Origin: Eggerthia catenaformis OT 569 = DSM 20559
GTDB taxonomy: Bacteria > Bacillota_I > Bacilli_A > Erysipelotrichales > Coprobacillaceae
DNA length: 64,000 nucleotides
Direction: 5' to 3'
Assembly (NCBI RefSeq): GCF_000340375.1
Contig: NZ_KB446648.1
Coordinates: forward strand, 167,284-231,283
Made by a program: the position numbers and the translations under genes. Shown in pieces: positions 1 through 64,000 of this stretch (its first letter is position 1; the number at the start of each line of letters is the position of its first letter). The notes beneath the pieces were generated by a model. It ran no database searches. It was not told where the DNA came from and saw nothing but the letters and a program-made list of their open reading frames with translations.

Positions 1-78
1 GTAAGAGTTTTTTTAATTGGTATTGCTTTATTAATAGAATGTTTTTTAGTAAAATAAAGATTATCAAGGAGGATTATT

Positions 79-834
79 ATGTTATTAGCATCATGGAATG
101 TCAATGGAATCAGAGCCTGTCTGACAAAAGGGTTTGAAGATTCTTTTAAAAAGATTAATGCTGATATATTCGCATTACAGGAAACTAAGGCTCAGGTTGA
201 TCAGATTGTTTTAGATTTTCCTGAATATCATGCTTTTTATAACAGTGCAGTAAAAAAAGGATATAGCGGTGTCGCTATACTGACTAAGATTAAGCCTAAT
301 CATGTTTATTATGGTATAGATATTAAAGAGCATGATCAGGAAGGAAGAGTATTGACATTAGAATTCGATCATTTTTATTTTGTTGGCTGTTATACACCAA
401 ACAGTAAAAGAGAGTTAGCTAGATTAGATTATCGCATGAAATGGGAAGATGATTTCTTAGCTTATCTGGATAAGCTAAATAAAACAAAGCCTGTCATATT
501 ATGTGGTGATCTGAATGTTGCTCATCAGGAAATAGACTTAAAGAATCCATCGTCAAATCATAAGAATGCCGGTTTTTCTGATGAAGAAAGAGAAAAAATG
601 ACACAGTTATTAAGTCATGGATATATCGATACTTTTCGTTATTTTTATCCTGATCAGACGGACGCTTACTCATGGTGGAGTTATATGTTTAAAGCAAGAG
701 AAAGAAATGCCGGATGGCGTATTGATTATTTTATTACCAGTGAAAGATTAAAAGATAAACTTAAAGATGCCTATATTTACAGTGATATTCTTGGTAGTGA
801 TCATTGTCCTGTAGGATTGGAGATCAGCTTATGA
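79..834 (+). CDS. xth: Exodeoxyribonuclease III (AP endonuclease)
   Basis: This protein of 251 aa belongs to the exonuclease III / APE1 family, which cuts DNA at abasic sites and removes 3' blocking groups in base excision repair. The family landmarks are visible in order: an N-terminal SWNVNGIR, then LQETK with the metal-binding Glu, then CGDLNVAHQEID, and a C-terminal GSDHCPVGLEI containing the catalytic Asp-His. Length is normal for the family. An AAGGAGGATT ribosome binding site lies 8 nt before the ATG. The stop codon overlaps the ATG of the next gene (ATGA), so the two are translationally coupled. Confidence 0.96.
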   Translation: MLLASWNVNGIRACLTKGFEDSFKKINADIFALQETKAQVDQIVLDFPEYHAFYNSAVKKGYSGVAILTKIKPNHVYYGIDIKEHDQEGRVLTLEFDHFYFVGCYTPNSKRELARLDYRMKWEDDFLAYLDKLNKTKPVILCGDLNVAHQEIDLKNPSSNHKNAGFSDEEREKMTQLLSHGYIDTFRYFYPDQTDAYSWWSYMFKARERNAGWRIDYFITSERLKDKLKDAYIYSDILGSDHCPVGLEISL

Positions 835-1376
835 AACTGATGATTATTTCTGATATACATGGTTCTTATGATGATTTGAAAAGAGTGATAGATTATTTTG
901 ATGAAGAACATCCTGATAAGCTTATTATTTTAGGAGATATTCTTTATCATGGACCAAGAAATGATTTACCTAAAGGATATGCTCCTAAAAAATGTATTCC
1001 TTTGTTAAATAAATATAAGGATAAAATTATTGCTGTAAGAGGAAACTGTGATGCTGAAGTTGATCAGATGGTCTTAGATTTCCCAATACGCAGTGATTAT
1101 TTATTATTAAACTGTGATGGACATAATTTTTTTATAACTCATGGACATTTATATGATGAGAATCATTTTCCTTATTTAAATAAGGGAGATGTTTATATTT
1201 ATGGACATTATCACATTCCGGTACTAATTAAAGAAAATAATTATTATAAAGTTAATCCTAATTCGATTTCTTTACCTAAAAAGGGAGAGAAGAGTTTTAT
1301 TATTTACGAAAATGAAACATTTATTCTTTATAATATAGATAAACAAGAAATTAATAGATTAAATATTAAAAAATAA
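831..1376 (+). CDS. YfcE/MJ0936-type metallophosphodiesterase
   Basis: A 181-aa calcineurin-like phosphoesterase. It shows the dinuclear metal motifs SDIHGS near the N-terminus, GDILYHG, RGNCD and, near the middle, THGHLY followed by GHYHIP. This arrangement is that of the YfcE/Vps29 phosphodiesterase family, whose natural substrates are poorly defined. I chose the ATG at 831, which overlaps the xth stop codon, rather than an upstream in-frame start at 804 lying inside xth: the domain begins directly after 831 (MKLMIISDIHG). It probably shares a transcript with xth. Confidence 0.9.
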   Translation: MKLMIISDIHGSYDDLKRVIDYFDEEHPDKLIILGDILYHGPRNDLPKGYAPKKCIPLLNKYKDKIIAVRGNCDAEVDQMVLDFPIRSDYLLLNCDGHNFFITHGHLYDENHFPYLNKGDVYIYGHYHIPVLIKENNYYKVNPNSISLPKKGEKSFIIYENETFILYNIDKQEINRLNIKK

Positions 1377-1396
1377 AAAAATCCCGTGAAACATAT

Positions 1397-1417
1397 TTAA
1401 AAGTATGGTATTTTTAT
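1397..1417. promoter_or_regulatory. Putative GntR operator, imperfect copy
   Basis: The left arm TTAAAAGTA and the TGG centre are identical to the perfect palindrome at 2804-2824. The right arm is TATTTTTAT instead of TACTTTTAA. It lies 17 nt before the gntR start codon, just upstream of the ribosome binding site, which fits autoregulation. Confidence 0.6.
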
Positions 1418-1433
1418 ATATGGAGGGGAGAGT

Positions 1434-2138
1434 ATGCCTAAGTATAAGAAGATTGCAGATAAAATAAGAGATAAAATTATGACGCATGAATATCCTATCG
1501 GTACAAAGCTCCCTTATGAGTATGTTTTATGTGTCAATTATCATTGTAATAAAGAAACAATGAAAAAAGCTTTGGATATTCTAGTTAAAGAAGGTCTTAT
1601 TATTAGAAGAAGAGGAGCAGGCACCTTTATTAAGGATATTAGCTTAGATGATAAGCCGAATTCAATCTTTAACAGAAGTCTGACAAAGAGATTTGAAACA
1701 AGTAAGGTTAGCAGTGATGTCATTGAGTTTGAAGTGATTCCCTGTGATGAATTTCTTGCCGGTAAATTACAGATAGAGATAGGAGATTTTGTTTATCATA
1801 TCATTCGTAATAGATATGTAGATGGTAAACCTTATTTGATTGATATATCTTATATTCCTTTGAATCAGATACCCAATCTGAAGATTCAGATTCTTAAAGG
1901 CTCAATCTATGATTATATTTCAAAAGAACTTAATCTTAAGCTTCAAAGCTGTCATATAAGTATTAGCAGTGCCTTATCTACAAGTCTGGAACAGGATTTT
2001 CTTGGCTTGAAGGAAAATGAACCTTATATACAGGAAGAACAGGTTGCTTATCTAAGCAATAATACTATCTTTGAATATACATTATCACGTTATCATTATG
2101 CACATTATGAATTTCAGACAATTTTTGTGAATGGATAA
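1434..2138 (+). CDS. GntR-family regulator (HutC/UTRA type)
   Basis: A 234-aa transcription regulator. Residues about 1-65 form a GntR winged helix (KYKKIADKIRDKIM, then IGTKLPYEYVLCVNYHCNKETMKKALDIL and GLIIRRRGAGTFI). Residues about 80-230 form a UTRA effector-binding domain, including the family-typical VYHIIRNRYVDGKPYLID. HutC/UTRA regulators usually sense sugar phosphates or related ligands. A GGAGGGGAG ribosome binding site precedes the ATG. The operator-like element before this gene is repeated before the EIIC gene at 2904, so that transporter is the best candidate target. Confidence 0.9.
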   Translation: MPKYKKIADKIRDKIMTHEYPIGTKLPYEYVLCVNYHCNKETMKKALDILVKEGLIIRRRGAGTFIKDISLDDKPNSIFNRSLTKRFETSKVSSDVIEFEVIPCDEFLAGKLQIEIGDFVYHIIRNRYVDGKPYLIDISYIPLNQIPNLKIQILKGSIYDYISKELNLKLQSCHISISSALSTSLEQDFLGLKENEPYIQEEQVAYLSNNTIFEYTLSRYHYAHYEFQTIFVNG

Positions 2139-2145
2139 AGAGTTA

Positions 2146-2174
2146 TTGTGTTCATGGAATTATTAATGTATAAT
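2146..2174 (+). promoter_or_regulatory. Promoter of the small membrane-protein gene
   Basis: TTGTGT at 2146-2151 and TATAAT at 2169-2174, spaced by 17 nt. They lie about 30 nt before the start codon at 2204, so this gene can be transcribed separately from gntR. Confidence 0.6.
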
Positions 2175-2203
2175 TACTAATTGTTGTAAGAAAGGAAATC
2201 TCT

Positions 2204-2725
2204 ATGGAACAGAAATTTAAAGCAAAGCCAAATTTAGCGGTAGGAATTTTTCTAATAGTAGTTATATTATCCAGTATTCTATTTTTGGCGGATTATTTAA
2301 ATGGTACAAAAAACTTGACATCAGTTCAGATGATTGTTCTGTTTATCTTTGATTTAGCTATACTTTATTATTTTTTAGGATGTCGTCCTTATGCTTATGT
2401 GGTAGGAAATAAACAGATTGTTATGAAGAAAAGACTTTATAAAGATAAAATTATTGATTTGATGAAAGCGGAGATTATTACTGATCCGGTTCCAAGACTT
2501 GCGGATCTGATTACTCGTCCACATGCGATTGAAATCTATATGGATACAAAAAAGCGTTTTTGTTTCTATCCTCATTCACCACTTGATTTTGTAGGTGCTG
2601 TATTATCTGAGAACAAGCGTATTCATTGTAGTGTTTCAGCATATACTGATATTCATCGTTCAATTGAAAAGCGTGAGAGAAAAAGAAGAAAAAAAAGTGA
2701 GAAAAATAGTCAGAAAGAAGCTTAA
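2204..2725 (+). CDS. Membrane protein with PH-like domain
   Basis: A 173-aa protein not assigned to a named gene. Two hydrophobic helices are visible at about residues 13-31 and 42-60, forming a hairpin. They are followed by a soluble segment (YAYVVGNKQIVMKKRLYKDK..IEIYMDTKKRFCFYPHSP) that resembles the bacterial PH-domain fold found in many small Bacillota membrane proteins. The last 20 residues are almost all Lys, Arg, Glu and Ser, so the tail is highly charged. Function is unknown. The gene has its own promoter and a strong terminator, so it is probably monocistronic. Confidence 0.75.
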   Translation: MEQKFKAKPNLAVGIFLIVVILSSILFLADYLNGTKNLTSVQMIVLFIFDLAILYYFLGCRPYAYVVGNKQIVMKKRLYKDKIIDLMKAEIITDPVPRLADLITRPHAIEIYMDTKKRFCFYPHSPLDFVGAVLSENKRIHCSVSAYTDIHRSIEKRERKRRKKSEKNSQKEA

Positions 2726-2740
2726 AAAGCTTCTTTTTTT
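2714..2740 (+). terminator. Intrinsic terminator
   Basis: A 10-bp perfect stem (AAAGAAGCTT / AAGCTTCTTT) with an AAA loop, followed by a T run. It overlaps the 3' end of the membrane-protein gene. Confidence 0.85.
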
Positions 2741-2785
2741 AGGTTGAAATGTAAGCATTTTCAGATTCTTGAAATTAAATTATAT

Positions 2786-2794
2786 TGTTATAAT
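2786..2794 (+). promoter_or_regulatory. Extended -10 promoter of the EIIC gene
   Basis: TGTTATAAT: a TGN extension directly before a consensus TATAAT at 2789-2794. A TTGAAA lies upstream at 2769-2774, but with only a 14-nt spacer. The predicted start point falls just before or inside the operator at 2804. Confidence 0.55.
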
Positions 2795-2803
2795 CATTGT
2801 ATT

Positions 2804-2824
2804 TTAAAAGTATGGTACTTTTAA
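2804..2824. promoter_or_regulatory. Palindromic operator before the EIIC gene
   Basis: A perfect inverted repeat with 9-bp arms, TTAAAAGTA-TGG-TACTTTTAA. It sits directly downstream of the -10 element, a position that would block transcription when occupied. The same element precedes gntR at 1397, so the GntR/UTRA protein is the likely ligand. Confidence 0.7.
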
Positions 2825-2903
2825 TGAAAAGGTATTGACTTTTAAATGTAAAAGACATATACTGATTATGTCGAAAATATTTCAAAGGGAGGAAAAATTT
2901 TAT

Positions 2904-4334
2904 ATGGACGCTTTTGCTGACACATTGGGACGCGTTGGTGCTGCATTTGGTCAAAACAAGTACTTAAATGCTATCAAAAATGCATTCCAGAACTTTATGC
3001 CAGCCACTATTACAGGTGCGATTGGTGTATTATGGACAAATGTATTAGTAAACAGTAGCACAGGGTTAGGAGCTCTTTGGAAACCTATTATGGCTTTAGA
3101 AGTGCTTAATCCAATCTTTAGTGCTATGCAGTATGCTACTATTTCTTGTATTACTATTGGTGTAACTATGTTATTAGCTCAGGAAATTGCTAATGCAAAT
3201 GGTGAAACTGGTGCTTATCCTGCATTATTAGGTTTCATTCTTTGGTTAATGGTTACTCCAACATCTGCTAACATCACTTCTTTAGCTATCAGTGGTGTTG
3301 ATAAGGCAGGTAAGAATATTGGGTTATCTTTAACACAATACATTGATTTTGGTAAGATTGTTAAAGATTTCAATGCTCTTAATCCGGCTTCACCATTAAC
3401 TGAGGTTAATGGCGGTAACTTCTCATGGAGCGGTATTTTTAGCAGCTATACAGGTGCAACTGGTTTATTCACCGGTTTAATTGTTGCTATTGTCGGTCTT
3501 GAAATCTATAACTTATTCCGTAAAAATGATGCATTAAAAATCAAAATGCCTGAACAGGTACCTCCAGGGGTAGCTAAAGCATTCGAGGTTTTAATTCCTA
3601 CAGCTTTAACTTGTATCGTAATCGGTGCAATCGGATTAATTTGTCAGTTGGTAACTAAGGCTGAATTAAATGCTTTAATTTATAATTCAGTGCAGGCTCC
3701 GTTACAAAAATTAGTTGGTGATAATATCATCGCAGTATGTATTATGTATGTTATTATCATGTTATTCTGGTGCGTAGGTATCCATGGTAACAACATGTTA
3801 GCAGCTGTTAAAGAACCAATCTTTAGACCATTATTATATGCTAACGTAGCAGCTTATACATCTAAACAGGCAATTCCTAATGTAATGAACTTAACTATGT
3901 TACAGATGTTTGCTGAATTCGGTGGTTCAGGTGTTACAATCGGTTTAGTAATCGCTATCTTCATTTTCAGTAGACGTGAAGATAACAGAACTATTGCCGG
4001 TATCTCTGTAGTTCCAGGTTTATTCAATATTAATGAAACTATGACATTTGGTATCCCTCTAGTATTGAACCCAATCCTAGACATTCCATTTATCTTTGCT
4101 CCGGTTATCACTATGATTGTTGGTTGGATATTAGTTTCTTCAGGATTCTGTCCAAAGATCGTAATAGAAGTACCTTGGACAATGCCACCGGTAATCTTAG
4201 GATTCTTAGCTACAGGCGGTAATATTATGGGTGCAATTTCTCAGTTAATTGTTGTTGCAGTTTCTGTAGTTGTATACATCCCATTCCTGATTGCTTATGA
4301 ATCTTATCAGAACAAGCAGGCAGCAGCTGAATAG
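2904..4334 (+). CDS. PTS EIIC sugar permease, lactose/cellobiose family
   Basis: A 476-aa integral membrane EIIC of the phosphotransferase system. It has about ten hydrophobic segments plus the hallmark GIHGNNM and FNINETMTFGIPLVLNPILD region of Lac-family EIIC proteins; most relatives read FNINEP, so the Thr after NE is a small deviation. The ATG at 2904 is chosen because an AAGGGAGG site precedes it and the domain starts there (MDAFADTLG), not at upstream in-frame starts. No EIIA or EIIB gene is adjacent, so the phosphoryl donor must come from elsewhere in the genome. Substrate is not evident. Confidence 0.9.
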   Translation: MDAFADTLGRVGAAFGQNKYLNAIKNAFQNFMPATITGAIGVLWTNVLVNSSTGLGALWKPIMALEVLNPIFSAMQYATISCITIGVTMLLAQEIANANGETGAYPALLGFILWLMVTPTSANITSLAISGVDKAGKNIGLSLTQYIDFGKIVKDFNALNPASPLTEVNGGNFSWSGIFSSYTGATGLFTGLIVAIVGLEIYNLFRKNDALKIKMPEQVPPGVAKAFEVLIPTALTCIVIGAIGLICQLVTKAELNALIYNSVQAPLQKLVGDNIIAVCIMYVIIMLFWCVGIHGNNMLAAVKEPIFRPLLYANVAAYTSKQAIPNVMNLTMLQMFAEFGGSGVTIGLVIAIFIFSRREDNRTIAGISVVPGLFNINETMTFGIPLVLNPILDIPFIFAPVITMIVGWILVSSGFCPKIVIEVPWTMPPVILGFLATGGNIMGAISQLIVVAVSVVVYIPFLIAYESYQNKQAAAE

Positions 4335-4343
4335 AATTGATAT

Positions 4344-4374
4344 AAGAAGAGTGATTTCTCACTCTTCTTTTTTT
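4344..4374 (+). terminator. Intrinsic terminator after EIIC
   Basis: An 11-bp perfect stem (AAGAAGAGTGA / TCACTCTTCTT) with a TTTC loop and a run of T. Confidence 0.9.
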
Positions 4375-4453
4375 ATTAAGCATCTATAAAAATAATGATA
4401 GACGATAGAATAAAATATAGCTATAATAAGCACATATAGAGGGGGATATGAAA

Positions 4454-6535
4454 ATGGAGATGGATGACTTATTAAAAGAATATGGCTGTCTGACCTTTAG
4501 TGATGATGTAATGAAGGAAAGAATTCCTAAATCTGCTTACAAAGCTTTTCATGAGTCTTTAGATAAGGGAGAGCCTCTGACTAAGGAATGTGCGACTGTT
4601 GTTGCTAATGCTATGAAAATTTGGGCAATTAAAAATGGTGCAACCCATTTTACACACTGGTTTACGCCATTGACCGGCTTAACTGCTGAAAAGCATGATG
4701 CTTTTTTAGAACCGAGTGATGGTGGTGCAGTTTTAGAGTTTAGCGGTAAGACACTGAGAAAAGGAGAACCTGATGCTTCTTCTTTTCCAAGTGGTGGGAT
4801 TCGCTCTACTTTTGAAGCTAGAGGTTATACCAGCTGGGATTGTACATCGTCAGCTTTTGTAAGAAATGGATCATTATATATACCGACATTATTTTGTTCC
4901 TATACCGGAGATGCTTTAGATGAAAAAACACCGCTATTAAGAAGCTGTGATGCTTTAGAGAAATCAGCTTTAAGACTTCTTCCAAAACTTGGATTAGATG
5001 ATGTAAAACATGTCAAAGCAACAGTTGGGGCAGAACAGGAATATTTCCTTGTTCCTGACGAATACTATCAGAAAAGAATGGACTTAAAGCTTACCGGTAG
5101 AACTCTTTATGGTGCTATGGCACCAAAAGGGCAGGAATTGGGGGATCATTATTTTGGTTCTTTAAAAAGAAAAGTGAATGCTTTTATGACTGACCTTGAT
5201 CATGAATTATGGAAATATGGTATTCCTTCAAAAACTAAGCATAATGAGGTAGCTCCTGCTCAGCATGAAGTTGCTTGTGTTTATTCGATTGTGAATATTA
5301 CTGCTGATAATAATCATTTATTAATGCAGCTTGCTCAAGATATTGCTAAAAAGCACGGCTTAAGATGTTTGCTTCATGAAAAGCCGTTTGCCGGTGTTAA
5401 TGGCAGCGGTAAGCATAATAACTGGTCTGTATCTACGGATACAGGAATAAACCTTATGAATCCCGGTAAAGACCCTCTTAGCAATATACCATTTTTAGCA
5501 CAGCTTGCTTGCACTATTAAAGGTATTGATGAGTATGCTGACTTATTAAGATTAACAGCTGCCAGTGCCGGCAATGATCATAGATTGGGTGCTGATGAAG
5601 CACCGCCTGCAATTATTTCTATTTTCTTAGGTGAAGAATTAGATGATGTTGTTAGCAATATTATTAATAATTCTCATAATAGTCACTTACCCGGTGAAAG
5701 ATTTAAGACGGGAGTCAGTGTTATTCCAACCTTCTCTAAAGATACAACTGATCGTAATAGAACATCTCCATTTGCTTTTACAGGTAATAAGTTTGAATTT
5801 AGAGCTGTTGGTTCAGCACAGTCTATTTCTAATGCTAATACGATGCTTAATACTATTTTTGCTCAGGAAATGGAAGAAATGAGTGATCTTATTGATTCCG
5901 GGATGAGTATTATGGATATTATCAAAAAATTTATTAGCGAACATCAGAGAATTATTTTTAATGGTGATGGTTATTCGCAGCAATGGGAAGAAGAAGCAGC
6001 TAAGAGAGGTCTTCCTAATTATAAGAATACTGTAGATGCTGCTAAGGCATTGAGAATTGAAAAGAATATCTCATTATTAGAACATCAGAATATTTATTCT
6101 AAGGTAGAAATAGAGTCACGCTATGAGATTATTTTAGATAATTATATTAAAACTATTTCAGTAGAAGCCGGAACTGCTTATAAGATGGCAAAGAGTGAAA
6201 TATATCCGGCTGTTTTAAGATATATTGGTCAGGTCACTGAGGATGCAAAAGGTTTAGCGGCACTCAATCTTGATAATGAATTTATCTTAAGAGATCTTGT
6301 TGATTTAAGTGAACATGCCTCAACAATGAGAGCACAAATGGAAGATTTGTATCAGGAATTAACTTATGCAAAATCATTTGATGAATCAGAAATAGAAAAA
6401 GCATCTTTAGCTTATCGAGATCGTGTGATTCCTGCAATGAAAGCATTAAGAAAAACAGCGGATCATTTAGAGACGATAGTAGCTAAGGGAGACTGGCCAA
6501 TGCCGGATTATATAGATTTAATGTTTGGTCTTTAA
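4454..6535 (+). CDS. glnN: Glutamine synthetase type III
   Basis: A 693-aa GSIII enzyme, ATP-dependent synthesis of glutamine from glutamate and ammonium. Visible landmarks are THWFTPLTGLTAEKHD (GSIII N-terminal domain), GAEQEYFLVP, the KHNEVAPAQHEVA segment, NGSGKHNNWSVST and RNRTSPFAFTGNKFEFR. The length of about 700 aa separates it from type I and II enzymes (350-470 aa). Three ATGs lie close together. The GAGGGGG site ends 2 nt before the ATG at 4448 but 8 nt before the one at 4454, so 4454 is preferred. A consensus TATAAT at 4422-4427 lies upstream. No GlnR-type box was recognised. Confidence 0.96.
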   Translation: MEMDDLLKEYGCLTFSDDVMKERIPKSAYKAFHESLDKGEPLTKECATVVANAMKIWAIKNGATHFTHWFTPLTGLTAEKHDAFLEPSDGGAVLEFSGKTLRKGEPDASSFPSGGIRSTFEARGYTSWDCTSSAFVRNGSLYIPTLFCSYTGDALDEKTPLLRSCDALEKSALRLLPKLGLDDVKHVKATVGAEQEYFLVPDEYYQKRMDLKLTGRTLYGAMAPKGQELGDHYFGSLKRKVNAFMTDLDHELWKYGIPSKTKHNEVAPAQHEVACVYSIVNITADNNHLLMQLAQDIAKKHGLRCLLHEKPFAGVNGSGKHNNWSVSTDTGINLMNPGKDPLSNIPFLAQLACTIKGIDEYADLLRLTAASAGNDHRLGADEAPPAIISIFLGEELDDVVSNIINNSHNSHLPGERFKTGVSVIPTFSKDTTDRNRTSPFAFTGNKFEFRAVGSAQSISNANTMLNTIFAQEMEEMSDLIDSGMSIMDIIKKFISEHQRIIFNGDGYSQQWEEEAAKRGLPNYKNTVDAAKALRIEKNISLLEHQNIYSKVEIESRYEIILDNYIKTISVEAGTAYKMAKSEIYPAVLRYIGQVTEDAKGLAALNLDNEFILRDLVDLSEHASTMRAQMEDLYQELTYAKSFDESEIEKASLAYRDRVIPAMKALRKTADHLETIVAKGDWPMPDYIDLMFGL

Positions 6536-6565
6536 GAAAAGAAAGTAACCTTTCTTTTCTTTTTC
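6535..6565 (+). terminator. Intrinsic terminator after glnN
   Basis: An 11-bp stem (AGAAAAGAAAG / CTTTCTTTTCT) with a TAAC loop and a T-rich tail. Confidence 0.85.
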
Positions 6566-6603
6566 TATATGATTTGATATAATAGTCACACGGGGTGGTT
6601 AAC

Positions 6604-7068
6604 ATGAAAATCAGACTATATAAAATAAATGATCTTGAAAAGATAATGAGCCTGTATTATGACACGGTACATAGTATTAATGCGAATGATTATACAGAAG
6701 AACAGCTGGATGCTATGGCACCTGGTAAACCTAATGTTTATCATTGGGAAACACAGCTTAATAAGAATCATACACTTGTTGCAGTAGATAATCAGGATAC
6801 TATTATAGGGTTTGGAAATATTGGACAAACCGGCTTTTTAGATCGCTTATATATAGATAAAGATCATGTAAGAGAAGGAATTGCAACCAAGCTTGTGAAT
6901 GAGCTTGAAAATTATGCAAGAAAGAAAGGCAATGAGAGAATCAATACTATTTCTACAATTTCATCGTTACCATTTTTTGAGAGTTTAGGATATGTCATGT
7001 TGGAAGAATATGTAAATGAAATGCGAGGTGTACGTATTGTTCGCTATATTATGGAGAAGACTTTATAG
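6604..7068 (+). CDS. GNAT-family N-acetyltransferase
   Basis: A 154-aa acetyltransferase. The acetyl-CoA binding motif A is visible (LDRLYIDKDHVREGIATKLVNELENYA), followed by INTISTISSLPFFESLGYVMLEE, the usual C-terminal part of a GNAT fold. This resembles the YafP/PhnO-like group, but the acceptor substrate cannot be read from sequence. The ATG at 6604 is preferred over a GTG at 6595, because the GGGGTGG site ends 5 nt before it. Confidence 0.88.
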   Translation: MKIRLYKINDLEKIMSLYYDTVHSINANDYTEEQLDAMAPGKPNVYHWETQLNKNHTLVAVDNQDTIIGFGNIGQTGFLDRLYIDKDHVREGIATKLVNELENYARKKGNERINTISTISSLPFFESLGYVMLEEYVNEMRGVRIVRYIMEKTL

Positions 7069-7075
7069 TCTTCTG

Positions 7076-7125
7076 TTTTTATTTCCATGGAAATAAAAAC
7101 AGATATTCATAGAGAGAATATCTGT
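7076..7125 (-). terminator. Terminator region between facing genes
   Basis: Two hairpins in tandem. A perfect 24-bp palindrome with centre CCATGG lies at 7076-7099. A 10-bp stem (ACAGATATTC / GAATATCTGT, loop of 7) lies at 7099-7125 and, read on the minus strand, is followed by TTTTATTT. The second fits termination of the aconitase transcript. A short stem at 7055-7074 may end the GNAT transcript. Confidence 0.65.
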
Positions 7126-7131
7126 ATTATA

Positions 7132-9390
7132 CTATTGTTTATTTCTATTATAATTAATAAGAGATCCGGCCTTAAGAATTTCTTTTTCATTATCAGTCAT
7201 ATCAAGAATATAAAGAGAGATAGGAATGTAGCTGTCTTCTCTAATAATATAGGCAGGAATGTTATCTAAAGAGTTAGCTAGTTTTTCTTTAATATTAGGA
7301 ACAAAGATATAATCATTTATCTTAAGATTATCCGGCTGTCCTTTAAGATGAAATGGAAGAATTCCCCAGTTAATACAATTAGAGCGATAACGCTTTGTTG
7401 CATATTCCTGAGTAATATTAGCTAACCCGCCTAATACTCTTTGACAGCTGGCTGCCTGTTCTCTGGCACTGCCATCTCCCGGCTTATTAGCATAGAGTAC
7501 AGAACCTATTTCTACTTCTAAAGGATTCAGTGCTTCAAAGCCTTTAATAGATTTTATTATATTAAAGATATTTTCTAAAGACTTGGAAGTATGCCCTAAA
7601 CATCTCTGCTGTTCTAAATCTCTAATAGATTTAGAACGCTGTACATAGAGAGGATCTCTTCTAGATAAAGTAAATTCAGCTAATCCCAGCGGATTAGAGC
7701 GATAGGATGATGTTTCACCGGAAGGGATAAGTTCATCTGTAGTCGTCACTTCATCTTCTATTTTAGAAGCGGTTTTTAAGAGAATATGATCAGTTAGAGC
7801 ACCTAGCTTAGGCCAGTCTTTAATATTGGGACCATAACGTAATTCTTTTGTATTATCCGGATGATTAAAACCGTTATAAACTCTTGACTGATAACTGCGG
7901 TCATTATAGTGATATTCAGGAATATCTCCCCAGATATCAAGATGTTCTGCGGAAGTAAGAATACCTCCATTCGCAGCAGTAGCAGCTATTGACCGGGCAT
8001 CCATCAAAGCAACAGCACTCATTTGTCCCTGACCGGGCTTAGAACCTTCTCTGTTAGGGAAGTTTCTTGTATTATGTCTTATTGATATGGCATTATTAGC
8101 AGGAATATCACCGGCACCAAAACAAGGACCGCAGAAAGCTGAGCGAATTAGAGCACCGCTATCCATTAAATCAGCAAGGAAGCCTTTTCTGTCTAAATCA
8201 GTATAAACCGGCTGAGATGATGGATAAATTGATAAATAGAATTCATCATTACCAATAGTTTTTCCTTTAAGAGCATGAGCTGCTTCAACAATGTTAGAAT
8301 AAGTACCGCCGGAACATCCGCCAATAACTCCCTGTTGAACCATTAGCTTTCCATCAGAAGTGACTTTATCTAATAGAGTAAAATGAGCTTTTCCTTCAGA
8401 AACTTTAGCAGCAGCTTTTTCTGTTTCTTTTAAAATAGGAATAAGATTTTCATAAAGTTCATCGATTTCATAAGCATGAGAAGGATGGAAAGGTAAGGCA
8501 ATCATTGGTTTGATAGTTGATAAATCAACATAAACACAGCCTTCATAATAAGCAATGGAATCAGGGTTTAATGTTTTATAATCAGCTTCGCGATGATGTT
8601 CTTTTAAATAATCATGTGTATCCTCATCAGTTCTCCAAATAGAAGAAAGACAGGTTGTTTCTGTTGTCATAACATCAATACCATTGCGATAATCAGTATC
8701 TATTGTACTAATACCGGGACCGACAAATTCCATAACTTTATTTTTTACATAGCCGTTTTTAAAGACTTCACGGATAATAGCTAAAGCAATATCATGAGGA
8801 CCAACCCAAGGATGAGGCTTTCCATCAAGGTATACTGCAATAACATCAGGAAGATCTATATCATAAGTATCCTCTAGAAGCTGCTTCACTAATTCGCCTC
8901 CTCCTTCACCAATAGCCATAGTTCCTAAAGCGCCATAGCGTGTATGTGAATCAGAACCTAAGATCATTTTTCCGCATCCGGCAAAGTTTTCTCTCATATA
9001 TTGATGAATAACTGCAATATGAGGAGGAACATAAATACCTCCATATTTTTTAGCGGCACTTAAGCCAAACAGATGATCATCATCATTGATTGTGCCTCCT
9101 ACTGCACATAATGAGTTATGACAGCATGTCATAACATAAGGTAATGGAAATTTTTTCATACCGGAAGCTCTCGCAGTCTGAATAATACCTACATAAGTAA
9201 TATCATGTGATGCCATTGAATCAAATTTTATTCTTAAGTGTTCCATATTGTTACTCATATTATGATTGTTCATAATATGATAAGCAATAGTCCCTTTTTT
9301 TGCTTCATTTTTATCATAATGAGACTGACTTTCAGGAATAATAGTATAACCATCTTTAAGAAAAATACCTTCATTATATAATTTAATCAT
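7132..9390 (-). CDS. Aconitase-family hydratase
   Basis: A 752-aa aconitase/isopropylmalate isomerase family protein, expected to isomerise citrate to isocitrate through a 4Fe-4S cluster. Cluster-ligand regions are recognisable as [10 protein letters not shown] and [10 protein letters not shown]. The substrate region [25 protein letters not shown] and the C-terminal swivel domain ([11 protein letters not shown]) are also present. The first cysteine motif reads GGCSGG instead of the usual GSCTNS, and the length and motifs recall the divergent YbhJ-like branch rather than canonical AcnA or AcnB. The icd gene 2.8 kb away supports a role in 2-oxoglutarate supply. A GGGAG site precedes the ATG. 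Confidence 0.85.
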
Positions 9391-9481
9391 TGTAATCTCC
9401 CTTTTTGAAATAGCTAAAATATTTATTTCTTTTATTCACTATAGTATAAAAGAATAATGAAGTAAATGTTTTTATTTCAAT

Positions 9482-9508
9482 ACAAAAGACAGGATAACTA
9501 TCCTGTCT
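9482..9508 (-). terminator. Terminator of the ABC-F gene
   Basis: A 9-10 bp stem (AGACAGGATA / TATCCTGTCT) with a very small loop. It overlaps the stop codon and is followed by TTTTG on the minus strand. Confidence 0.6.
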
Positions 9509-11360
9509 AACTATTTAGTTCTTCCCATAAAAGAAGCTTTTCCTCAAGTTCATTATTTAATTGTTCGATTGTATCCGTACATTCATTATACTTCTTATAA
9601 TCATTTATAATCTCTTCTTCTCCAAGCAAAGCTTCTTTTTCTTTAATAGTATTTTCTAAAGAAGAAATTTCATTTTCAACTTTCTTCAGCTTGTTTTTTA
9701 AAGCCCTATCAGCCTGATTTACTATTTTAGATTGGCTAACAGCTGTCTCTTTCTGTTCAGATTTTATCTTCAAATGCTCTAAATAATAACTATAATTACC
9801 ATTATATTCATCTACACCATGTTCAGACATATCTAGTATTTTAGTTGCGATTTTATTAATAAAATAACGATCATGAGAAATGAAAAGAATCGTACCGTCA
9901 AAGTCCAGCAGAGCATCTTCTAAAACCTCTTTAGACTGTATATCTAAATGATTGGTAGGCTCATCTAAAATAAGAAAGTTTGCTTTATTTAAGAGCAGTT
10001 TCATTAAGACTATACGTCCTTTTTCTCCTCCGGAAAGAATATCAATAGTCTTAAATACATCTTCTCCTTTAAAAAGAAATGCGGCACAAATATTTCTTAT
10101 TTGAGTATTGTTCATTTTAGGGAAAGCATTGCTTATTTCATCAAAGATAGTATTGTTTATATTCAATGAAGAATGTTCTTGATCATAATATCCAATAGTT
10201 ACTTTTACTCCTAAATGAATATGTCCGCTATCAGGAATAAGATCTTTTAATATTAAATGAAATAAAGTTGTTTTACCTATACCATTAGGACCAAGTAAAG
10301 CAATTCTATCATTTCTTTTGACTTCAAAGCTGATATGATCAAATAAAGGATGAGTAAAGCTCATTGAAAGATCCTTAACTTTTAAGACATCATATCCACT
10401 TTCTATTTCCGGCTGAAAAGAGATATGAATAGGAGAAGGAAGAGAATTTGGTTTTTCCGTCTTTTGCATTTTTTCCAAGGCTTTTTCTTTTGAATGTGCT
10501 CTTTTTAATTGCTTCTCTCGATTAAAAGATTTTAATGTATCAATAGACTGTTGCATCTTTTTTATCTCTTTCTGATTATTTAAATAATGCTTCAAATCGA
10601 TATCTCTATTATGTTTTTTAATCTGTGCATATTCATTATAATGACAATGATATATTTTTGATTTTCCATTTTCTATTTCCATAATAGAGTCGGTAACCTG
10701 ATCAATAAAATATCGATCATGTGACACAACAATAATAGCCTTAGGATAAGATTTAAGATAATTTTCAAGCCATTCAATAGCTTCTAAATCTAAATGGTTG
10801 GTAGGCTCATCAAGCAGTAGTAAATCAGGTTCACTTAATAATAGTTGACCCAATATAATTCTTGTTTTCTGACCTCCGGATAAGATACTGACCGGCTGAT
10901 ACCAGATATCTTTTTGAAAACCTAAACCATTTAAGATACCCTTAATATTTGATTCAATTGTATATCCATCAGATTCTTCAAACCGGACAGTTAAAGCATC
11001 ATATTCTTTCATAATAGAGTCTAAATGGTCACTATGAGTCATTTGTGTTTCTAAATAACGCATTCTTTTTTCAATATTCTTTAAATTCTTATAAGGACTT
11101 TCTAAAGTCTCATAGATACTTAAAGATAAATCAAAATTATGATCTTGTGACAAATAGCCTATTGTGACATCACCTGCAATGGAAAGAGTACCGCTATCAT
11201 AAGACTCTTCATTTTGCAGAATCTTTAATAAAGTACTTTTACCGGCACCATTTTCACCAATAACAGCCAGCTTATCTTTTGCTTCTATGTTAAAAGTTAT
11301 ATTTTTTAATACTTCCTGATCACCATAAAGTTTAGTTAATGAAGAACAACTTAATATCAT
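9507..11360 (-). CDS. ABC-F family ATPase
   Basis: A soluble 617-aa protein with two ATP-binding cassettes and no membrane segment, the layout of ABC-F translation factors. Cassette 1 has GENGAGKST, LSGGQ and LLDEPTNHLD. Cassette 2 has GPNGIGKTT, LSGGEKGR and ILDEPTNHLD. A charged linker of about 80 aa separates them, and the C-terminal 80 residues form a Lys/Glu-rich coiled coil as in YdiF/Uup. ABC-F proteins act on the ribosome E-site; some give antibiotic resistance, but nothing here shows that. The start at 11360 is chosen because an AAGGTGAT site precedes it and the cassette begins there; an upstream in-frame start at 11408 adds only a hydrophobic AT-rich stretch. Confidence 0.92.
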   Translation of the reverse strand: MILSCSSLTKLYGDQEVLKNITFNIEAKDKLAVIGENGAGKSTLLKILQNEESYDSGTLSIAGDVTIGYLSQDHNFDLSLSIYETLESPYKNLKNIEKRMRYLETQMTHSDHLDSIMKEYDALTVRFEESDGYTIESNIKGILNGLGFQKDIWYQPVSILSGGQKTRIILGQLLLSEPDLLLLDEPTNHLDLEAIEWLENYLKSYPKAIIVVSHDRYFIDQVTDSIMEIENGKSKIYHCHYNEYAQIKKHNRDIDLKHYLNNQKEIKKMQQSIDTLKSFNREKQLKRAHSKEKALEKMQKTEKPNSLPSPIHISFQPEIESGYDVLKVKDLSMSFTHPLFDHISFEVKRNDRIALLGPNGIGKTTLFHLILKDLIPDSGHIHLGVKVTIGYYDQEHSSLNINNTIFDEISNAFPKMNNTQIRNICAAFLFKGEDVFKTIDILSGGEKGRIVLMKLLLNKANFLILDEPTNHLDIQSKEVLEDALLDFDGTILFISHDRYFINKIATKILDMSEHGVDEYNGNYSYYLEHLKIKSEQKETAVSQSKIVNQADRALKNKLKKVENEISSLENTIKEKEALLGEEEIINDYKKYNECTDTIEQLNNELEEKLLLWEELNS

Positions 11361-11427
11361 ATTTATCACCTTGTTTATTCTAACATATAAAAAAATAAAT
11401 AAAAACAAGAGAATTTCTTTTGATTTA

Positions 11428-11455
11428 TTGTTTAATTTAATAATTTATGTATAAT
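11428..11455 (+). promoter_or_regulatory. Promoter of the GntR/FCD-icd operon
   Basis: TTGTTT at 11428-11433 and TATAAT at 11450-11455 with a 16-nt spacer. Confidence 0.65.
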
Positions 11456-11465
11456 TGTATACAAT
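11454..11465. promoter_or_regulatory. ATTGTATACAAT palindrome, likely FCD-GntR operator
   Basis: A perfect 12-bp palindrome that overlaps the end of the -10 box and the expected start point. Its GTATAC core flanked by TT/AA fits the known recognition pattern of FadR-subfamily GntR regulators. The gene directly downstream encodes such a regulator, so autoregulation of the regulator-icd transcript is likely. Confidence 0.6.
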
Positions 11466-11481
11466 ATGGGAGGATAAGAAT

Positions 11482-12165
11482 ATGCCATCACATAGTTTAT
11501 TTGAAGTGACAAAACATGGATCACTGGGGAATCAGATATTTAATATCTTGAGAGACCGGATTTTAAATGAAGAATATAATCATGGTGATAAACTTAATGA
11601 ACTGACTTTAGCTAAAGAGTTCAATATTAGTCGGACACCGGTTAGAGAATCTTTAAAACAGCTGGAATTAGAAGGATTGGTAGAAAGTATTCCGAATAAA
11701 GGTGTCTTTGTGAAAGGATTTAAGCCTAGAGATATAGATGATATGTTTGAAGTCAGAAAGATTCTTGAGTCACTTGCAGTAGGGCTTGCGATAGATCGTA
11801 TCAATGATATTTATCTGGCAAAGATTAAAGATGTTTATGATTTAATGGAGTTTTATACAAAGAAAAAAGATAATGAGAAGATTCATGATTTAAATATTCT
11901 TTATCATGAAATGATTTATCAGGCGACACAGTCATCTTATCTGATGCAGGTTTTAAAAGATATTCATTATTATGTTTCGGTAACTACAAGACATTCTTTA
12001 AAACAGCATCAGAGAATGGAAACATCACTTAAGGAACATAAGGCAATATTAGATGCGATTATGGATAGGGATAAAGATTTAGCTAAGTCTTTGATTGTCA
12101 GTCATATTAATAAATCACAAATGCTTGTACGTAAATATTATGCATCAAAGGAAAAGAAGAGGTAG
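11482..12165 (+). CDS. GntR-family regulator (FadR/FCD type)
   Basis: A 227-aa regulator. The winged helix is clear (GNQIFNILRDRILNEEYNHGDKLNE, then LAKEFNISRTPVRESLKQLELEGLVESIPNKGVFVKGF). The C-terminal 140 residues form an all-helical FCD domain (FEVRKILES, HDLNILYHEMIYQA, LKEHKAILDAIMDRD) with the metal-binding His pattern of that family; its ligands are often organic acids. The ATG at 11482 follows a GGGAGGAT site. The stop codon is 4 nt before icd, so it almost certainly shares a transcript with icd and may respond to citrate-type acids (inference). Confidence 0.92.
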   Translation: MPSHSLFEVTKHGSLGNQIFNILRDRILNEEYNHGDKLNELTLAKEFNISRTPVRESLKQLELEGLVESIPNKGVFVKGFKPRDIDDMFEVRKILESLAVGLAIDRINDIYLAKIKDVYDLMEFYTKKKDNEKIHDLNILYHEMIYQATQSSYLMQVLKDIHYYVSVTTRHSLKQHQRMETSLKEHKAILDAIMDRDKDLAKSLIVSHINKSQMLVRKYYASKEKKR

Positions 12166-12169
12166 AATT

Positions 12170-13372
12170 ATGACTAAGATACAAATGAAAACACCATTAG
12201 TAGAAATGGATGGAGATGAAATGACAAGAATCCTGTGGAAAGATATTAAGGAGGAATTAATTCTTCCTTTTGTAGATCTTAAAACAGAATATTATGATTT
12301 AGGATTAGAAAATAGAGATCTTACGAATGATCAGGTTACAGTAGATGCCGCTTATGCTAATAAGAAATATGGTGTATCAGTGAAGTGTGCAACTATTACG
12401 CCTAATGCACAAAGAGTAGAAGAATATCATTTAAAAGAAATGTGGAAATCACCTAATGGAACAATCAGAGCGATATTAGATGGAACAGTATTTAGAAAAC
12501 CTATTATGATTGATTGTATTAGTCCTATTGTCAGTAAATGGAAAAAACCTATTACTATTGCCCGACATGCCTATGGTGATGTTTATAAATCATCCGAGAT
12601 TAAAGTTCCCGGGAAAGGTATTGCTAAGTTGGTATTTGAAGGAGAAGATAAGATTGAAAAAGAAATATTTTCTTTTGAAACACCCGGTGTACTACAAGGA
12701 CAGTATAATACAGATGATTCTATTGAGTCATTCGCAAGAAGCTGCTTTAATTATGCCTTAGATCAAAAACAGGATTTATGGTTTGGGACAAAGGATACTA
12801 TTTCTAAGATTTATGATCATCGTTTTAAAGATATTTTCCAAGAGATCTATAATAAGGAATACAAAGATCTTTTTGAAAAAGAGGGACTCACTTATTTTTA
12901 TTCATTAATTGATGATATTACAGCCAGAGTAATGAGAAGTGAAGGCGGATTTATCTGGGCTTGTAAAAATTATGATGGTGATGTTATGAGTGATATGGTA
13001 TCAACAGCTTTCGGTTCACTTGCAATGATGACAAGTGTCCTTGTTTCTCCGGATGGTCATTATGAATATGAAGCAGCTCATGGTACAGTAACACGTCATT
13101 ATTATCGTTATTTAAAAGGAGAAAAGACATCAACAAATCCAATCGCAACTATTTTTGCCTGGAGTGGAGCTCTTAGAAAAAGAGGAGAATTAGATAAAAT
13201 TGATGCTCTTGTCTATTATGCTGATGTGTTAGAAAAAGCATGTCTTCATGTTTTAAATAACGGTATTCTTACGAAGGATTTGGTTTTATTAGCTGAAAAT
13301 ATTGAAGTTAAGGAAGTAAATTCTGAAGATTTCTTAAAAGCTGTTAGAAAAGAAATTGAAGCTTTATTATAA
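12170..13372 (+). CDS. icd: NADP-dependent isocitrate dehydrogenase
   Basis: A 400-aa enzyme oxidising isocitrate to 2-oxoglutarate with NADP. It belongs to the eukaryote-like, homodimeric subfamily, not the E. coli type. Landmarks are VEMDGDEMTRILWK at the N-terminus, CATITPN and SPNGTIRAILDGTVFR, the YDGDVMSDMVSTAFGSLAMM region, and AAHGTVTRHYYRYLKGEKTSTNPIA near the C-terminus. The start at 12170 follows AAGAAGAGG and fits the family N-terminus; an upstream in-frame start at 12095 overlaps the regulator gene. With the aconitase-like gene nearby it could give a short oxidative branch feeding glutamate synthesis. No citrate synthase is in the window. Confidence 0.95.
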   Translation: MTKIQMKTPLVEMDGDEMTRILWKDIKEELILPFVDLKTEYYDLGLENRDLTNDQVTVDAAYANKKYGVSVKCATITPNAQRVEEYHLKEMWKSPNGTIRAILDGTVFRKPIMIDCISPIVSKWKKPITIARHAYGDVYKSSEIKVPGKGIAKLVFEGEDKIEKEIFSFETPGVLQGQYNTDDSIESFARSCFNYALDQKQDLWFGTKDTISKIYDHRFKDIFQEIYNKEYKDLFEKEGLTYFYSLIDDITARVMRSEGGFIWACKNYDGDVMSDMVSTAFGSLAMMTSVLVSPDGHYEYEAAHGTVTRHYYRYLKGEKTSTNPIATIFAWSGALRKRGELDKIDALVYYADVLEKACLHVLNNGILTKDLVLLAENIEVKEVNSEDFLKAVRKEIEALL

Positions 13373-13396
13373 ACCTTTCAAAAGAAAGGTTTTTTC
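13371..13396 (+). terminator. Intrinsic terminator after icd
   Basis: A 9-bp stem (AAACCTTTC / GAAAGGTTT) with an AAAA loop and T6, overlapping the icd stop codon. Confidence 0.9.
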
Positions 13397-13451
13397 ATTG
13401 CTTGCATTCCTTATTATTTTTTCTTACAATACCTTTAATAAGGAGATCGGT

Positions 13452-14564
13452 ATGCTGAAGGCTAAACATAAGACAGTGAAAGTGGGAGAAGATTATCGTC
13501 TGATTGCGATTTCCGATATTCATGGACATCTTGATTTCTTTATAGAATTGCTTGATTCTATTCATTATAAAGTAGGAGAAGATTATTTAGTAATCATAGG
13601 TGATTATGTAGAAAAAGGAGATCAGGTCTTAGAAACAATGGCTTTTATTGAAAAGCTATCTCATTATCCCAGAGTTTATATTCTTATGGGTAATTGTGAG
13701 TGGGCGATGACCGCCATGCTGACAATCCCTGAGCTGGCTCCTCATATCTCTCATTATTTAAATAAGGTTTCAGCTAATGGGGCAATCAGAACATTAATGC
13801 ATCAAAAGCATTTAGATTTTAATACTCATTCTTCTTTAAGCATTCAGCATATACTTGAACAAAGTCTTCATACACATTTACAGTTTATAAAACATCTTCC
13901 GGTAACTTTAAAATTTAATGATTTTATTTTTGTTCATGCCGGTTTAGAACCAAGAGATAATTATAAAGAATGTGGGCTTTCTTCTTATTTAGAAATGCAG
14001 CGATTCTTAGATTATGGTCATCCTTTTAAAGAAACAGTTATTGTCGGTCATATTCCTGTTTCTAATTATAAGAATATTATTAATAATGATATTATTTTTG
14101 ATTTTAATAAACGTATCATATCTATAGATGGAGGGATAGGCGTTAAGCCGATAGCACAACTTAATGCTTTAATTATTAATAGTATAGATGGAAAAATCAG
14201 TTATCAGACTGCAAAATATCAGCCTTTGCCTCAAGGTATATTAAAAAGAGATATAGAAGGAAATCATTTGTTTCATAAAATTTCATTTCCTGACTTTGAA
14301 GTAAAGATACTGGAAAAGAAAGAATCTTTCTCATTATGTCAGCAAGTCAACACTCATATGATATTAGATATTAAGAATGAGTACCTTTATCAAAGAGATG
14401 GACACTTTTATTGTCTTGATGACTATACAGATCATATGATTTCCGGAAATAAAGGAGATCCTATCAGTATCTTATTAAGATTTAAAGATTATGATTATGT
14501 ATTGTGTAATGAACAAACCGGATGGGTAGAAGATAAGGATGTGAGAATAAGTGAAAAAAAATAA
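13452..14564 (+). CDS. PPP-type metallophosphatase with SH3-like tail
   Basis: A 370-aa cytoplasmic protein. Residues about 15-240 carry the phosphoprotein-phosphatase (PPP) signature blocks: ISDIHGH, GDYVEKG, GNCEW, VHAGLEP and VGHIPV. Substrates could be phosphoproteins or dinucleoside polyphosphates. GNCEW replaces the usual GNHE, and GDYVEKG the usual GDYVDRG. The last 100 residues form a separate beta-rich segment ending in LCNEQTGWVEDKDV, which resembles a bacterial SH3 domain. The ATG at 13452 follows AAGGAGATC; an in-frame start at 13356 lies in the icd terminator. The 3' end overlaps the glucosaminidase gene, implying coupled expression with cell-wall hydrolases. Confidence 0.82.
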   Translation: MLKAKHKTVKVGEDYRLIAISDIHGHLDFFIELLDSIHYKVGEDYLVIIGDYVEKGDQVLETMAFIEKLSHYPRVYILMGNCEWAMTAMLTIPELAPHISHYLNKVSANGAIRTLMHQKHLDFNTHSSLSIQHILEQSLHTHLQFIKHLPVTLKFNDFIFVHAGLEPRDNYKECGLSSYLEMQRFLDYGHPFKETVIVGHIPVSNYKNIINNDIIFDFNKRIISIDGGIGVKPIAQLNALIINSIDGKISYQTAKYQPLPQGILKRDIEGNHLFHKISFPDFEVKILEKKESFSLCQQVNTHMILDIKNEYLYQRDGHFYCLDDYTDHMISGNKGDPISILLRFKDYDYVLCNEQTGWVEDKDVRISEKK

Positions 14565-16047
14565 AAAGAGAAAGAAACTGTTTTTACAGAGAATAATTAT
14601 GATTCTAATTGCGATATGTATGTTGGGAACAGCTTATTTTATATTAGGAAGAAGAGAAGTACCTGTTGAGGGATATATCAGCTTAGTAAAAGAAGCGGGA
14701 GTATTAAAGAAAGCTCCTGATGAAACGAGTCAAACATTACATACATTGCCGGTAGGAACACCTTTGATCGTAGTTGCTCATGTTACTTATTTACATCAGT
14801 CTTATGAGAAAATAGGGGCTTATGTAAATGGTCAAAGATTAACCGGATATGTTTTAAAAGATAAACTTAAAAAATATGAATTTGATGAGTCATTTGAAGC
14901 TAAGATACAGAAGTTTCCTGAGAGTTATCGTCAGTCACTAAGATATATTCATAGTTTATATAGTCACTGGCATTTTCGTATTATGTATAGTAATCATAGC
15001 TTTGAAGATGCAGCTAAAGCTTATCAGAAAAAAGCATTGATTGCTTCTGATAAGAATTCATTAATTGAATCCACAAAGATTATAGAAGGAAAAGTATGGA
15101 GAAAAGCAAATATAGATACAGTCAGATATTATCTTGATCCACGTAATCATTTATCAGCTTCACAATCTGTTATGTTTGAACAACAGACATTAAATAAAGA
15201 AGAAACTCTTAATGATGCCAGAAAAATGCTGGCTGATACATTTATGACAGGCATGGAACCAACATCAAATAAAAAATGGGAAACATTATATTATCAGGCG
15301 GCTCTTAAATATAATATTTCATTATCTAATTTAATCGCCAGAGCAATTGTTGAGCAGGCAGCTAAGGAAACTAAAAGCGGCGGAGCAGGAAATATCGGCG
15401 GTCATGCTAGAGGAGATAAGAGCGGTAAGATTTATTATAATATCTTTAATATTGGAGCTAACAGCGGAGCACAGGATGGTATTGATTATGCTAAAAAACA
15501 AGGCTGGGATACGAGAGAGAAGGCTATTAATGGCGGAGCCGACTATCTTAGTCGAAAATATATTCAAAGCGGTCAGGATACTTTATATTTACAGCGTTTT
15601 GATATTCATTATAAGAATTTGGGAACACATTCCTATATGACTAATATTATGGCACCGGTCAACGAAGCAAAACATATGTTTGATGGCTATATGAATATTA
15701 AGAATGAAAATATTACCAGAAGGCTTTTAATTCCGGTATATTTAAATATGCCTAAAAATACAGACTATCCGGATAGAACTGACTTACTGAATAGAATGTC
15801 GTTTTATAAATATTATTTCTTTAAAGATATATCGCAGATGAAATTTAAATACCAAAAGAATATAAAATATACAGGTAATCCGGTAACACCTCAATTAAAA
15901 GTTTATTCCGGTGTAAATTTATTAAGAGAAAATATAGATTATACAATACGCTATTCTTCTCATACTAAAAAGGGGAAAGTAAATGTTACAGTATTTGGTT
16001 TAAATCAGTATTATAATACATATAAATTTACTTATAATATAAATTGA
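14551..16047 (+). CDS. Membrane-anchored GH73 glucosaminidase
   Basis: A 498-aa exported cell-wall hydrolase starting at a GTG that overlaps the phosphatase gene by 14 nt. Residues 1-10 are basic, followed by one membrane helix at about 12-29. Next come an SH3-like domain (about 36-110), a GH73 endo-beta-N-acetylglucosaminidase domain (about 230-375; RAIVEQAAKETKSGGAGNIGG with the presumed catalytic Glu, then YYNIFNIGA and HSYMTN), and a C-terminal Ig-like module of about 65 aa (YTGNPVTPQLKV..IDYTIRYSSHTKKGKVNVTV). GH73 enzymes cleave the GlcNAc-MurNAc bond in peptidoglycan. Without a signal cleavage site it probably stays attached to the membrane. Confidence 0.88.
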   Translation: MKKNKKRKKLFLQRIIMILIAICMLGTAYFILGRREVPVEGYISLVKEAGVLKKAPDETSQTLHTLPVGTPLIVVAHVTYLHQSYEKIGAYVNGQRLTGYVLKDKLKKYEFDESFEAKIQKFPESYRQSLRYIHSLYSHWHFRIMYSNHSFEDAAKAYQKKALIASDKNSLIESTKIIEGKVWRKANIDTVRYYLDPRNHLSASQSVMFEQQTLNKEETLNDARKMLADTFMTGMEPTSNKKWETLYYQAALKYNISLSNLIARAIVEQAAKETKSGGAGNIGGHARGDKSGKIYYNIFNIGANSGAQDGIDYAKKQGWDTREKAINGGADYLSRKYIQSGQDTLYLQRFDIHYKNLGTHSYMTNIMAPVNEAKHMFDGYMNIKNENITRRLLIPVYLNMPKNTDYPDRTDLLNRMSFYKYYFFKDISQMKFKYQKNIKYTGNPVTPQLKVYSGVNLLRENIDYTIRYSSHTKKGKVNVTVFGLNQYYNTYKFTYNIN

Positions 16048-16140
16048 TTTGTTTATAATATAAATTATTTTAAATTAATTAAAATATATTTTGTATTATA
16101 GATAATTTATGTTAGGATAGGGATACGAGGTGATAAATTC

Positions 16141-17775
16141 ATGAAGAGATACAAATATAAAATTCTTATTTTGACAGGTGCTGCACTTGCTTTATGTATA
16201 CCAATAAGGTTTTCATCAGTTCATGTAGAAGCTTTAAAAGCTCCATTTGTTGGTATCTTAGAATATAACTTTACTTATAATGTAAAAGAGAAACCATCAA
16301 ATAATTCAAAGACTCTTTCAACCATTCAATTTGGTCAGTCTTTGGCTTTTCTTGGAGAAGTTAAAGATAGTGATGGGGATACATGGAACTATGTAGAGTA
16401 TTATAAGAATAATAGAAAATTAAAAGGATATGTTTATAATAAGAAATATTCAAGTGGCTATCGTTTTGGAAAATATCAATATGATGCTGCATTTGAAAAG
16501 AAGATTTCATCTTTTCCTGAATCTTATAAATTAAGATTAAGATATATGCATTCTGTCTATCCATTATGGAATTTTATTCCGGTAGAGACAGGTCTTGATT
16601 TTAATACTGCAGCTTCACAGTTTCAGAAGTCAGCTTTAATTAGTTCAAATAATTCTCATCTGATTACTTCTCCTAAGGTATTAGAAGGTTCTTCATGGCG
16701 AAGAGCTTCTCTAGATACAGTAAAGTATCTGATGGATCCTAGAAATTATTTAGATGCTTATAATGGTATTGTTTTTAATAAACTTTCTTATAATGATTCA
16801 GAGGTATTACAGGATGCTAAATCAGTATTAAGTGGCACAGTATTATCAAAATATGCAAATACTTTTTATCAGGCTTCAAGAAAATATGATGTTTCTTTAT
16901 TTAACTCTTTAACTCGAGCAGCTGTCGAACAGGGTAAAAATGGTGGATTAGGTTATAAAGGCGGTAAAGCATCCGGTGATAAGAGTGGTAAAAAGTATTA
17001 CAATATCTTTAATATTGGAGCTAATGGCGGAGCACAGGATGGTATTAATTATGCTAAAAAGCAGGGCTGGAATACTGTTGAAAAGAGTATTTATGGAGGT
17101 ATGGAATATCTGGGAAATAAATACATCAAAGGCGGTCAGTGGTCATTATATTTACAAAGATTTAATGTTAATAAGTCAAGTAAATATAAGATTTATACAC
17201 ATTCGTATATGACGAATATTCATGCTCCAATCACGGAAGCTAAAAAACTGACATATGCTTATTGTGTATCTAGAAATCATTTAGATGAGAAGAAGAAAAA
17301 TCTTTATATTCCTGTGTATAAGAATATGCCTTATTCAACACAATACCCTGATCATCAGGATAAATATCTAAATTATTCACCGATATCTCTTAATACATCA
17401 GCAAGTGTAAAGACCGGCTGGTCTAAAATAAATGGCAGCTGGTATTATTACATTAATGGTAATAAGCAGACCGGCTGGATTAAGGATAAAGGCACATGGT
17501 ATTATTTAAAATCTAATGGAGTAATGGCTACGGACTGGATTAAATACAAAGGCACATGGTATTATCTAAAATCTAATGGAGCAATGGCTACGGACTGGAT
17601 TAAATACAAAGATACATGGTATTATCTGGAATCTAATGGAGCAATGGCTACAGGCTGGATTAAGGATAAAGGAGCATGGTATTATTTGGAATCATCAGGA
17701 GCAATGTCGGCTAATAAGTGGATTGGGAAATATCATGTTAATGGTAGTGGAAAATGGGATAAAACACGTAAATAA
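16141..17775 (+). CDS. Secreted GH73 glucosaminidase with cell-wall-binding repeats
   Basis: A 544-aa paralogue of the preceding enzyme. It has a signal peptide (about residues 1-31, ending VHVEA), an SH3-like domain (about 36-115), and a GH73 domain (about 225-375; RAAVEQGKNGGLGYKGGKASGDKSG, YYNIFNIGA, HSYMTN). The C-terminal 120 residues hold about six choline-binding-like repeats of 20 aa (GWIKDKGTWYYLKSNGVMAT) that bind wall polymers. Instead of the Ig module of its neighbour it uses wall-binding repeats, so this copy should be released and retained on the wall. An ACGAGGTGAT site precedes the ATG. Internal repeats are nearly identical at the DNA level. Confidence 0.92.
   Translation: MKRYKYKILILTGAALALCIPIRFSSVHVEALKAPFVGILEYNFTYNVKEKPSNNSKTLSTIQFGQSLAFLGEVKDSDGDTWNYVEYYKNNRKLKGYVYNKKYSSGYRFGKYQYDAAFEKKISSFPESYKLRLRYMHSVYPLWNFIPVETGLDFNTAASQFQKSALISSNNSHLITSPKVLEGSSWRRASLDTVKYLMDPRNYLDAYNGIVFNKLSYNDSEVLQDAKSVLSGTVLSKYANTFYQASRKYDVSLFNSLTRAAVEQGKNGGLGYKGGKASGDKSGKKYYNIFNIGANGGAQDGINYAKKQGWNTVEKSIYGGMEYLGNKYIKGGQWSLYLQRFNVNKSSKYKIYTHSYMTNIHAPITEAKKLTYAYCVSRNHLDEKKKNLYIPVYKNMPYSTQYPDHQDKYLNYSPISLNTSASVKTGWSKINGSWYYYINGNKQTGWIKDKGTWYYLKSNGVMATDWIKYKGTWYYLKSNGAMATDWIKYKDTWYYLESNGAMATGWIKDKGAWYYLESSGAMSANKWIGKYHVNGSGKWDKTRK
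17461..17700 (+). repeat. Four tandem 60-bp units in the wall-binding region
   Basis: Four consecutive 60-bp units, each encoding one 20-residue wall-binding repeat. The second and third units (17521-17640) differ at only a few bases. The pattern indicates recent duplication and possible copy-number variation between strains. Confidence 0.9.
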
Positions 17776-17799
17776 GGCTGATAAGCAGCCTTATTTTTC
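17771..17799 (+). terminator. Intrinsic terminator after the glucosaminidase
   Basis: A 10-bp stem (AATAAGGCTG / CAGCCTTATT), loop ATAAG, followed by T4. Confidence 0.88.
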
Positions 17800-17818
17800 T
17801 ATTGTTTTATAAAAAGTA

Positions 17819-17847
17819 TTGCATTTTTATATATTCTAGTGTATATT
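17819..17847 (+). promoter_or_regulatory. Promoter of the three-tRNA cluster
   Basis: TTGCAT at 17819-17824 and TATATT at 17842-17847, spacer 17 nt, about 20 nt before tRNA-Asn. Confidence 0.65.
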
Positions 17848-17866
17848 AATTAAGCAATAATTGAAT

Positions 17867-17943
17867 GCCTCAATAGCTCAGTTGGTTAGAGCATCTGACT
17901 GTTAATCAGGGGGTCGTAGGTTCGAGTCCTACTTGAGGCGCCA
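17867..17943 (+). tRNA. tRNA-Asn (GTT)
   Basis: 77 nt with encoded CCA. The acceptor stem GCCTCAA/TTGAGGC pairs fully, the anticodon loop is CTGTTAA and the T-loop is GTTCGAGTC. First of three tRNAs separated by only 2-4 nt. Confidence 0.97.
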
Positions 17944-17945
17944 GT

Positions 17946-18021
17946 GGCGGATTGGAGAAACGGTTAACTCACATGCCTTTCACGCATGCATTCACGGGTT
18001 CGAATCCCGTATCCGTCACCA
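17946..18021 (+). tRNA. tRNA-Glu (TTC)
   Basis: 76 nt with encoded CCA. The acceptor stem is GGCGGAT/ATCCGTC with one G-T pair. The anticodon loop CTTTCAC is closed by the GCATGC-type stem. Confidence 0.96.
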
Positions 18022-18025
18022 TGAT

Positions 18026-18101
18026 GGGAGCTTAGCTCAGTTGGGAGAGCGTCTGCCTTACAAGCAGAGGGTCAGCGGTTCGAGCCCGTTAGCTCCCACC
18101 A
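18026..18101 (+). tRNA. tRNA-Val (TAC)
   Basis: 76 nt with encoded CCA. Acceptor stem GGGAGCT/AGCTCCC, anticodon loop CTTACAA. Confidence 0.97.
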
Positions 18102-18110
18102 TTTTTATTT

Positions 18111-18133
18111 GATGTAGAAATACATCTTTTTTT
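18111..18133 (+). terminator. Terminator of the tRNA cluster
   Basis: A 6-bp stem GATGTA/TACATC closed by a GAAA tetraloop and followed by T7. Confidence 0.8.
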
Positions 18134-18161
18134 ATTGTTTTAGTAAATTTCCGGTAAACAA

Positions 18162-18190
18162 TTGACTACCTGCTTTTGTATCCATATAAT
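18162..18190 (+). promoter_or_regulatory. Promoter of the galM-galK operon
   Basis: TTGACT at 18162-18167 and TATAAT at 18185-18190 with a 17-nt spacer, close to consensus. A loose inverted repeat TTGTTT-N15-AAACAA (18135-18161) ends next to the -35 box and might be a sugar-repressor site. Confidence 0.75.
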
Positions 18191-18222
18191 TAGTTTAGAT
18201 AACTTATTAGAAAGGATATAAT

Positions 18223-19230
18223 ATGGCAGCAGAAGTTAAGCGTATTAATAATGTATTGGATGAAATTATTCTAAAAAATGAATATTTAGAAGTTCATACA
18301 TTAAATTTAGGATGTACAATCACAAAGATACTGGTTAAAGACAAGCATCATAATCTACAAGATGTAGTATTAGGATATGATGATTATAGCGATTATTTAA
18401 AGTATGATGGCTATCTGGGAGCATTGGTAGGAAGAGTAGCTAACAGGATAGGAAAGGGACAATTTACTTTGAATAACCGGCAATATCATCTTGCGATTAA
18501 TAATGGTCCTAATACTCTTCATGGTGGAATTCACGGCTTCTCTTATCGTTTATTTAATTATAAAATTGAAGATGATAGCGTTATCTTTACTTATCTATCA
18601 CCGGATGGGGAAGAGAATTTTCCGGGTAATTTATTAATGAGGACTACTTATCGTTTAAATAAAGAGACATTAGAAATCTCTTATCAGGCATCCGGTGATC
18701 AGGATACGTTGATTAATATTACCAATCATTCTTATTTTAATTTGGATGGTATACCTGATAAAATAGATAATCATTATTTAAAGATTAAGTCATCGGTTAT
18801 GGCAGAGTCAGATACAAATGGACTGGTAACGGGAACTTTGACTGCTGTGGATGGTACACCTTTTGATTTTCGTCATGAAACAAAGATTAAAGATATGATC
18901 TATCAGACTAATAAACAGCTTGAAATAGGGCATGGCTATGATCATCCTTTTATTTTTGATGATTCAAAAGATCAAGTCACTTTGTATAGTGAAAAAACTG
19001 GAATAGAGCTCACTGTGAATACAACTTATCCATTGGCTCAGATTTATAGTGCAAACTATCTTGATGGCAGAATAGGAAAGAATAATAAACCATTAAATGC
19101 CGGAAGTGCTTTATGTATAGAAACACAGTATATGCCGGATAGTATTCATTTAGAAGAACATTCAAAAACAATATTAAAGAAAGGTCAGTTATATGATGAA
19201 AAGACATCATATACATTTAAAACAAGATAA
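18223..19230 (+). CDS. galM: Aldose 1-epimerase (galactose mutarotase)
   Basis: A 335-aa mutarotase interconverting alpha and beta anomers of galactose or glucose. Motifs are GALVGRVANRIGKGQF, LHGGIHGF with a conserved His, NITNHSYFNL with the catalytic His, GYDHPF, and LCIETQYMPD with the catalytic Glu. It is first in the operon and its stop overlaps the galK ATG (TAATG). An AGAAAGGAT site precedes the start. It delivers alpha-galactose to GalK in the Leloir pathway. Confidence 0.95.
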   Translation: MAAEVKRINNVLDEIILKNEYLEVHTLNLGCTITKILVKDKHHNLQDVVLGYDDYSDYLKYDGYLGALVGRVANRIGKGQFTLNNRQYHLAINNGPNTLHGGIHGFSYRLFNYKIEDDSVIFTYLSPDGEENFPGNLLMRTTYRLNKETLEISYQASGDQDTLINITNHSYFNLDGIPDKIDNHYLKIKSSVMAESDTNGLVTGTLTAVDGTPFDFRHETKIKDMIYQTNKQLEIGHGYDHPFIFDDSKDQVTLYSEKTGIELTVNTTYPLAQIYSANYLDGRIGKNNKPLNAGSALCIETQYMPDSIHLEEHSKTILKKGQLYDEKTSYTFKTR

Positions 19231-20507
19231 TGAACATACAGACATTAATTAAACAGTTAGAATCTCAGAAGCATAATCAGATCTTATTAGATCTTTATGG
19301 AGATGCTTCTTTAATTGATTATCAGAATAAGCGTTATATTCAGGCATTAAAAGAATATCAACATTTATATGGTGATGATGATATAGAGATGTATACGGCA
19401 GCCGGAAGGAGTGAAGTAGGAGGTAATCATACAGATCATCAGCATGGACGTGTACTGGCAGCAGCTATTAATTTAGATGCGATAGCGGTGGTAAGCAAAC
19501 AAAAAGATATTATTAAGGTTGTATCAGATGATTTTAATATTAAAGAGATAGATATAAATGATTTAGAAAAAAAGAAGGAAGAAGAAGGAACATCGGCTGC
19601 TTTAATTAAAGGTGTTGTTTCAAGATTGAAGGAACTAGGCTATTCTGTTGGCGGATTTAAAGCTTATATTACGAGTGATGTTTTAATTGGTGCAGGACTT
19701 TCTTCATCAGCAGCATTTGAAGATCTTATCGGAACTATTATTGATGGATTATATAATAATATGTCTATTGATATGGTGACTATTGCGAAAGCGGGACAAT
19801 ATGCTGAAAATGTTTATTTCGGTAAGCCATGTGGTTTAATGGATCAGTGTGCCTGTGCAGTAGGCGGATTAATTTCTATTGATTTTAAGGATCCTTATTC
19901 ACCACTGGTAGAACCTATAGATATAGATTTTGGAATATTCCATCATAGTTTATGTATCGTAGATACAAAAGGATCTCATGCTTCACTCACTAATGAGTAT
20001 GCTGCTATTCCTAGAGAAATGAAATCTATAGCTCATGTCTTTGATGAGGAATATTTAAGAGATGTTGATGAAGAGAAGTTTATGGAAAGAGTTGCTGATC
20101 TGAGAATCCAGTGCGGCGATCGTGCTGTTTTAAGAGCTTATCATTTCTTTAAAGAAAATAAACGAGTAGAAAAGCTTGTAGAAGCACTTAAGAAGAAAGA
20201 TTTTGATTTATTCAAGCATTTTGTTGCCTCATCAGGAAACAGCAGCTACAAATACCTTCAGAATGTCTTTACAACAATAGAACCTCATCATCAGCCTATT
20301 TCTATAGGATTAGCTATAAGTGAAGATATATTAGGTGATAAGGGCGTTTGTCGCGTTCATGGCGGAGGTTTTGCCGGTACAATACAGGCTTTTGTGAGTG
20401 ATAATTATGTACAGATATATCAGAAAGAAATAGAGAAAGTATTTGGTAAGGGAAGCTGTCATGTGCTGAAGATAAGAAAATATGGAGGAAAGAAAATCTT
20501 TGATTAA
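19230..20507 (+). CDS. galK: Galactokinase
   Basis: A 425-aa GHMP kinase phosphorylating galactose at C1. The signature is AAGRSEVGGNHTDHQHGRVL, a variant of the usual GRxNLxGEHTDY found in the longer clostridial-type galactokinases. The ATP-binding GAGLSSSAAFE and the C-terminal GGGFAGTIQAFV follow. The catalytic Asp is expected in GKPCGLMDQCA. It is translationally coupled to galM. No galT or galE follows in this window. Confidence 0.93.
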   Translation: MNIQTLIKQLESQKHNQILLDLYGDASLIDYQNKRYIQALKEYQHLYGDDDIEMYTAAGRSEVGGNHTDHQHGRVLAAAINLDAIAVVSKQKDIIKVVSDDFNIKEIDINDLEKKKEEEGTSAALIKGVVSRLKELGYSVGGFKAYITSDVLIGAGLSSSAAFEDLIGTIIDGLYNNMSIDMVTIAKAGQYAENVYFGKPCGLMDQCACAVGGLISIDFKDPYSPLVEPIDIDFGIFHHSLCIVDTKGSHASLTNEYAAIPREMKSIAHVFDEEYLRDVDEEKFMERVADLRIQCGDRAVLRAYHFFKENKRVEKLVEALKKKDFDLFKHFVASSGNSSYKYLQNVFTTIEPHHQPISIGLAISEDILGDKGVCRVHGGGFAGTIQAFVSDNYVQIYQKEIEKVFGKGSCHVLKIRKYGGKKIFD

Positions 20508-21138
20508 AGCTAATATTTTTGATTTTAACGGTACTCTTTTTATTGATAATGATAAGCATATTAAAGCCTGGAATCGAATTTCTCTTCTATTAAGAAATAA
20601 GCCAATAGAAAAAGAGGAATTATATACATATTTTAATGGTGTTCCTAATAAAGAGATTATTTATTTTCTTTCAGGTCAGTGTTTAGATGAAGAAAGGATT
20701 CACTATTATTCTTTACTTAAAGAAAAGTATTATCGGGAATATTGTTTAGAGGATCAGAAAAACTTTCATTTGATTAAGGGAGCGGAAGAATATTTAGAAA
20801 AGCTTTCTTTACCTCATACTATTGCGAGTGCCTCCATTAAAGAGAATATTGATTTCTTTATTAAATCATTTGATTTAGAAAAGTGGTTCGATAAAGATCT
20901 GATTGTTTATGATAATGGAGATTATCATGATAAGAAAGCAATGTTTTTACAGGCTTCTTTGAATCTTCAGGTTCCGATTGAAGATTGTCTGATTTTTGAA
21001 GATTCAAAGAGCGGTATTGAAAATGCTTATGCCTGTGGCTGTCGTCATATTATTGTTTTAGATACAGCAGGTAAGGGAGAAGAGTATCTTCATTATCCCG
21101 GAGTTATAAAAGTTATTACAGATTTCAGTGAATTATAA
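20482..21138 (+). CDS. HAD-family phosphatase / phosphoglucomutase-like
   Basis: A 218-aa HAD superfamily hydrolase of the beta-phosphoglucomutase-like group. Motif I reads FDFNGTLF, motif II is IASASIKEN, and the Lys and acidic motifs III and IV are DKKAMFLQA and LIFEDSKSGIENA. The second Asp of the canonical DxDGT is Asn here, so the usual acid/base residue is missing. The ATG at 20482 overlaps galK and has no ribosome site before it. A GGAGG right after that ATG would serve a TTG at 20500 instead (MIKANIFDFNG), which may be the true start. Placement after galK suggests a hexose-phosphate role. Confidence 0.82.
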   Translation: MEERKSLIKANIFDFNGTLFIDNDKHIKAWNRISLLLRNKPIEKEELYTYFNGVPNKEIIYFLSGQCLDEERIHYYSLLKEKYYREYCLEDQKNFHLIKGAEEYLEKLSLPHTIASASIKENIDFFIKSFDLEKWFDKDLIVYDNGDYHDKKAMFLQASLNLQVPIEDCLIFEDSKSGIENAYACGCRHIIVLDTAGKGEEYLHYPGVIKVITDFSEL

Positions 21139-21141
21139 AGC

Positions 21142-21171
21142 AAAAAACATTCAGATTTTTTCTGAATGTTT
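21142..21171 (-). terminator. Terminator of the fatty acid synthesis cluster
   Basis: A 10-bp stem (AAACATTCAG / CTGAATGTTT) followed by a T run on the minus strand. It overlaps the marR stop codon and probably also helps end the facing gal transcript. Confidence 0.8.
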
Positions 21172-21630
21172 CAGTGTTTTATAATAGTCTATTAAGCTAT
21201 TTTCGACTTGAATAAAAGTTTCATGTACCCAATTGAAACGTTCTTCGGGAATATAGCGTCTATAGATTTCTCTGATTTCTTTATGGAATTCATCATGAAC
21301 TTCTAAAGCTTCAAAACCTTTACTGGTGAGTCTAAGAAAAGTAAAACGTTTATCATTTTCGTAGGTTTCTTTATATAAGAAACCTTTTTTTATAATTGTT
21401 TTTACATTTGTAGTAAGAGTACCCAGAGTGATTTTTAATCTTTGAGAAACATTGCTCATGGTTGGAAAAGGTTCTTTTGCGGCCGCTTCAATAACATGTA
21501 TTTCAGTTAAAGACAGTTCAGGAAATTTACTGTTTTTTAGATAATCTTCCTGAGTCTTCATCGCCAGCTTAAAAACATTTGTTAACACATCCATAAATTC
21601 TTCATCACGTGTGTCCATTAATTTATTCAT
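21151..21630 (-). CDS. MarR-family regulator, FabT-like
   Basis: A 159-aa winged-helix repressor. The segment LSLTEIHVIEAAAKEPFPTMSNVSQRLKITLGTLTTNVKTIIKKGFLYKE resembles streptococcal FabT, the repressor of type II fatty acid synthesis that uses acyl-ACP as corepressor. It is the last gene of the cluster; in streptococci fabT lies near the start. A weak copy of the TTTGA-N3-TCAAA palindrome lies at 21665-21677, about 35 nt before its start. An AAAGGAGA site precedes the ATG. The FabT role is inferred from context and similarity. Confidence 0.85.
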   Translation of the reverse strand: MNKLMDTRDEEFMDVLTNVFKLAMKTQEDYLKNSKFPELSLTEIHVIEAAAKEPFPTMSNVSQRLKITLGTLTTNVKTIIKKGFLYKETYENDKRFTFLRLTSKGFEALEVHDEFHKEIREIYRRYIPEERFNWVHETFIQVENSLIDYYKTLKHSEKI

Positions 21631-21664
21631 TCTCTCCTTTAAATATTACTTTATAGTAAAACTC

Positions 21665-21677
21665 TTTGTAATTCAAC
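21665..21677. promoter_or_regulatory. Degenerate FabT-like palindrome
   Basis: TTTGTAATTCAAC matches the perfect site TTTGAAATTCAAA at 11 of 13 positions. It lies between birA and the marR gene. Confidence 0.35.
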
Positions 21678-21683
21678 ATATAT

Positions 21684-22331
21684 CTACTCTTTTTGAGATA
21701 AAGAGAGCTGATTTAAGATAATATGATGTATTTTCTGATGCTCATCTAGAATTGTAAGGGTACCATCGGTATTTAGATGAAGAAACTGAGTGATTCCATA
21801 ATTTAAATAAATAACTTTTTTATTTTTGAGATATGAATATTTGTTGATGGTATGAATAATATCATCTAAAGACAATGATTCCAGAAATGTATAATATGCC
21901 ATAATTTTATTTAGTAAATCTTTTGATGAAATCTGATATTCTAACAGATGATTCAGACTAAGATAAAGGCTATTAGTGATATTAAGACCGGTACCGATGA
22001 TTGTATATTTATTTAGGGTTTCTGTTAAGATACCGGCTATTTTCCGGTCATTTATAAAGATATCATTAGGCCACTTAACAGTGGCTTTTAAATGATAGAA
22101 ATGAAGAGTATAAAGAATTGATAAAGCCATTTGCATAGAAGCATGAAAGGCTTCTTTATCTGTCAAATAAGAAAACATCAAATCATTTTCAGAGATCCAC
22201 TGATGATCTCTTCTTCCTCTTCCTTTTGTCTGAATATCAGTATGTATAATACAGGGAGGGGTTAGCTGATCTAAATGTTCTTTAACATAGTCATTTGTGG
22301 ATGGAAGACTCTCAAAATGAATATAATTCAT
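21684..22331 (-). CDS. birA: Biotin-protein ligase, no DNA-binding domain
   Basis: A 215-aa biotin-[acetyl-CoA carboxylase] ligase. It attaches biotin to the AccB lysine through biotinyl-AMP. The biotinyl-AMP loop is KGRGRRDHQW, preceded by SLPSTNDYVKE and followed by VKWPNDIFINDRKIAGIL with the catalytic Lys. The N-terminal winged helix of bifunctional BirA repressors is absent, so this enzyme cannot repress biotin genes itself. The ATG at 22331 lies 1 nt after the fabZ stop and is preferred over an overlapping TTG at 22346. Confidence 0.92.
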   Translation of the reverse strand: MNYIHFESLPSTNDYVKEHLDQLTPPCIIHTDIQTKGRGRRDHQWISENDLMFSYLTDKEAFHASMQMALSILYTLHFYHLKATVKWPNDIFINDRKIAGILTETLNKYTIIGTGLNITNSLYLSLNHLLEYQISSKDLLNKIMAYYTFLESLSLDDIIHTINKYSYLKNKKVIYLNYGITQFLHLNTDGTLTILDEHQKIHHIILNQLSLSQKE

Positions 22332-22332
22332 T

Positions 22333-22758
22333 TTATTGTATCGCAAAAGTTAATTCCGCCTTAACTACGATTTTATCATTAACTTTTGCGATTGCCTCTC
22401 CAATACCAATATTTTTTCGTTGTCTTACCAGCTTGCATTCTAAGGAAACGACATCGCCCGGAATGACTTGACCTTTAAATTTACAGTTATTGATACCTGC
22501 AAAGAAGACAAGCTTACCTTTATTTTCTTGCTGTGATAATATTGCAATACATCCTGTCTGAGCTAAAGCCTCAACAATTAAGACTCCCGGCATCACATGA
22601 TGTTCGGGAAAATGTCCCATAAATTGCATTTCATTAACACTGATACATTTAATACCTTTGGCATATTCACCGGGTTTGTAATCAGTGATTTTATCTACTA
22701 ATGCAAAGGGATAGCGATGAGGATTGATAGCTTGAATTTGATTACTATTAAGTTCCAT
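22333..22758 (-). CDS. fabZ: 3-hydroxyacyl-ACP dehydratase
   Basis: A 141-aa hot-dog dehydratase of fatty acid elongation. The active-site block is GHFPEHHVMPGVLIVEALAQ, with the catalytic His and, further on, the conserved Glu. Start RYPFALVDKI matches the family. Its ATG overlaps the fabF stop by one base (TAATG). No FabA or FabM gene was seen, so how unsaturated acids are formed is not visible here. Confidence 0.96.
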   Translation of the reverse strand: MELNSNQIQAINPHRYPFALVDKITDYKPGEYAKGIKCISVNEMQFMGHFPEHHVMPGVLIVEALAQTGCIAILSQQENKGKLVFFAGINNCKFKGQVIPGDVVSLECKLVRQRKNIGIGEAIAKVNDKIVVKAELTFAIQ

Positions 22759-23993
22759 TATTTGTACTCCTTAAAAATAATTGAAGCATTATGACCGCCA
22801 AATCCTAATGAGTTACTCATACAATAATGCATGTTTAATGCCTGTCCTTTGTTTGGGGTGATGTTCAAATCACATTCCGGATCTTTTTCCCGATAATTGA
22901 TTGTAGCCGGGACATAGCTGTTTTCTAATGCCTTGATACAGATTACAGCTTCAATGCCTCCGGCTGCACCTAGGCAATGACCGGTATTTCCTTTTGTAGA
23001 ACTGATGAACAGTTTTTTAGCATGTTCCTTAAATACTGTTTTTATAGCAGCTGTTTCTCCGGAATCATTTAATAAAGTAGATGTTCCATGAGCATTAATA
23101 TAATCAATATCATGATAATCAATATCAGCATCTTTTAGGGCATTATCCATTGCATAAGCTCCGCCTTCTCCATTAGGAGAAGGGGCTGTCATATGATAAG
23201 CATCACAGCTGACTCCATATCCAATTATTTCTGCATAAATAGGAGCATTTCTTTTTAAGGCATGTTCCAGCTCTTCTAATATAAGAATACCGGCACCTTC
23301 TCCCATTACAAATCCATGTCTTTGAGCATCAAAAGGAATAGAAGCACGATTCTTATCATGACTTTCACTTAAAGCCTTCATAGCAGTAAAACCACCAATG
23401 CCTAGAGGGGTAATTGAACTTTCACATCCTCCAGCCAGCATAATCTCCAAATAGCCATCTCTAATTATTCTAAAGGCTTCACCGATTGCATTTGTTCCTC
23501 CGGCACAGGCGGTTACAGGACAGCTGGCCATACCTTGAGCTTTAATCGCAATCGCAATCTGACCGGATGCCAGATTACTGATAGCCATAGGAATAAAAAA
23601 AGGAGAAACACGATCAAAGCCTTTTTCTAAGCCTTTCTGATAATTATCTTCAATAGTCTTTAAGCCGCCAATACCGCTGGATACATTTACACCAAAGCGA
23701 TGAGTATTAATAATGCTTTCATTGAGTCTTGCATCTTTATAAGCTTCTAAAGATGCAATCATGCCAAGCTGTGTAAATCTATCCATTTTACGTGCTTCTT
23801 TAGGATTAAGATAATCCTTTAGATTTAAGTTTTTTACTTCACCGGCCAGCTGTACTTTCATATGATCGGCATCAAATAGAGAGATTGTATCAATACCATT
23901 AATACCATTCTTAATACTTTCCCATGTTTCCGCTACATTGTGTCCAATCGCATTAATACTGCCCAATCCTGTTACAACAACTCTTCTTTTCAT
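22758..23993 (-). CDS. fabF: 3-oxoacyl-ACP synthase II
   Basis: A 411-aa condensing enzyme that elongates acyl-ACP with malonyl-ACP. The catalytic triad is present: Cys in PVTACAGGTNAIGEAF, His in NAHGTSTLLND, and His in KGNTGHCLGAAG. The C-terminal NSLGFGGHNASIIF is standard. A GGAG site lies before the ATG, and the gap to fabG is only 9 nt. Confidence 0.97.
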   Translation of the reverse strand: MKRRVVVTGLGSINAIGHNVAETWESIKNGINGIDTISLFDADHMKVQLAGEVKNLNLKDYLNPKEARKMDRFTQLGMIASLEAYKDARLNESIINTHRFGVNVSSGIGGLKTIEDNYQKGLEKGFDRVSPFFIPMAISNLASGQIAIAIKAQGMASCPVTACAGGTNAIGEAFRIIRDGYLEIMLAGGCESSITPLGIGGFTAMKALSESHDKNRASIPFDAQRHGFVMGEGAGILILEELEHALKRNAPIYAEIIGYGVSCDAYHMTAPSPNGEGGAYAMDNALKDADIDYHDIDYINAHGTSTLLNDSGETAAIKTVFKEHAKKLFISSTKGNTGHCLGAAGGIEAVICIKALENSYVPATINYREKDPECDLNITPNKGQALNMHYCMSNSLGFGGHNASIIFKEYK

Positions 23994-24002
23994 AATCTCC
24001 TC

Positions 24003-24755
24003 CTACATGGCCATTCCGCCATCAGCTTGTAAGACATGTCCGGTAATATAAGATGCTTCATCACTTGCAAGGAATGCGACAGCATAGGCGATGTCTTCAG
24101 GCTTTCCCAATCTTTCTAGTGGAATATGATGAATCATATTTTCCAGATATTCCTGATCTAATTTCTTAGTCATATCTGTTTCAACAAATCCCGGTGCAAC
24201 AACATTTACTGTAATATGACGACTTCCCAGTTCTTTAGCAAGAGATTTACTCATACCGATAATTCCTGCTTTACTGGCGGCATAGTTTGTCTGACCGGGA
24301 TTACCAATAATACCGGTTACTGATGATAAAGAAATGATTCTTCCATATTTTTGTTTAATCATTATTTTGCTGGCATATTTCATGCATAGAAATGTTCCTT
24401 TTAAATTGGCATCTATAACCTGATTAAAATCCTCTGTTTTAGTACGAATAATCAGATTATCTCTGGTAATACCGGCATTATTGACTAAAATATCAAGTCT
24501 TCCAAAATGATCCTTGATCAGCTTAAATATCTCTTTAACATCCTCTTCATTTGAAATATCACCTTTTGCAAGCAGTACCTGAACGCCTAAAGACTCTATT
24601 TCTTTTTGTAATTTTAAGGCTATTTCATCATTATTAGAATTTTTTCTATAATTAAGAACAATGTTCGCTCCTTTTGATGCTAGAGTAAGAGCCGTTGCTT
24701 TACCTATACCTTTAATACCGCCTGTAATTAAAGCTATTTTACTTGTCAGATCCAT
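24003..24755 (-). CDS. fabG: 3-oxoacyl-ACP reductase
   Basis: A 250-aa short-chain dehydrogenase that reduces 3-oxoacyl-ACP with NADPH. It shows the cofactor loop TGGIKGIGKAT, NNAGITRD, the catalytic Ser and Tyr-Lys in SSVTGIIGNPGQTNYAASKAG, and the C-terminal YITGHVLQADGGMAM. The start overlaps the 3' end of fabD by 17 nt. Confidence 0.97.
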   Translation of the reverse strand: MDLTSKIALITGGIKGIGKATALTLASKGANIVLNYRKNSNNDEIALKLQKEIESLGVQVLLAKGDISNEEDVKEIFKLIKDHFGRLDILVNNAGITRDNLIIRTKTEDFNQVIDANLKGTFLCMKYASKIMIKQKYGRIISLSSVTGIIGNPGQTNYAASKAGIIGMSKSLAKELGSRHITVNVVAPGFVETDMTKKLDQEYLENMIHHIPLERLGKPEDIAYAVAFLASDEASYITGHVLQADGGMAM

Positions 24756-25671
24756 AGATTTCCTCCTTACATTTTTCTAACGATTTCATATCTTCAGCTT
24801 GAAGTATTTTTACATTTCTATTTATTTTCTTAACAAAGCCGCTTAATACTTTACCCGGACCTATTTCAATAAATGTATCGACTCCCTGATCAATCATATA
24901 ACGAATAGAATCTTCAAAATAAACAGGACTCATAACCTGCTTTTCTAAAAGCTCAGGAATACTTTCATTTTCTTTTTCTTTTCCTAAAGTATTAAAAACT
25001 ACAGGCACTCTCATTGGCTTAAAAGTAATAGTTTTAAAATAGTCATGTAATACCTGTGAAGCAGGTAATAACAGTTTGGTATGAAAAGGACCGCTTGTCG
25101 CCAGTTTAACGGTTTTTCTAGCACCTTTTTCTAAAGCCAGTTCAGCAGCTTTTTTAACTGCCTGTCTTTCTCCACTAATAACAAGCTGTCCGGGACAGTT
25201 ATAATTTGTTATAGAGACAACACCTAAAGAAGCGGCTTCATCAACAGCTTCTTCTAAAAGAGAGCGATCTAATCCTAAAATAGCCTGCATTTCACAGTCA
25301 ATATTTTTAGCGGCTGTTTTCATTGCCCATCCTCTTAATTTTAAGGTATTTATTAAAGTATCAGAGTCAAAAACACCGCTCGCAAAAAGAGCACTGTATT
25401 CACCAAGTGATAAACCGCAGACATAATCCGGATAAATATTATATTCATTAAGCATATGAGTAGTCATTACAGCAGCTGCACCCATACATGGCTGGGTATA
25501 GGCAGTCTGATTTAAAAGATCATTCTTTTCAAACATGATTTTTTTAAAATTAAAATCCGATGGAGAAAGCTGATCTAGAAAATCATGACAGAATTTATTA
25601 TTTAAATAAAAATCCTGACCCATTCCCTGATGCTGACTACCTTGACCGGCATAGATAAATCCTATTTTCAT
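24739..25671 (-). CDS. fabD: Malonyl-CoA:ACP transacylase
   Basis: A 310-aa transferase loading malonate onto ACP. YAGQGSQHQGMG at the N-terminus, the nucleophile Ser in GLSLGEYSAL, the Arg in LKLRGWAM, and the catalytic His in GPFHTKLL are all present. The ATG overlaps the previous stop (ATGA). Confidence 0.96.
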   Translation of the reverse strand: MKIGFIYAGQGSQHQGMGQDFYLNNKFCHDFLDQLSPSDFNFKKIMFEKNDLLNQTAYTQPCMGAAAVMTTHMLNEYNIYPDYVCGLSLGEYSALFASGVFDSDTLINTLKLRGWAMKTAAKNIDCEMQAILGLDRSLLEEAVDEAASLGVVSITNYNCPGQLVISGERQAVKKAAELALEKGARKTVKLATSGPFHTKLLLPASQVLHDYFKTITFKPMRVPVVFNTLGKEKENESIPELLEKQVMSPVYFEDSIRYMIDQGVDTFIEIGPGKVLSGFVKKINRNVKILQAEDMKSLEKCKEEIYGSDK

Positions 25672-26717
25672 ATAAAAGCTCCTTTCAATTCATTGATGAG
25701 TTCTTTAACGGAAATAATTTTATCAATACGATATCCATTACTTCCGGTAAAGATCAGTCCGTTATCTAAATCTCCATTTACTGCACGAATAAGAGCTTCA
25801 GTAATACAGTATGGAGCATGGATGACATCACAGGAAGATATACATCTAAAACAGCGATGAATAGGGATTTTACCTTTTTCAGTTTTTAGAATAAAGACAT
25901 TTCTCATAGCTCTTCCCGGCATCCCGACAGGTGATGTAACAAGTGTAATATCTTCCTTTTTGGCTTGTATAAAAGCATTTTTATAAATCGGTGAGGCATC
26001 ACATTCATGAGTTCCTATAAAGCGTGTTCCAATCTGAACACCATCAGCATTAAGCATCATGAAATGTCTGATATCTTTACTGTCAAAAATACCTCCGGCC
26101 ACAAAGATAGGAATAGATTTGTGATATTTTAAAGCAAATTCTATAATTATTTCTTTTACATCTTTAAGTATTTCTTCTAATGACTGGCAAGTCTGATTTA
26201 TTAAATCAGTTTTTTTGAATCCCAGATGACCCCCGGCTAGTGATGATTCAATCACTATAAAATCGGCAATACGATGATAATGACGATCCCAGCTTTTTAG
26301 GATCAGTCCGGCAGCTTTACCGGAAGAGACGATCGGAGCAATTAAAGTTTCTTTATTAACATACTCCGGCAGCTTTAATGGCAGACCGGCACCTGAGATA
26401 ATAGCATCTGCACCGCTTTTAACACTTTGCACAACATGATCCTTATAATCACTTAAAGCTGTCATAATATTCATAGCAATTATGCCATTGCCGGAAGCAA
26501 TCTGTTTAGCTTTTTTAATCTCCTGATCAATAGCTCTTAGATTAGCTTTCTTAGTATTGGTATAAAAGTCTTTTTCTTTAAAACCGATTTGAGCACTGGA
26601 TATGACACCCATACAGTGATTGAAAGCAACATGACCGGCCAGATTTCCTAATGAAACACCCACTCCCATTCCTCCTTGAATAAGAGGAATCTTCAGTTCG
26701 TAAGGACCTATTTTCAT
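25668..26717 (-). CDS. FabK-like / nitronate monooxygenase-like flavoprotein
   Basis: A 349-aa TIM-barrel flavin oxidoreductase of the 2-nitropropane dioxygenase-like family, related to FabK. It has LIQGGMGVGVS at the N-terminus, SSLAGGHLGF matching the FMN/catalytic-His region, and VAGGIFDSKDIRHFMMLNADGVQIGTRF. The C-terminal part carries four cysteines (RCFRCISSCDVIHAPYC) that FabK lacks. It sits between fabK and fabD with 4-bp overlaps on both sides, so it is an obligate member of the cluster. Whether it reduces enoyl-ACP, oxidises nitronates or does something else is unknown. Confidence 0.8.
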   Translation of the reverse strand: MKIGPYELKIPLIQGGMGVGVSLGNLAGHVAFNHCMGVISSAQIGFKEKDFYTNTKKANLRAIDQEIKKAKQIASGNGIIAMNIMTALSDYKDHVVQSVKSGADAIISGAGLPLKLPEYVNKETLIAPIVSSGKAAGLILKSWDRHYHRIADFIVIESSLAGGHLGFKKTDLINQTCQSLEEILKDVKEIIIEFALKYHKSIPIFVAGGIFDSKDIRHFMMLNADGVQIGTRFIGTHECDASPIYKNAFIQAKKEDITLVTSPVGMPGRAMRNVFILKTEKGKIPIHRCFRCISSCDVIHAPYCITEALIRAVNGDLDNGLIFTGSNGYRIDKIISVKELINELKGAFI

Positions 26718-27649
26718 AATTGCACCTCTTGGAGCTTCTCTTTTTCTTTTTTGAGGTCATTAAAGAGTTCTTCAATGATTATATTTAATGGACGAATAGA
26801 ATGAAGCATACCGGCTGTCTGACCGGCCATTAAAGATCCTGTATCAGTATCTCCTTCAATAACAGCTCTAGCCAGTCCTCCTAATGTAAACTTTTCAAGT
26901 TCCATTAAATCAGCTCCTTCTTTTTCTTTTTGAATATAAGTCTTTGACATTTTATTTTTTAAAATACGAACCGGTGTACCGGCAATTCTTCCTGTTACAA
27001 CTGTACCGGTATCTTTTGCTTTAAGAAGTGCTTCTTTATAATTAGGATGAATAGGTGCTTCTTTACTTGAAAGCAGAATTGTTCCTACCTGAAAGCCATC
27101 TGCACCTAAAGCTAAGGCGGCTAATGCCTGTTTGCCTGAAGCAATACCGCCGGCAGCAATGACAGGAATAGAGACTGCTTCTTTAACCTGTGGAACAAGA
27201 GTTATTGTAGTTAATTCACCTACATGACCGCCTGATTCACATCCTTCGGCAATGACTGCATCAGCACCGGCACGTTCCATTCTTTTTGCCATTGCGACAC
27301 TGGCAACAACAGGGATTACAGTAATACCTGCCTGTTTCCACATCTTCATGTATTTTCCGGGGTTTCCGGCTCCGGTTGTTACTACTTTAATTCCTTCTTT
27401 GACAACAAGTTCTGCCTGTTTATCTGCATCCGGATTTAAAAGCATTAAATTAACACCGAATATTTTATCTGTATAAGTTTTTGCTTCATCAATAGCTGAT
27501 TTTAACATTTCGAGAGTCATTCCGCCGGAACCTATTAATCCTAGAATACCTGCGTTGGCACACTGAGCTGCAAAATGACCTGTTGCAACTCTTGCCATTC
27601 CTCCTTGAATAAGAGGATATTTCAAATTGAATTTTTCATTTAACCACAT
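26714..27649 (-). CDS. fabK: Enoyl-ACP reductase II (FMN-dependent)
   Basis: A 311-aa FMN protein performing the last reduction of the elongation cycle, replacing FabI. Motifs are YPLIQGGMARVA, AGNPGKYM, EGCESGGHVGELTT with the catalytic His, and AAGGIASGKQALAALALGADGFQVGT. Length is that of streptococcal FabK. FabK enzymes are naturally resistant to triclosan. It is followed with a 4-bp overlap by a second, divergent member of the superfamily. Confidence 0.94.
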   Translation of the reverse strand: MWLNEKFNLKYPLIQGGMARVATGHFAAQCANAGILGLIGSGGMTLEMLKSAIDEAKTYTDKIFGVNLMLLNPDADKQAELVVKEGIKVVTTGAGNPGKYMKMWKQAGITVIPVVASVAMAKRMERAGADAVIAEGCESGGHVGELTTITLVPQVKEAVSIPVIAAGGIASGKQALAALALGADGFQVGTILLSSKEAPIHPNYKEALLKAKDTGTVVTGRIAGTPVRILKNKMSKTYIQKEKEGADLMELEKFTLGGLARAVIEGDTDTGSLMAGQTAGMLHSIRPLNIIIEELFNDLKKEKEKLQEVQL

Positions 27650-27658
27650 AATTTTCTC

Positions 27659-28567
27659 CTACCATTCGACAATGTTCCCGCCATAAGTCAGACCACCGCC
27701 AAATCCTATCATCATTAAACGCATTCCCTTTTTTAGAAGTTTTTTCTGATTCATTTCATCAAGAGCTAAGGGAATGCTTGCTCCTGAAGTGTTGCCATAT
27801 TCCTGTAAGTTTGTATAGAACTTATCCGCCGGAATATGCAGTTTTTTATAAACATGAGCAATAATACGTTTATTAGCTTGATGAATAATAAAATAATCAA
27901 TATCATTTATATCCAGCTGACTTACATTAAGTAAGTCAATAATACATTTCTCAATTACATGAGTAGCAAAACGGAATACAGCACGTCCCTGCATGGAAAG
28001 ATATTCTTTAGCATATAAAGCTTCTAAATTTCCCTGAGATCCTGTGATCTGATAAAAAGGACTCTTCTGATATGCTACGACTGCACTGCCTGCTCCATCA
28101 CCAAATAAGATACATGTTGAACGATCTGTAAAATCTATAATAGATGAGAGCTTTTCTGCTCCTACAATTAATGCATAAGGCTTTTTACTTGAAGATAATA
28201 GACTATGTGCGACATGACAGCTATAAACAAATCCTGAACACGCTGCATTCAAATCAAAGGCTAAAATATCTTCCGGTAAGCCGAGTTTTTCTTGAATAAG
28301 ACAAGCTATTGAAGGAGTATGATAAGGATTTGTGATAGAAGCTGCAATAATGATTCCAATCTTCTTTTTATCAATAGTCTCTATAGCTTTTAAAGATGCT
28401 AGAAAGGCTAATTCGACAGTATCTTGATCGGAAGCAAAATGGCGATAAGAAATACCGGTACGACTGGTAATCCATTCATCGTTGGTATCTACCAGCTTAC
28501 TTAAGTCATCATTGCTGACTCTTTTTTTTGGCACATAGGAACCTGTACTTATGATTTTTAATCCCAT
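27659..28567 (-). CDS. fabH: 3-oxoacyl-ACP synthase III
   Basis: A 302-aa initiating condensing enzyme, acyl-CoA plus malonyl-ACP. The Cys-His-Asn triad is in NAACSGFVYS, IIHQANKRI and YGNTSGASIPLAL. RTGISYRHFA at the N-terminus is typical. It is the first fab gene after the four acc genes. Confidence 0.97.
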   Translation of the reverse strand: MGLKIISTGSYVPKKRVSNDDLSKLVDTNDEWITSRTGISYRHFASDQDTVELAFLASLKAIETIDKKKIGIIIAASITNPYHTPSIACLIQEKLGLPEDILAFDLNAACSGFVYSCHVAHSLLSSSKKPYALIVGAEKLSSIIDFTDRSTCILFGDGAGSAVVAYQKSPFYQITGSQGNLEALYAKEYLSMQGRAVFRFATHVIEKCIIDLLNVSQLDINDIDYFIIHQANKRIIAHVYKKLHIPADKFYTNLQEYGNTSGASIPLALDEMNQKKLLKKGMRLMMIGFGGGLTYGGNIVEW

Positions 28568-28579
28568 AGTTTTCTCCTT

Positions 28580-29527
28580 TTATTCATAGATTTCACCAAT
28601 CTTACGATATTTTTTATAACGTTCATTGATAAGCTGGTTTTCTGAAAGTCTAGTTAATCTTTCCAGCTGATCAAAGAGAATATTTCTCATCTTACGATAA
28701 GAGTAAGCCGGATTGTTTTGAATACCACCCGGAGCTTCGGGAATAATCTCATCAATAATAGAATATTCTAGAAGATGAGAAGCAGTAAGCTTCATCACTT
28801 CACAGGCTTCTTCAATACGTTCTCCTTTAACATCTTTCCATAAGATAGAGGAGAATCCTTCCGGAGATAATACTGAATAGACAGCATTTTCCATCATCGC
28901 AATATAATTACCAATAGAAAGTGCTAAAGCACCTCCTGATCCTCCTTCTCCAGCCACAAAGACAATGATTGGTACTTTTAAACTGCTCATCATCATTAAA
29001 GATTGACCAATAGCTTCACCAATTCCATTTTCCTCAGCATGAATACCCGGATAAGCACCGGGAGTATCAATAAAGGTAATAACCGGACGATGAAATTTTT
29101 CTGCCTGTTTCATTAATCTGATAGCTTTCCGATATCCTTCCGGAGAAGCCATACCAAACTGACATTTCATATTATCTTGAAGATTTCTGGCTTTCTGGTG
29201 TCCTATAATAGTTACAGGAATATGATGAAAATAAGCAATTCCGCCTACAATTGCCTGATCATCTTTAAAATATCTATCACCATGCATTTCAAAAAAATCA
29301 TCAAATAGATTGTCAATATAATCATGAATATGTGGACGTTCTGTTTTACGGGCTAAATAAACATGGTCATAGGCACTTAATGATTGATAAGCTGTCTTTT
29401 TATAAGCATTAATAGTTTCTTCAATACGATTAATATCCAGATGATCTTTATAAGCTTCATCATTTTTAATAATAGAAAGCTTCTTTTCCAGTTCTTCTAT
29501 TTTTATTTCTTTTTCTTTTAAGTTCAT
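28580..29527 (-). CDS. accA: Acetyl-CoA carboxylase carboxyltransferase alpha
   Basis: A 315-aa subunit that, with AccD, transfers CO2 from carboxybiotin to acetyl-CoA. Visible are LARKTERPHIHDYIDNLFDDFFEMHGDR, GHQKARN, TFIDTPGAYPGIHAEENGIGEAI and GEGGSGGALALSIGN. The start lies 2 nt after the accD stop. Confidence 0.96.
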   Translation of the reverse strand: MNLKEKEIKIEELEKKLSIIKNDEAYKDHLDINRIEETINAYKKTAYQSLSAYDHVYLARKTERPHIHDYIDNLFDDFFEMHGDRYFKDDQAIVGGIAYFHHIPVTIIGHQKARNLQDNMKCQFGMASPEGYRKAIRLMKQAEKFHRPVITFIDTPGAYPGIHAEENGIGEAIGQSLMMMSSLKVPIIVFVAGEGGSGGALALSIGNYIAMMENAVYSVLSPEGFSSILWKDVKGERIEEACEVMKLTASHLLEYSIIDEIIPEAPGGIQNNPAYSYRKMRNILFDQLERLTRLSENQLINERYKKYRKIGEIYE

Positions 29528-29529
29528 GA

Positions 29530-30393
29530 TTAACCTCCATGAATGGTTAAGAGTTTACTCAGTGTATCTCTCATCTGACTTCTTTCAACAATCAGATCAA
29601 TAAATCCATGATCTAATAAAAATTCAGATGTCTGAAAGCCTTCCGGTAATGCGGTTTTCATTGTACTTTCGACAACTCTTGGACCGGCAAATCCTACTAA
29701 TGCTCCGGGTTCAGCAATATTAATATCGCCCAGCATCGAAAATGAGGCAGTGACACCGCCAAAAGTAGGATGTGTTAAATAAGAAATATAAAGTAAACCG
29801 GCATCTAGATGTCTTTTTAAAGCATTACATGTTTTACTCATCTGCATTAAGGAAAAAATACCCTCCTGCATGCGTGCTCCGCCGCTTGAACTAAAGATAA
29901 TAAGAGGGTATTTCTTCTTGGTAGCCATTTCAATGCCACGGGTTATTTTTTCTCCAATAACACTACCCATTGAAGCCATCATAAAACGATTATCCATCAC
30001 AATAACGACAACTTTTGTTTTAGCGATATTTCCTTTTGAAACGATAATACCGTCATTCATGCCGGTTTTCTTTTTAGCAATATCAATTTTATCTTTATAT
30101 TCCGGAAAGCTTAAAGGATCTTTAGTATCCAGAAAACGATAGTACTCTTTATATTGATGTCCATCGTAGAGCTCATATAAACGCTCCTGACTGTTTATAA
30201 AAAGATGATGATGGCATTGAGGACAGACATGAAGATTATCTTTAAGAGTGCTTGTAGGTATGAGTTCTCCACATCCCGGACATTTTGTATAAATGCCTTC
30301 AGGTATTTCTTTAGTTTTGGAAAAATCTTTTTTACCCAGATAATCTTTGAATGATTGTAGTTCCTGTTTTCTTCTTTTTAACAGTTTATCCAT
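29530..30393 (-). CDS. accD: Acetyl-CoA carboxylase carboxyltransferase beta
   Basis: A 287-aa carboxyltransferase subunit. An N-terminal four-cysteine zinc ribbon (CPGCGELIPTSTLKDNLHVCPQCHHH) is followed by the crotonase fold with SSSGGARMQEG and HPTFGGVTASF. The start overlaps the accC end. Confidence 0.96.
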   Translation of the reverse strand: MDKLLKRRKQELQSFKDYLGKKDFSKTKEIPEGIYTKCPGCGELIPTSTLKDNLHVCPQCHHHLFINSQERLYELYDGHQYKEYYRFLDTKDPLSFPEYKDKIDIAKKKTGMNDGIIVSKGNIAKTKVVVIVMDNRFMMASMGSVIGEKITRGIEMATKKKYPLIIFSSSGGARMQEGIFSLMQMSKTCNALKRHLDAGLLYISYLTHPTFGGVTASFSMLGDINIAEPGALVGFAGPRVVESTMKTALPEGFQTSEFLLDHGFIDLIVERSQMRDTLSKLLTIHGG

Positions 30394-31744
30394 TTGAGAT
30401 CATCTCCTCTAAATGATTTTCAATAAATGATGTATCAAACTTTCCTCTAAGATAGTCTTTAGAATAAAGAATATAAAACTCTAATGTCTGAGTTGTATGT
30501 GGTCCTTCAATTAGCAATTCACTTAACGCTCTTCTCATACGATGAATAGCTTCTAAGCGAGTAGGTGCATGAACAATAATTTTTGCGAGCATAGAATCAT
30601 AATGAGGGGATATCTGATAACCCTGATAAATAAAAGAGTCTACACGTACTCCTGGTCCTCCGGGGAAATGTAATGATTGAATCTTAGCAGGACTGGGAGT
30701 GAAGTTATGATTAGGATCTTCAGCATTGATACGGCATTCAATCGCATATCCTTGAATATGAATATCATTCTGAGAGTAAGAGAGCTTCATACCAAAAGCA
30801 ATCCGCAGTTGCTCTTTAATAAGATCAATACCGGTAATCATTTCAGTAACAGGATGTTCTACCTGAATACGTGTGTTCATTTCAATAAAATAAAAATGCT
30901 GATTTTCATCTAATACAAATTCGACTGTACCGGCATTTGTATAGTTAGCACTCTTAGCCGCCATAATAGCTGCTTCCCCCATTTGTTTTCTTAATGAATC
31001 ATTAAGCATACGGCAAGGTGCTTCCTCAATCATTTTCTGATTTCTTCTTTGCAGAGAACAGTCTCTTTCTCCTAAGTGAATAATATGTCCATGTTCATCA
31101 GCGAGAATCTGAAATTCAATATGCTTAGGATTTAAAATCAGTTTCTCGGCATACATATCATCATTACCAAAGCAGGCTTTAGCTTCCGCTTTAGCGGTTG
31201 TATAAGCTTCGTAAAGCTCTTCTTTAGAGAAAGCTTTACGCATGCCTCTTCCGCCTCCGCCGGCACTGGCTTTGATTAAGAGAGGATAACCGATCGTATC
31301 TCCTAATTTTTCCAATTCTTCATAACTGCCAATAGAGCCATCACTGCCGGGAACAACGGGAACATGAGCTTTTATCATCAATTCTCTTGCTTTTGATTTA
31401 TTGCCTAAGGCATCAATAGTGTCTCCATCAGGCCCAATAAATTTTAAATGACATGATTTAACTAGACGAGCAAATTGGGCATTCTCAGATAAGAATCCAA
31501 ATCCCGGATGAATAGCTTCACATCCTGTTTCAATTGCAGCTTCAATAATTGCATGCATATTTAAATAACTGTCTGCACTCTGTGGACCGCCGATACAGAT
31601 TGCCTGATCAGCTAAAGCAACATGCAAAGAGTCTTTATCAGCCGTAGAATAAACTGCTACAGTAGCAATTTGCAGTTCTTTGCATGTACGGATAATACGA
31701 ACCGCTATTTCACCACGATTCGCAATAAGTATTTTTTTAAACAT
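30386..31744 (-). CDS. accC: Biotin carboxylase
   Basis: A 452-aa ATP-grasp enzyme that carboxylates the biotin on AccB. KILIANRGEIAVRIIRTC opens the biotin carboxylase N-domain. KASAGGGGRGMR is the ATP-binding glycine loop, GERDCSLQRRNQKMIEEAP follows, and EMNTRIQVEHPVTE carries the catalytic residues. The ATG at 31744 is preferred over a TTG 9 nt upstream. The gene overlaps the accB end. Confidence 0.97.
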   Translation of the reverse strand: MFKKILIANRGEIAVRIIRTCKELQIATVAVYSTADKDSLHVALADQAICIGGPQSADSYLNMHAIIEAAIETGCEAIHPGFGFLSENAQFARLVKSCHLKFIGPDGDTIDALGNKSKARELMIKAHVPVVPGSDGSIGSYEELEKLGDTIGYPLLIKASAGGGGRGMRKAFSKEELYEAYTTAKAEAKACFGNDDMYAEKLILNPKHIEFQILADEHGHIIHLGERDCSLQRRNQKMIEEAPCRMLNDSLRKQMGEAAIMAAKSANYTNAGTVEFVLDENQHFYFIEMNTRIQVEHPVTEMITGIDLIKEQLRIAFGMKLSYSQNDIHIQGYAIECRINAEDPNHNFTPSPAKIQSLHFPGGPGVRVDSFIYQGYQISPHYDSMLAKIIVHAPTRLEAIHRMRRALSELLIEGPHTTQTLEFYILYSKDYLRGKFDTSFIENHLEEMISNG

Positions 31745-32156
31745 TTTCTTCAATTATCATTAAAGTCTGATCAAATTCTACAAGATCACCATTTTTTACA
31801 GAAATCTGTTTGATAGTACCATCAGTTTCTGCTTTAATCTCATTCATAACTTTCATAGCTTCAATGATACAAAGGGTTGTTCCCTTAGAAACATGATCTC
31901 CTGCTTTCACAAACGGCTGAGATTGTGGAGAAGGGGAGTCATAAAATATACCAACCAATGGTGAATGGACCGCAATGCCTGTTTCTTCTTTAACCGGTTC
32001 TTTAACAACTTCTACAGGCTGTTTGATAGAAGGCTGAGCAGTAATCACTTCACCCGATGTTTTTTCTAATTCAAGTTTTAAGTCTTTGTATTCGACTTTC
32101 ATTTTAGTAATGGATGCTTTTTCAAAAGCATCCATTAGTTCTTTGACTGAGTCCAT
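31737..32156 (-). CDS. accB: Biotin carboxyl carrier protein
   Basis: A 139-aa carrier. After an N-terminal helix and a flexible linker rich in Pro, Val and Glu (about residues 38-58), the biotinyl domain ends with CIIEAMKVMNEIKAE, where the Lys is biotinylated. An AAAGGAGG site precedes the ATG and directly abuts the palindrome at 32168-32180. Confidence 0.96.
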   Translation of the reverse strand: MDSVKELMDAFEKASITKMKVEYKDLKLELEKTSGEVITAQPSIKQPVEVVKEPVKEETGIAVHSPLVGIFYDSPSPQSQPFVKAGDHVSKGTTLCIIEAMKVMNEIKAETDGTIKQISVKNGDLVEFDQTLMIIEENV

Positions 32157-32167
32157 ATTGACCTCCT

Positions 32168-32180
32168 TTTGAAATTCAAA
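32168..32180. promoter_or_regulatory. FabT-like palindrome before accB
   Basis: TTTGAAATTCAAA, a perfect 13-bp palindrome identical to the acpP site. It lies in the 41-bp gap between acpP and accB, next to the accB ribosome site. Confidence 0.65.
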
Positions 32181-32197
32181 GTATTTAATTAAAAAAA

Positions 32198-32425
32198 TTA
32201 CTGATGACTTTCAATATAACGGACAATATCTCCAACTGTCACAAGCTTAGCAGCTTCTTCATCAGAAACTTCTACACCAAATTCATCTTCTACTGCCATT
32301 ACTAATTCCACAGCATCTAATGAATCTGCATCAAGATCTTCTTTTAAAGAAGCTTCCATAGTAACAATATCTTCCTCACAGTTTAATGATTCAACAATTA
32401 AGTCTTTTACTTTTTCAAATGTCAT
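32198..32425 (-). CDS. acpP: Acyl carrier protein
   Basis: A 75-aa carrier whose Ser in [20 protein letters not shown] receives 4'-phosphopantetheine and shuttles acyl chains. The ATG at 32425 follows a strong AAGGAGG and gives the standard ACP length; an upstream TTG at 32491 would extend it through the promoter and operator and is rejected. It is the first gene of the 14-gene cluster, with its own promoter. Confidence 0.97.
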
Positions 32426-32449
32426 AATCTTTTCCTCCTTGACGAGCAC

Positions 32450-32477
32450 ATTATATCTGAATATTTTTATTTGTAAA
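32450..32477 (-). promoter_or_regulatory. Promoter of acpP and the fab cluster
   Basis: On the minus strand TTTACA (32472-32477) and TATAAT (32450-32455) with a 16-nt spacer, 25 nt before the acpP ATG. Confidence 0.75.
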
Positions 32478-32479
32478 GA

Positions 32480-32492
32480 TTTGAAATTCAAA
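32480..32492. promoter_or_regulatory. FabT-like palindrome at the acpP promoter
   Basis: A perfect 13-bp palindrome TTTGAAATTCAAA placed 2 nt upstream of the acpP -35 box. A weaker relative (TTTGATATACAAA) lies at 32546-32558. Confidence 0.7.
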
Positions 32493-32572
32493 ATATAAAT
32501 AAGTAGATATAACTAATTTATCATATTTACTAATTATATCAACAATTTGATATACAAAATAATAACAAAAAT

Positions 32573-33046
32573 TTATAGATATTTTTTTATTTTTTTATTC
32601 ATATAGACAGAAATAATAATTTTAATACAGTCTCCCGGCAAGAAAGGAATAACACAGCTTAAAAGGGCATTTATCAATGGTGATTTAGTCATTAAGATGA
32701 AATGAATAGTACCAATTGTATAAATTAAGAGTGAAGCAAATAATAAAGAAAGCATAGCATTCTTCTCTTTTTGATAACACATGTGACTGATGAAATAGCT
32801 GGCCGGGATTAAGCTGTATAAATAGCCTCCCGTAATAGTTGGAATTCTGGCAAAGGGTCCTAATATAAGAAAAATAAGAATACTCATAACCGCAAATTTC
32901 TTTTCTTGCAGCATAGAAGAGATATAGACACCTAATGTCATAAGTGTGATCGGAATCATTCCCGGCAGGGGAATACTGATGGAGGAGAGGATATAGATCG
33001 ATCCTCCAAATAATGCAGATATAAGCCACGGCTTGCTTTGATTCAT
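32573..33046 (-). CDS. bioY: BioY-type biotin ECF transporter S component
   Basis: A 157-aa membrane protein with about six helices, the substrate-binding subunit of the energy-coupling-factor biotin importer. ITGGYLYSLIPASYFISHMC and the N-terminal IPLPGMIPITLMTLGVYISS are BioY features. The energising EcfA/EcfT proteins are not in the window. The ATG at 33046 lies at a proper distance from AAAGGAGAT; an ATG at 33055 overlaps that site. It supplies biotin for AccB. Confidence 0.93.
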   Translation of the reverse strand: MNQSKPWLISALFGGSIYILSSISIPLPGMIPITLMTLGVYISSMLQEKKFAVMSILIFLILGPFARIPTITGGYLYSLIPASYFISHMCYQKEKNAMLSLLFASLLIYTIGTIHFILMTKSPLINALLSCVIPFLPGDCIKIIISVYMNKKIKKYL

Positions 33047-33069
33047 TGTTTTCATCTCCTTTGAGAGCT

Positions 33070-33098
33070 ACTATAGACTAATTTGAATTTCAAATCAA
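33070..33098 (-). promoter_or_regulatory. Promoter of bioY
   Basis: On the minus strand TTGATT (33093-33098) and TATAGT (33070-33075), spacer 17 nt. The palindrome at 33081-33095 fills the spacer. Confidence 0.65.
33081..33095. promoter_or_regulatory. FabT-like palindrome in the bioY promoter
   Basis: ATTTGAATTTCAAAT, a perfect 15-bp palindrome containing the same TTTGA-N3-TCAAA core, located between the -35 and -10 boxes of bioY. Occupancy would block RNA polymerase. Confidence 0.7.
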
Positions 33099-33113
33099 CG
33101 ATTAAAAAAACTA

Positions 33114-33141
33114 TTGTATATTTTGTATACTGGAGTATAAT
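33114..33141 (+). promoter_or_regulatory. Promoter of the XRE-pot operon
   Basis: TTGTAT (33114-33119) and TATAAT (33136-33141), spacer 16 nt. It diverges from the bioY promoter. Confidence 0.7.
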
Positions 33142-33149
33142 GTTTTTTG

Positions 33150-33186
33150 GTTTAATAAATTAAACAAAAAGTTTAATTAATAAAAC
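33150..33186. promoter_or_regulatory. Tandem operators of the XRE-cupin regulator
   Basis: Two related 16-bp inverted repeats, GTTTAATAAATTAAAC (33150-33165, perfect) and GTTTAATTAATAAAAC (33171-33186, one mismatch). Their starts are 21 bp apart, i.e. two helical turns. They lie between the promoter and the ribosome site. Confidence 0.65.
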
Positions 33187-33195
33187 GGAGGGATT

Positions 33196-33729
33196 ATGAA
33201 TATTGGTCATAAAATCAGAGATTTACGTAAGAAGAATGGTCTGACTTTAGAAGAACTGGCCAGTCGCAGTGAAGTCACCAAGGGCTTCCTCTCACAGCTG
33301 GAAAGAGATCTGACATCGCCTAATCTTTCAGCTTTAGAAGATATCTTAGAAGCTTTGGGAACAAGCTTAAAAGCTTTTTTTAATGAAGATGATAAAGAAG
33401 AAAAGATTGTTTTTAAAAAGGAAGATGTTTTTATCGATGAGAGGAAGAATGAAATTGTTGAGTGGATTGTTCCTAATGCACAGAAGAATGCTATGGAACC
33501 TATTAAATTAACACTTCATGCAGGCTGTAAAACAAGTCTGATGACACATAATGGGGAAGAGTTTGGATATATATTAAAGGGAAGTCTATTGATTGTTTCT
33601 GATAATAGAAAGTATCGGGTAAATGCTAAAGAGGCATTTTATTTGTCCGGACATCATAGTCATTATCTCTATAATCCTTTAAAAAGGGATACAGTATTTT
33701 TATGGATTACAACTCCTCCTCAATTTTAA
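33196..33729 (+). CDS. XRE-cupin transcription regulator
   Basis: A 177-aa regulator. Residues 1-60 form an HTH_3 domain (IGHKIRDLRKKNGLTLEELASRSEVTKGFLSQLERDLTSPNLSALEDILEALG). Residues about 100-175 form a cupin barrel (GCKTSLMTHNGEEFGYILKGSL, ending LWITTPPQF). This architecture, as in PuuR, commonly controls polyamine transport and use. It lies 12 nt or less upstream of potA and probably represses the whole operon in response to polyamines. Confidence 0.93.
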   Translation: MNIGHKIRDLRKKNGLTLEELASRSEVTKGFLSQLERDLTSPNLSALEDILEALGTSLKAFFNEDDKEEKIVFKKEDVFIDERKNEIVEWIVPNAQKNAMEPIKLTLHAGCKTSLMTHNGEEFGYILKGSLLIVSDNRKYRVNAKEAFYLSGHHSHYLYNPLKRDTVFLWITTPPQF

Positions 33730-33741
33730 GGGGGAATGGAA

Positions 33742-35322
33742 ATGAGCGATAAAAAGAAAATTATTCAATTTAAACATATTGTAAAGAGTTTTGATAATCA
33801 GATTGTATTAAAAGGTGTAGATCTGGATATCTATGAAAATGAATTTGTGACATTATTAGGTCCTTCCGGATGTGGTAAAACAACATTATTACGTATATTA
33901 GGAGGGTTTTTAGAACCTACCGAAGGGATGGTTATTTTAAATGGAGAGGATATTAAAAATGTTCCTCCTTATAAAAGAGAGTTAAATACTGTTTTTCAAA
34001 AATATGCTTTATTTCCGCATATGAATGTTTATGATAATATTGCTTTTGGATTAAAGATAAAGAAAGTTTCAAAAGATATTATTGATCAGAAAGTAATGAG
34101 AATGCTTAAGCTTATTGGCTTGGAGGGTTATGAAAAGAAGAATGTAACTCTCTTATCAGGAGGTCAGCAGCAACGTGTTGCGATTGCCAGAGCCTTAGTT
34201 AATGAGCCGGCAGTATTATTATTAGATGAACCGTTAGGTGCATTAGATTTGAAGCTAAGAAAAGAAATGCAGTATGAATTAAAAAGAATTCAGCAGGAAG
34301 TAGGTATTACATTTATCTTTGTCACTCATGATCAGGAAGAAGCCTTAACAATGAGTGATAAAATTGTGGTTATGAAAGATGGAGAAATACAGCAGGTAGG
34401 AACACCGCAGGAAATATATAATGAGCCGGTCAATAAATATGTTGCACAGTTTGTGGGTGAATCAAATATTATTCCCGGACGAATGATTGAAGATAAAAAA
34501 GTAAGATTTGATGATATTACTTTTGCATGTGTAGATACAGGTTTTAAGTCTAATGAGAAAGTAGATGTGGTTATTCGTCCTGAAGATATTGATATTGTAG
34601 ATATTGAAAAAGGTAAGATGACAGGAGAAGTTCTATCTGTTTTATTTAAAGGCGTCCATTATGAAATTATGGTTGAAACGGTTCCCGGAACAACGGTTAC
34701 TGTAAATATGCATGTTAATAAGAATTATGCAGTCACTAGTGATGATGGTAAGGAAAGTATCAGTGCTAATGATTTCTATCTTGATTTAGAAGATATGGAA
34801 GGTATTGAGGATGCATTGATTATTGCTCGTGCGGATGCACAGGCATGGGATAATGAAACAGAAGATAATCTGTCTATTGCTCATATTGATACTAATCTTA
34901 CGAATGAAATAGGGGAATATCAGGTTACTTTCTCAACTGCTAATGGTACATCAATTACTAAAAAAATCTGGGTTATTAATCAGCGTGTAACTGAAAATAA
35001 GAAAGCCAATGAAGCTATTTCGGCATTTAATTTCTTTAAGACAGTGGATGAAATTGAAGAATCTGTTGCTTTAGATACTGATTTAAAGACTTGGGCAAAT
35101 GCTCAGGCATGGAAACTGACTGATCAGGAAGATGATATTGATTTATATGTGGATTATGACTTTGATCCTGACCATATGAATGAAGGTGTATATAAAGTTA
35201 CTTTCTCTACTACAGGAAGAGAATTTAAAATTCATACAACGGATTATGTTGAAGAAGGTAAAGAAGTCGGTCTTACATTCTTCCCTGAAGATATTCATGT
35301 TATGGAGAAAATGGGATTCTAA
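33742..35322 (+). CDS. potA: Polyamine ABC transporter ATPase PotA with Ig-like insert
   Basis: A 526-aa spermidine/putrescine import ATPase; relatives have about 350-380 aa. Residues 1-235 are a normal cassette ([45 protein letters not shown]). The C-terminal TOBE region starts normally ([29 protein letters not shown]) and resumes at the very end ([29 protein letters not shown]). Between lie about 175 extra residues holding two tandem repeats (about 340-413 and 426-492) of the pattern ISANDF, AQAW, then [14 protein letters not shown], like Ig-type repeats of Gram-positive surface proteins. The ATG at 33742 is better spaced from AAGGGGG than one at 33736. Confidence 0.93.
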
Positions 35323-36158
35323 TGAAGAAATTGAGACAGTTGGTGACTCCTTATATCATTTGGAGTGTGTTAATGCTGCTTTTACCGATGCTGCTTGTAG
35401 CAATGTATTCATTGATGCAAACAGGAAACAGTATTATTACTTTTAAAATCACCTTTAATAATTATATTCGTTTCTTTACAGATTCTGATTTCTTGCTGAT
35501 CTTATGGAGATCTTTAGTTATTGCTTTTAAAACAACAGTTATCTGTCTGATTCTAGGTTATCCGATAGCTTATTATATTTCTAAGACTAAGCCTGAAAAA
35601 CAGAGGCTGCTGGTGTTATTAATTACTTTACCCATGTGGATTAACATGCTTGTACGTACTTATGCATGGATAGGATTATTATCAAGTGATGGTATTATTA
35701 CCGGTTTTTTACATCTGCTTGGCTTTAAGCATGTTCAACTCCTTTATACTGAAACAGCGGTATTAATTGGTATGGTTTATAATTTTCTTCCATTTATGAT
35801 ATTACAGATTAATACGGCTTTATCAAAGATGGATAAATCACTTATTGAGGCCAGTCATGATTTAGGGGCTGATCCTAAGGCAACATTTTTAAGGGTTGTT
35901 TTTCCGCTATCTATTTCAGGCGTTGTTTCGGGCATTACATTAGTATTCTTGCCGGCAGTAAGTTCCTTCTTTATTCCTAAGCTATTAGGAGGAGGTCAGT
36001 ATTTTTTGATTGGTAACGTTATTGAAAATCAATTTATTACAGTAGGTGAATGGAATTTCGGTTCCGCTATTTCAATGATCATTGCAGTCATTATGATGCT
36101 TTTGATGATGCTTGTAAGAAAAGCGGAGTCCTATGGTGCAGTAAAGGGGGATGAATAA
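35322..36158 (+). CDS. potB: Polyamine ABC transporter permease PotB
   Basis: A 278-aa permease with six predicted membrane helices. The cassette-contacting loop is EASHDLGADPKATFLRVVFPLSISG. Its ATG overlaps the potA stop (TAATG), so the two are coupled. It forms the membrane pore with the PotC half of the next gene product. Confidence 0.94.
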   Translation: MKKLRQLVTPYIIWSVLMLLLPMLLVAMYSLMQTGNSIITFKITFNNYIRFFTDSDFLLILWRSLVIAFKTTVICLILGYPIAYYISKTKPEKQRLLVLLITLPMWINMLVRTYAWIGLLSSDGIITGFLHLLGFKHVQLLYTETAVLIGMVYNFLPFMILQINTALSKMDKSLIEASHDLGADPKATFLRVVFPLSISGVVSGITLVFLPAVSSFFIPKLLGGGQYFLIGNVIENQFITVGEWNFGSAISMIIAVIMMLLMMLVRKAESYGAVKGDE

Positions 36159-36159
36159 G

Positions 36160-38049
36160 ATGCAGAAAAGAAAGAATTCATTTCTAAAGATTTTACTGGT
36201 TTTATCTATTATCTTCTTTTATATGCCTATTCTTTTTATGATGATATTTTCATTTAATAGTACCAAGTCATTAACTCATTTTACCGGGTTTTCATTAAAG
36301 TGGTATGAAGCTATGATTAAGAATCATAGTATGATGGAGTCTTTATATATTACAATTATTATTGCAATACTTGCGACATTGATTGCAACAATGATGGGAA
36401 CTATTACAGCTATTGGTTTATCACAGTCAGGTAAAAAAATTAGACGCTTTATTTCTATAATAGATGATTTTCCCTTAATGAATCCTGATATTGTAACAGC
36501 TATTGGCTTTATGCTTTTATTTATTACTTTAAATATATCAAAAGGCTTTATAACATTACTGCTTGCTCATATAGCATTCTGTGTTCCTTATGTTATTTTA
36601 TCAGTTATGCCTAAAGTAAAATCATTAGATCCTAATTTAGCTGATGCTGCTATGGATCTTGGAGCATCTCCTGCCAGAGCTATTTTTCAGGTGATTGTTC
36701 CTCAGATTATGCCGGGTATTATTTCCGGGGCATTAATTGCTTTTACAATGTCATTTGATGATTTTATTATCTCTTATTTTGTAACCGGAAGAGGTATTAA
36801 GAATCTGAGTATCATGGTCTATACAATGAGTAAGAGGGTTAATCCGAGTGTCAATGCAATCAATACAGTTATTGTATTACTGATTACAGCAGTTCTTATT
36901 ATTGTGAATATAAGACCAATGATTAAAGAAAAAAGAATGAATCAGTCAAAAGATCTGGTAATCAAAAAGAGATGGCCGACCTATTTAGGAAGCTTCGTGA
37001 TTGCATCTGCTTTAATTATTTCATTATTTGGAATTAATAGTGTTTCTAAAAAACCGTTTTCCGGACAGACTCTGCATATTTATATGCCTGGTGAATATAT
37101 TTCTGAAGATGTGATTACTGAATTTGAAAAGACTACCGGAGCAAAGGTTGTTATGGATAACTTTGAATCTAATGAACAGATGTATATTAAAGTAGCTAAT
37201 GGAGAATCTTATGATTTATTAATACCTAGTGATTATATGATTCAAAGATGTATACAAGAGAATCTGTTGATGAAAATAGATCGCAGTAAACTGGATGATA
37301 CATTTAATGTTTTAAATCCATCTATTCTTGATCTTTCATTTGATAGAAAGAATCAGTATTCCATACCCTATTTCTGGGGTAGTGTTGGTATTTGTTATGA
37401 TAAGAGAAAAGTATCATTAGATGATTTAGAGAAACAAGGATTTAATATCTTTTTGAATACTAAATATAAAGGACAAATTTATTTATATGATTCAGAAAGA
37501 GATTCGTTTATGATGGCACTAAAAGCTTTAGGCTATTCTATGAATACTACGAGTAAAAAAGAACTCAATGAAGCATATAACTGGTTGGTTAAGTCAGTTA
37601 AAACAATGAGTCCGGAAATTGTAACAGATGAAATTATAGATAATATGGCACATGCCAGAAAAGCATTAGGATTAGTTTACTCAGGAGATGCTGCTTATAT
37701 TATGGGTCAAAATAAGAATATGGGATTCTATCTTCCTAAGTCAGGTACGAATATTTGGACGGATAGTATGTGTATTCCTAAGAATGCTCGTAATGTAAAT
37801 TTAGCTTATGAATTTATGAATTATATTACTGAGGAACAGACAGCTATTAAGAATTCAGAATATGTTGGCTATACTTCACCTAATAAAGAAGCCGCTTTAC
37901 AGCTTTCACAGGGAACATTTAAGGGCAATAATGCTTATATACCAAGAGAGAACTATAAAAATGATGAAGTATTCCAATATAATGAAAAAACAAGAAAAGA
38001 AATCGCAAATTTATGGTCCGGGGTTAAAATATCCGCCAGCAATAACTAA
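36160..38049 (+). CDS. potCD: PotC permease fused to PotD binding protein
   Basis: A 629-aa fusion. Residues about 1-260 are the PotC permease (six helices, coupling loop AAMDLGASPARAIFQVIVPQIMPG). A further helix at about 275-291 (YLGSFVIASALIISLFG) carries the chain outwards. Residues about 300-629 are a PotD-type polyamine-binding protein (LHIYMPGEYISEDVITEFEKTTGAKV, PYFWGSVGICYD, the C-terminal FMNYITEEQTA). The fusion replaces the separate lipoprotein of most PotABCD systems and anchors the binding protein to the translocator. The ATG at 36160 is 9 nt from AAAGGGGG and preferred over 36151, which touches it. Confidence 0.94.
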   Translation: MQKRKNSFLKILLVLSIIFFYMPILFMMIFSFNSTKSLTHFTGFSLKWYEAMIKNHSMMESLYITIIIAILATLIATMMGTITAIGLSQSGKKIRRFISIIDDFPLMNPDIVTAIGFMLLFITLNISKGFITLLLAHIAFCVPYVILSVMPKVKSLDPNLADAAMDLGASPARAIFQVIVPQIMPGIISGALIAFTMSFDDFIISYFVTGRGIKNLSIMVYTMSKRVNPSVNAINTVIVLLITAVLIIVNIRPMIKEKRMNQSKDLVIKKRWPTYLGSFVIASALIISLFGINSVSKKPFSGQTLHIYMPGEYISEDVITEFEKTTGAKVVMDNFESNEQMYIKVANGESYDLLIPSDYMIQRCIQENLLMKIDRSKLDDTFNVLNPSILDLSFDRKNQYSIPYFWGSVGICYDKRKVSLDDLEKQGFNIFLNTKYKGQIYLYDSERDSFMMALKALGYSMNTTSKKELNEAYNWLVKSVKTMSPEIVTDEIIDNMAHARKALGLVYSGDAAYIMGQNKNMGFYLPKSGTNIWTDSMCIPKNARNVNLAYEFMNYITEEQTAIKNSEYVGYTSPNKEAALQLSQGTFKGNNAYIPRENYKNDEVFQYNEKTRKEIANLWSGVKISASNN

Positions 38050-38196
38050 CAGCCTGTTAGTTACTGTCTGTATTACATTTGATGTTTATGAGTTTTTAGC
38101 AGGTATTTGACAAGAGATTCTTTACAAAACGTAGAAATAGGTAAAATGAATCTGCAAACAGATGTTTGACAATGTAAATAAAAGGAGAATAAAAAA

Positions 38197-38490
38197 ATGG
38201 ATAGTTATTTTGATGGGGGATTAATAGAACTTATATTTTATAGAATATTGGGAATAGCCATAACAATAATAACATTAGGAATATGCTTGCCTTGGGCTTA
38301 TACATTAATATACAGATGGGAAATTAATCATACAGTAATTAATGGGCATAGGCTTCATTTTGATGGAACAGCTGTTCAGTTATTCGGTAATTGGATTAAA
38401 TGGCTGATCCTTACTTATATTACATTTGGTATTTATGGATTTTGGGTAGGTATTAAATTAAGACAATGGAAGATTAAGCATACACATTAA
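38197..38490 (+). CDS. Small DUF898-like membrane protein
   Basis: A 97-aa protein with two hydrophobic segments (about residues 10-38 and 67-86). The pattern WEINHTVINGHRLHFDGTAVQLFGNWIKWLILTYITFGIYGFW and a closing WKIKHT match the repeat unit of the DUF898/YjgN membrane family, of which this is a single-unit form. Function is unknown. An AAAGGAG site precedes the ATG and a terminator follows. The 147 bp before it contain only weak promoter-like boxes. Confidence 0.85.
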   Translation: MDSYFDGGLIELIFYRILGIAITIITLGICLPWAYTLIYRWEINHTVINGHRLHFDGTAVQLFGNWIKWLILTYITFGIYGFWVGIKLRQWKIKHTH

Positions 38491-38507
38491 TAAATATATT
38501 AAAAATA

Positions 38508-38540
38508 AGACCATTAGGCATTTGTCTAATGGTCTGTTTA
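38508..38540 (+). terminator. Terminator after the DUF898-like gene
   Basis: A 10-bp stem (AGACCATTAG / CTAATGGTCT), 8-nt loop, short T run. A 14-bp palindrome AGCACATATGTGCT at 38543-38556 follows and may end the minus-strand tRNA transcript. Confidence 0.7.
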
Positions 38541-38566
38541 TAAGCACATATGTGCTGATTTATAAA

Positions 38567-38649
38567 TGGTGCGGATGACAGGACTTGAACCTGCACGCCG
38601 AAGCACTAGATCCTAAGTCTAGCGTGTCTGCCAGTTTCACCACATCCGC
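38567..38649 (-). tRNA. tRNA-Leu (TAG)
   Basis: 83 nt with long variable arm and encoded CCA. Acceptor GCGGATG/CATCCGC, anticodon loop CTTAGGA. Confidence 0.96.
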
Positions 38650-38654
38650 ATGGA

Positions 38655-38730
38655 TGGTGACTCGCAGGAGATTCGAACTCCTGACCCTCTGATTAAAAGT
38701 CAGATGCTCTACCGACTGAGCTAGCGAGTC
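38655..38730 (-). tRNA. tRNA-Lys (TTT)
   Basis: 76 nt with encoded CCA. Acceptor GACTCGC/GCGAGTC, anticodon loop CTTTTAA. Transcribed ahead of tRNA-Leu on the same strand. Confidence 0.97.
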
Positions 38731-38824
38731 ACTGCTAAAAAGAACCATTGCTAATATAACATTTATGTATATTCTATGCAAGCTTTTTTTAATAAAAGTG
38801 ATATTAAGTATAAAGAGTTTTCCT

Positions 38825-38852
38825 TTGCATAAAAAAGACTTTCTTTTATAAT
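38825..38852 (+). promoter_or_regulatory. Promoter of the Bce-type two-component genes
   Basis: TTGCAT (38825-38830) and TATAAT (38847-38852), spacer 16 nt, 20 nt before the response-regulator start. Confidence 0.7.
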
Positions 38853-38872
38853 AGGAAAAGGAGGCTATGATT

Positions 38873-39529
38873 ATGAAAATTATGATTGTAGAGGATGATA
38901 TAACTATTCGGAAAGAGTTAGAAATTTTATTAAAGAGTGCAGATTATGAAGTACTTATTCTTAAGGATTTTGAACATTCCTTAGATTATATCTTAGAGAA
39001 TAAGCCTGATTTATTATTATTGGATATTCAAATACCTTATTTAAATGGAGAAATGCTTTTAAAGCAGATTAGAAAGCACACACAGATGCCTGTGATTATG
39101 GTTACCAGCAAGGATAATGAAGCTGATGAAGTACTCTCTATGAGTTATGGAGCTGATGATTATATTACTAAGCCTTATAATCCTACTTTATTGTTACTTA
39201 GAATACAGGCTGTCTTAAAGAGAACTGCTACTAAACAGGATTCTTATTATCATGATATTTATGTAGATCTTAATAAAGGAATATTAAGTACTTCTAATAA
39301 AGAGGTTATTCTGACAAAGAATGAAATGATTATTTTTAATTATATGTTTAATCATTTAGGTCATATTGTAACAAGAGATGAGCTGATGACTGATTTATGG
39401 GATAATAAAGAATATGTAAGTGATAATACCTTAACTGTGAATATCTCCAGATTAAGAAATAAATTAAATGAATTGGGATATAAGGATTCTATTGTAACAA
39501 GAAAAGGACAGGGTTATTTATTATTATGA
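38873..39529 (+). CDS. OmpR-family response regulator, BceR-like
   Basis: A 218-aa regulator: receiver domain (MIVEDD, phospho-acceptor Asp in LLLLDIQIPYLNG, MVTSKDNEAD, DDYITKPYNP) followed by a winged helix (ILTKNEMIIFNYMFNHLGHIVTRDELM, then ISRLRNKLNELG). Together with the next three genes it forms a Bce-type module against cell-wall-active peptides. The ATG at 38873 is 8 nt from AAAGGAGG; one at 38867 is too close. Confidence 0.93.
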   Translation: MKIMIVEDDITIRKELEILLKSADYEVLILKDFEHSLDYILENKPDLLLLDIQIPYLNGEMLLKQIRKHTQMPVIMVTSKDNEADEVLSMSYGADDYITKPYNPTLLLLRIQAVLKRTATKQDSYYHDIYVDLNKGILSTSNKEVILTKNEMIIFNYMFNHLGHIVTRDELMTDLWDNKEYVSDNTLTVNISRLRNKLNELGYKDSIVTRKGQGYLLL

Positions 39530-40521
39530 GCTATTTAAAAGATCATTTATGTCATATAGGTGCTATTATCATTTTAATGATATTAGAATATTTTATGGGC
39601 AGAGTATTTTTTATTGATGAATCTTATTTAATAGCACAGATAGTATTAACGCTTATTGTATTTACCGGTATGATACTTTATGACTATTTTAGAAAGATTC
39701 CTTATTATCATAAGTTTGAAGAAAGACTACAGGAATTGGATCAGAAATATTTAATTATTGAGACAATGCAAGAACCTTCATTTTATGAAGGGAAGATCAT
39801 GTATCATTCTTTATATCAGATTAATAAATCAATGAATGAAAAGATATATGATTATTTTAGAGAAGTACAGGACTTTAAGGAATATATAGAGGTGTGGATT
39901 CACGAAGTGAAGACACCTATTTCCAGTCTTTCTTTAATGTTTCATAATTTAGGGAATATGAGAGCTGTTTATCAGCTTAAGAAAATAGAGAACTATACAC
40001 AGCAGGTTCTTTATTATTTAAGAAGTCAAAGTACAACACAGGATTATATTATTAGGGAAGTATCATTAGATGAATGTGTTAATCATGTATTAGTAAAGAA
40101 TAAAGATGAATTACTGGGATATCATTTTCAGTTAAAGATAGATCATTTATCATCATCGGTGATGAGTGATAATAAATGGCTTGAATTTATTATTAATCAG
40201 ATTATTTCTAATTCTATGAAATATAGAAGTGATTTTCCTTATATTAAAATAAGCTGTAAAGAAGATGCTCAGCAGACTGTTTTAAGCATTTATGATAATG
40301 GGATAGGTATTAAGTCAAGTGATCTGCCTTTAATTTTTAATAAGTCATATACAGGTATGAATGGACATATAGAAACTAAAGCTACAGGGATGGGACTATT
40401 TATTGTTAAGAAATTATGTGATGCTTTAGGACATGAGATAAAGATTGAATCAAAAGAGAATCAATATACATTAGTTAGTATTATATTTCATAAAAATGAT
40501 TATTATGTGACAAAATTGTAA
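39526..40521 (+). CDS. Intramembrane-sensing histidine kinase, BceS-like
   Basis: A 331-aa kinase with two membrane helices near residues 10-27 and 37-55 and almost no extracellular loop. This is typical of BceS, which is activated by its transporter partner rather than binding peptide. The H-box is WIHEVKTPISSL. The ATPase domain has NQIISNSMKYRS, DNGIGIKSSDLP and GMGLFIVKKL. Start overlaps the regulator stop (ATGA). Confidence 0.93.
   Translation: MSYLKDHLCHIGAIIILMILEYFMGRVFFIDESYLIAQIVLTLIVFTGMILYDYFRKIPYYHKFEERLQELDQKYLIIETMQEPSFYEGKIMYHSLYQINKSMNEKIYDYFREVQDFKEYIEVWIHEVKTPISSLSLMFHNLGNMRAVYQLKKIENYTQQVLYYLRSQSTTQDYIIREVSLDECVNHVLVKNKDELLGYHFQLKIDHLSSSVMSDNKWLEFIINQIISNSMKYRSDFPYIKISCKEDAQQTVLSIYDNGIGIKSSDLPLIFNKSYTGMNGHIETKATGMGLFIVKKLCDALGHEIKIESKENQYTLVSIIFHKNDYYVTKL
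40508..40521. promoter_or_regulatory. BceR-type box before bceA
   Basis: TGACA-AAAT-TGTAA matches the TnACA-N4-TGTAA inverted repeat described for BceR-like regulators. It overlaps the kinase stop codon, 75 nt before the ATPase start codon. A clear -35/-10 pair was not resolved between it and bceA. Confidence 0.6.
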
Positions 40522-40595
40522 GATTAAATCATATTAAACAAACGACTTGCTTTATCAATTACTATAGACTAGGTGATGAAAGAGAGGAAATAACT

Positions 40596-41354
40596 ATGAA
40601 TATTTTAAAAGTGGAACACATTGAAAAATATTATGGAAACAAATCAAATATCACTAAAGCTATAGATGATCTTTCTATGAATGTAGAAAAAGGTGAGTTT
40701 GTAGCAATTATGGGAGCAAGCGGTTCGGGAAAGACAACTTTATTAAATTGTATTTCTACTATTGATCGAGTGACAAGCGGACATATTTATGTGAATGGAT
40801 TAGATATTACTTCTTTAAGAGATAAGCAGCTTGCTTCTTTTAGAAGAAGAGAACTGGGATTTATTTTTCAGGATTTTAATCTGATTGATACTTTAACAGG
40901 ATATGAAAATATCTCACTGGCTTTATCTATTTCTCATCAGGAAAAAGAGATGAAAGAAAAGATAGAAAAACTGGCACAAGAATTGGATATTAAAGATGTT
41001 TTAAATAAGTATCCTTATGAGATGAGTGGCGGACAGAAACAGAGAGTTGCCGCGCAGAGAGCCTTGATTACTGCACCGGCACTTATCTTAGCTGATGAAC
41101 CGACAGGATCATTAGATTCCAAGTCATCTAAATTTTTATTAGAAAAAATGAATTTTTTAAATAAAGAACATGATGCAACAATTTTAATGGTTACTCATGA
41201 TGCTTTAAGTGCCTCTTATGCCTCTAGAGTTATTTTTATCAAAGATGGAAAAGTTTTCCATGAAATCTATAAAGGAGAAGATGATAGGAAAACATTTTTC
41301 AATAAGATCATTGATGTTGAAACATTACTGGGCGGTGATTTAAATGATTTTTAA
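40596..41354 (+). CDS. Bce-type peptide transporter ATPase
   Basis: A 252-aa cassette protein of the MacB/BceA class. GASGSGKTTLLNCI, the Q-loop GFIFQDFNLI, MSGGQKQRVAAQRAL and LADEPTGSLDSKS are complete. The gene overlaps the permease gene by 11 nt. In Bce modules this pair frees lipid II-cycle intermediates from peptide antibiotics such as bacitracin. Confidence 0.95.
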   Translation: MNILKVEHIEKYYGNKSNITKAIDDLSMNVEKGEFVAIMGASGSGKTTLLNCISTIDRVTSGHIYVNGLDITSLRDKQLASFRRRELGFIFQDFNLIDTLTGYENISLALSISHQEKEMKEKIEKLAQELDIKDVLNKYPYEMSGGQKQRVAAQRALITAPALILADEPTGSLDSKSSKFLLEKMNFLNKEHDATILMVTHDALSASYASRVIFIKDGKVFHEIYKGEDDRKTFFNKIIDVETLLGGDLNDF

Positions 41355-43383
41355 ATTAGCTTATCGCAATATCCGAAAAAGTATCAAAGATTATGGTGTT
41401 TATTTCTTTACTGTTGCTTTAGGTGTTGCTATTTTCTATGTTTTTAATGCAATAGAAACACAAACTGCTATGATGAAGATTTCATCAGATCAAAGAGAAA
41501 TTATTCGTCTGATTGTTGCTGTTCTTTCAGGAGTCAGTGTGTTTGTATCAATGGTTTTAGGTTTCTTAATTATCTATGCCAATCAGTTTTTAATTAAACG
41601 CAGAAAAAAAGAATTTGGAATCTATTTGATTTTAGGAATGACTAAACAGAAAGTCTCTTTTATTCTCTTTTTAGAAACACTTATGGTAGGTACATTGTCT
41701 TTAGTAACAGGGTTATTATTAGGAAGTGCTCTTTCTCAGATTATGGGAATTGCTGTTGCAAATATGTTTATTGCGGATGTAAAGAAATTTGCTTTTGTTT
41801 TTTCTATGAAAGCTATGATAAAGACTATACTCTATTTTGGTGTACTATATTTACTGGTAATGATTTTTAATACATTATCCATTTCATCATCTAAGATTAT
41901 TACATTATTATGTAAACAGGAAAATGAAAAAATAAGATTTAAAAATCCTATTATTTCAGCTCTTCTTTTAATTGCCGGCATTATTTGTTCTATCAGTGCT
42001 TATTATATGGTTGTTGATTCAAAAACCTTTTTTAAAATATTAAGATTAGGATCAAATTACGGTGAAGGTATACTTATTCCAATCGGATTAGGAATCATTG
42101 CAACTTTCCTTATTTTTTATTCAGGAACTACAATTGTTTTAACTATACTAAAACATACTAAAAGATATAATAGAAGATTAAATATATTTACTTTTAAGCA
42201 GCTATCTTCTCAGATGAATACCATGGTTGTTTCAATGTCTATTATCTGTATTTCTTTATTTATTACTATCTGTATGCTTTCTACCGCAATGACAATCAGA
42301 CAAACTTTAAATGATCAGGCATCCGGCAAATCACCGGCTGATTACTGTGCTATTTTTTATACCAGGGATAAGAAAGATAGGAACATTCCCGAGCTATTGA
42401 AAAAAGCGGGATTTGATATTGATAAACAGTCAAAGGAATATATATATATAAAAGCATTCATTGCTTCTCAAAATGATATGAGCTACAAGGCTTTACTTGG
42501 TGATAAATATAAAAATTATGAAAAAGAATTAGAAACTATTAATAATGCCGGATGGTCAATGATGAGTATTAGTGACTACAATAAAGTAGCAAAAATATAT
42601 CATCATAAACAGTATACACTTAATAATGAATATATGATCTTAACAGATTATGATATACCTGCCAGCTATCAGAATAAGGGATTAAAAGATAAGCCATCAT
42701 TAACTATCAACGGCTATAAATTAGCTTCTAAATATAATTCTTGTCAGAATGGCTTTGTAAGTATGGATAAAGGTACAAATCCGGGTATTCTGATTGTTCC
42801 TGATTATGTAGTTTCGAAGATGAAGCCTTATACAAAACTGCTGATTGGTAATTATCATTCATCAGATAATAGAAAAACAGAGGATCAGTTTAAAAAATCT
42901 ATAGATTCAATGATAACTAATAATCCCGAAGGTATCGGCGGTTATTTGCTTCGAAGCAAAATAGAAAATCAGCTTTCATCTGTAGGCTTATCTTTGCTGG
43001 CAACTTTTATCGGCTTATATATAGGAATTGTTTTCCTGATTTCTTCAGCAGCTATTCTGGCTTTAAAAGCATTATCTCATACCGGTGATTCATTAAATCG
43101 CTATGAAATACTTAAAAGATTAGGTGCGGATGATATGATGCTTAGGCACTCTCTATTTAAACAGATATTTATTCTGTTTATGATTCCGCTTATTTTAGCA
43201 ATTATTCATTCAGTTGCCGGGATAAAATTCAGTATGTTCTTATTAACATCTACTGCATTAGTAAGTGCAAAATATCTCTTAAGCAGTACGCTTATGATTG
43301 GAGCACTATTCCTAATGATTTATGGTGGATATTTCTTTGTGACTTATCGTATGAGTCTGCATATGTTAAGGGAATCTAGTTAA
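41344..43383 (+). CDS. Bce-type peptide transporter permease
   Basis: A 679-aa FtsX/BceB-type permease. About ten membrane helices can be counted: two FtsX-like bundles of four or so flank a large extracellular domain of roughly 230 residues (about 315-545). That domain between helices 7 and 8 is the peptide-sensing part in characterised BceB proteins. The N-terminal FKLAYRNIRKSIKDYGVYFFTVALGVAIFY is characteristic. The stop overlaps the convergent membrane-protein gene by 4 nt. Confidence 0.93.
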   Translation: MIFKLAYRNIRKSIKDYGVYFFTVALGVAIFYVFNAIETQTAMMKISSDQREIIRLIVAVLSGVSVFVSMVLGFLIIYANQFLIKRRKKEFGIYLILGMTKQKVSFILFLETLMVGTLSLVTGLLLGSALSQIMGIAVANMFIADVKKFAFVFSMKAMIKTILYFGVLYLLVMIFNTLSISSSKIITLLCKQENEKIRFKNPIISALLLIAGIICSISAYYMVVDSKTFFKILRLGSNYGEGILIPIGLGIIATFLIFYSGTTIVLTILKHTKRYNRRLNIFTFKQLSSQMNTMVVSMSIICISLFITICMLSTAMTIRQTLNDQASGKSPADYCAIFYTRDKKDRNIPELLKKAGFDIDKQSKEYIYIKAFIASQNDMSYKALLGDKYKNYEKELETINNAGWSMMSISDYNKVAKIYHHKQYTLNNEYMILTDYDIPASYQNKGLKDKPSLTINGYKLASKYNSCQNGFVSMDKGTNPGILIVPDYVVSKMKPYTKLLIGNYHSSDNRKTEDQFKKSIDSMITNNPEGIGGYLLRSKIENQLSSVGLSLLATFIGLYIGIVFLISSAAILALKALSHTGDSLNRYEILKRLGADDMMLRHSLFKQIFILFMIPLILAIIHSVAGIKFSMFLLTSTALVSAKYLLSSTLMIGALFLMIYGGYFFVTYRMSLHMLRESS

Positions 43384-43397
43384 ACTAGATTCCTTTT
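43371..43397. terminator. Bidirectional terminator
   Basis: A 10-bp stem (GGAATCTAGT / ACTAGATTCC) with a TAA loop, followed by CTTTT on the plus strand. It overlaps the stop codons of both converging genes. Confidence 0.75.
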
Positions 43398-44156
43398 ACT
43401 TAATGAGATAATAAATAAACCTAACCATATACCTAAAGGAACACTATACATGATAAGAAAAATATAGCCTATCTTTAGAATCTTAAAGCAAATAATTATT
43501 ATAACAGTAAATATTATTATATGAATAGGTACCGTTTTTTTGAGATAAGAAGAATCTTGTTTTCCTATCAGCCATAAATAAATAGGAATAAATAATAGTA
43601 GTCCTAAAGGTATCATATAAGTTTTCTGGATGATATCACTTGCAAGTATTCTTCTAAGATATATACCTGTTTTGGCAACAAGAGTATAATTAATGCTCAT
43701 TGTCAGTATGCCCATATATGGTAAAACGAAATGAAGAGGCTTAGAGATATTAAAAGTCTTTTGATCTGATAAATATGACTGAATAAAAGTAAAGATAAAT
43801 AGACTGCCCCAGACACTAACAGCCGGTGAAAAAATAATATTACAGTGATCAATATAACCAATGAACTTTAATCCGACCATAATTAATATGATAAAAATAA
43901 AAAAATGAATCAGATTATTTCTTCTGATTGTTTGCTTATCTAGATAAGCATTGCTTTTTATATAAAGATAGATAGGTATAGATAGACATATACCGGCTAT
44001 TAATCCTAATACTATAACAGTTAATTCATAATTTAAAATACTATGTGTCTGATGTCCATTATTATACCAAAGATAATAACGAATGATAATATAATGAAAA
44101 ATAGTAATTAAACAATAACCGATATAAGGCATAGTATAATGAGAATATTTTTTCAT
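43380..44156 (-). CDS. Unknown multi-pass membrane protein
   Basis: A 258-aa protein of about seven or eight hydrophobic helices joined by short, weakly basic loops. No known family motif was recognised. It could be a peptide-immunity-like or transporter-like protein, but nothing in the sequence decides this. It faces the Bce module and is preceded by a broken small secreted-protein gene that ends 5-15 nt before it, so the two form an operon. The ATG at 44156 is better spaced from GGAGAG than one at 44165. Confidence 0.7.
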   Translation of the reverse strand: MKKYSHYTMPYIGYCLITIFHYIIIRYYLWYNNGHQTHSILNYELTVIVLGLIAGICLSIPIYLYIKSNAYLDKQTIRRNNLIHFFIFIILIMVGLKFIGYIDHCNIIFSPAVSVWGSLFIFTFIQSYLSDQKTFNISKPLHFVLPYMGILTMSINYTLVAKTGIYLRRILASDIIQKTYMIPLGLLLFIPIYLWLIGKQDSSYLKKTVPIHIIIFTVIIIICFKILKIGYIFLIMYSVPLGIWLGLFIISLSKRNLV

Positions 44157-44170
44157 AATAGTCATCTCTC

Positions 44171-44450
44171 CTATGAAGATAATGTTCTAAAAAATGAGTG
44201 AGTATCAAAATATATTGTGTCCTTACCGTAATCCCATTTACATATTAATTGAAATGAACAAGAAAAATCTACACTAGAATAATTAATACTATCAATTGTT
44301 AATTTTAATGATAATTTGACTATTATTATTTAATGCAGTTAAAAGGGCTTTATATAAGTAGTCATTTTGCTTTTTGGCATTAGTAAGTTTTAATGAGCCA
44401 CTGATTATAAATAAGAAACTTAATAATACTATAACAATTTTTTTAAACAT
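44171..44450 (-). pseudogene. Small secreted protein gene, frameshifted
   Basis: A first reading frame (44450 to 44292, 52 aa, ATG preceded by AAAGGAG) starts with a convincing signal peptide: MFKK, then IVIVLLSFLFIISG, ending near LTNA. It stops at TGA. One base further (44296 to 44171) an uninterrupted second frame of 41 codons continues (IDSINYSSVDFSCSFQLIC, then a Trp/Tyr/Phe-containing tail) to a TAG just before the next gene's ribosome site. Joined by a single-base shift near 44297 they give a secreted protein of about 93 aa. Alternatives are a real 52-aa peptide with unrelated trailing sequence, or a sequencing error. I recognise no family. Confidence 0.5.
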
Positions 44451-44690
44451 ATACTTTATCACTCCTTTTTTTATCGATGAATTGTTAAAATGTGGGATTT
44501 AATTGTACATTTTGAATCACCTTTCTTTTCTATTATATTATATGATGAACAACTTATATTTATCTTAATATTATCATAGTATGAAACCGATTTCAATATA
44601 AAAGCTAATTTTTTATCAAGAAACTATTTAATAGTCTATTAGTTTATTTTTATAAACAATTATTCTATACTGTAAAAAAGGAGATTGGCT

Positions 44691-45098
44691 ATGGAAATAA
44701 AGATCTATGATTATTTACATCAGGATGTTAAGAATATTAGAGAACAGGTATTTATAGAAGAGCAGGGATTTAATGAAGAGTTTGATGATATTGATCAAGC
44801 CTGTTTCTTTTTAGTTGTTTATGAAAATAAGTTGCCTTTAGGAACCCTAAGATATTTTAAAGAGAATGATAAATGGTATATTGGCAGGGTAGCAGTTAAA
44901 AAAGAAGCGAGAGGAAAACACTTGGGAAGTCTTTTAATGGATAAAGCAGAATCTTTATTAAAGCATCAAACAGATAAGATTTATTTAGAGGCACAGGTAA
45001 GAGCTTCTCATTTTTATGAGAGTTTGGGTTATAGGAAGACAGATCAAACTCATGATGATGAAGGGGTTTTACATGTATTAATGTATAAGGAAATATAA
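44691..45098 (+). CDS. GNAT-family N-acetyltransferase (ElaA-like)
   Basis: A 135-aa GNAT protein. VFIEEQGFNEEFDDIDQACFFLVVYE is typical of the ElaA-like group, and the acetyl-CoA loop is IGRVAVKKEARGKHLGSLLMDKAE, followed by ASHFYESLGYRKTD. Substrate is unknown. The ATG at 44691 is 8 nt from AAAGGAG; an in-frame TTG at 44685 is rejected. Confidence 0.9.
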   Translation: MEIKIYDYLHQDVKNIREQVFIEEQGFNEEFDDIDQACFFLVVYENKLPLGTLRYFKENDKWYIGRVAVKKEARGKHLGSLLMDKAESLLKHQTDKIYLEAQVRASHFYESLGYRKTDQTHDDEGVLHVLMYKEI

Positions 45099-45106
45099 AA
45101 ATCCTC

Positions 45107-45910
45107 TTAGGGCTTATAGATAGTGATTTTTATGTCAATAGTAACATCAAGATTATTAAGTGTATCTAAGATATAACGCTTATCTTTCTTGATATGATAG
45201 TAATGAGGTGTCATCTTTAAGAGATTAAGAGTATCTTCTTTATTACCGATAGATATTTTCTTTATAAAATCATAGCTTTCTAATATGTTAAAGGGCTGTC
45301 TGATAAATTTATCAGATTTATTTATAATTTCATCATAAATAAGATGTTTTATTTCAAGAAGATGGTTTCTGTTAGCTGTAACATGTATCATATAGCCATC
45401 TTTTTTTAGTGTTCTTTTTATTTCATCACTATTCACAACTGTAAATAATGCCATAATAACATCCAATGAATGATCGGTAATCGGAATATTCTTACTATTA
45501 GCAACCATCCAGGTAATGTCTTTGTCATATCTTGTTGCCATATCAATAGCTGTCTTAGAGATATCTAAAGCATAATAATGATGTGTATTTCCTAATATTT
45601 CTTTTGCTTTCTTGCTGTAGTATCCTTCTCCGCATCCGAGATCTAATAGATTTAATGGATGAGAGGTATGCTGTTTTATATAACGAGTACATTCTAATAA
45701 TATAGGATCATAGTATCCTTTGTTTAAAAAAGCTCTTCTGGATATCAATGATTCTTTAGAATCACCCGGATGATTTGTAGATTTATCAGGATTTAATAAG
45801 AGATTAATATAACCTCTTTTTGCTATATCATAACTATGATGATTCATACATTGATATGTTTTATCAGTCTTTTTCAATTCTAAATGACATTTAGGACATG
45901 CTATACTCAT
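45107..45910 (-). CDS. rlmA: 23S rRNA guanine methyltransferase, RlmA-type
   Basis: A 267-aa SAM-dependent enzyme. An N-terminal zinc finger (CPKCHLEL..CMNHHSYD) and AKRGYINLLL identify the RlmA family, which methylates N1 of G745 or G748 in 23S rRNA helix 35. In Gram-positive bacteria the G748 type can contribute to macrolide (tylosin) resistance; which site is used here is not visible. The SAM motif is LLDLGCGEGYYSKKA. The ATG at 45910 after AGAGG is preferred over one at 45934. Confidence 0.9.
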   Translation of the reverse strand: MSIACPKCHLELKKTDKTYQCMNHHSYDIAKRGYINLLLNPDKSTNHPGDSKESLISRRAFLNKGYYDPILLECTRYIKQHTSHPLNLLDLGCGEGYYSKKAKEILGNTHHYYALDISKTAIDMATRYDKDITWMVANSKNIPITDHSLDVIMALFTVVNSDEIKRTLKKDGYMIHVTANRNHLLEIKHLIYDEIINKSDKFIRQPFNILESYDFIKKISIGNKEDTLNLLKMTPHYYHIKKDKRYILDTLNNLDVTIDIKITIYKP

Positions 45911-45989
45911 AAGATACCTCTTTTTTTGATACATTATAGCATATTTCCATTTTAATGGAAATCAGGTATAATACTTGTGGGTGATACGT

Positions 45990-46256
45990 ATGAGATTATT
46001 TAAGAAGCATAAAATAGATTATAATCTTCAGTTTAAAGAACAATATAAATCATTGAATAAAATACATCAGCAGTCATTAGATGAACCTGATTATAAAATT
46101 AAAGCATCATTATTACAATTATGTATTGTAAAGTATCAGCAGTTATTAGATTTAATAGATAAGGGAGCTTCTTTCGATAGACATCATATTGAAACATTAA
46201 AAAAATCATGTGAGAGAGAATATAAAGAAGTTAAAGAGATTAATGAAAATATATAA
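45990..46256 (+). CDS. Small hypothetical protein
   Basis: An 88-aa basic, hydrophilic, probably all-helical protein (RLFKKHKIDYNLQFKEQY, LHQ-rich middle, ending EYKEVKEINENI). I recognise no family and see no signal peptide or membrane segment. It overlaps the Sel1-repeat gene by 14 nt, so the two are co-translated and may work together. The ATG at 45990 is used; an in-frame TTG at 45975 is upstream. Confidence 0.65.
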   Translation: MRLFKKHKIDYNLQFKEQYKSLNKIHQQSLDEPDYKIKASLLQLCIVKYQQLLDLIDKGASFDRHHIETLKKSCEREYKEVKEINENI

Positions 46257-47220
46257 TACTAAAATTAAAGAGTTATGTTTAGATTTAATTGATAAAGAAG
46301 ATTTAACAATCTTATGGAATATAGAAGAGTTTGAGGAAAAGATTAACTCTTATTCATTAGATTATTATGAAGAATCTTATTTAATGGTAGAGGCTTTAAA
46401 AGCAGGAGCAGCAGATCAGCTTATTTTAAATAGACATATTTCTATTAAAGATCAGGTGGATTATTTACATACTTATCATTCTATGGATGAAAATGATGCT
46501 TTGTTTATAGTAGCTATGATGAATGATATTATTTATCATATAGACTGGAATATAGAGATTATTAATTTAGAAGAAGCTTATCAGTATGCTCTAGAGAGAG
46601 ATAGTATTAAAGATTTAAGAGTGATTGCTTTTGCTTATTATGATGGTTTAGGTGTTATTCAGGATTATGAAAGAGCTTATGAACTGTTTTTAAAATTAGA
46701 GTATTTAGGTGATGATGAAAGCTATTATTATTTAGGTATGATGAATGAATTAGGTTTAGGAACACCTGTTAATAAAAAACAGGCTATTGATTTTTATCGA
46801 AAGGGTGCTTCTTTATCAGAGAATGAATGCCTTTATGCATTAGGAAAGATAGAAATGAATCAGGGAAATGTGAATGATTCTGTTGAATATCTAAGTGATA
46901 GTGAAGATCCTAGAGCTTATTATTTATTAGGAGAGTATTATCGAAAGAATAATGATTTTTTTAAAGCTTATACATTTTATAAGAAAGGATCGGTATTCTT
47001 TCATAAAGAATGTCTTTATAAATTGGGATATTGTTATCAGTATGGAAGCGGAACGGTTATTAATAAGGATAAGGCTATTCAATGTTATAGCTATGCTTAT
47101 TATTTAGGTGATAGATCCTCGGCTGAAGCATTAGTATATATGCTTGAGGGTATTAATGAAGATCACCGTTATAGTAAAGAATTATTGAATCAGTTAAGAG
47201 GACAGTATGAAATTATATAA
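46243..47220 (+). CDS. Sel1/TPR-like repeat protein
   Basis: A 325-aa cytoplasmic protein. From about residue 120 to the end it consists of Sel1-like helical repeats, for example AFAYYDGLGVIQDYERAYEL, YLGMMNELGLGTPVNKKQAI and LGYCYQYGSGTVINKDKAIQ. Such repeats serve as protein-interaction scaffolds. The N-terminal 100 residues are acidic with no known domain. It overlaps the neighbouring genes on both sides, so it belongs to a three-gene unit ending in an rRNA/tRNA methyltransferase. Its partner is unknown. Confidence 0.85.
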   Translation: MKIYNTKIKELCLDLIDKEDLTILWNIEEFEEKINSYSLDYYEESYLMVEALKAGAADQLILNRHISIKDQVDYLHTYHSMDENDALFIVAMMNDIIYHIDWNIEIINLEEAYQYALERDSIKDLRVIAFAYYDGLGVIQDYERAYELFLKLEYLGDDESYYYLGMMNELGLGTPVNKKQAIDFYRKGASLSENECLYALGKIEMNQGNVNDSVEYLSDSEDPRAYYLLGEYYRKNNDFFKAYTFYKKGSVFFHKECLYKLGYCYQYGSGTVINKDKAIQCYSYAYYLGDRSSAEALVYMLEGINEDHRYSKELLNQLRGQYEII

Positions 47221-47935
47221 AAAAGGAAGTCAGGAATCCTATACTTTGGGTGTTTTTCCAACAATAGAACTATTGGAAAGAAAACCTCAGATAGTAAAAA
47301 GAGTAGTTGTAGATAGTACTATTACAGAAAATAGAGGATATCCTAAAATTAAGGAATTGTGTAATCTGTATCATATCCCTTTAACGGTACATAATCAGAC
47401 GATTGCTAAGCTATCCCCTAAAGATAATTGTTTTGCAGTAGGTATATTTAATGTTTATGAAGATGCTTTGATGGATGATAATCATGTTGTCTTAGTTAAT
47501 CCAATGGATATGGGGAATTTAGGGACTATTATCCGGACAATGACCGGCTTTGAATATTTTAATCTGGCAATTATTGAACCTGCCTGTGATTATTTTAATC
47601 CAAAAGTTATCAGAGCCAGCATGGGATCATTATTCTCAATACATATTCAAAGATTTAAAAGTTTTGATGATTATTATAGGAAATATCCTAATCATGAATT
47701 TTACCCTTTTATGCTCAAAGGAGCAAAAAATATTCATGATCTTCAAACAAATAAAAAACATTCATTGATTTTTGGAAATGAGAGTAAAGGATTGGATGAT
47801 TCTTATTTAAAAATAGGTCAGTCTGTATTTATTCCTCATTCTCATTTGATTGATTCTTTAAATTTATCTCAGTCAATAGGAATAGGTTTATATCATTTCT
47901 CTAAAGATAAATTTAAAGATAAGAAGATATTGTAA
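47207..47935 (+). CDS. TrmH-family RNA methyltransferase
   Basis: A 242-aa SPOUT-class 2'-O-methyltransferase. The three knot motifs are visible: VLVNPMDMGNLGTIIRT, SLIFGNESKGLDD and LNLSQSIGIGLYHFS. The N-terminal 90 residues form a substrate-binding segment. Target RNA (tRNA or 23S rRNA) cannot be assigned. It overlaps the Sel1-repeat gene by 14 nt. Confidence 0.88.
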   Translation: MKLYKKGSQESYTLGVFPTIELLERKPQIVKRVVVDSTITENRGYPKIKELCNLYHIPLTVHNQTIAKLSPKDNCFAVGIFNVYEDALMDDNHVVLVNPMDMGNLGTIIRTMTGFEYFNLAIIEPACDYFNPKVIRASMGSLFSIHIQRFKSFDDYYRKYPNHEFYPFMLKGAKNIHDLQTNKKHSLIFGNESKGLDDSYLKIGQSVFIPHSHLIDSLNLSQSIGIGLYHFSKDKFKDKKIL

Positions 47936-48020
47936 AAGCTTTTTAGTAGGATGTAGAAGAAGTTTGTTAGACGAATACGATATATTCTCTTCTAATGGAA
48001 ATAGAAAGATGGTATGGATG

Positions 48021-48588
48021 ATGGAACTTGATATTGGCAACAGGATAAAGAAAAGGATCTGACTCAAAAATAGAGAACTCTTATCCTGATATTACCGGGA
48101 TGAATGTTTGCTGTATTTTTTGATTATTGGCTGAAAGGAGAAAGCAAATGGATAATAAGCATTTAAAAAAGAGTATGAATACTGTTAAAAGAAATGATAG
48201 AAAATCAAAACTGATGATTATCTTATCTTATTTAATAATATGGGTATTTTCAATGATTGTCTTTTGGTTTTTTACAAGTGATACTGATGTTTTGGGATTT
48301 TGTTTGCTATATTTATGGATTATTTTTCCTGTTACATCATTTGTCTTATCTGTTATTATAGGTAAGAATGATTATTGGGGGCATAAGAAATGGTTGGTAA
48401 GTTTATTTTTCGGTATTATGTATATGTTGGCAGAATATGGAACTTTCAGTATGGCCAATAACATTTCTTCTAAGCATCTTAATGAACCTGAATGGGGAAT
48501 GATATTAATAATGGGGAGTATTTCTATTATTGGCTTGTTTATTGGAGACTTTTTTTATCGAATGAGGAATAAGACTGATAATTTCTAA
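48021..48588 (+). pseudogene. Decayed HTH regulator with membrane tail
   Basis: Pieces of a single XRE-HTH plus membrane-domain protein are scattered over three frames. MELDIGNRIKKR (from 48021, stop at 48060) is the usual first helix of such regulators. ENSYPDI at about 48074-48094 is the end of the HTH, and FDYWLKGES at about 48120-48146 is the usual LDYLLKGD linker. Between the first two pieces about 35 residues of the HTH core are missing, so an internal deletion plus frameshifts destroyed DNA binding. The membrane part survives as the separate reading frame at 48148. Confidence 0.6.
48148..48588 (+). CDS. Four-helix membrane protein, remnant of an HTH-membrane regulator
   Basis: A 146-aa protein: a basic N-terminus (LKKSMNTVKRNDRKSK) followed by four hydrophobic helices (about residues 25-45, 52-72, 83-100 and 119-138). 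An AAAGGAG site precedes the ATG, so it may still be translated. The upstream fragments indicate it was once the C-terminal half of a membrane-bound XRE regulator, a common Bacillota architecture. Function of the isolated membrane part is unknown. Confidence 0.6.
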   Translation: MDNKHLKKSMNTVKRNDRKSKLMIILSYLIIWVFSMIVFWFFTSDTDVLGFCLLYLWIIFPVTSFVLSVIIGKNDYWGHKKWLVSLFFGIMYMLAEYGTFSMANNISSKHLNEPEWGMILIMGSISIIGLFIGDFFYRMRNKTDNF

Positions 48589-48667
48589 AAATATTACTGT
48601 AATACTTTAAAACATGGCTAAAAAAGTGTATGATGAACTCATAAAGAAAGAAAAAGGAGAGATTAAA

Positions 48668-49534
48668 ATGGGATTAGTATCAGCAACAGAAATGTTAAAG
48701 AAAGCTAAAGCCGGTCATTACGGTGTAGCACAGTTTAACATCAATAATTTGGAATGGACAAAAGCTATTTTACTTGAATGTGAAGAATTAAAGGCTCCGG
48801 TAATTTTAGGTGTATCTGAGGGTGCAGCTAAATATATGACCGGCTTTAAGACAGTTGTTGCGATGGTTAGTGCGATGGTTGATTCATTAAATATTACTGT
48901 ACCGGTTGCTTTGCATCTGGATCATGGAACTTATGAAGGATCTAAGGCTGCATTAGAAGCCGGATTCTCTTCAATTATGTTTGATGGGTCTCATTATGGA
49001 ATTGAAGAAAACGTAGAAAAGACTAAGGAAATTGTAGCATTATGTCATGCTAAAGGTGTTTCAGTAGAAGCAGAAGTTGGCGGCATCGGCGGTGAAGAAG
49101 ATGGTGTTGTTTCAACTGGTGAATGTGCAGATCCAAATGAATGTGCACAGGTAGCGGCTTTAGGTGTTGATTTCTTAGCTTGCGGTATTGGAAATATCCA
49201 TGGTAAGTATCCTGCAAATTGGGCCGGATTACAGTTTGATGTATTAGCAGCTATTCAGGAAAAGGTAGGAGATTTGCCATTAGTATTACATGGCGGTTCC
49301 GGTATTCCTGATGAACAGGTTAAGAAAGCTATTAATTTAGGTGTATCTAAGGTTAATGTTAATACTGAATTGCAGCTAGTATTTGCAGCAGCTACTAGAA
49401 AGTATATTGAAGAAGGCAAAGATCAGCAGGGTAAAGGATATGATCCTCGTAAATTATTAAATCCTGGATTTGAAGCTATTAGAGCCGGTGTAAAAGATCG
49501 TTTAACTTGCTTTGGTTCAATTGGAAAAGCTTAA
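48668..49534 (+). CDS. fba: Class II fructose-bisphosphate aldolase
   Basis: A 288-aa zinc-dependent aldolase of glycolysis. Motifs are YGVAQFNINNLEW, PVALHLDHGTYEG with the zinc His, VEAEVGGIGGEEDG, GIGNIHGKYP, LVLHGGSGIPDEQ and the C-terminal KVNVNTELQL. The ATG at 48668 after AAAGGAGAG is the family start; an in-frame start at 48614 adds an atypical leader. A strong terminator follows. Confidence 0.97.
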   Translation: MGLVSATEMLKKAKAGHYGVAQFNINNLEWTKAILLECEELKAPVILGVSEGAAKYMTGFKTVVAMVSAMVDSLNITVPVALHLDHGTYEGSKAALEAGFSSIMFDGSHYGIEENVEKTKEIVALCHAKGVSVEAEVGGIGGEEDGVVSTGECADPNECAQVAALGVDFLACGIGNIHGKYPANWAGLQFDVLAAIQEKVGDLPLVLHGGSGIPDEQVKKAINLGVSKVNVNTELQLVFAAATRKYIEEGKDQQGKGYDPRKLLNPGFEAIRAGVKDRLTCFGSIGKA

Positions 49535-49544
49535 TAAGTAATTT

Positions 49545-49574
49545 AAGGAATCGGATAATCCGGTTCCTTTTTAT
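49545..49574 (+). terminator. Intrinsic terminator after fba
   Basis: A 10-bp stem (AAGGAATCGG / CCGGTTCCTT, one G-T pair) followed by T5. Confidence 0.85.
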
Positions 49575-49602
49575 TGTACATTAAATTACCCTATTATATA
49601 AT
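49574..49602 (+). promoter_or_regulatory. Promoter of the rrf2 gene
   Basis: TTGTAC (49574-49579) and TATAAT (49597-49602) with a 17-nt spacer. The operator at 49588-49608 covers the -10 box. Confidence 0.7.
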
Positions 49603-49608
49603 AGGTTT
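49588..49608. promoter_or_regulatory. Rrf2 operator at its own promoter
   Basis: Contains the perfect 16-bp palindrome CCTATTATATAATAGG (49590-49605). Read on the minus strand the element is AAACCTATT-N6-TAGGGT, the same arms and spacing as at 50127-50147 before cysK. Confidence 0.65.
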
Positions 49609-49628
49609 ATAGAAAAGGAGATGTTAGT

Positions 49629-50033
49629 ATGATGATATCATCTAAAGGACGTTATGCTCTTAGAGTTATGATAGACTTAGCAGAGCATGATCCGCAAAGA
49701 TATATACCTCTTAAAGAAATAGCGCAAAGACAGAATATTAGTGAAAAATATCTTGAAATAATCATTAAATCATTATCAAAGAATCATTTTGTAGAAGGAC
49801 TAAGAGGGAAAGGGGGAGGATATCGTTTAGTGAGAAAACCGGAAACATATACAATCGCAAGTATCTTAGAAATTAGTGAGGGAACGTTAGCTCCGGTATC
49901 TTGTTTATCTGATGATTCTCAAACATTACCTATCTGGGAAGGATTATATAAGGTTGTTAAAGACTATTTAGAAAATATTACATTAGATGAATTAACGGAA
50001 GCCGGACATATAGGGAATGATTATATTATTTAA
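49629..50033 (+). CDS. Rrf2-family regulator, CymR-like
   Basis: A 134-aa winged-helix regulator: MISSKGRYALRVMIDLA, then LKEIAQRQNISEKYLEIIIKSL, then VEGLRGKGGGYRLVRKP. The three cysteines of cluster-binding IscR are absent; a single Cys (VSCLSDD) is present. With cysK next door it resembles CymR, the cysteine-metabolism repressor that responds through CysK. AAAGGAGATG precedes the ATG. Confidence 0.88.
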   Translation: MMISSKGRYALRVMIDLAEHDPQRYIPLKEIAQRQNISEKYLEIIIKSLSKNHFVEGLRGKGGGYRLVRKPETYTIASILEISEGTLAPVSCLSDDSQTLPIWEGLYKVVKDYLENITLDELTEAGHIGNDYII

Positions 50034-50126
50034 TAGTAAATTCATCTGTTTATATTGGATAAATATTTTTATCATTTTATTTGCATAAGAAATAACAGAG
50101 GTATATGATTACATATATAAACATAT

Positions 50127-50147
50127 AAACCTATTTGTTTTTAGGGT
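50127..50147. promoter_or_regulatory. Rrf2 operator before cysK
   Basis: AAACCTATT-N6-TAGGGT, matching the rrf2 promoter element in both arms and in spacing. It lies 17 nt before the cysK ATG, just after a TATAAA. Confidence 0.65.
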
Positions 50148-50164
50148 AATAAAGGAGAAATACT

Positions 50165-51097
50165 ATGTCAAATATTTATACAAGTGCAGATCAGTTAATT
50201 GGGCATACACCATTATTAGAATTAACACATTTAGAAAAGAAATATCATTTAAAGGCAAAGTTGCTGGCAAAGTTGGAATATTTTAATCCGGCAGGGAGTG
50301 TTAAAGATAGAATCGCAAAGAAGATGCTTGATGATGCAGAAGCTCAGGGATTAATTGATAGTGATACAGTGATTATTGAACCTACATCAGGGAATACAGG
50401 AATTGGTCTTGCCAGTGTAGCTGCAGCAAGAGGATATCATTTAATTATTGTAATGCCGGAAACAATGTCTATTGAAAGAAGACAGCTTATGAAGGCTTAT
50501 GGAGCAGAGTTGGTTTTATCAGATGGGGCTACCGGTATGAGCGGTGCTATTCATAAAGCTAATGAATTGGCTGAAAAATATCCTAATCATTTTATTCCGG
50601 GACAGTTTGATAATCCGTCAAATGCTGCTGCTCATTATGAGAGTACCGGTCCGGAGATATTTGAAGATACTGATGGTCAGGTTGATTTCCTGGTAGCCGG
50701 TATTGGGACCGGAGGAACTATTACCGGTACAGGTAGTTATTTAAAAGAAAAGAAGCCGGGTATTCAGGTTATTGCAGTAGAACCGGAGGGCTCTCCTGTT
50801 TTATCACAGGGACATGGAGGACCGCATAAGATACAGGGAATCGGTGCAGGATTTGTACCTAAGGTATTAAATACAGATGTTTATGATGAAATTATTACTG
50901 TTTCTAATGATGATGCTTTCCAGCTGGGAAGAGAGATCGGACAGCATGAGGGAGTACTTGTTGGTATTTCATCAGGTGCAGCGGTTAAAGCAGCTATTGA
51001 AGTGGCATCAAGAGAAGAAAATGAAGGTAAGATGATTGTTGTTATTTTACCGGATACAGGAGATAGATATCTTTCTACACCATTGTTTGAAATATAA
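50165..51097 (+). CDS. cysK: Cysteine synthase
   Basis: A 310-aa PLP enzyme making cysteine from O-acetylserine and sulfide. The PLP lysine is in [14 protein letters not shown], with [11 protein letters not shown], the phosphate loop [12 protein letters not shown], and [11 protein letters not shown]. As in CymR systems it may also act as signal transducer for the adjacent Rrf2 protein (inference). Confidence 0.96.
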
Positions 51098-51125
51098 GAA
51101 AACTCATCATTTGATGAGTTTCTTA
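51098..51125 (+). terminator. Hairpin after cysK
   Basis: A 10-bp stem (AAACTCATCA / TGATGAGTTT) with a tight loop and only a weak T-rich tail. Confidence 0.55.
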
Positions 51126-51147
51126 TATAGTAAGTAAGGGAGAACTT

Positions 51148-51648
51148 ATGAATAGAAAAGAGCGTACATATAAATTATTGAATAATTTGAATATAAGTTA
51201 TCGTTTATGTGATCATGAGTCTATAGATACTATGGAAGGATTAAAAAAGATAGAAGATCTATTAGCTGTCTCTATCTGTAAGAATCTTTTATTGTGTAAT
51301 CGTCAGCAGACATCTTTTTATTTATTGATGATGCCGGGTGATAAGAAGTTTAAAACAAAAGAATTATCCCATCAGATTTATTCCTCTCGCTTATCATTTT
51401 CTGATAATGAGCATATGCTTGAATACTTAGATATATTGCCGGGCAGTTTAAGTGTATTAGGATTAATGAATGATCAAGAGAATCATGTTCAATTATTAAT
51501 TGATGAAGATATCCTAAAAAAAGATTATATAGGCGTACATCCTTGTGATAATACCAGTACTTTAAAGATAAGAATAGAAGATATTATTGAAGTATTCTTA
51601 CCTTATGTAAAGCATAATTATCAGATTGTTCATTTGCTAGGGGAATAA
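51148..51648 (+). CDS. YbaK/PrdX-like aminoacyl-tRNA deacylase
   Basis: A 166-aa free-standing editing domain of the YbaK/ProX (PrdX) family. These proteins hydrolyse mischarged tRNA, usually Ala-tRNA(Pro) or Cys-tRNA(Pro). ICKNLLLCNRQQTSFYLLMMPGDKKFKTKEL is the signature with the conserved Lys, followed by LPGSLSVLGLMND and IGVHPCDNTSTLKI. Which tRNA it edits cannot be told. Confidence 0.88.
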   Translation: MNRKERTYKLLNNLNISYRLCDHESIDTMEGLKKIEDLLAVSICKNLLLCNRQQTSFYLLMMPGDKKFKTKELSHQIYSSRLSFSDNEHMLEYLDILPGSLSVLGLMNDQENHVQLLIDEDILKKDYIGVHPCDNTSTLKIRIEDIIEVFLPYVKHNYQIVHLLGE

Positions 51649-51649
51649 A

Positions 51650-51688
51650 TAAAAAGGTCAATGACATTAATGGTCATTGATCCTTTTT
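51650..51688. terminator. Bidirectional terminator
   Basis: A long stem (AAAAGG and TCAATGAC pairing with GTCATTGA and CCTTTT, one bulge) between the convergent deacylase and gltX genes, with A and T runs on both sides. Confidence 0.8.
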
Positions 51689-53138
51689 AGTTTTCCGGAT
51701 TTTCTTTTACATAATCCTCTAAATCACTGATAGCCTGTTTTAATCTTTTAATTGTTTCTTCTTTACCTAGGATATGAGCGATTTCTACTGATCCTCCCGG
51801 AGTAAAGGCTTTATTAGATAAAGCAACACGAATAGGCCACATAATACGTCCATTCTTTAATTCCTGTTCTTTAGCAAGATTTATTTGCATATTCATCATG
51901 CCTTCATCATCACTATAATCTTCCCATGCTTCCATTGCAGGTAATGATAATTTTAAGGCTTCTAATGAATTATATGGATTTGTTTTCATCTTTTTATGAG
52001 TATAGATATTGGCATCAAAAGGAAGACATTCATTGATAAAATCTACAAACTCTTTTATATCTTCTTTATTCACTCTTTCTAAGCGAGGCTGTAATACTAA
52101 TGAAACTTCTTTTAGATCCGCTTCTCTAGTAATGGTTTTTGGATAAAGATGCTTTATAGTATCATGGAATGTATCTAAAGACATCTTTCTAAGATAGACA
52201 CCATTCATCCATTTAAGTTTAGTTTTATCAAAGATAGCAGGTGCTTTAGAAATACGATCTATTTCAAATTGTTTGATTAAATCATCTAAAGATAAGATTT
52301 CTTCATCCATAGGAGCCCATCCTAATAAAGCTATATAATTAATAATCGCTTCAGAAAGAAATCCTTCTGCTTTAAGATCTTGAAAAGAAGCATCACCATT
52401 TCTTTTAGAAAGTTTATGCTGTTCATCTTTCATAACAGGAGGAAGATGAATATATCTGGGAGGATCCCAGTTAAATGCTTTATATAAGAGATTATATTTA
52501 GGAGTAGAAGAAAGATATTCATTTCCTCTGACGACATCTGTAATACCCATTAAATGATCATCAACAACATTCGCAAAGTTATATGTTGGATAGCCATCAC
52601 TTTTAAGTAATACATTATCATCTAAGGTATCACAAGGGACTTCAATATGACCATAAATCAGATCATCAAATGAAGCAGTTCCTGATTCAGGGATAGTCTG
52701 CCTAATAACATATTCTTCTCCGGCATCTAATTTGGCTTGAATTTCTTCTTTACTCAGATAACGATCCGGATCTCTCATTTCAAATGTCTGAGTATCTGAT
52801 GTTTCTTTTTTAGAGAAAGAATAATGAGCTGCTCCAAGTTCAATAAGCTTTAAAGCATATTCTTTATAAATAGGTAAACGTTCTGATTGTACATAAGGAC
52901 CGGTATCGCCCGGTTTATCGGGTCCTTCATCATAATGTAATCCGGTTTCATTTAATACATCATAAATAATCTGAACAGCACCATCTACTTCTCTGTTTTG
53001 ATCAGTATCTTCAATTCTTAAAAGAAAATCTCCATTTTGATGTTTAGCAATTAAATAACAATATAAAGCAGTACGCAAATTCCCTATATGCATATAACCT
53101 GTAGGACTAGGAGCAAATCTTGTTCTGATTTTATTCAT
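51687..53138 (-). CDS. gltX: Glutamyl-tRNA synthetase
   Basis: A 483-aa class I synthetase. The HIGH motif is in APSPTGYMHIGNLRTAL and the KMSKS counterpart is HKLSKRNGD. The N-terminal catalytic and C-terminal anticodon-binding helical parts are both complete. No T-box leader fits in the upstream gap, which is shared with the divergent tRNA-Gln promoter. Confidence 0.96.
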   Translation of the reverse strand: MNKIRTRFAPSPTGYMHIGNLRTALYCYLIAKHQNGDFLLRIEDTDQNREVDGAVQIIYDVLNETGLHYDEGPDKPGDTGPYVQSERLPIYKEYALKLIELGAAHYSFSKKETSDTQTFEMRDPDRYLSKEEIQAKLDAGEEYVIRQTIPESGTASFDDLIYGHIEVPCDTLDDNVLLKSDGYPTYNFANVVDDHLMGITDVVRGNEYLSSTPKYNLLYKAFNWDPPRYIHLPPVMKDEQHKLSKRNGDASFQDLKAEGFLSEAIINYIALLGWAPMDEEILSLDDLIKQFEIDRISKAPAIFDKTKLKWMNGVYLRKMSLDTFHDTIKHLYPKTITREADLKEVSLVLQPRLERVNKEDIKEFVDFINECLPFDANIYTHKKMKTNPYNSLEALKLSLPAMEAWEDYSDDEGMMNMQINLAKEQELKNGRIMWPIRVALSNKAFTPGGSVEIAHILGKEETIKRLKQAISDLEDYVKENPEN

Positions 53139-53145
53139 TTTCTTC

Positions 53146-53173
53146 TTTACATCTCCTTTGTTTTGTGTATAAT
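53146..53173 (+). promoter_or_regulatory. Promoter of tRNA-Gln
   Basis: TTTACA (53146-53151) and TATAAT (53168-53173), spacer 16 nt, 12 nt before the tRNA. Confidence 0.65.
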
Positions 53174-53185
53174 AAACATTGTTGT

Positions 53186-53261
53186 TGGGGTATAGCCAAG
53201 CGGTAAGGCAGCAGACTCTGAATCTGCCATTTCACTGGTTCGAATCCAGTTACCCCAGCCA
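53186..53261 (+). tRNA. tRNA-Gln (CTG)
   Basis: 76 nt with encoded CCA. Acceptor TGGGGTA/TACCCCA. The anticodon loop is CTCTGAA, giving CTG rather than the more common TTG. Confidence 0.95.
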
Positions 53262-53282
53262 TTTTTTATATAATGACATTTT

Positions 53283-53317
53283 AAAAAGAAAGCTTGGCTT
53301 TCTTTTTTCTTTTTTTT
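53283..53317 (+). terminator. Terminator of tRNA-Gln
   Basis: An 11-bp stem (AAAAAGAAAGC / GCTTTCTTTTT), loop TTG, then a long T-rich run that touches the 3' end of the convergent tRNA-Glu. Confidence 0.88.
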
Positions 53318-53392
53318 GGTAGTCCGTAGGGGGTTCGAACCCCTGAATGCTTGGATGAGAACCAAGTGTGTTGACCACTTCACCAACGGACC
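53317..53392 (-). tRNA. tRNA-Glu (CTC)
   Basis: 76 nt with encoded CCA. Acceptor GGTCCGT/ACGGACT with one G-T pair. The anticodon stem CTTGG/CCAAG closes loop TTCTCAT, giving CTC. Confidence 0.93.
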
Positions 53393-53460
53393 ATGTGGTG
53401 TTAGTATAGCACAATTCATAGATAAGTAAAATATTAGTTTTAAAAAAAGGCGGATATATT

Positions 53461-53488
53461 TTGATTTTTTTTATGAATCTATTATAAT
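53461..53488 (+). promoter_or_regulatory. Promoter of murA
   Basis: TTGATT (53461-53466) and TATAAT (53483-53488), spacer 16 nt. Confidence 0.65.
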
Positions 53489-53545
53489 TGGAATAAGTAC
53501 GAGGGTCACATTCTATGAATGTTTTGATATATTAGGAGAAATAAG

Positions 53546-54820
53546 ATGGCAAAAGAAGTAATTGCGATTGAGGGTGGACATAAATTAAAAGGAACTGTAA
53601 GAATCAGTGGAGCTAAGAATGCAACAGTAGCTTTGATTCCTTCGGTTGTTTTAGCACAGGAGCCGGTGGAAATATGCGGTGTTCCGGAAATATCGGATGT
53701 TGAAGCCTTAGTAATTTTATTGAGAGAATTGAATTGTGAAGTGGAGTTAGAGGGTGATACTTTAAGAGTAGATCCTACACATATGAAAAATAATCCTTTA
53801 ACTAGTGAAGCAGTAGATAAATTAAGGGCTTCATATTATTTTATGGGAGCATTATTGGGTAAATATGGGGAAGTAACAATTAAGATGCCTGGCGGATGTT
53901 ATCTTGGACCACGCCCTATTGATCTTCATTTAAAGGGATTTGAAGCATTAGGAGCTGTTATTGAATATCATAATGAAACAGGAGAATATCATTTAAAAGC
54001 GGATAATCTTGAGGGTGCTCATATTTATTTGGATTTTGCGAGTGTTGGAGCTACTATTAATATTATGTTGGCAGCAGTAAAAGCAAATGGAAGAACAATT
54101 ATTGAAAATGCTGCTAAAGAACCGGAAATTATTGATGTAGCTAATCTTTTAACTAAAATGGGAGCTAAAATAAGAGGCGTTGGGACTGATACTATTACTA
54201 TAGAAGGTGTTGATTATATGGGGGGTGCTAATCATGAGATTATTCCTGATCGTATCGAAGCGGGAACATTTCTGATTATTGCTGCTGCTATCGGAACAAT
54301 GGTTTTAGTGCAAAATGTGATACCACAGCATCTGGATGCCTTGCTTTCTAAATTAAGAGAGATGGGGGTTGGTATGGAAATTATCGGTGATACTATTTTA
54401 GTATTTGGCGGACTTGATAATTTTAAACCAATAAGAGTAAAAACACAGATTTATCCGGGCTTTGCAACTGATTTACAGCAGCCTCTTACAAGTTTATTAA
54501 CACAGGCCTATGGACAGTCAAAAGTCACTGATACTATTTATACAGCACGCTTTAAGCATTGTGAACAGTTAAATAGAATGGGTGCTGATATCACTTTAGG
54601 TGATGCTTGTTGTTATATTAATGGGAAGACACCATTACATGGAGCACGTGTAGAAGCCACTGACTTAAGATGTGGTGCGGCCTTAGTTGTAGCAGGATTA
54701 ATGGCAGAGGGTGTTACTGAGATAAGTAATGTTTACCATATTGATAGAGGATATGATAGTATTGATCGTAAGCTGATTGCCTTAGGTGCTCAGATTTCAC
54801 GTTATATGGTAGAAGACTGA
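53546..54820 (+). CDS. murA: UDP-GlcNAc 1-carboxyvinyltransferase
   Basis: A 424-aa enzyme of the first committed step of peptidoglycan synthesis, transferring enolpyruvate from PEP to UDP-GlcNAc. [17 protein letters not shown] opens the fold. [24 protein letters not shown] holds the catalytic Cys that fosfomycin alkylates. [11 protein letters not shown] and [17 protein letters not shown] complete it. The second half of the active loop reads CYLGPRP instead of the common CAIGARP. Confidence 0.96.
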
Positions 54821-54840
54821 TAAAATAATTTTAAAAACTA

Positions 54841-54869
54841 TTGTATTATTAAATTATTAGTGCTATTAT
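54841..54869 (+). promoter_or_regulatory. Promoter of rpmE
   Basis: TTGTAT (54841-54846) and TATTAT (54864-54869) with a 17-nt spacer and a TG extension before the -10 box. Confidence 0.6.
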
Positions 54870-54925
54870 ACTAGAGCAACTTACTTTGGAGTAGCATATA
54901 TTTCAAGGCGGAAGGAGAGACAACT

Positions 54926-55129
54926 ATGAAACAGGGAATTCATCCTAATTACAAGAAGGTAAAAGTTGTTTGCACATCTTGCGGTACTGAATTTGAAACA
55001 GGTTCAGTGTTAGATGAGATTCGTGTAGACACTTGTTCAAACTGCCATCCATTTTATACCGGTAAACAGAGATTTGCGAGTGCAGATGGAAGAGTAGAGA
55101 AGTTCAATAAAAAATATGGTCTTAAGTAA
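54926..55129 (+). CDS. rpmE: 50S ribosomal protein L31, zinc type
   Basis: A 67-aa ribosomal protein. Four cysteines in two pairs (C16, C19, C37, C40: VCTSC and TCSNC) mark the zinc-binding C+ form. Other landmarks are MKQGIHPNY and [20 protein letters not shown] precedes the ATG. Confidence 0.97.
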
Positions 55130-55135
55130 GACTTC

Positions 55136-55159
55136 AAGGAGCTTAGGCTCCTTTTTTTA
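55136..55159 (+). terminator. Terminator of rpmE
   Basis: A 7-bp GC-rich stem (AAGGAGC / GCTCCTT), loop TTAG, then T7. Confidence 0.9.
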
Positions 55160-55308
55160 CAATTTAAATGAAAAGAAAATTGGTTATCAGACTGTCTATT
55201 ATTTGCAAGAGAGAGTTATTCAGACAGCTGTTTTAGAGAAATATAAAGATAATTAGATAAGAAAGGTATTTATATTATTAAGGTTTGTGGAGAAAAGAGT
55301 CAGTATTA

Positions 55309-55330
55309 AAAAAGAGGCAATGCCTCTTTT
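55309..55330 (-). terminator. Terminator of the kinase-like gene
   Basis: A stem AAAAGAGGC / GCCTCTTTT with a 3-nt loop, followed on the minus strand by further T residues; it could work in both directions. Confidence 0.75.
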
Positions 55331-55907
55331 ATAGTTTTCTATACATTTCAGCAATAATATCAGCAGTCTCATCTAATCCAAAATCGCTATTAATAGTTAA
55401 ATCAAAGTTTTTTAGATGTCCCCATTTATTAGTAGTATAGTAGTTATAATAGTTAGAACGCTTCTTATCCATAGAGATAATCTTTTTCTTAGCATCTCCT
55501 TCATCTTCATGATACTCTTCAGATACTCTTCTCATACGAGATTCTAATGGTGCATGAATAAATACCTTTAAAACATTATCAAAATCTTCAAGAATATAGT
55601 CAGCACAGCCATTAACAATAATACATGATTCATTAGAAGCAAGATGTCTAATAACTTTAGATTGAGTCGCAAAGACTTGATCATTTAAAGGCATTTGAAA
55701 GCTTCCACCTACCATAGAATATAAGAATCCTGAACTTCTTTCCTGAGCAGCACGTCTGATAGTATCAATATTAAAACCTAATTCCTGAGCAGCTAAGTCA
55801 ATAATCTGATTATCATAGTAAACAAGATCTAACTTTTCAGCTGTTTTTTGGGCAATAATTCTTCCTCCAGAGCCATACTCTCTAGCAATTGTAATGATTT
55901 TAGTCAT
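55329..55907 (-). CDS. Cytidylate kinase-like protein
   Basis: A 192-aa P-loop protein of the cytidylate-kinase-like family (PF13189 type). ITIAREYGSGGRIIAQKTAEKL is the nucleotide-binding start and CIIVNGCADYIL the middle strand. FIHAPLESRMRRVSEEY resembles a kinase lid. It differs from the true Cmk and its substrate is unknown. A strong AGGAGG site precedes the ATG. The 150 bp between rpmE and this gene hold no gene I can support. Confidence 0.88.
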   Translation of the reverse strand: MTKIITIAREYGSGGRIIAQKTAEKLDLVYYDNQIIDLAAQELGFNIDTIRRAAQERSSGFLYSMVGGSFQMPLNDQVFATQSKVIRHLASNESCIIVNGCADYILEDFDNVLKVFIHAPLESRMRRVSEEYHEDEGDAKKKIISMDKKRSNYYNYYTTNKWGHLKNFDLTINSDFGLDETADIIAEMYRKL

Positions 55908-55972
55908 GTCTATACCTCCTGCTTTTCTTTATTTTATCACAAAATAAGAGAAAAAGTCTTATTTTTATATAA

Positions 55973-56000
55973 TTGCATCAAAAATATTTCATGATATAAT
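55973..56000 (+). promoter_or_regulatory. Promoter of the MBL-rlmH operon
   Basis: TTGCAT (55973-55978) and TATAAT (55995-56000), spacer 16 nt. Confidence 0.7.
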
Positions 56001-56020
56001 GCACATATTAGGAGAAATAT

Positions 56021-56773
56021 ATGAAATATCATATTTTAGCAAGCGGATCAAAAGGTAATGCAGCCTTTATATATGAGAATAATACAGGTGTATTAATAGA
56101 TTGTGGTATTACCAGAAAACAGCTGTTATTTAAACTTGATGAATTAGGGTATAGTCAGGATGATATCAGTTATGTTTTATTAACGCATGATCATAATGAT
56201 CATAATAAGAATATTGGTATCTTTGATAAAGATATTGTTTATACTGCAAAAGGCAATATTAAAGAATTAGATCAGGAACATGAGCTTATACCTTATCAGG
56301 AATATCAGATGGGTCATTTTCATATTTTTGTATTAAAATTATCTCATGATGCAACAAATACTGTAGGATTTGTGATAAGAGGAGAAGAATCTTTTCTTTA
56401 TATGACGGATACAGGATATGTTTCTAGGAAGAATAGACAGTATATTCAGGATTTGAATTATTATGTGATTGAAGCAAATCATGATATAGAAATGCTGATG
56501 AATACAAGGAGACCTTTATTCTTGAAAAATAGGATATTAGGAGATTTAGGACATCTCAATAATGAATATAGTGCTCGCTTAATGAATGAGATTATGGGAG
56601 AGAATACGAAAGAAATTATCTTAGCTCATTTATCACAGGAAGCTAATACAAAGGAATTAGCTTTACATACTTATTATGATGTTTTTGATGAGCTTCATAA
56701 TTCTTTTGATAAAAAGAAAATTAGATGTGCAGACCAGTTTAAAATATTAACAGGTGGAAGAAATGACAATTAA
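56021..56773 (+). CDS. Metallo-beta-lactamase-fold hydrolase, YycJ/WalJ-like
   Basis: A 250-aa MBL-fold protein. HILASGSKGNAAFIYENN is typical of YycJ/WalJ, and the metal site is LLTHDHNDHNK, with a later YMTDTGYV and LGHLNNEYSARL. In Bacillus the relatives belong to the walRK operon and act in DNA metabolism and coordination with cell division. Here it is coupled to rlmH, as commonly seen at that locus, but without walRK. Confidence 0.9.
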   Translation: MKYHILASGSKGNAAFIYENNTGVLIDCGITRKQLLFKLDELGYSQDDISYVLLTHDHNDHNKNIGIFDKDIVYTAKGNIKELDQEHELIPYQEYQMGHFHIFVLKLSHDATNTVGFVIRGEESFLYMTDTGYVSRKNRQYIQDLNYYVIEANHDIEMLMNTRRPLFLKNRILGDLGHLNNEYSARLMNEIMGENTKEIILAHLSQEANTKELALHTYYDVFDELHNSFDKKKIRCADQFKILTGGRNDN

Positions 56774-57245
56774 GCTAATATGTGTAGGCAAGATCAAAGA
56801 GAAATATTTAAAAGCAGGAATTGAGGAGTATCAAAAGAGATTATCGGCTTATTGTAAGCTTAAAATTATAGAAGTAGCTGATGAAAAGATACCTGATAAT
56901 CCTTCTTTATCACAGCAAATCATGATTAAGAATAAAGAAGGAGAAAAGATATTAAAATATATTAAAGATAATAAAGATTATATGATCCTCATGGATGTTA
57001 AAAGCAAAACCTATGATTCTGTTCAATTCTCAGAAATGATAGAAAATCAAATGATTAACGGTTATAGTACAATTGTTTTTGTGATTGGCGGATCATTAGG
57101 TCATAGTGAAGAACTATATCATAGAGCACAAATAAAAGTATCTGTTAGTCCGATGACATTTCCTCACCAACTTTTTAGACTTATGCTTGTTGAACAAATT
57201 TATCGTAGTTTTAAAATCATTAATCATGAAACATATCATAAATAA
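56763..57245 (+). CDS. rlmH: 23S rRNA pseudouridine-1915 N3-methyltransferase
   Basis: A 160-aa SPOUT methyltransferase acting on 70S ribosomes. IKLICVGKIKEKYLKAGIEEYQKRL at the start, MDVKSKTYDS, VFVIGGSLGHSEEL and the C-terminal FPHQLFRLMLVEQIYRSFKI...HHK-like end are diagnostic. The ATG at 56763 overlaps the previous gene by 11 nt and is preferred over a GTG at 56754. Confidence 0.96.
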   Translation: MTIKLICVGKIKEKYLKAGIEEYQKRLSAYCKLKIIEVADEKIPDNPSLSQQIMIKNKEGEKILKYIKDNKDYMILMDVKSKTYDSVQFSEMIENQMINGYSTIVFVIGGSLGHSEELYHRAQIKVSVSPMTFPHQLFRLMLVEQIYRSFKIINHETYHK

Positions 57246-57269
57246 AAAGGAAGCTTTTACTTCCTTTTT
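57244..57269. terminator. Bidirectional terminator
   Basis: A perfect 10-bp stem (AAAAAGGAAG / CTTCCTTTTT), loop CTTTTA, between the convergent rlmH and metI genes. Confidence 0.9.
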
Positions 57270-57927
57270 ATTGTCGTTTATCTACTTTTTTAGCAAGATA
57301 ATTTCCTGCAAGCTGGAATATTTGTACAATAATTATAACCACAATAATAGCTGCCAGCATAACTTCTTTAACATATCTTAAATAACCATATCTAATCGCA
57401 ACATCACCTAAGCCTCCGGCTCCAACCATGCCTGCCATAGCTACATAGCCGATGATTGAAGAAAAGACAATGGTTGTTCCAAGTACAAGAGATGATCTTG
57501 ATTCAACAAGCAATACTTTCATTACAATCTGCCATGTTGAAGCACCCATTGCCTGAGCCGCTTCAATAACGCCGGGATCTACTTCTTTTAAAGACTGTTC
57601 AATCATACGAGCTATAAATGGAATAGCACTTACCGTTAAAGGCACAATAGCGCCTTTAACACCGATACTGGTATAAACAAGAGCTTTAGTGAAAGGAATC
57701 ATCCATACTAGTAAAATCACAAATGGTATGGATCTAAATATGTTGACAATAATATCCAGTATAGTATAAACAGCTTTATTAGGCTTTAAACCATTCTTAT
57801 CAGTTAAAGTAAGAATAATGCCTAATGGAAGACCGAAAGCATATCCTAAGATTGTACTGACAGCAACCATAATTAGCGTATTTCCTGTTTCAGGAATTAT
57901 AAGTTGTAATATTTCATAAAAATTCAT
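57268..57927 (-). CDS. metI: Methionine ABC transporter permease
   Basis: A 219-aa permease with five or six helices. The coupling loop is EAAQAMGASTWQIVMKVLLVES. FRSIPFVILL and GYVAMAGMVGAGGLGDVAIRYGY are typical of MetI. Its ATG overlaps the metN stop by one base. No metQ-type lipoprotein gene is adjacent. Confidence 0.95.
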   Translation of the reverse strand: MNFYEILQLIIPETGNTLIMVAVSTILGYAFGLPLGIILTLTDKNGLKPNKAVYTILDIIVNIFRSIPFVILLVWMIPFTKALVYTSIGVKGAIVPLTVSAIPFIARMIEQSLKEVDPGVIEAAQAMGASTWQIVMKVLLVESRSSLVLGTTIVFSSIIGYVAMAGMVGAGGLGDVAIRYGYLRYVKEVMLAAIIVVIIIVQIFQLAGNYLAKKVDKRQ

Positions 57928-58922
57928 TACTGATTAACCTCCTTTACTGAAAGACCTCTTTCTTTAAGAAAAGCAATCATTTCAGATGGATCACCTTCAC
58001 CAAAGTCAACAATCATATCTCCCATAGCTGAACCATGTACATCTCTTGTATTTGCATAGAGAATATTAACGGGTTTTTTAAATTTTAAGATTAAATTTGC
58101 GATAACCGGTTCAAATGAAGACTGTTCATTAAATACAATACGATACTGAACATTGGATTTTAATTCATCAGTAGTTCTTATATCATCGGATAAAATCAGT
58201 CTTTTTCCCACCTTACTTTGGGGATTCTTAAAGATTTCTTCAACAGTTCCTGTTTCCTGAACAGTTCCATCTTCCATGATTGCAACATTTTTACAGATAT
58301 CCTGAATAACGGACATCTGATGAGTAATAATAACTATGGTGATACCCATTTCTTCATTAATCTTTGATAATAAAGCTAAGATAGAAGATGTTGTTGCAGG
58401 ATCTAAGGCACTTGTAGCTTCATCACAAAGCAGTATTTCCGGATCACATGCTAAAGCACGAGCAATCGCAACTCTTTGCTTCTGTCCTCCTGAAAGCATA
58501 GCAGGATAGCTTTTTGCCTTATCTTCAAGACCAACGATCTTTAAGTAATCAATAGCTTTCTTATAGGCATCATTTTTACTGATACCTGATATTCTTAATG
58601 GAAAGCATACATTATCAATAACAGTTTTTTGCATGAGTAAGTTAAAGTTCTGAAAAATCATTGTAATTTTTTTTCGCTCTGCTCTTAATTCTTTCTCTGT
58701 TAAGTTTTTTAAATGAATTCCCTGAATAATGACATCACCATAAGTGGGTTTCTCTAAGAAGTTTAGACATCTGACAAGAGTACTTTTGCCGGCACCGCTC
58801 ATACCGATGATTCCAAAGATATCTCCTTTTTCTATTTCTAAATTAACATTTTTAAGTGCTTCTACTTTTCCTTGTGTACTATAAAAGTGTTTAGATAGAT
58901 TTTTAATTTCTATTTCTGCCAT
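57927..58922 (-). CDS. metN: Methionine ABC transporter ATPase
   Basis: A 331-aa cassette ([38 protein letters not shown]) with a C-terminal NIL domain of about 75 residues (YRIVFNEQSSFEPVIANLIL, then VHGSAMGDMIVDF), the regulatory methionine-binding domain of MetN. The upstream region is too short for a SAM riboswitch. GGAGGG precedes the ATG. Confidence 0.96.
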   Translation of the reverse strand: MAEIEIKNLSKHFYSTQGKVEALKNVNLEIEKGDIFGIIGMSGAGKSTLVRCLNFLEKPTYGDVIIQGIHLKNLTEKELRAERKKITMIFQNFNLLMQKTVIDNVCFPLRISGISKNDAYKKAIDYLKIVGLEDKAKSYPAMLSGGQKQRVAIARALACDPEILLCDEATSALDPATTSSILALLSKINEEMGITIVIITHQMSVIQDICKNVAIMEDGTVQETGTVEEIFKNPQSKVGKRLILSDDIRTTDELKSNVQYRIVFNEQSSFEPVIANLILKFKKPVNILYANTRDVHGSAMGDMIVDFGEGDPSEMIAFLKERGLSVKEVNQ

Positions 58923-59021
58923 AAAATCCCTCCTATTAAAAATGTATAACGGTTTTCCCTTATATAAATATGCATAAATCTTATCTTATTAACTTTTCTT
59001 TTTCAACTATTTTATCTTGTA

Positions 59022-59051
59022 TTGACAAATTATTTCTCTTTGTAGTATTAT
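59022..59051 (+). promoter_or_regulatory. Promoter of tRNA-Leu (CAG)
   Basis: Consensus TTGACA (59022-59027) and TATTAT (59046-59051), spacer 18 nt. Confidence 0.7.
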
Positions 59052-59060
59052 TCTTTATAT

Positions 59061-59144
59061 GCTCAAGTGGTGGAATGGTAGACACGCTAGTTTCAGGTAC
59101 TAGTGACTTATGTCGTGTGGGTTCAAATCCCATCTTGAGCACCA
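59061..59144 (+). tRNA. tRNA-Leu (CAG)
   Basis: 84 nt with long variable arm and encoded CCA. Acceptor GCTCAAG/CTTGAGC. The stem CTAGT/ACTAG closes loop TTCAGGT. Confidence 0.95.
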
Positions 59145-59154
59145 TCTTAAAAAT

Positions 59155-59178
59155 ACCTTGATTTAATCAAGGTTTTTT
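59155..59178 (+). terminator. Terminator of tRNA-Leu
   Basis: An 8-bp stem (ACCTTGAT / ATCAAGGT), loop TTA, then T5. The following 150 bp before pta show no gene. Confidence 0.85.
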
Positions 59179-59329
59179 AATTATTAGTTCTTTTTTATGA
59201 TATAGTACAGAATATATTATTGGATATATGTAAGTGCTTTATTTTAGAGTTGATAGAATGCCTAAATGAGCGTAAAATAATAAATAGAATATTTTAAGTT
59301 TTATGTATAGAAAAGGAGATAAATGAATA

Positions 59330-60334
59330 ATGGGTATTCTTGACAAATTAATAGAAAAAGCAAAGAGTGATAAGAAGACTATTGTTTTGCCTGAAACAAT
59401 GGATAAAAGGACATTTGAGGCTGCTGAAAAAGTATTAAAAGAAGGAATTGCTGATATTATTCTTATTGGAGCAAAAGAAGAGATTGAAGAAAATAGTACA
59501 GGTTTTGATATTAGTCAGGCGGTTATTGTGGATCCTTTTACTGATCCTAATAAGCAGAAGTATATTGATAAATTTGTAGAATTACGCGCCAGTAAAGGAT
59601 TAACTGCTGAAGATGCAAAAAAACAGATGGAACAGGATTATATGTATTATGCCTGTCTCATGTGTAAATGCGGTGATGCTGATGGAGTAGTATCAGGAGC
59701 ATGTCATTCTACAGGGAATACTATCAGACCGGCTTTACAGCTTTTAAAGACAAAACCGGGTGTTAAGAGTGTTTCAGGTTTCTTTTTAATGGAAGTTCCT
59801 AACTGTACCCTAGGGGATAATGGTTTGTTTGTTTTTGCTGATTGTGCAGTAAATGTTGATTTTGATTCTGAAAAATTAGCTGAAATTGCTGCTTTATCAG
59901 CACAGTCATTTGAATTATTTGTTGGTCATAAAGCTAAGGCGGCATTACTTTCTTATTCTACAAAAGGAAGTGCAAAGCATAGTGATGTGGATAAAGTATC
60001 TGAAGCGGTAAGGATTGCTCATGAAAAGTATCCTGATATTGAATTGGATGGAGAAATGCAACTTGATGCTGCTTTAGATTTGACAGTTGCTCAATTAAAG
60101 GCTCCTGATTCTGCTGTTGCAGGACACGCTAATACACTTATTTTTCCAAGTCTAGAGGCGGGCAATATTGGCTATAAGCTTGTTCAGAGACTTGCTAAGG
60201 CAAATGCTTATGGACCGGTTTTACAAGGTTTAGCTATGCCGGTTAATGATTTGTCAAGAGGATGTTATGCTGATGATATTGTTGGTGTTGTAGCAATAAC
60301 GGCTGTACAGGCACAACTGGGTAAGACTGCTTAG
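59330..60334 (+). CDS. pta: Phosphate acetyltransferase
   Basis: A 334-aa enzyme interconverting acetyl-CoA and acetyl phosphate, the entry to acetate fermentation. TIVLPETMDKRTFEAA, DGVVSGACHSTGNTIRPALQ, ALLSYSTKGSAKH, DGEMQLDAAL and ANTLIFPSLEAGNIGYKLVQR are family blocks. AAAGGAGAT precedes the ATG. No ackA is adjacent. Confidence 0.97.
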   Translation: MGILDKLIEKAKSDKKTIVLPETMDKRTFEAAEKVLKEGIADIILIGAKEEIEENSTGFDISQAVIVDPFTDPNKQKYIDKFVELRASKGLTAEDAKKQMEQDYMYYACLMCKCGDADGVVSGACHSTGNTIRPALQLLKTKPGVKSVSGFFLMEVPNCTLGDNGLFVFADCAVNVDFDSEKLAEIAALSAQSFELFVGHKAKAALLSYSTKGSAKHSDVDKVSEAVRIAHEKYPDIELDGEMQLDAALDLTVAQLKAPDSAVAGHANTLIFPSLEAGNIGYKLVQRLAKANAYGPVLQGLAMPVNDLSRGCYADDIVGVVAITAVQAQLGKTA

Positions 60335-60346
60335 CAGTCTTTTTTA
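60323..60346 (+). terminator. Terminator of pta
   Basis: An 8-bp stem (AAGACTGC / GCAGTCTT) overlapping the stop codon, followed by T5. Confidence 0.88.
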
Positions 60347-60430
60347 TCAAGTTATATGTAGATGATTTGAATATAAAACTTTAAAATTTTTTTGAAATAT
60401 GATAAAATAGTTTCATAAAGGAGAAAAACT

Positions 60431-61327
60431 ATGATATTAGAAGCAAGAGGAATTGTTAAAGCGTTTAATAAAAAAGAAATACTCCATTCCATTAATTTTC
60501 AAGTTGAAAGCGGTAAAGCAATGGGTTTTTTAGGTAGGAATGGAGCAGGGAAAACAACAACTTTTCGCTGTTTGATGAATGTTTTTAATCAAGATTCAGG
60601 GAAGTTTTTACTTGATGGTAAACTTCTTGATTTAAAAAAGCATCGCATTGGTTATCTTCCTGAAGAAAGAGGCATGTATGGAAAAATCACTGTTAAGGAT
60701 CAGCTTATGTATTTTTCTATACTAAAAGGTGCCGATAAAAAAGAAGCTGAACAGGAAGCTTTGTATTGGATTTCATATTTTAACTTAGATGAATATAAAA
60801 ATAAAAAACTGGAAACATTATCGAAAGGAAATCAGCAAAAGATTCAGATTGCTCAGGCTTTCTTGAATGATCCGGATATTATTATTCTTGATGAGCCATT
60901 CTCAGGACTTGATCCTGTAAATGCACAGGTGTTTAAAGATACTATTCGCAGTATGGTAGATAAGGAAAAACTGGTTATATTTTCATCTCATCAGATGGCC
61001 TATGTAGAGGAAATGTGTGATCAGATTATACTTATTAATAAAGGAGAGATTATTGTCAGCGGTGATCTTGAAGCTATTAAGAAAGAAGAAGGCGGCCATA
61101 AGATTGCATTAGAAACAAATGATGATGCTTCAACAGAATCTTTTCTTAAGACAATTGATGCTGTTTATTCTAAACGGGCTCAGCGCTATATTATTGAAAA
61201 GCATCCAAAATATACTTATCAACAAATGATGACAATACTGGTAGATAAATTAGATTCTATTATTTCTATTGGACAGTATAGACCAAGTCTTCAGGATATA
61301 TTTGTAAGCAAGGCAGGTGGAGAATAA
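60431..61327 (+). CDS. ABC ATPase, NatA-like
   Basis: A 298-aa cassette with GRNGAGKTTT, LSKGNQQKIQIAQAF (a degenerate signature motif as in NatA) and IILDEPFSGLDPVN. The C-terminal tail of about 80 aa is family-typical. NatAB exports sodium or other compounds, but drug or peptide export cannot be excluded. It overlaps its permease gene by one base. Confidence 0.9.
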   Translation: MILEARGIVKAFNKKEILHSINFQVESGKAMGFLGRNGAGKTTTFRCLMNVFNQDSGKFLLDGKLLDLKKHRIGYLPEERGMYGKITVKDQLMYFSILKGADKKEAEQEALYWISYFNLDEYKNKKLETLSKGNQQKIQIAQAFLNDPDIIILDEPFSGLDPVNAQVFKDTIRSMVDKEKLVIFSSHQMAYVEEMCDQIILINKGEIIVSGDLEAIKKEEGGHKIALETNDDASTESFLKTIDAVYSKRAQRYIIEKHPKYTYQQMMTILVDKLDSIISIGQYRPSLQDIFVSKAGGE

Positions 61328-62553
61328 TGAAAAACATAGGAACTATTTTTAGGTTTGAGTTTGTTCAGCAGTTTAAAAAGAAGGCTGTTATTGTGACAAC
61401 TGTTATTTTGTCATTGATAGCTTTTGCCTTGCCTTTAATACCTGTTGTAGTTAATAAGATAGCAGAAAGTAATAAAATTGAAGAAAAGACTCAGACAATT
61501 AGTGATTCAGTAGAAGGCGGCTTTGTTTTTGATAATGAGGCATTACAGAAGCAGCTTCCTGTTGCAAAGAAACACCTTTATGCAAATGTAGAAGATTTAA
61601 ATAAAGCAGTTAAGAAAGGTAAAGAACCTGTTGGATATGTTATTCATAGTATTAATTCTTATACAACGGTTTATAATGATAAAGGTCTTCGAGATAATGG
61701 TAAATCAGAAGCTCTTGAGTCTATTTTAAAGCAGCTGGTTATTGAGGCTAAGCTTCAGGAAAAGAAAATAAATCGCAAAGATTATCAGGAACTTCAATCT
61801 GTACAGATTCAATCTGATTTTAAGATTCTTGGGAGAGATACTGCTACACAGTATTTAATGGCTTATATATTTATGATACTCATGTATACTGTTATTATTT
61901 TCTATGGTCAGACTGTAGCAACTGCTGTTGCTAGAGAAAAAGATAATCGCACAATGGAATTACTGATTACAACAGCTGATCCGAAAGAACTTATTGTTGG
62001 TAAAGTATTAGCTATTACTTTATCGTCAGTAGCACAGTTTGCTATTATTATTGCATCATTTGCAGCTTCCTTTATGATTTTCTCATCAATGTATCCTGCA
62101 GGATTATTAAGTGCATTAAAAATGATGATGAATTTCTCATTGTTGGGAATGTATATTCTATATTTTATATTAGGATTATTCTTGTATATGTTTATATTCT
62201 CTGCCTTAGGTTCTGTTGTGTCAAAACTGGAAGATCTTGCAAGTGCGATAATGCCGGTTACTTTCTTGTTTGTTGCAGCATATATTATTTCAACGTTTGC
62301 TCTCCAAGGACAGAGTGGTCCGATATTGGTAATAGGTTCATGGATCCCATTTTTCTCAGTTATGGTCATGCCTATTCGATATGCACTTACAAGTGTTTCA
62401 TTATTTGAGATTCTGGGCTCAACAGCATTTATTATTGTCTTTATCTGTCTGTTTGCTTATATTTCTATCCGTATTTATCGCTGGGGAACATTAAATTATG
62501 GCAATAAGACAAATTTCTTTAAGGTTTGTAAAGAAGTATTTTTTAATAAATAA
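61327..62553 (+). CDS. ABC-2 family permease, NatB-like
   Basis: A 408-aa permease. One helix at about residues 20-40 is followed by an extracytoplasmic region of about 120 aa. Five or six helices fill the C-terminal half, with EKDNRTMELLITTADPKELIVGKV between the first two, the hallmark of NatB/ABC-2 exporters. It works with the preceding ATPase. Confidence 0.9.
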   Translation: MKNIGTIFRFEFVQQFKKKAVIVTTVILSLIAFALPLIPVVVNKIAESNKIEEKTQTISDSVEGGFVFDNEALQKQLPVAKKHLYANVEDLNKAVKKGKEPVGYVIHSINSYTTVYNDKGLRDNGKSEALESILKQLVIEAKLQEKKINRKDYQELQSVQIQSDFKILGRDTATQYLMAYIFMILMYTVIIFYGQTVATAVAREKDNRTMELLITTADPKELIVGKVLAITLSSVAQFAIIIASFAASFMIFSSMYPAGLLSALKMMMNFSLLGMYILYFILGLFLYMFIFSALGSVVSKLEDLASAIMPVTFLFVAAYIISTFALQGQSGPILVIGSWIPFFSVMVMPIRYALTSVSLFEILGSTAFIIVFICLFAYISIRIYRWGTLNYGNKTNFFKVCKEVFFNK

Positions 62554-62576
62554 GGAGCGGATAACCGCTCCTTTAA
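62552..62576 (+). terminator. Terminator of natAB-like operon
   Basis: A 9-bp GC-rich stem (AAGGAGCGG / CCGCTCCTT) with an ATAA loop. Confidence 0.82.
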
Positions 62577-63079
62577 ATTTCTTTAAACTTATGTAATACA
62601 ATAGTGTTTGTTTTTAAAGACTCCTGAACATCAATAACTCTTTGGTTGGTTGATCCTCTAAATTTTAATTTAAGGTCTTTGAGATCTTCAATAAAGGGAC
62701 CGTCTATTAAAACATCAACATATTTTAAAGCATTTTTTCTATTTCTTAATAATATCTCATATAGATAAGATGAATATAACCAGATTGTTTTATTAGGACA
62801 TTGTTCTCTAATATCTTTAAGCAGCTGATCTATTACTTCAGTATTTTCTGGAGACATGGGTTCACCGCCGAGTAAGGTAAAACCATCGATATGGGGTTTG
62901 TTAATTAAATCAATAAGCTGTTTTTTAATACTGTCAGTAAAGACTTCACCTCTATTAAAATCCCATGTTTCTTCATTAAAACAGCCAGGACAATGAATAT
63001 GACATCCTTGTGTGTAGAGAGAGACTCTAATACCTTCACCATTTGCTATATCTATATCTCTTATTTGTGCGTAATGCAT
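62573..63079 (-). CDS. nrdG: Anaerobic ribonucleotide reductase activase
   Basis: A 168-aa radical SAM enzyme that installs the glycyl radical on NrdD. The cluster motif is SLYTQGCHIHCPGCFN (Cx3Cx2C), followed by GGEPMSPEN. It lies after nrdD with a hairpin between them, the usual order. Oxygen-sensitive, as expected in an obligate anaerobe. Confidence 0.96.
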   Translation of the reverse strand: MHYAQIRDIDIANGEGIRVSLYTQGCHIHCPGCFNEETWDFNRGEVFTDSIKKQLIDLINKPHIDGFTLLGGEPMSPENTEVIDQLLKDIREQCPNKTIWLYSSYLYEILLRNRKNALKYVDVLIDGPFIEDLKDLKLKFRGSTNQRVIDVQESLKTNTIVLHKFKEI

Positions 63080-63091
63080 ATCTGACTCCTA

Positions 63092-63119
63092 AAGAAAAAC
63101 CCTTTAAAGGGCTTTTCTT
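63092..63119 (-). terminator. Hairpin between nrdD and nrdG
   Basis: An 11-bp stem with one mismatch (AAGAAAAACCC / GGGCTTTTCTT) around TTTAAA. It overlaps the nrdD stop and could partly terminate, lowering nrdG relative to nrdD. Confidence 0.6.
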
Positions 63120-64000
63120 ATTTTGTGTTGTAGATACGATTGTCCAGATGAACAAATCGCTCTTGTATTTCCTGTGTACGTCCTTTATTCCAGAAGTTAT
63201 CCCCTAAATAACCGCATGTTCTGCGACAAACATTTAATGTCTTATGATTTCTGTTGCCACAGTTTGGACAATACCATTCACCTTGATCATCTAATAGAAT
63301 TTCTCCATCAAAGCCACATTTCTGGCAATAGTCACTCTTTGTATTGATTTCAGCATATTGGATAGTATCATACATATAATTGATTAAAGACTTCATTGCT
63401 TCAAAGTTATTTGTCATATTAGTAACTTCTACATATGAGATAGCTCCGCCGGAAGAAATAGTCTGGAATTTAGCTTCAAAACCAAGCTTTTTAAAAGCAT
63501 CAATATGTTCTCTGACATTAACATGATAAGAGTTTGTGATATAATCCTTGTCAGTAATGCCGGGAATAGAACCGAATCTTTTCTTTAAAGTTCTAGCAAA
63601 CTTATATGTTGTAGACTCCGCCGGTGTACCATACAAAGCAAATCCAAGTCCTGATTCCGCTTTCCAGTCATCACATGCTTTTCTTAATCTAAGCATAATC
63701 TTTTCGGCAAGCTCCTCACCGGCACCTTGAGTATGTGTTGTTCCAAGTAGGGCAACAACACATTCATAAAGACCGATATAACCTAATGATAAGGTAGAAT
63801 AACCGTTCATTAGAAGCTTATCGATTGTTTCACCTGGCTTTAATCTGGCAATAGCGCCATATTGCCAATGAATAGGTGAAACATCTGATAATGTACTCTT
63901 TAGATTTTCGTGTCTTAGCATTAAAGCTTCATGACATAAATCAAGTCTTTCATCAAGAATCTGCCAGAAATCATCAAGATTCTTTTTAGCAGATAAGCCA
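63118..64000 (-). CDS. nrdD: Anaerobic ribonucleoside-triphosphate reductase, C-terminal part
   Basis: The window ends inside this gene: the frame is open to base 64000 (GLSAKKNLDDFWQILDERLD precedes the internal Met at 63921), so the N-terminal part is missing. The visible 294 residues carry the zinc site CQKCGFDGEIL..CPNCGN and the glycyl-radical loop RTCGYLGDNFWNKGR (usually RVCGYLG). The class III reductase makes deoxyribonucleotides anaerobically. NrdG follows. Confidence 0.96.
   Translation of the reverse strand, partial: GLSAKKNLDDFWQILDERLDLCHEALMLRHENLKSTLSDVSPIHWQYGAIARLKPGETIDKLLMNGYSTLSLGYIGLYECVVALLGTTHTQGAGEELAEKIMLRLRKACDDWKAESGLGFALYGTPAESTTYKFARTLKKRFGSIPGITDKDYITNSYHVNVREHIDAFKKLGFEAKFQTISSGGAISYVEVTNMTNNFEAMKSLINYMYDTIQYAEINTKSDYCQKCGFDGEILLDDQGEWYCPNCGNRNHKTLNVCRRTCGYLGDNFWNKGRTQEIQERFVHLDNRIYNTK

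Follow-up and report, generated by a model that had tools for sequence, protein, structure and literature searches.

A candidate orphan unit of a small exported protein and a multi-pass membrane protein, with a possible one-base frame break, beside a Bce-like module of Eggerthia catenaformis

Introduction

Lactococcin 972-type systems consist of a precursor of about 91 residues with a Sec signal, a large membrane protein, and an ABC ATPase. A more general kind is that of a membrane-protein gene preceded by a gene for a small secreted protein. Bce-type peptide resistance modules (PMC10314905) combine a regulator, a kinase, an ATPase, and an FtsX permease.

Here, we consider a stretch of 64,000 nucleotides of Eggerthia catenaformis OT 569 = DSM 20559 (contig NZ_KB446648.1, positions 167,284–231,283; below, the window), which contains the following neighboring elements:

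38867–43383, plus strand: Bce-like module (response regulator, histidine kinase, ABC ATPase, FtsX permease), intact
43380–44156, minus strand: gene of an orphan multi-pass membrane protein (258 aa from the ATG at 44156, 261 aa from the ATG at 44165)
44168–44172, minus strand: AGGAG, ribosome site preceding the membrane gene
44171–44329, minus strand: open frame shifted by one base, perhaps once the second half of the small gene, ending with TAG at 44173–44171
44292–44450, minus strand: small gene, first part (52 codons), from the ATG at 44450 to the TGA at 44294–44292
44462–44466, minus strand: AGGAG, ribosome site preceding the small gene

The product of the small gene read through the frame break resembles the lactococcin 972 precursor in size and signal, and the ABC ATPase nearby reaches 212.1 bits against TIGR03608, short of the cut-off of 254.85; however, this ATPase is encoded beside an FtsX permease and a two-component system, and it was matched better by another family. 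The read-through product (P0001) showed no match to this family in Pfam and NCBIfam, libraries that include a model of the lactococcin 972 precursor, at E-values up to 10. The locus agrees with the general kind of a secreted-protein gene ahead of a membrane gene in its Sec-signal-like start, short length, own ribosome site, and a membrane gene directly 3′, but differs in that no family was matched for either product. The plus-strand neighbor has the same four components as Bce-type modules (PMC10314905), whereas the small and membrane genes lie on the opposite strand and were not seen beside related modules.

Results

The small gene

The preliminary description of this DNA had reported a ribosome site, an ATG, a signal-peptide-like start, and a TGA on the minus strand, followed by a membrane gene, with a frame shifted by one base running on to the latter. 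All of these are present: the first four at 44466–44292, the shifted frame open from 44329 to the TAG at 44173–44171, and the small gene directly ahead of a multi-pass membrane gene without a known family.

Sec-exported small proteins are recognized by a positively charged start, a hydrophobic core, and a cleavage site. Here, MFKK is followed by a hydrophobic stretch with a hydropathy maximum of 2.96 over 14 residues, starting from residue 5, and cleavage may occur after TNA; the hydropathy was computed, while the positive charge and the cleavage site were judged by eye. The product of the 52-codon frame would retain about 27 residues once the signal is removed.

Chance expectations were derived from 2000 dinucleotide shuffles of 44171–44660. 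An ORF of at least 52 codons with a ribosome site and an ATG was found in 0 of 2000 shuffles, hence a chance origin of the first part is unlikely; when one shift was allowed, an ORF of 92 codons or more was found in a single shuffle (1/2000). When the tail was shuffled, 915 of 5000 sequences had some frame open, and 400 of 7443 had this particular frame open, so that, given the first part, the openness of the tail is not remarkable.

Coding scores, relative to non-coding DNA, come from a phase-specific model that was trained on the genes of the window. The tail (44296–44174) is about neutral, with a log-likelihood of −0.5; scores of −0.5 or lower are seen in about 0.2% of 423 window gene chunks of 123 bases each, and among the 400 tail shuffles that stay open, 105 reach the score of the tail itself. 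The first frame, in its mature part, falls on the non-coding side (−2.2 log units). Among the tested genes, the membrane gene has the lowest coding score (a mean of 4.9 per chunk); therefore, the whole islet is unusual in composition. The GC content reaches the minimum of its profile, 21.8%, at 44250–44749.

With ORFs of at least 60 aa called, which cover 94% of the window, the longest ORF-free gap is 44166–44684. The other long gap, 17776–18222, holds three tRNAs, forming a plus-strand cluster at 17867–18098 that fills this second-longest gap of the window; a cluster of two more tRNAs lies on the minus strand at 38570–38730.

The shifted tail and the place of the break

The stop codon of the tail, TAG at 44173–44171, falls within the AGGAG (44172–44168) of the membrane gene, with 14 bases between this stop and the ATG at 44156. 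The latter is likely to be the start of the membrane gene, rather than the ATG at 44165, given that AGGAG precedes it by 11 bases, just as in the small gene.

Both frames are open across the 38 bases of 44329–44292; therefore, the break cannot be pinned to 44290–44300, as had been suggested. The codon-phase model places the best change points at 44316–44320, but prefers them only slightly, the 25 listed points being within about 1.3 log units. The longest homopolymer run in the overlap is a single AAAA. Programmed frameshifting was considered; inspection by eye revealed neither a slippery run nor a ribosome-site-like stimulator just before the TGA. A pseudogene is defined by a break relative to an intact relative; here, the frame is interrupted, and no relative was found for comparison.

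Predicted fold of the read-through product

AlphaFold2 modeling of the single read-through sequence yielded a mean pLDDT of 66.0 and a pTM of 0.44. The five models had pLDDT of 66.0, 63.6, 52.4, 46.5, and 42.0, two of them exceeding 60. The predicted elements are a helix (residues 31–42) and three strands (45–57, 60–73, and 78–91), blocks from residue 31 to 90 averaging pLDDT 71–81; the first strand is continuous through the join at residues 50–51. The predicted fold across the join mildly favors one former protein. According to PMC13294457, AlphaFold2 gives high pLDDT to short spurious and random sequences, with a mean pTM of about 0.2 in the case of AntiFam, against 0.61 for Swiss-Prot sequences.

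Structural searches with the read-through model gave a best Foldseek match at E 0.37 and a best VIA-align match with Z 4.5 to a cystatin-like inhibitor, and thus revealed no relation. The single-sequence model of the membrane protein is all helical with a poor pLDDT of 55.6, and Foldseek with this model, whose quality is too low for such use, found nothing better than E 6.3.

Relatives of the two products

In a set of 98 genomes, with no other genome of the genus among them, the membrane protein matched only its own (1/98). Matches were found in 12 of 315 genomes at E-values up to 0.1 and in 4 of 395 at E-values up to 0.001, in both cases including its own; the E-values are per genome, so some matches of this sort are expected. 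The best other match of the twelve (5.9e-4) contains an internal stop, and its DNA reads by eye as a different gene. Among the four, the best other match (L059, 7.5e-5) lies within a 294-residue ORF, cation-efflux-like by eye, and is probably a chance match of membrane helices, and the remaining two (L060 and L061) carry internal stops. No match of the membrane protein was found in genome contigs, viral contigs, plasmids, or phages. Its match to PHROG 13072 (E 6e-4) was discarded as too short, the best stretch being 19 residues.

The X-joined product of the small gene, at E-values up to 1, matched 29 of 43 genomes, all but its own at 0.006 or higher. The read-through product, at E-values up to 0.001, matched 2 of 309 genomes including its own, the other match lying within a 133-residue ORF, zinc-ribbon-like by eye. 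No match of the small-gene product was found in viral contigs, plasmids, or phages. Neither the small-gene nor the membrane product exceeded a curated cut-off in Pfam or NCBIfam; a family search of the joined product, proposed in the preliminary description as a check, thus matched no family in these libraries. For both products, nothing usable was found in PHROGs or PDB sequences, and nothing in PADLOC.

On sequence comparison, neither product has a recognizable relative in the collections searched, and the two genes are an orphan pair in this sense. It had been proposed that a lack of conservation of either frame in related genomes would refute the small gene. Neither frame is indeed conserved in the genomes searched, but the neighboring long ORF is equally without relatives; as this real-gene-like membrane ORF fails the same test, the small gene is better described as an orphan than as an artefact.

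The Bce-like module

The permease of the module ends at 43383 and the membrane gene at 43380, hence the two are convergent and share 4 bases at their 3′ ends. At E-values up to 1e-30, the permease has relatives in 31 of 60 genomes, including its own. Downstream of 21 related permeases (L016–L036), no pair of a convergent multi-pass membrane gene and a gene for a small secreted protein was seen, and the neighbors there vary, by eye; the stretches read were 1.2–1.5 kb for L016–L034, with ORFs of at least 40 aa or at least 60 aa listed. The association of the pair with the module thus looks particular to this genome.

The preliminary description had linked the pair to the module and likened the arrangement to peptide-plus-immunity pairs. 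The pair, being on the opposite strand, does not share a transcription unit with the module, and no recurrent association emerged among the 21 related permeases; so, the link was not borne out, and what speaks for a peptide-plus-immunity function is proximity alone. The window also holds, at 36151–38049, an ORF of 632 residues that by eye resembles a polyamine ABC permease fused to its binding protein (potC–potD type).

The upstream region

Three further elements precede the small gene:

44499–44510, minus strand: tiny ORF ATG-TAC-AAT-TAA with AGGTG upstream, read from the letters
44568–44596, minus strand: promoter-like site TTGAAA-17-TAATAT, with TG before the second hexamer
44582–44595, no strand assigned: cre-like palindrome TGAAATCGGTTTCA, overlapping the promoter-like site

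The tiny leader-like ORF, previously placed at about 44513, is present at 44510–44499. ORFs of at most 6 codons with a ribosome site and an ATG occur in 140 of 2000 shuffles, and this one may be a chance product. An attenuator in the leader was rejected: the RNA fold has a z-score of 0.55, and 43000–45400 contains no terminator-like site. No known RNA family was found near the small gene; elsewhere in the window, an L31-Firmicutes ribosomal protein leader is seen at 54884–54917 (35.7 bits). No flanking repeat of note points to mobile insertion of the islet. Promoter-like sites number 21 against 19.0 expected, about the frequency seen in shuffles, and such a site alone is no evidence.

The criterion for a CcpA cre operator was a match to WTGNNARCGNWWWCAW / TGAAARCGYTTTCW, the former being the Bacillus subtilis cre consensus (PMC3463425). 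The palindrome departs from this consensus at one core position (T for R); with the weak-box consensus, 12 of 14 positions agree, and T and G flank the central CG. The exact sequence TGAAANCGNTTTCA occurs at a single place in the 1.94-Mb genome (44582–44595; control 0). For the looser TGWAANCGNTWNCA, 5 forward matches (control 2) and 7 reverse matches (control 2) fall at 8 places; several of these immediately precede ORFs, one of which is glycerol-kinase-like by eye. Three regulator genes match the ccpA model, all below the cut-off. From these sequence features, a sugar-responsive operator at 44582–44595 is plausible; the palindrome stands between divergent genes, the small gene and an acetyltransferase gene, and may serve the acetyltransferase instead.

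Discussion

We tentatively read the islet, with a probability of about 0.45, as an orphan lineage-specific unit of a small exported and a membrane protein, in which the first gene is broken. The minus strand would carry a two-gene unit, a Sec-exported protein gene originally of about 92–93 codons followed by the membrane gene, both products being directed to the cell envelope. The small gene would be interrupted by a frame break of one base, somewhere between codons 41 and 52; its product would now be no longer than a 52-residue precursor, trimmed to about 27 residues on loss of the signal, and would probably be functionless. Transcription would probably start from the site overlapped by the cre-like operator, and a LacI/CcpA-type regulator would repress the unit when sugar is plentiful. 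For this reading speak the shuffle results for 52 and 92 codons, the predicted fold across the join, the signal-like start, the tail stop inside the next ribosome site, the longest gap of the window, and the unique TGAAANCGNTTTCA; against it, the weak coding scores, the common openness of the tail, and the spread of the AlphaFold2 models. Since neither frame has relatives in the collections searched, the intact ancestral gene is putative.

The absence of 52-codon ribosome-site ORFs from the shuffles also suits a true intact exported peptide of 52 residues, the tail being an untranslated leader of the membrane gene, open by accident; the frequent openness and codon neutrality of shuffled and actual tail, respectively, agree with this. 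Such a peptide is nonetheless unlikely, if a serious candidate, as the predicted fold spans the join, the tail stop is placed in the ribosome site of the next gene, and the mature part scores as non-coding. If neither frame were a gene, the islet would be an AT-rich spacer with a chance ORF, as the lowest GC content of the profile, the weak codon signal, and the lack of relatives would allow; the shuffle test with the ribosome site and the hydrophobic signal-like start right after this site make it improbable. A sequencing or assembly error in an intact gene, suited by the fold and by gene spacing that fits the unbroken frame, seems slightly less credible still: the 38-base stretch contains only AAAA as its longest run, and frequent indel errors are unlikely in a genome rated 100% complete in 8 contigs, with ORFs covering 94% of the window.

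The arrangement itself suggests an exported peptide that attacks cell walls, a membrane protein that protects the producer, and a Bce module that senses or resists the peptide. We regard this as very improbable, as the pair is convergent and not cotranscribed with the module, is not seen beside the 21 related permeases, matches no bacteriocin or immunity family, and has a broken small-gene frame. There is an equally slim chance that the two products represent a novel type of exported peptide and a membrane protein dedicated to it (for immunity, reception, or export), the copy in this genome having been silenced recently, beside a peptide-resistance module.

Returning to the broken two-gene unit, the finding would be of greater importance only if an intact copy encoded a peptide with antimicrobial activity, accompanied by an immunity protein of its own; the evidence for this is position alone. 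If real, the small gene would encode another lineage-restricted secreted protein of the sort that gene calling would overlook, here caught in decay.
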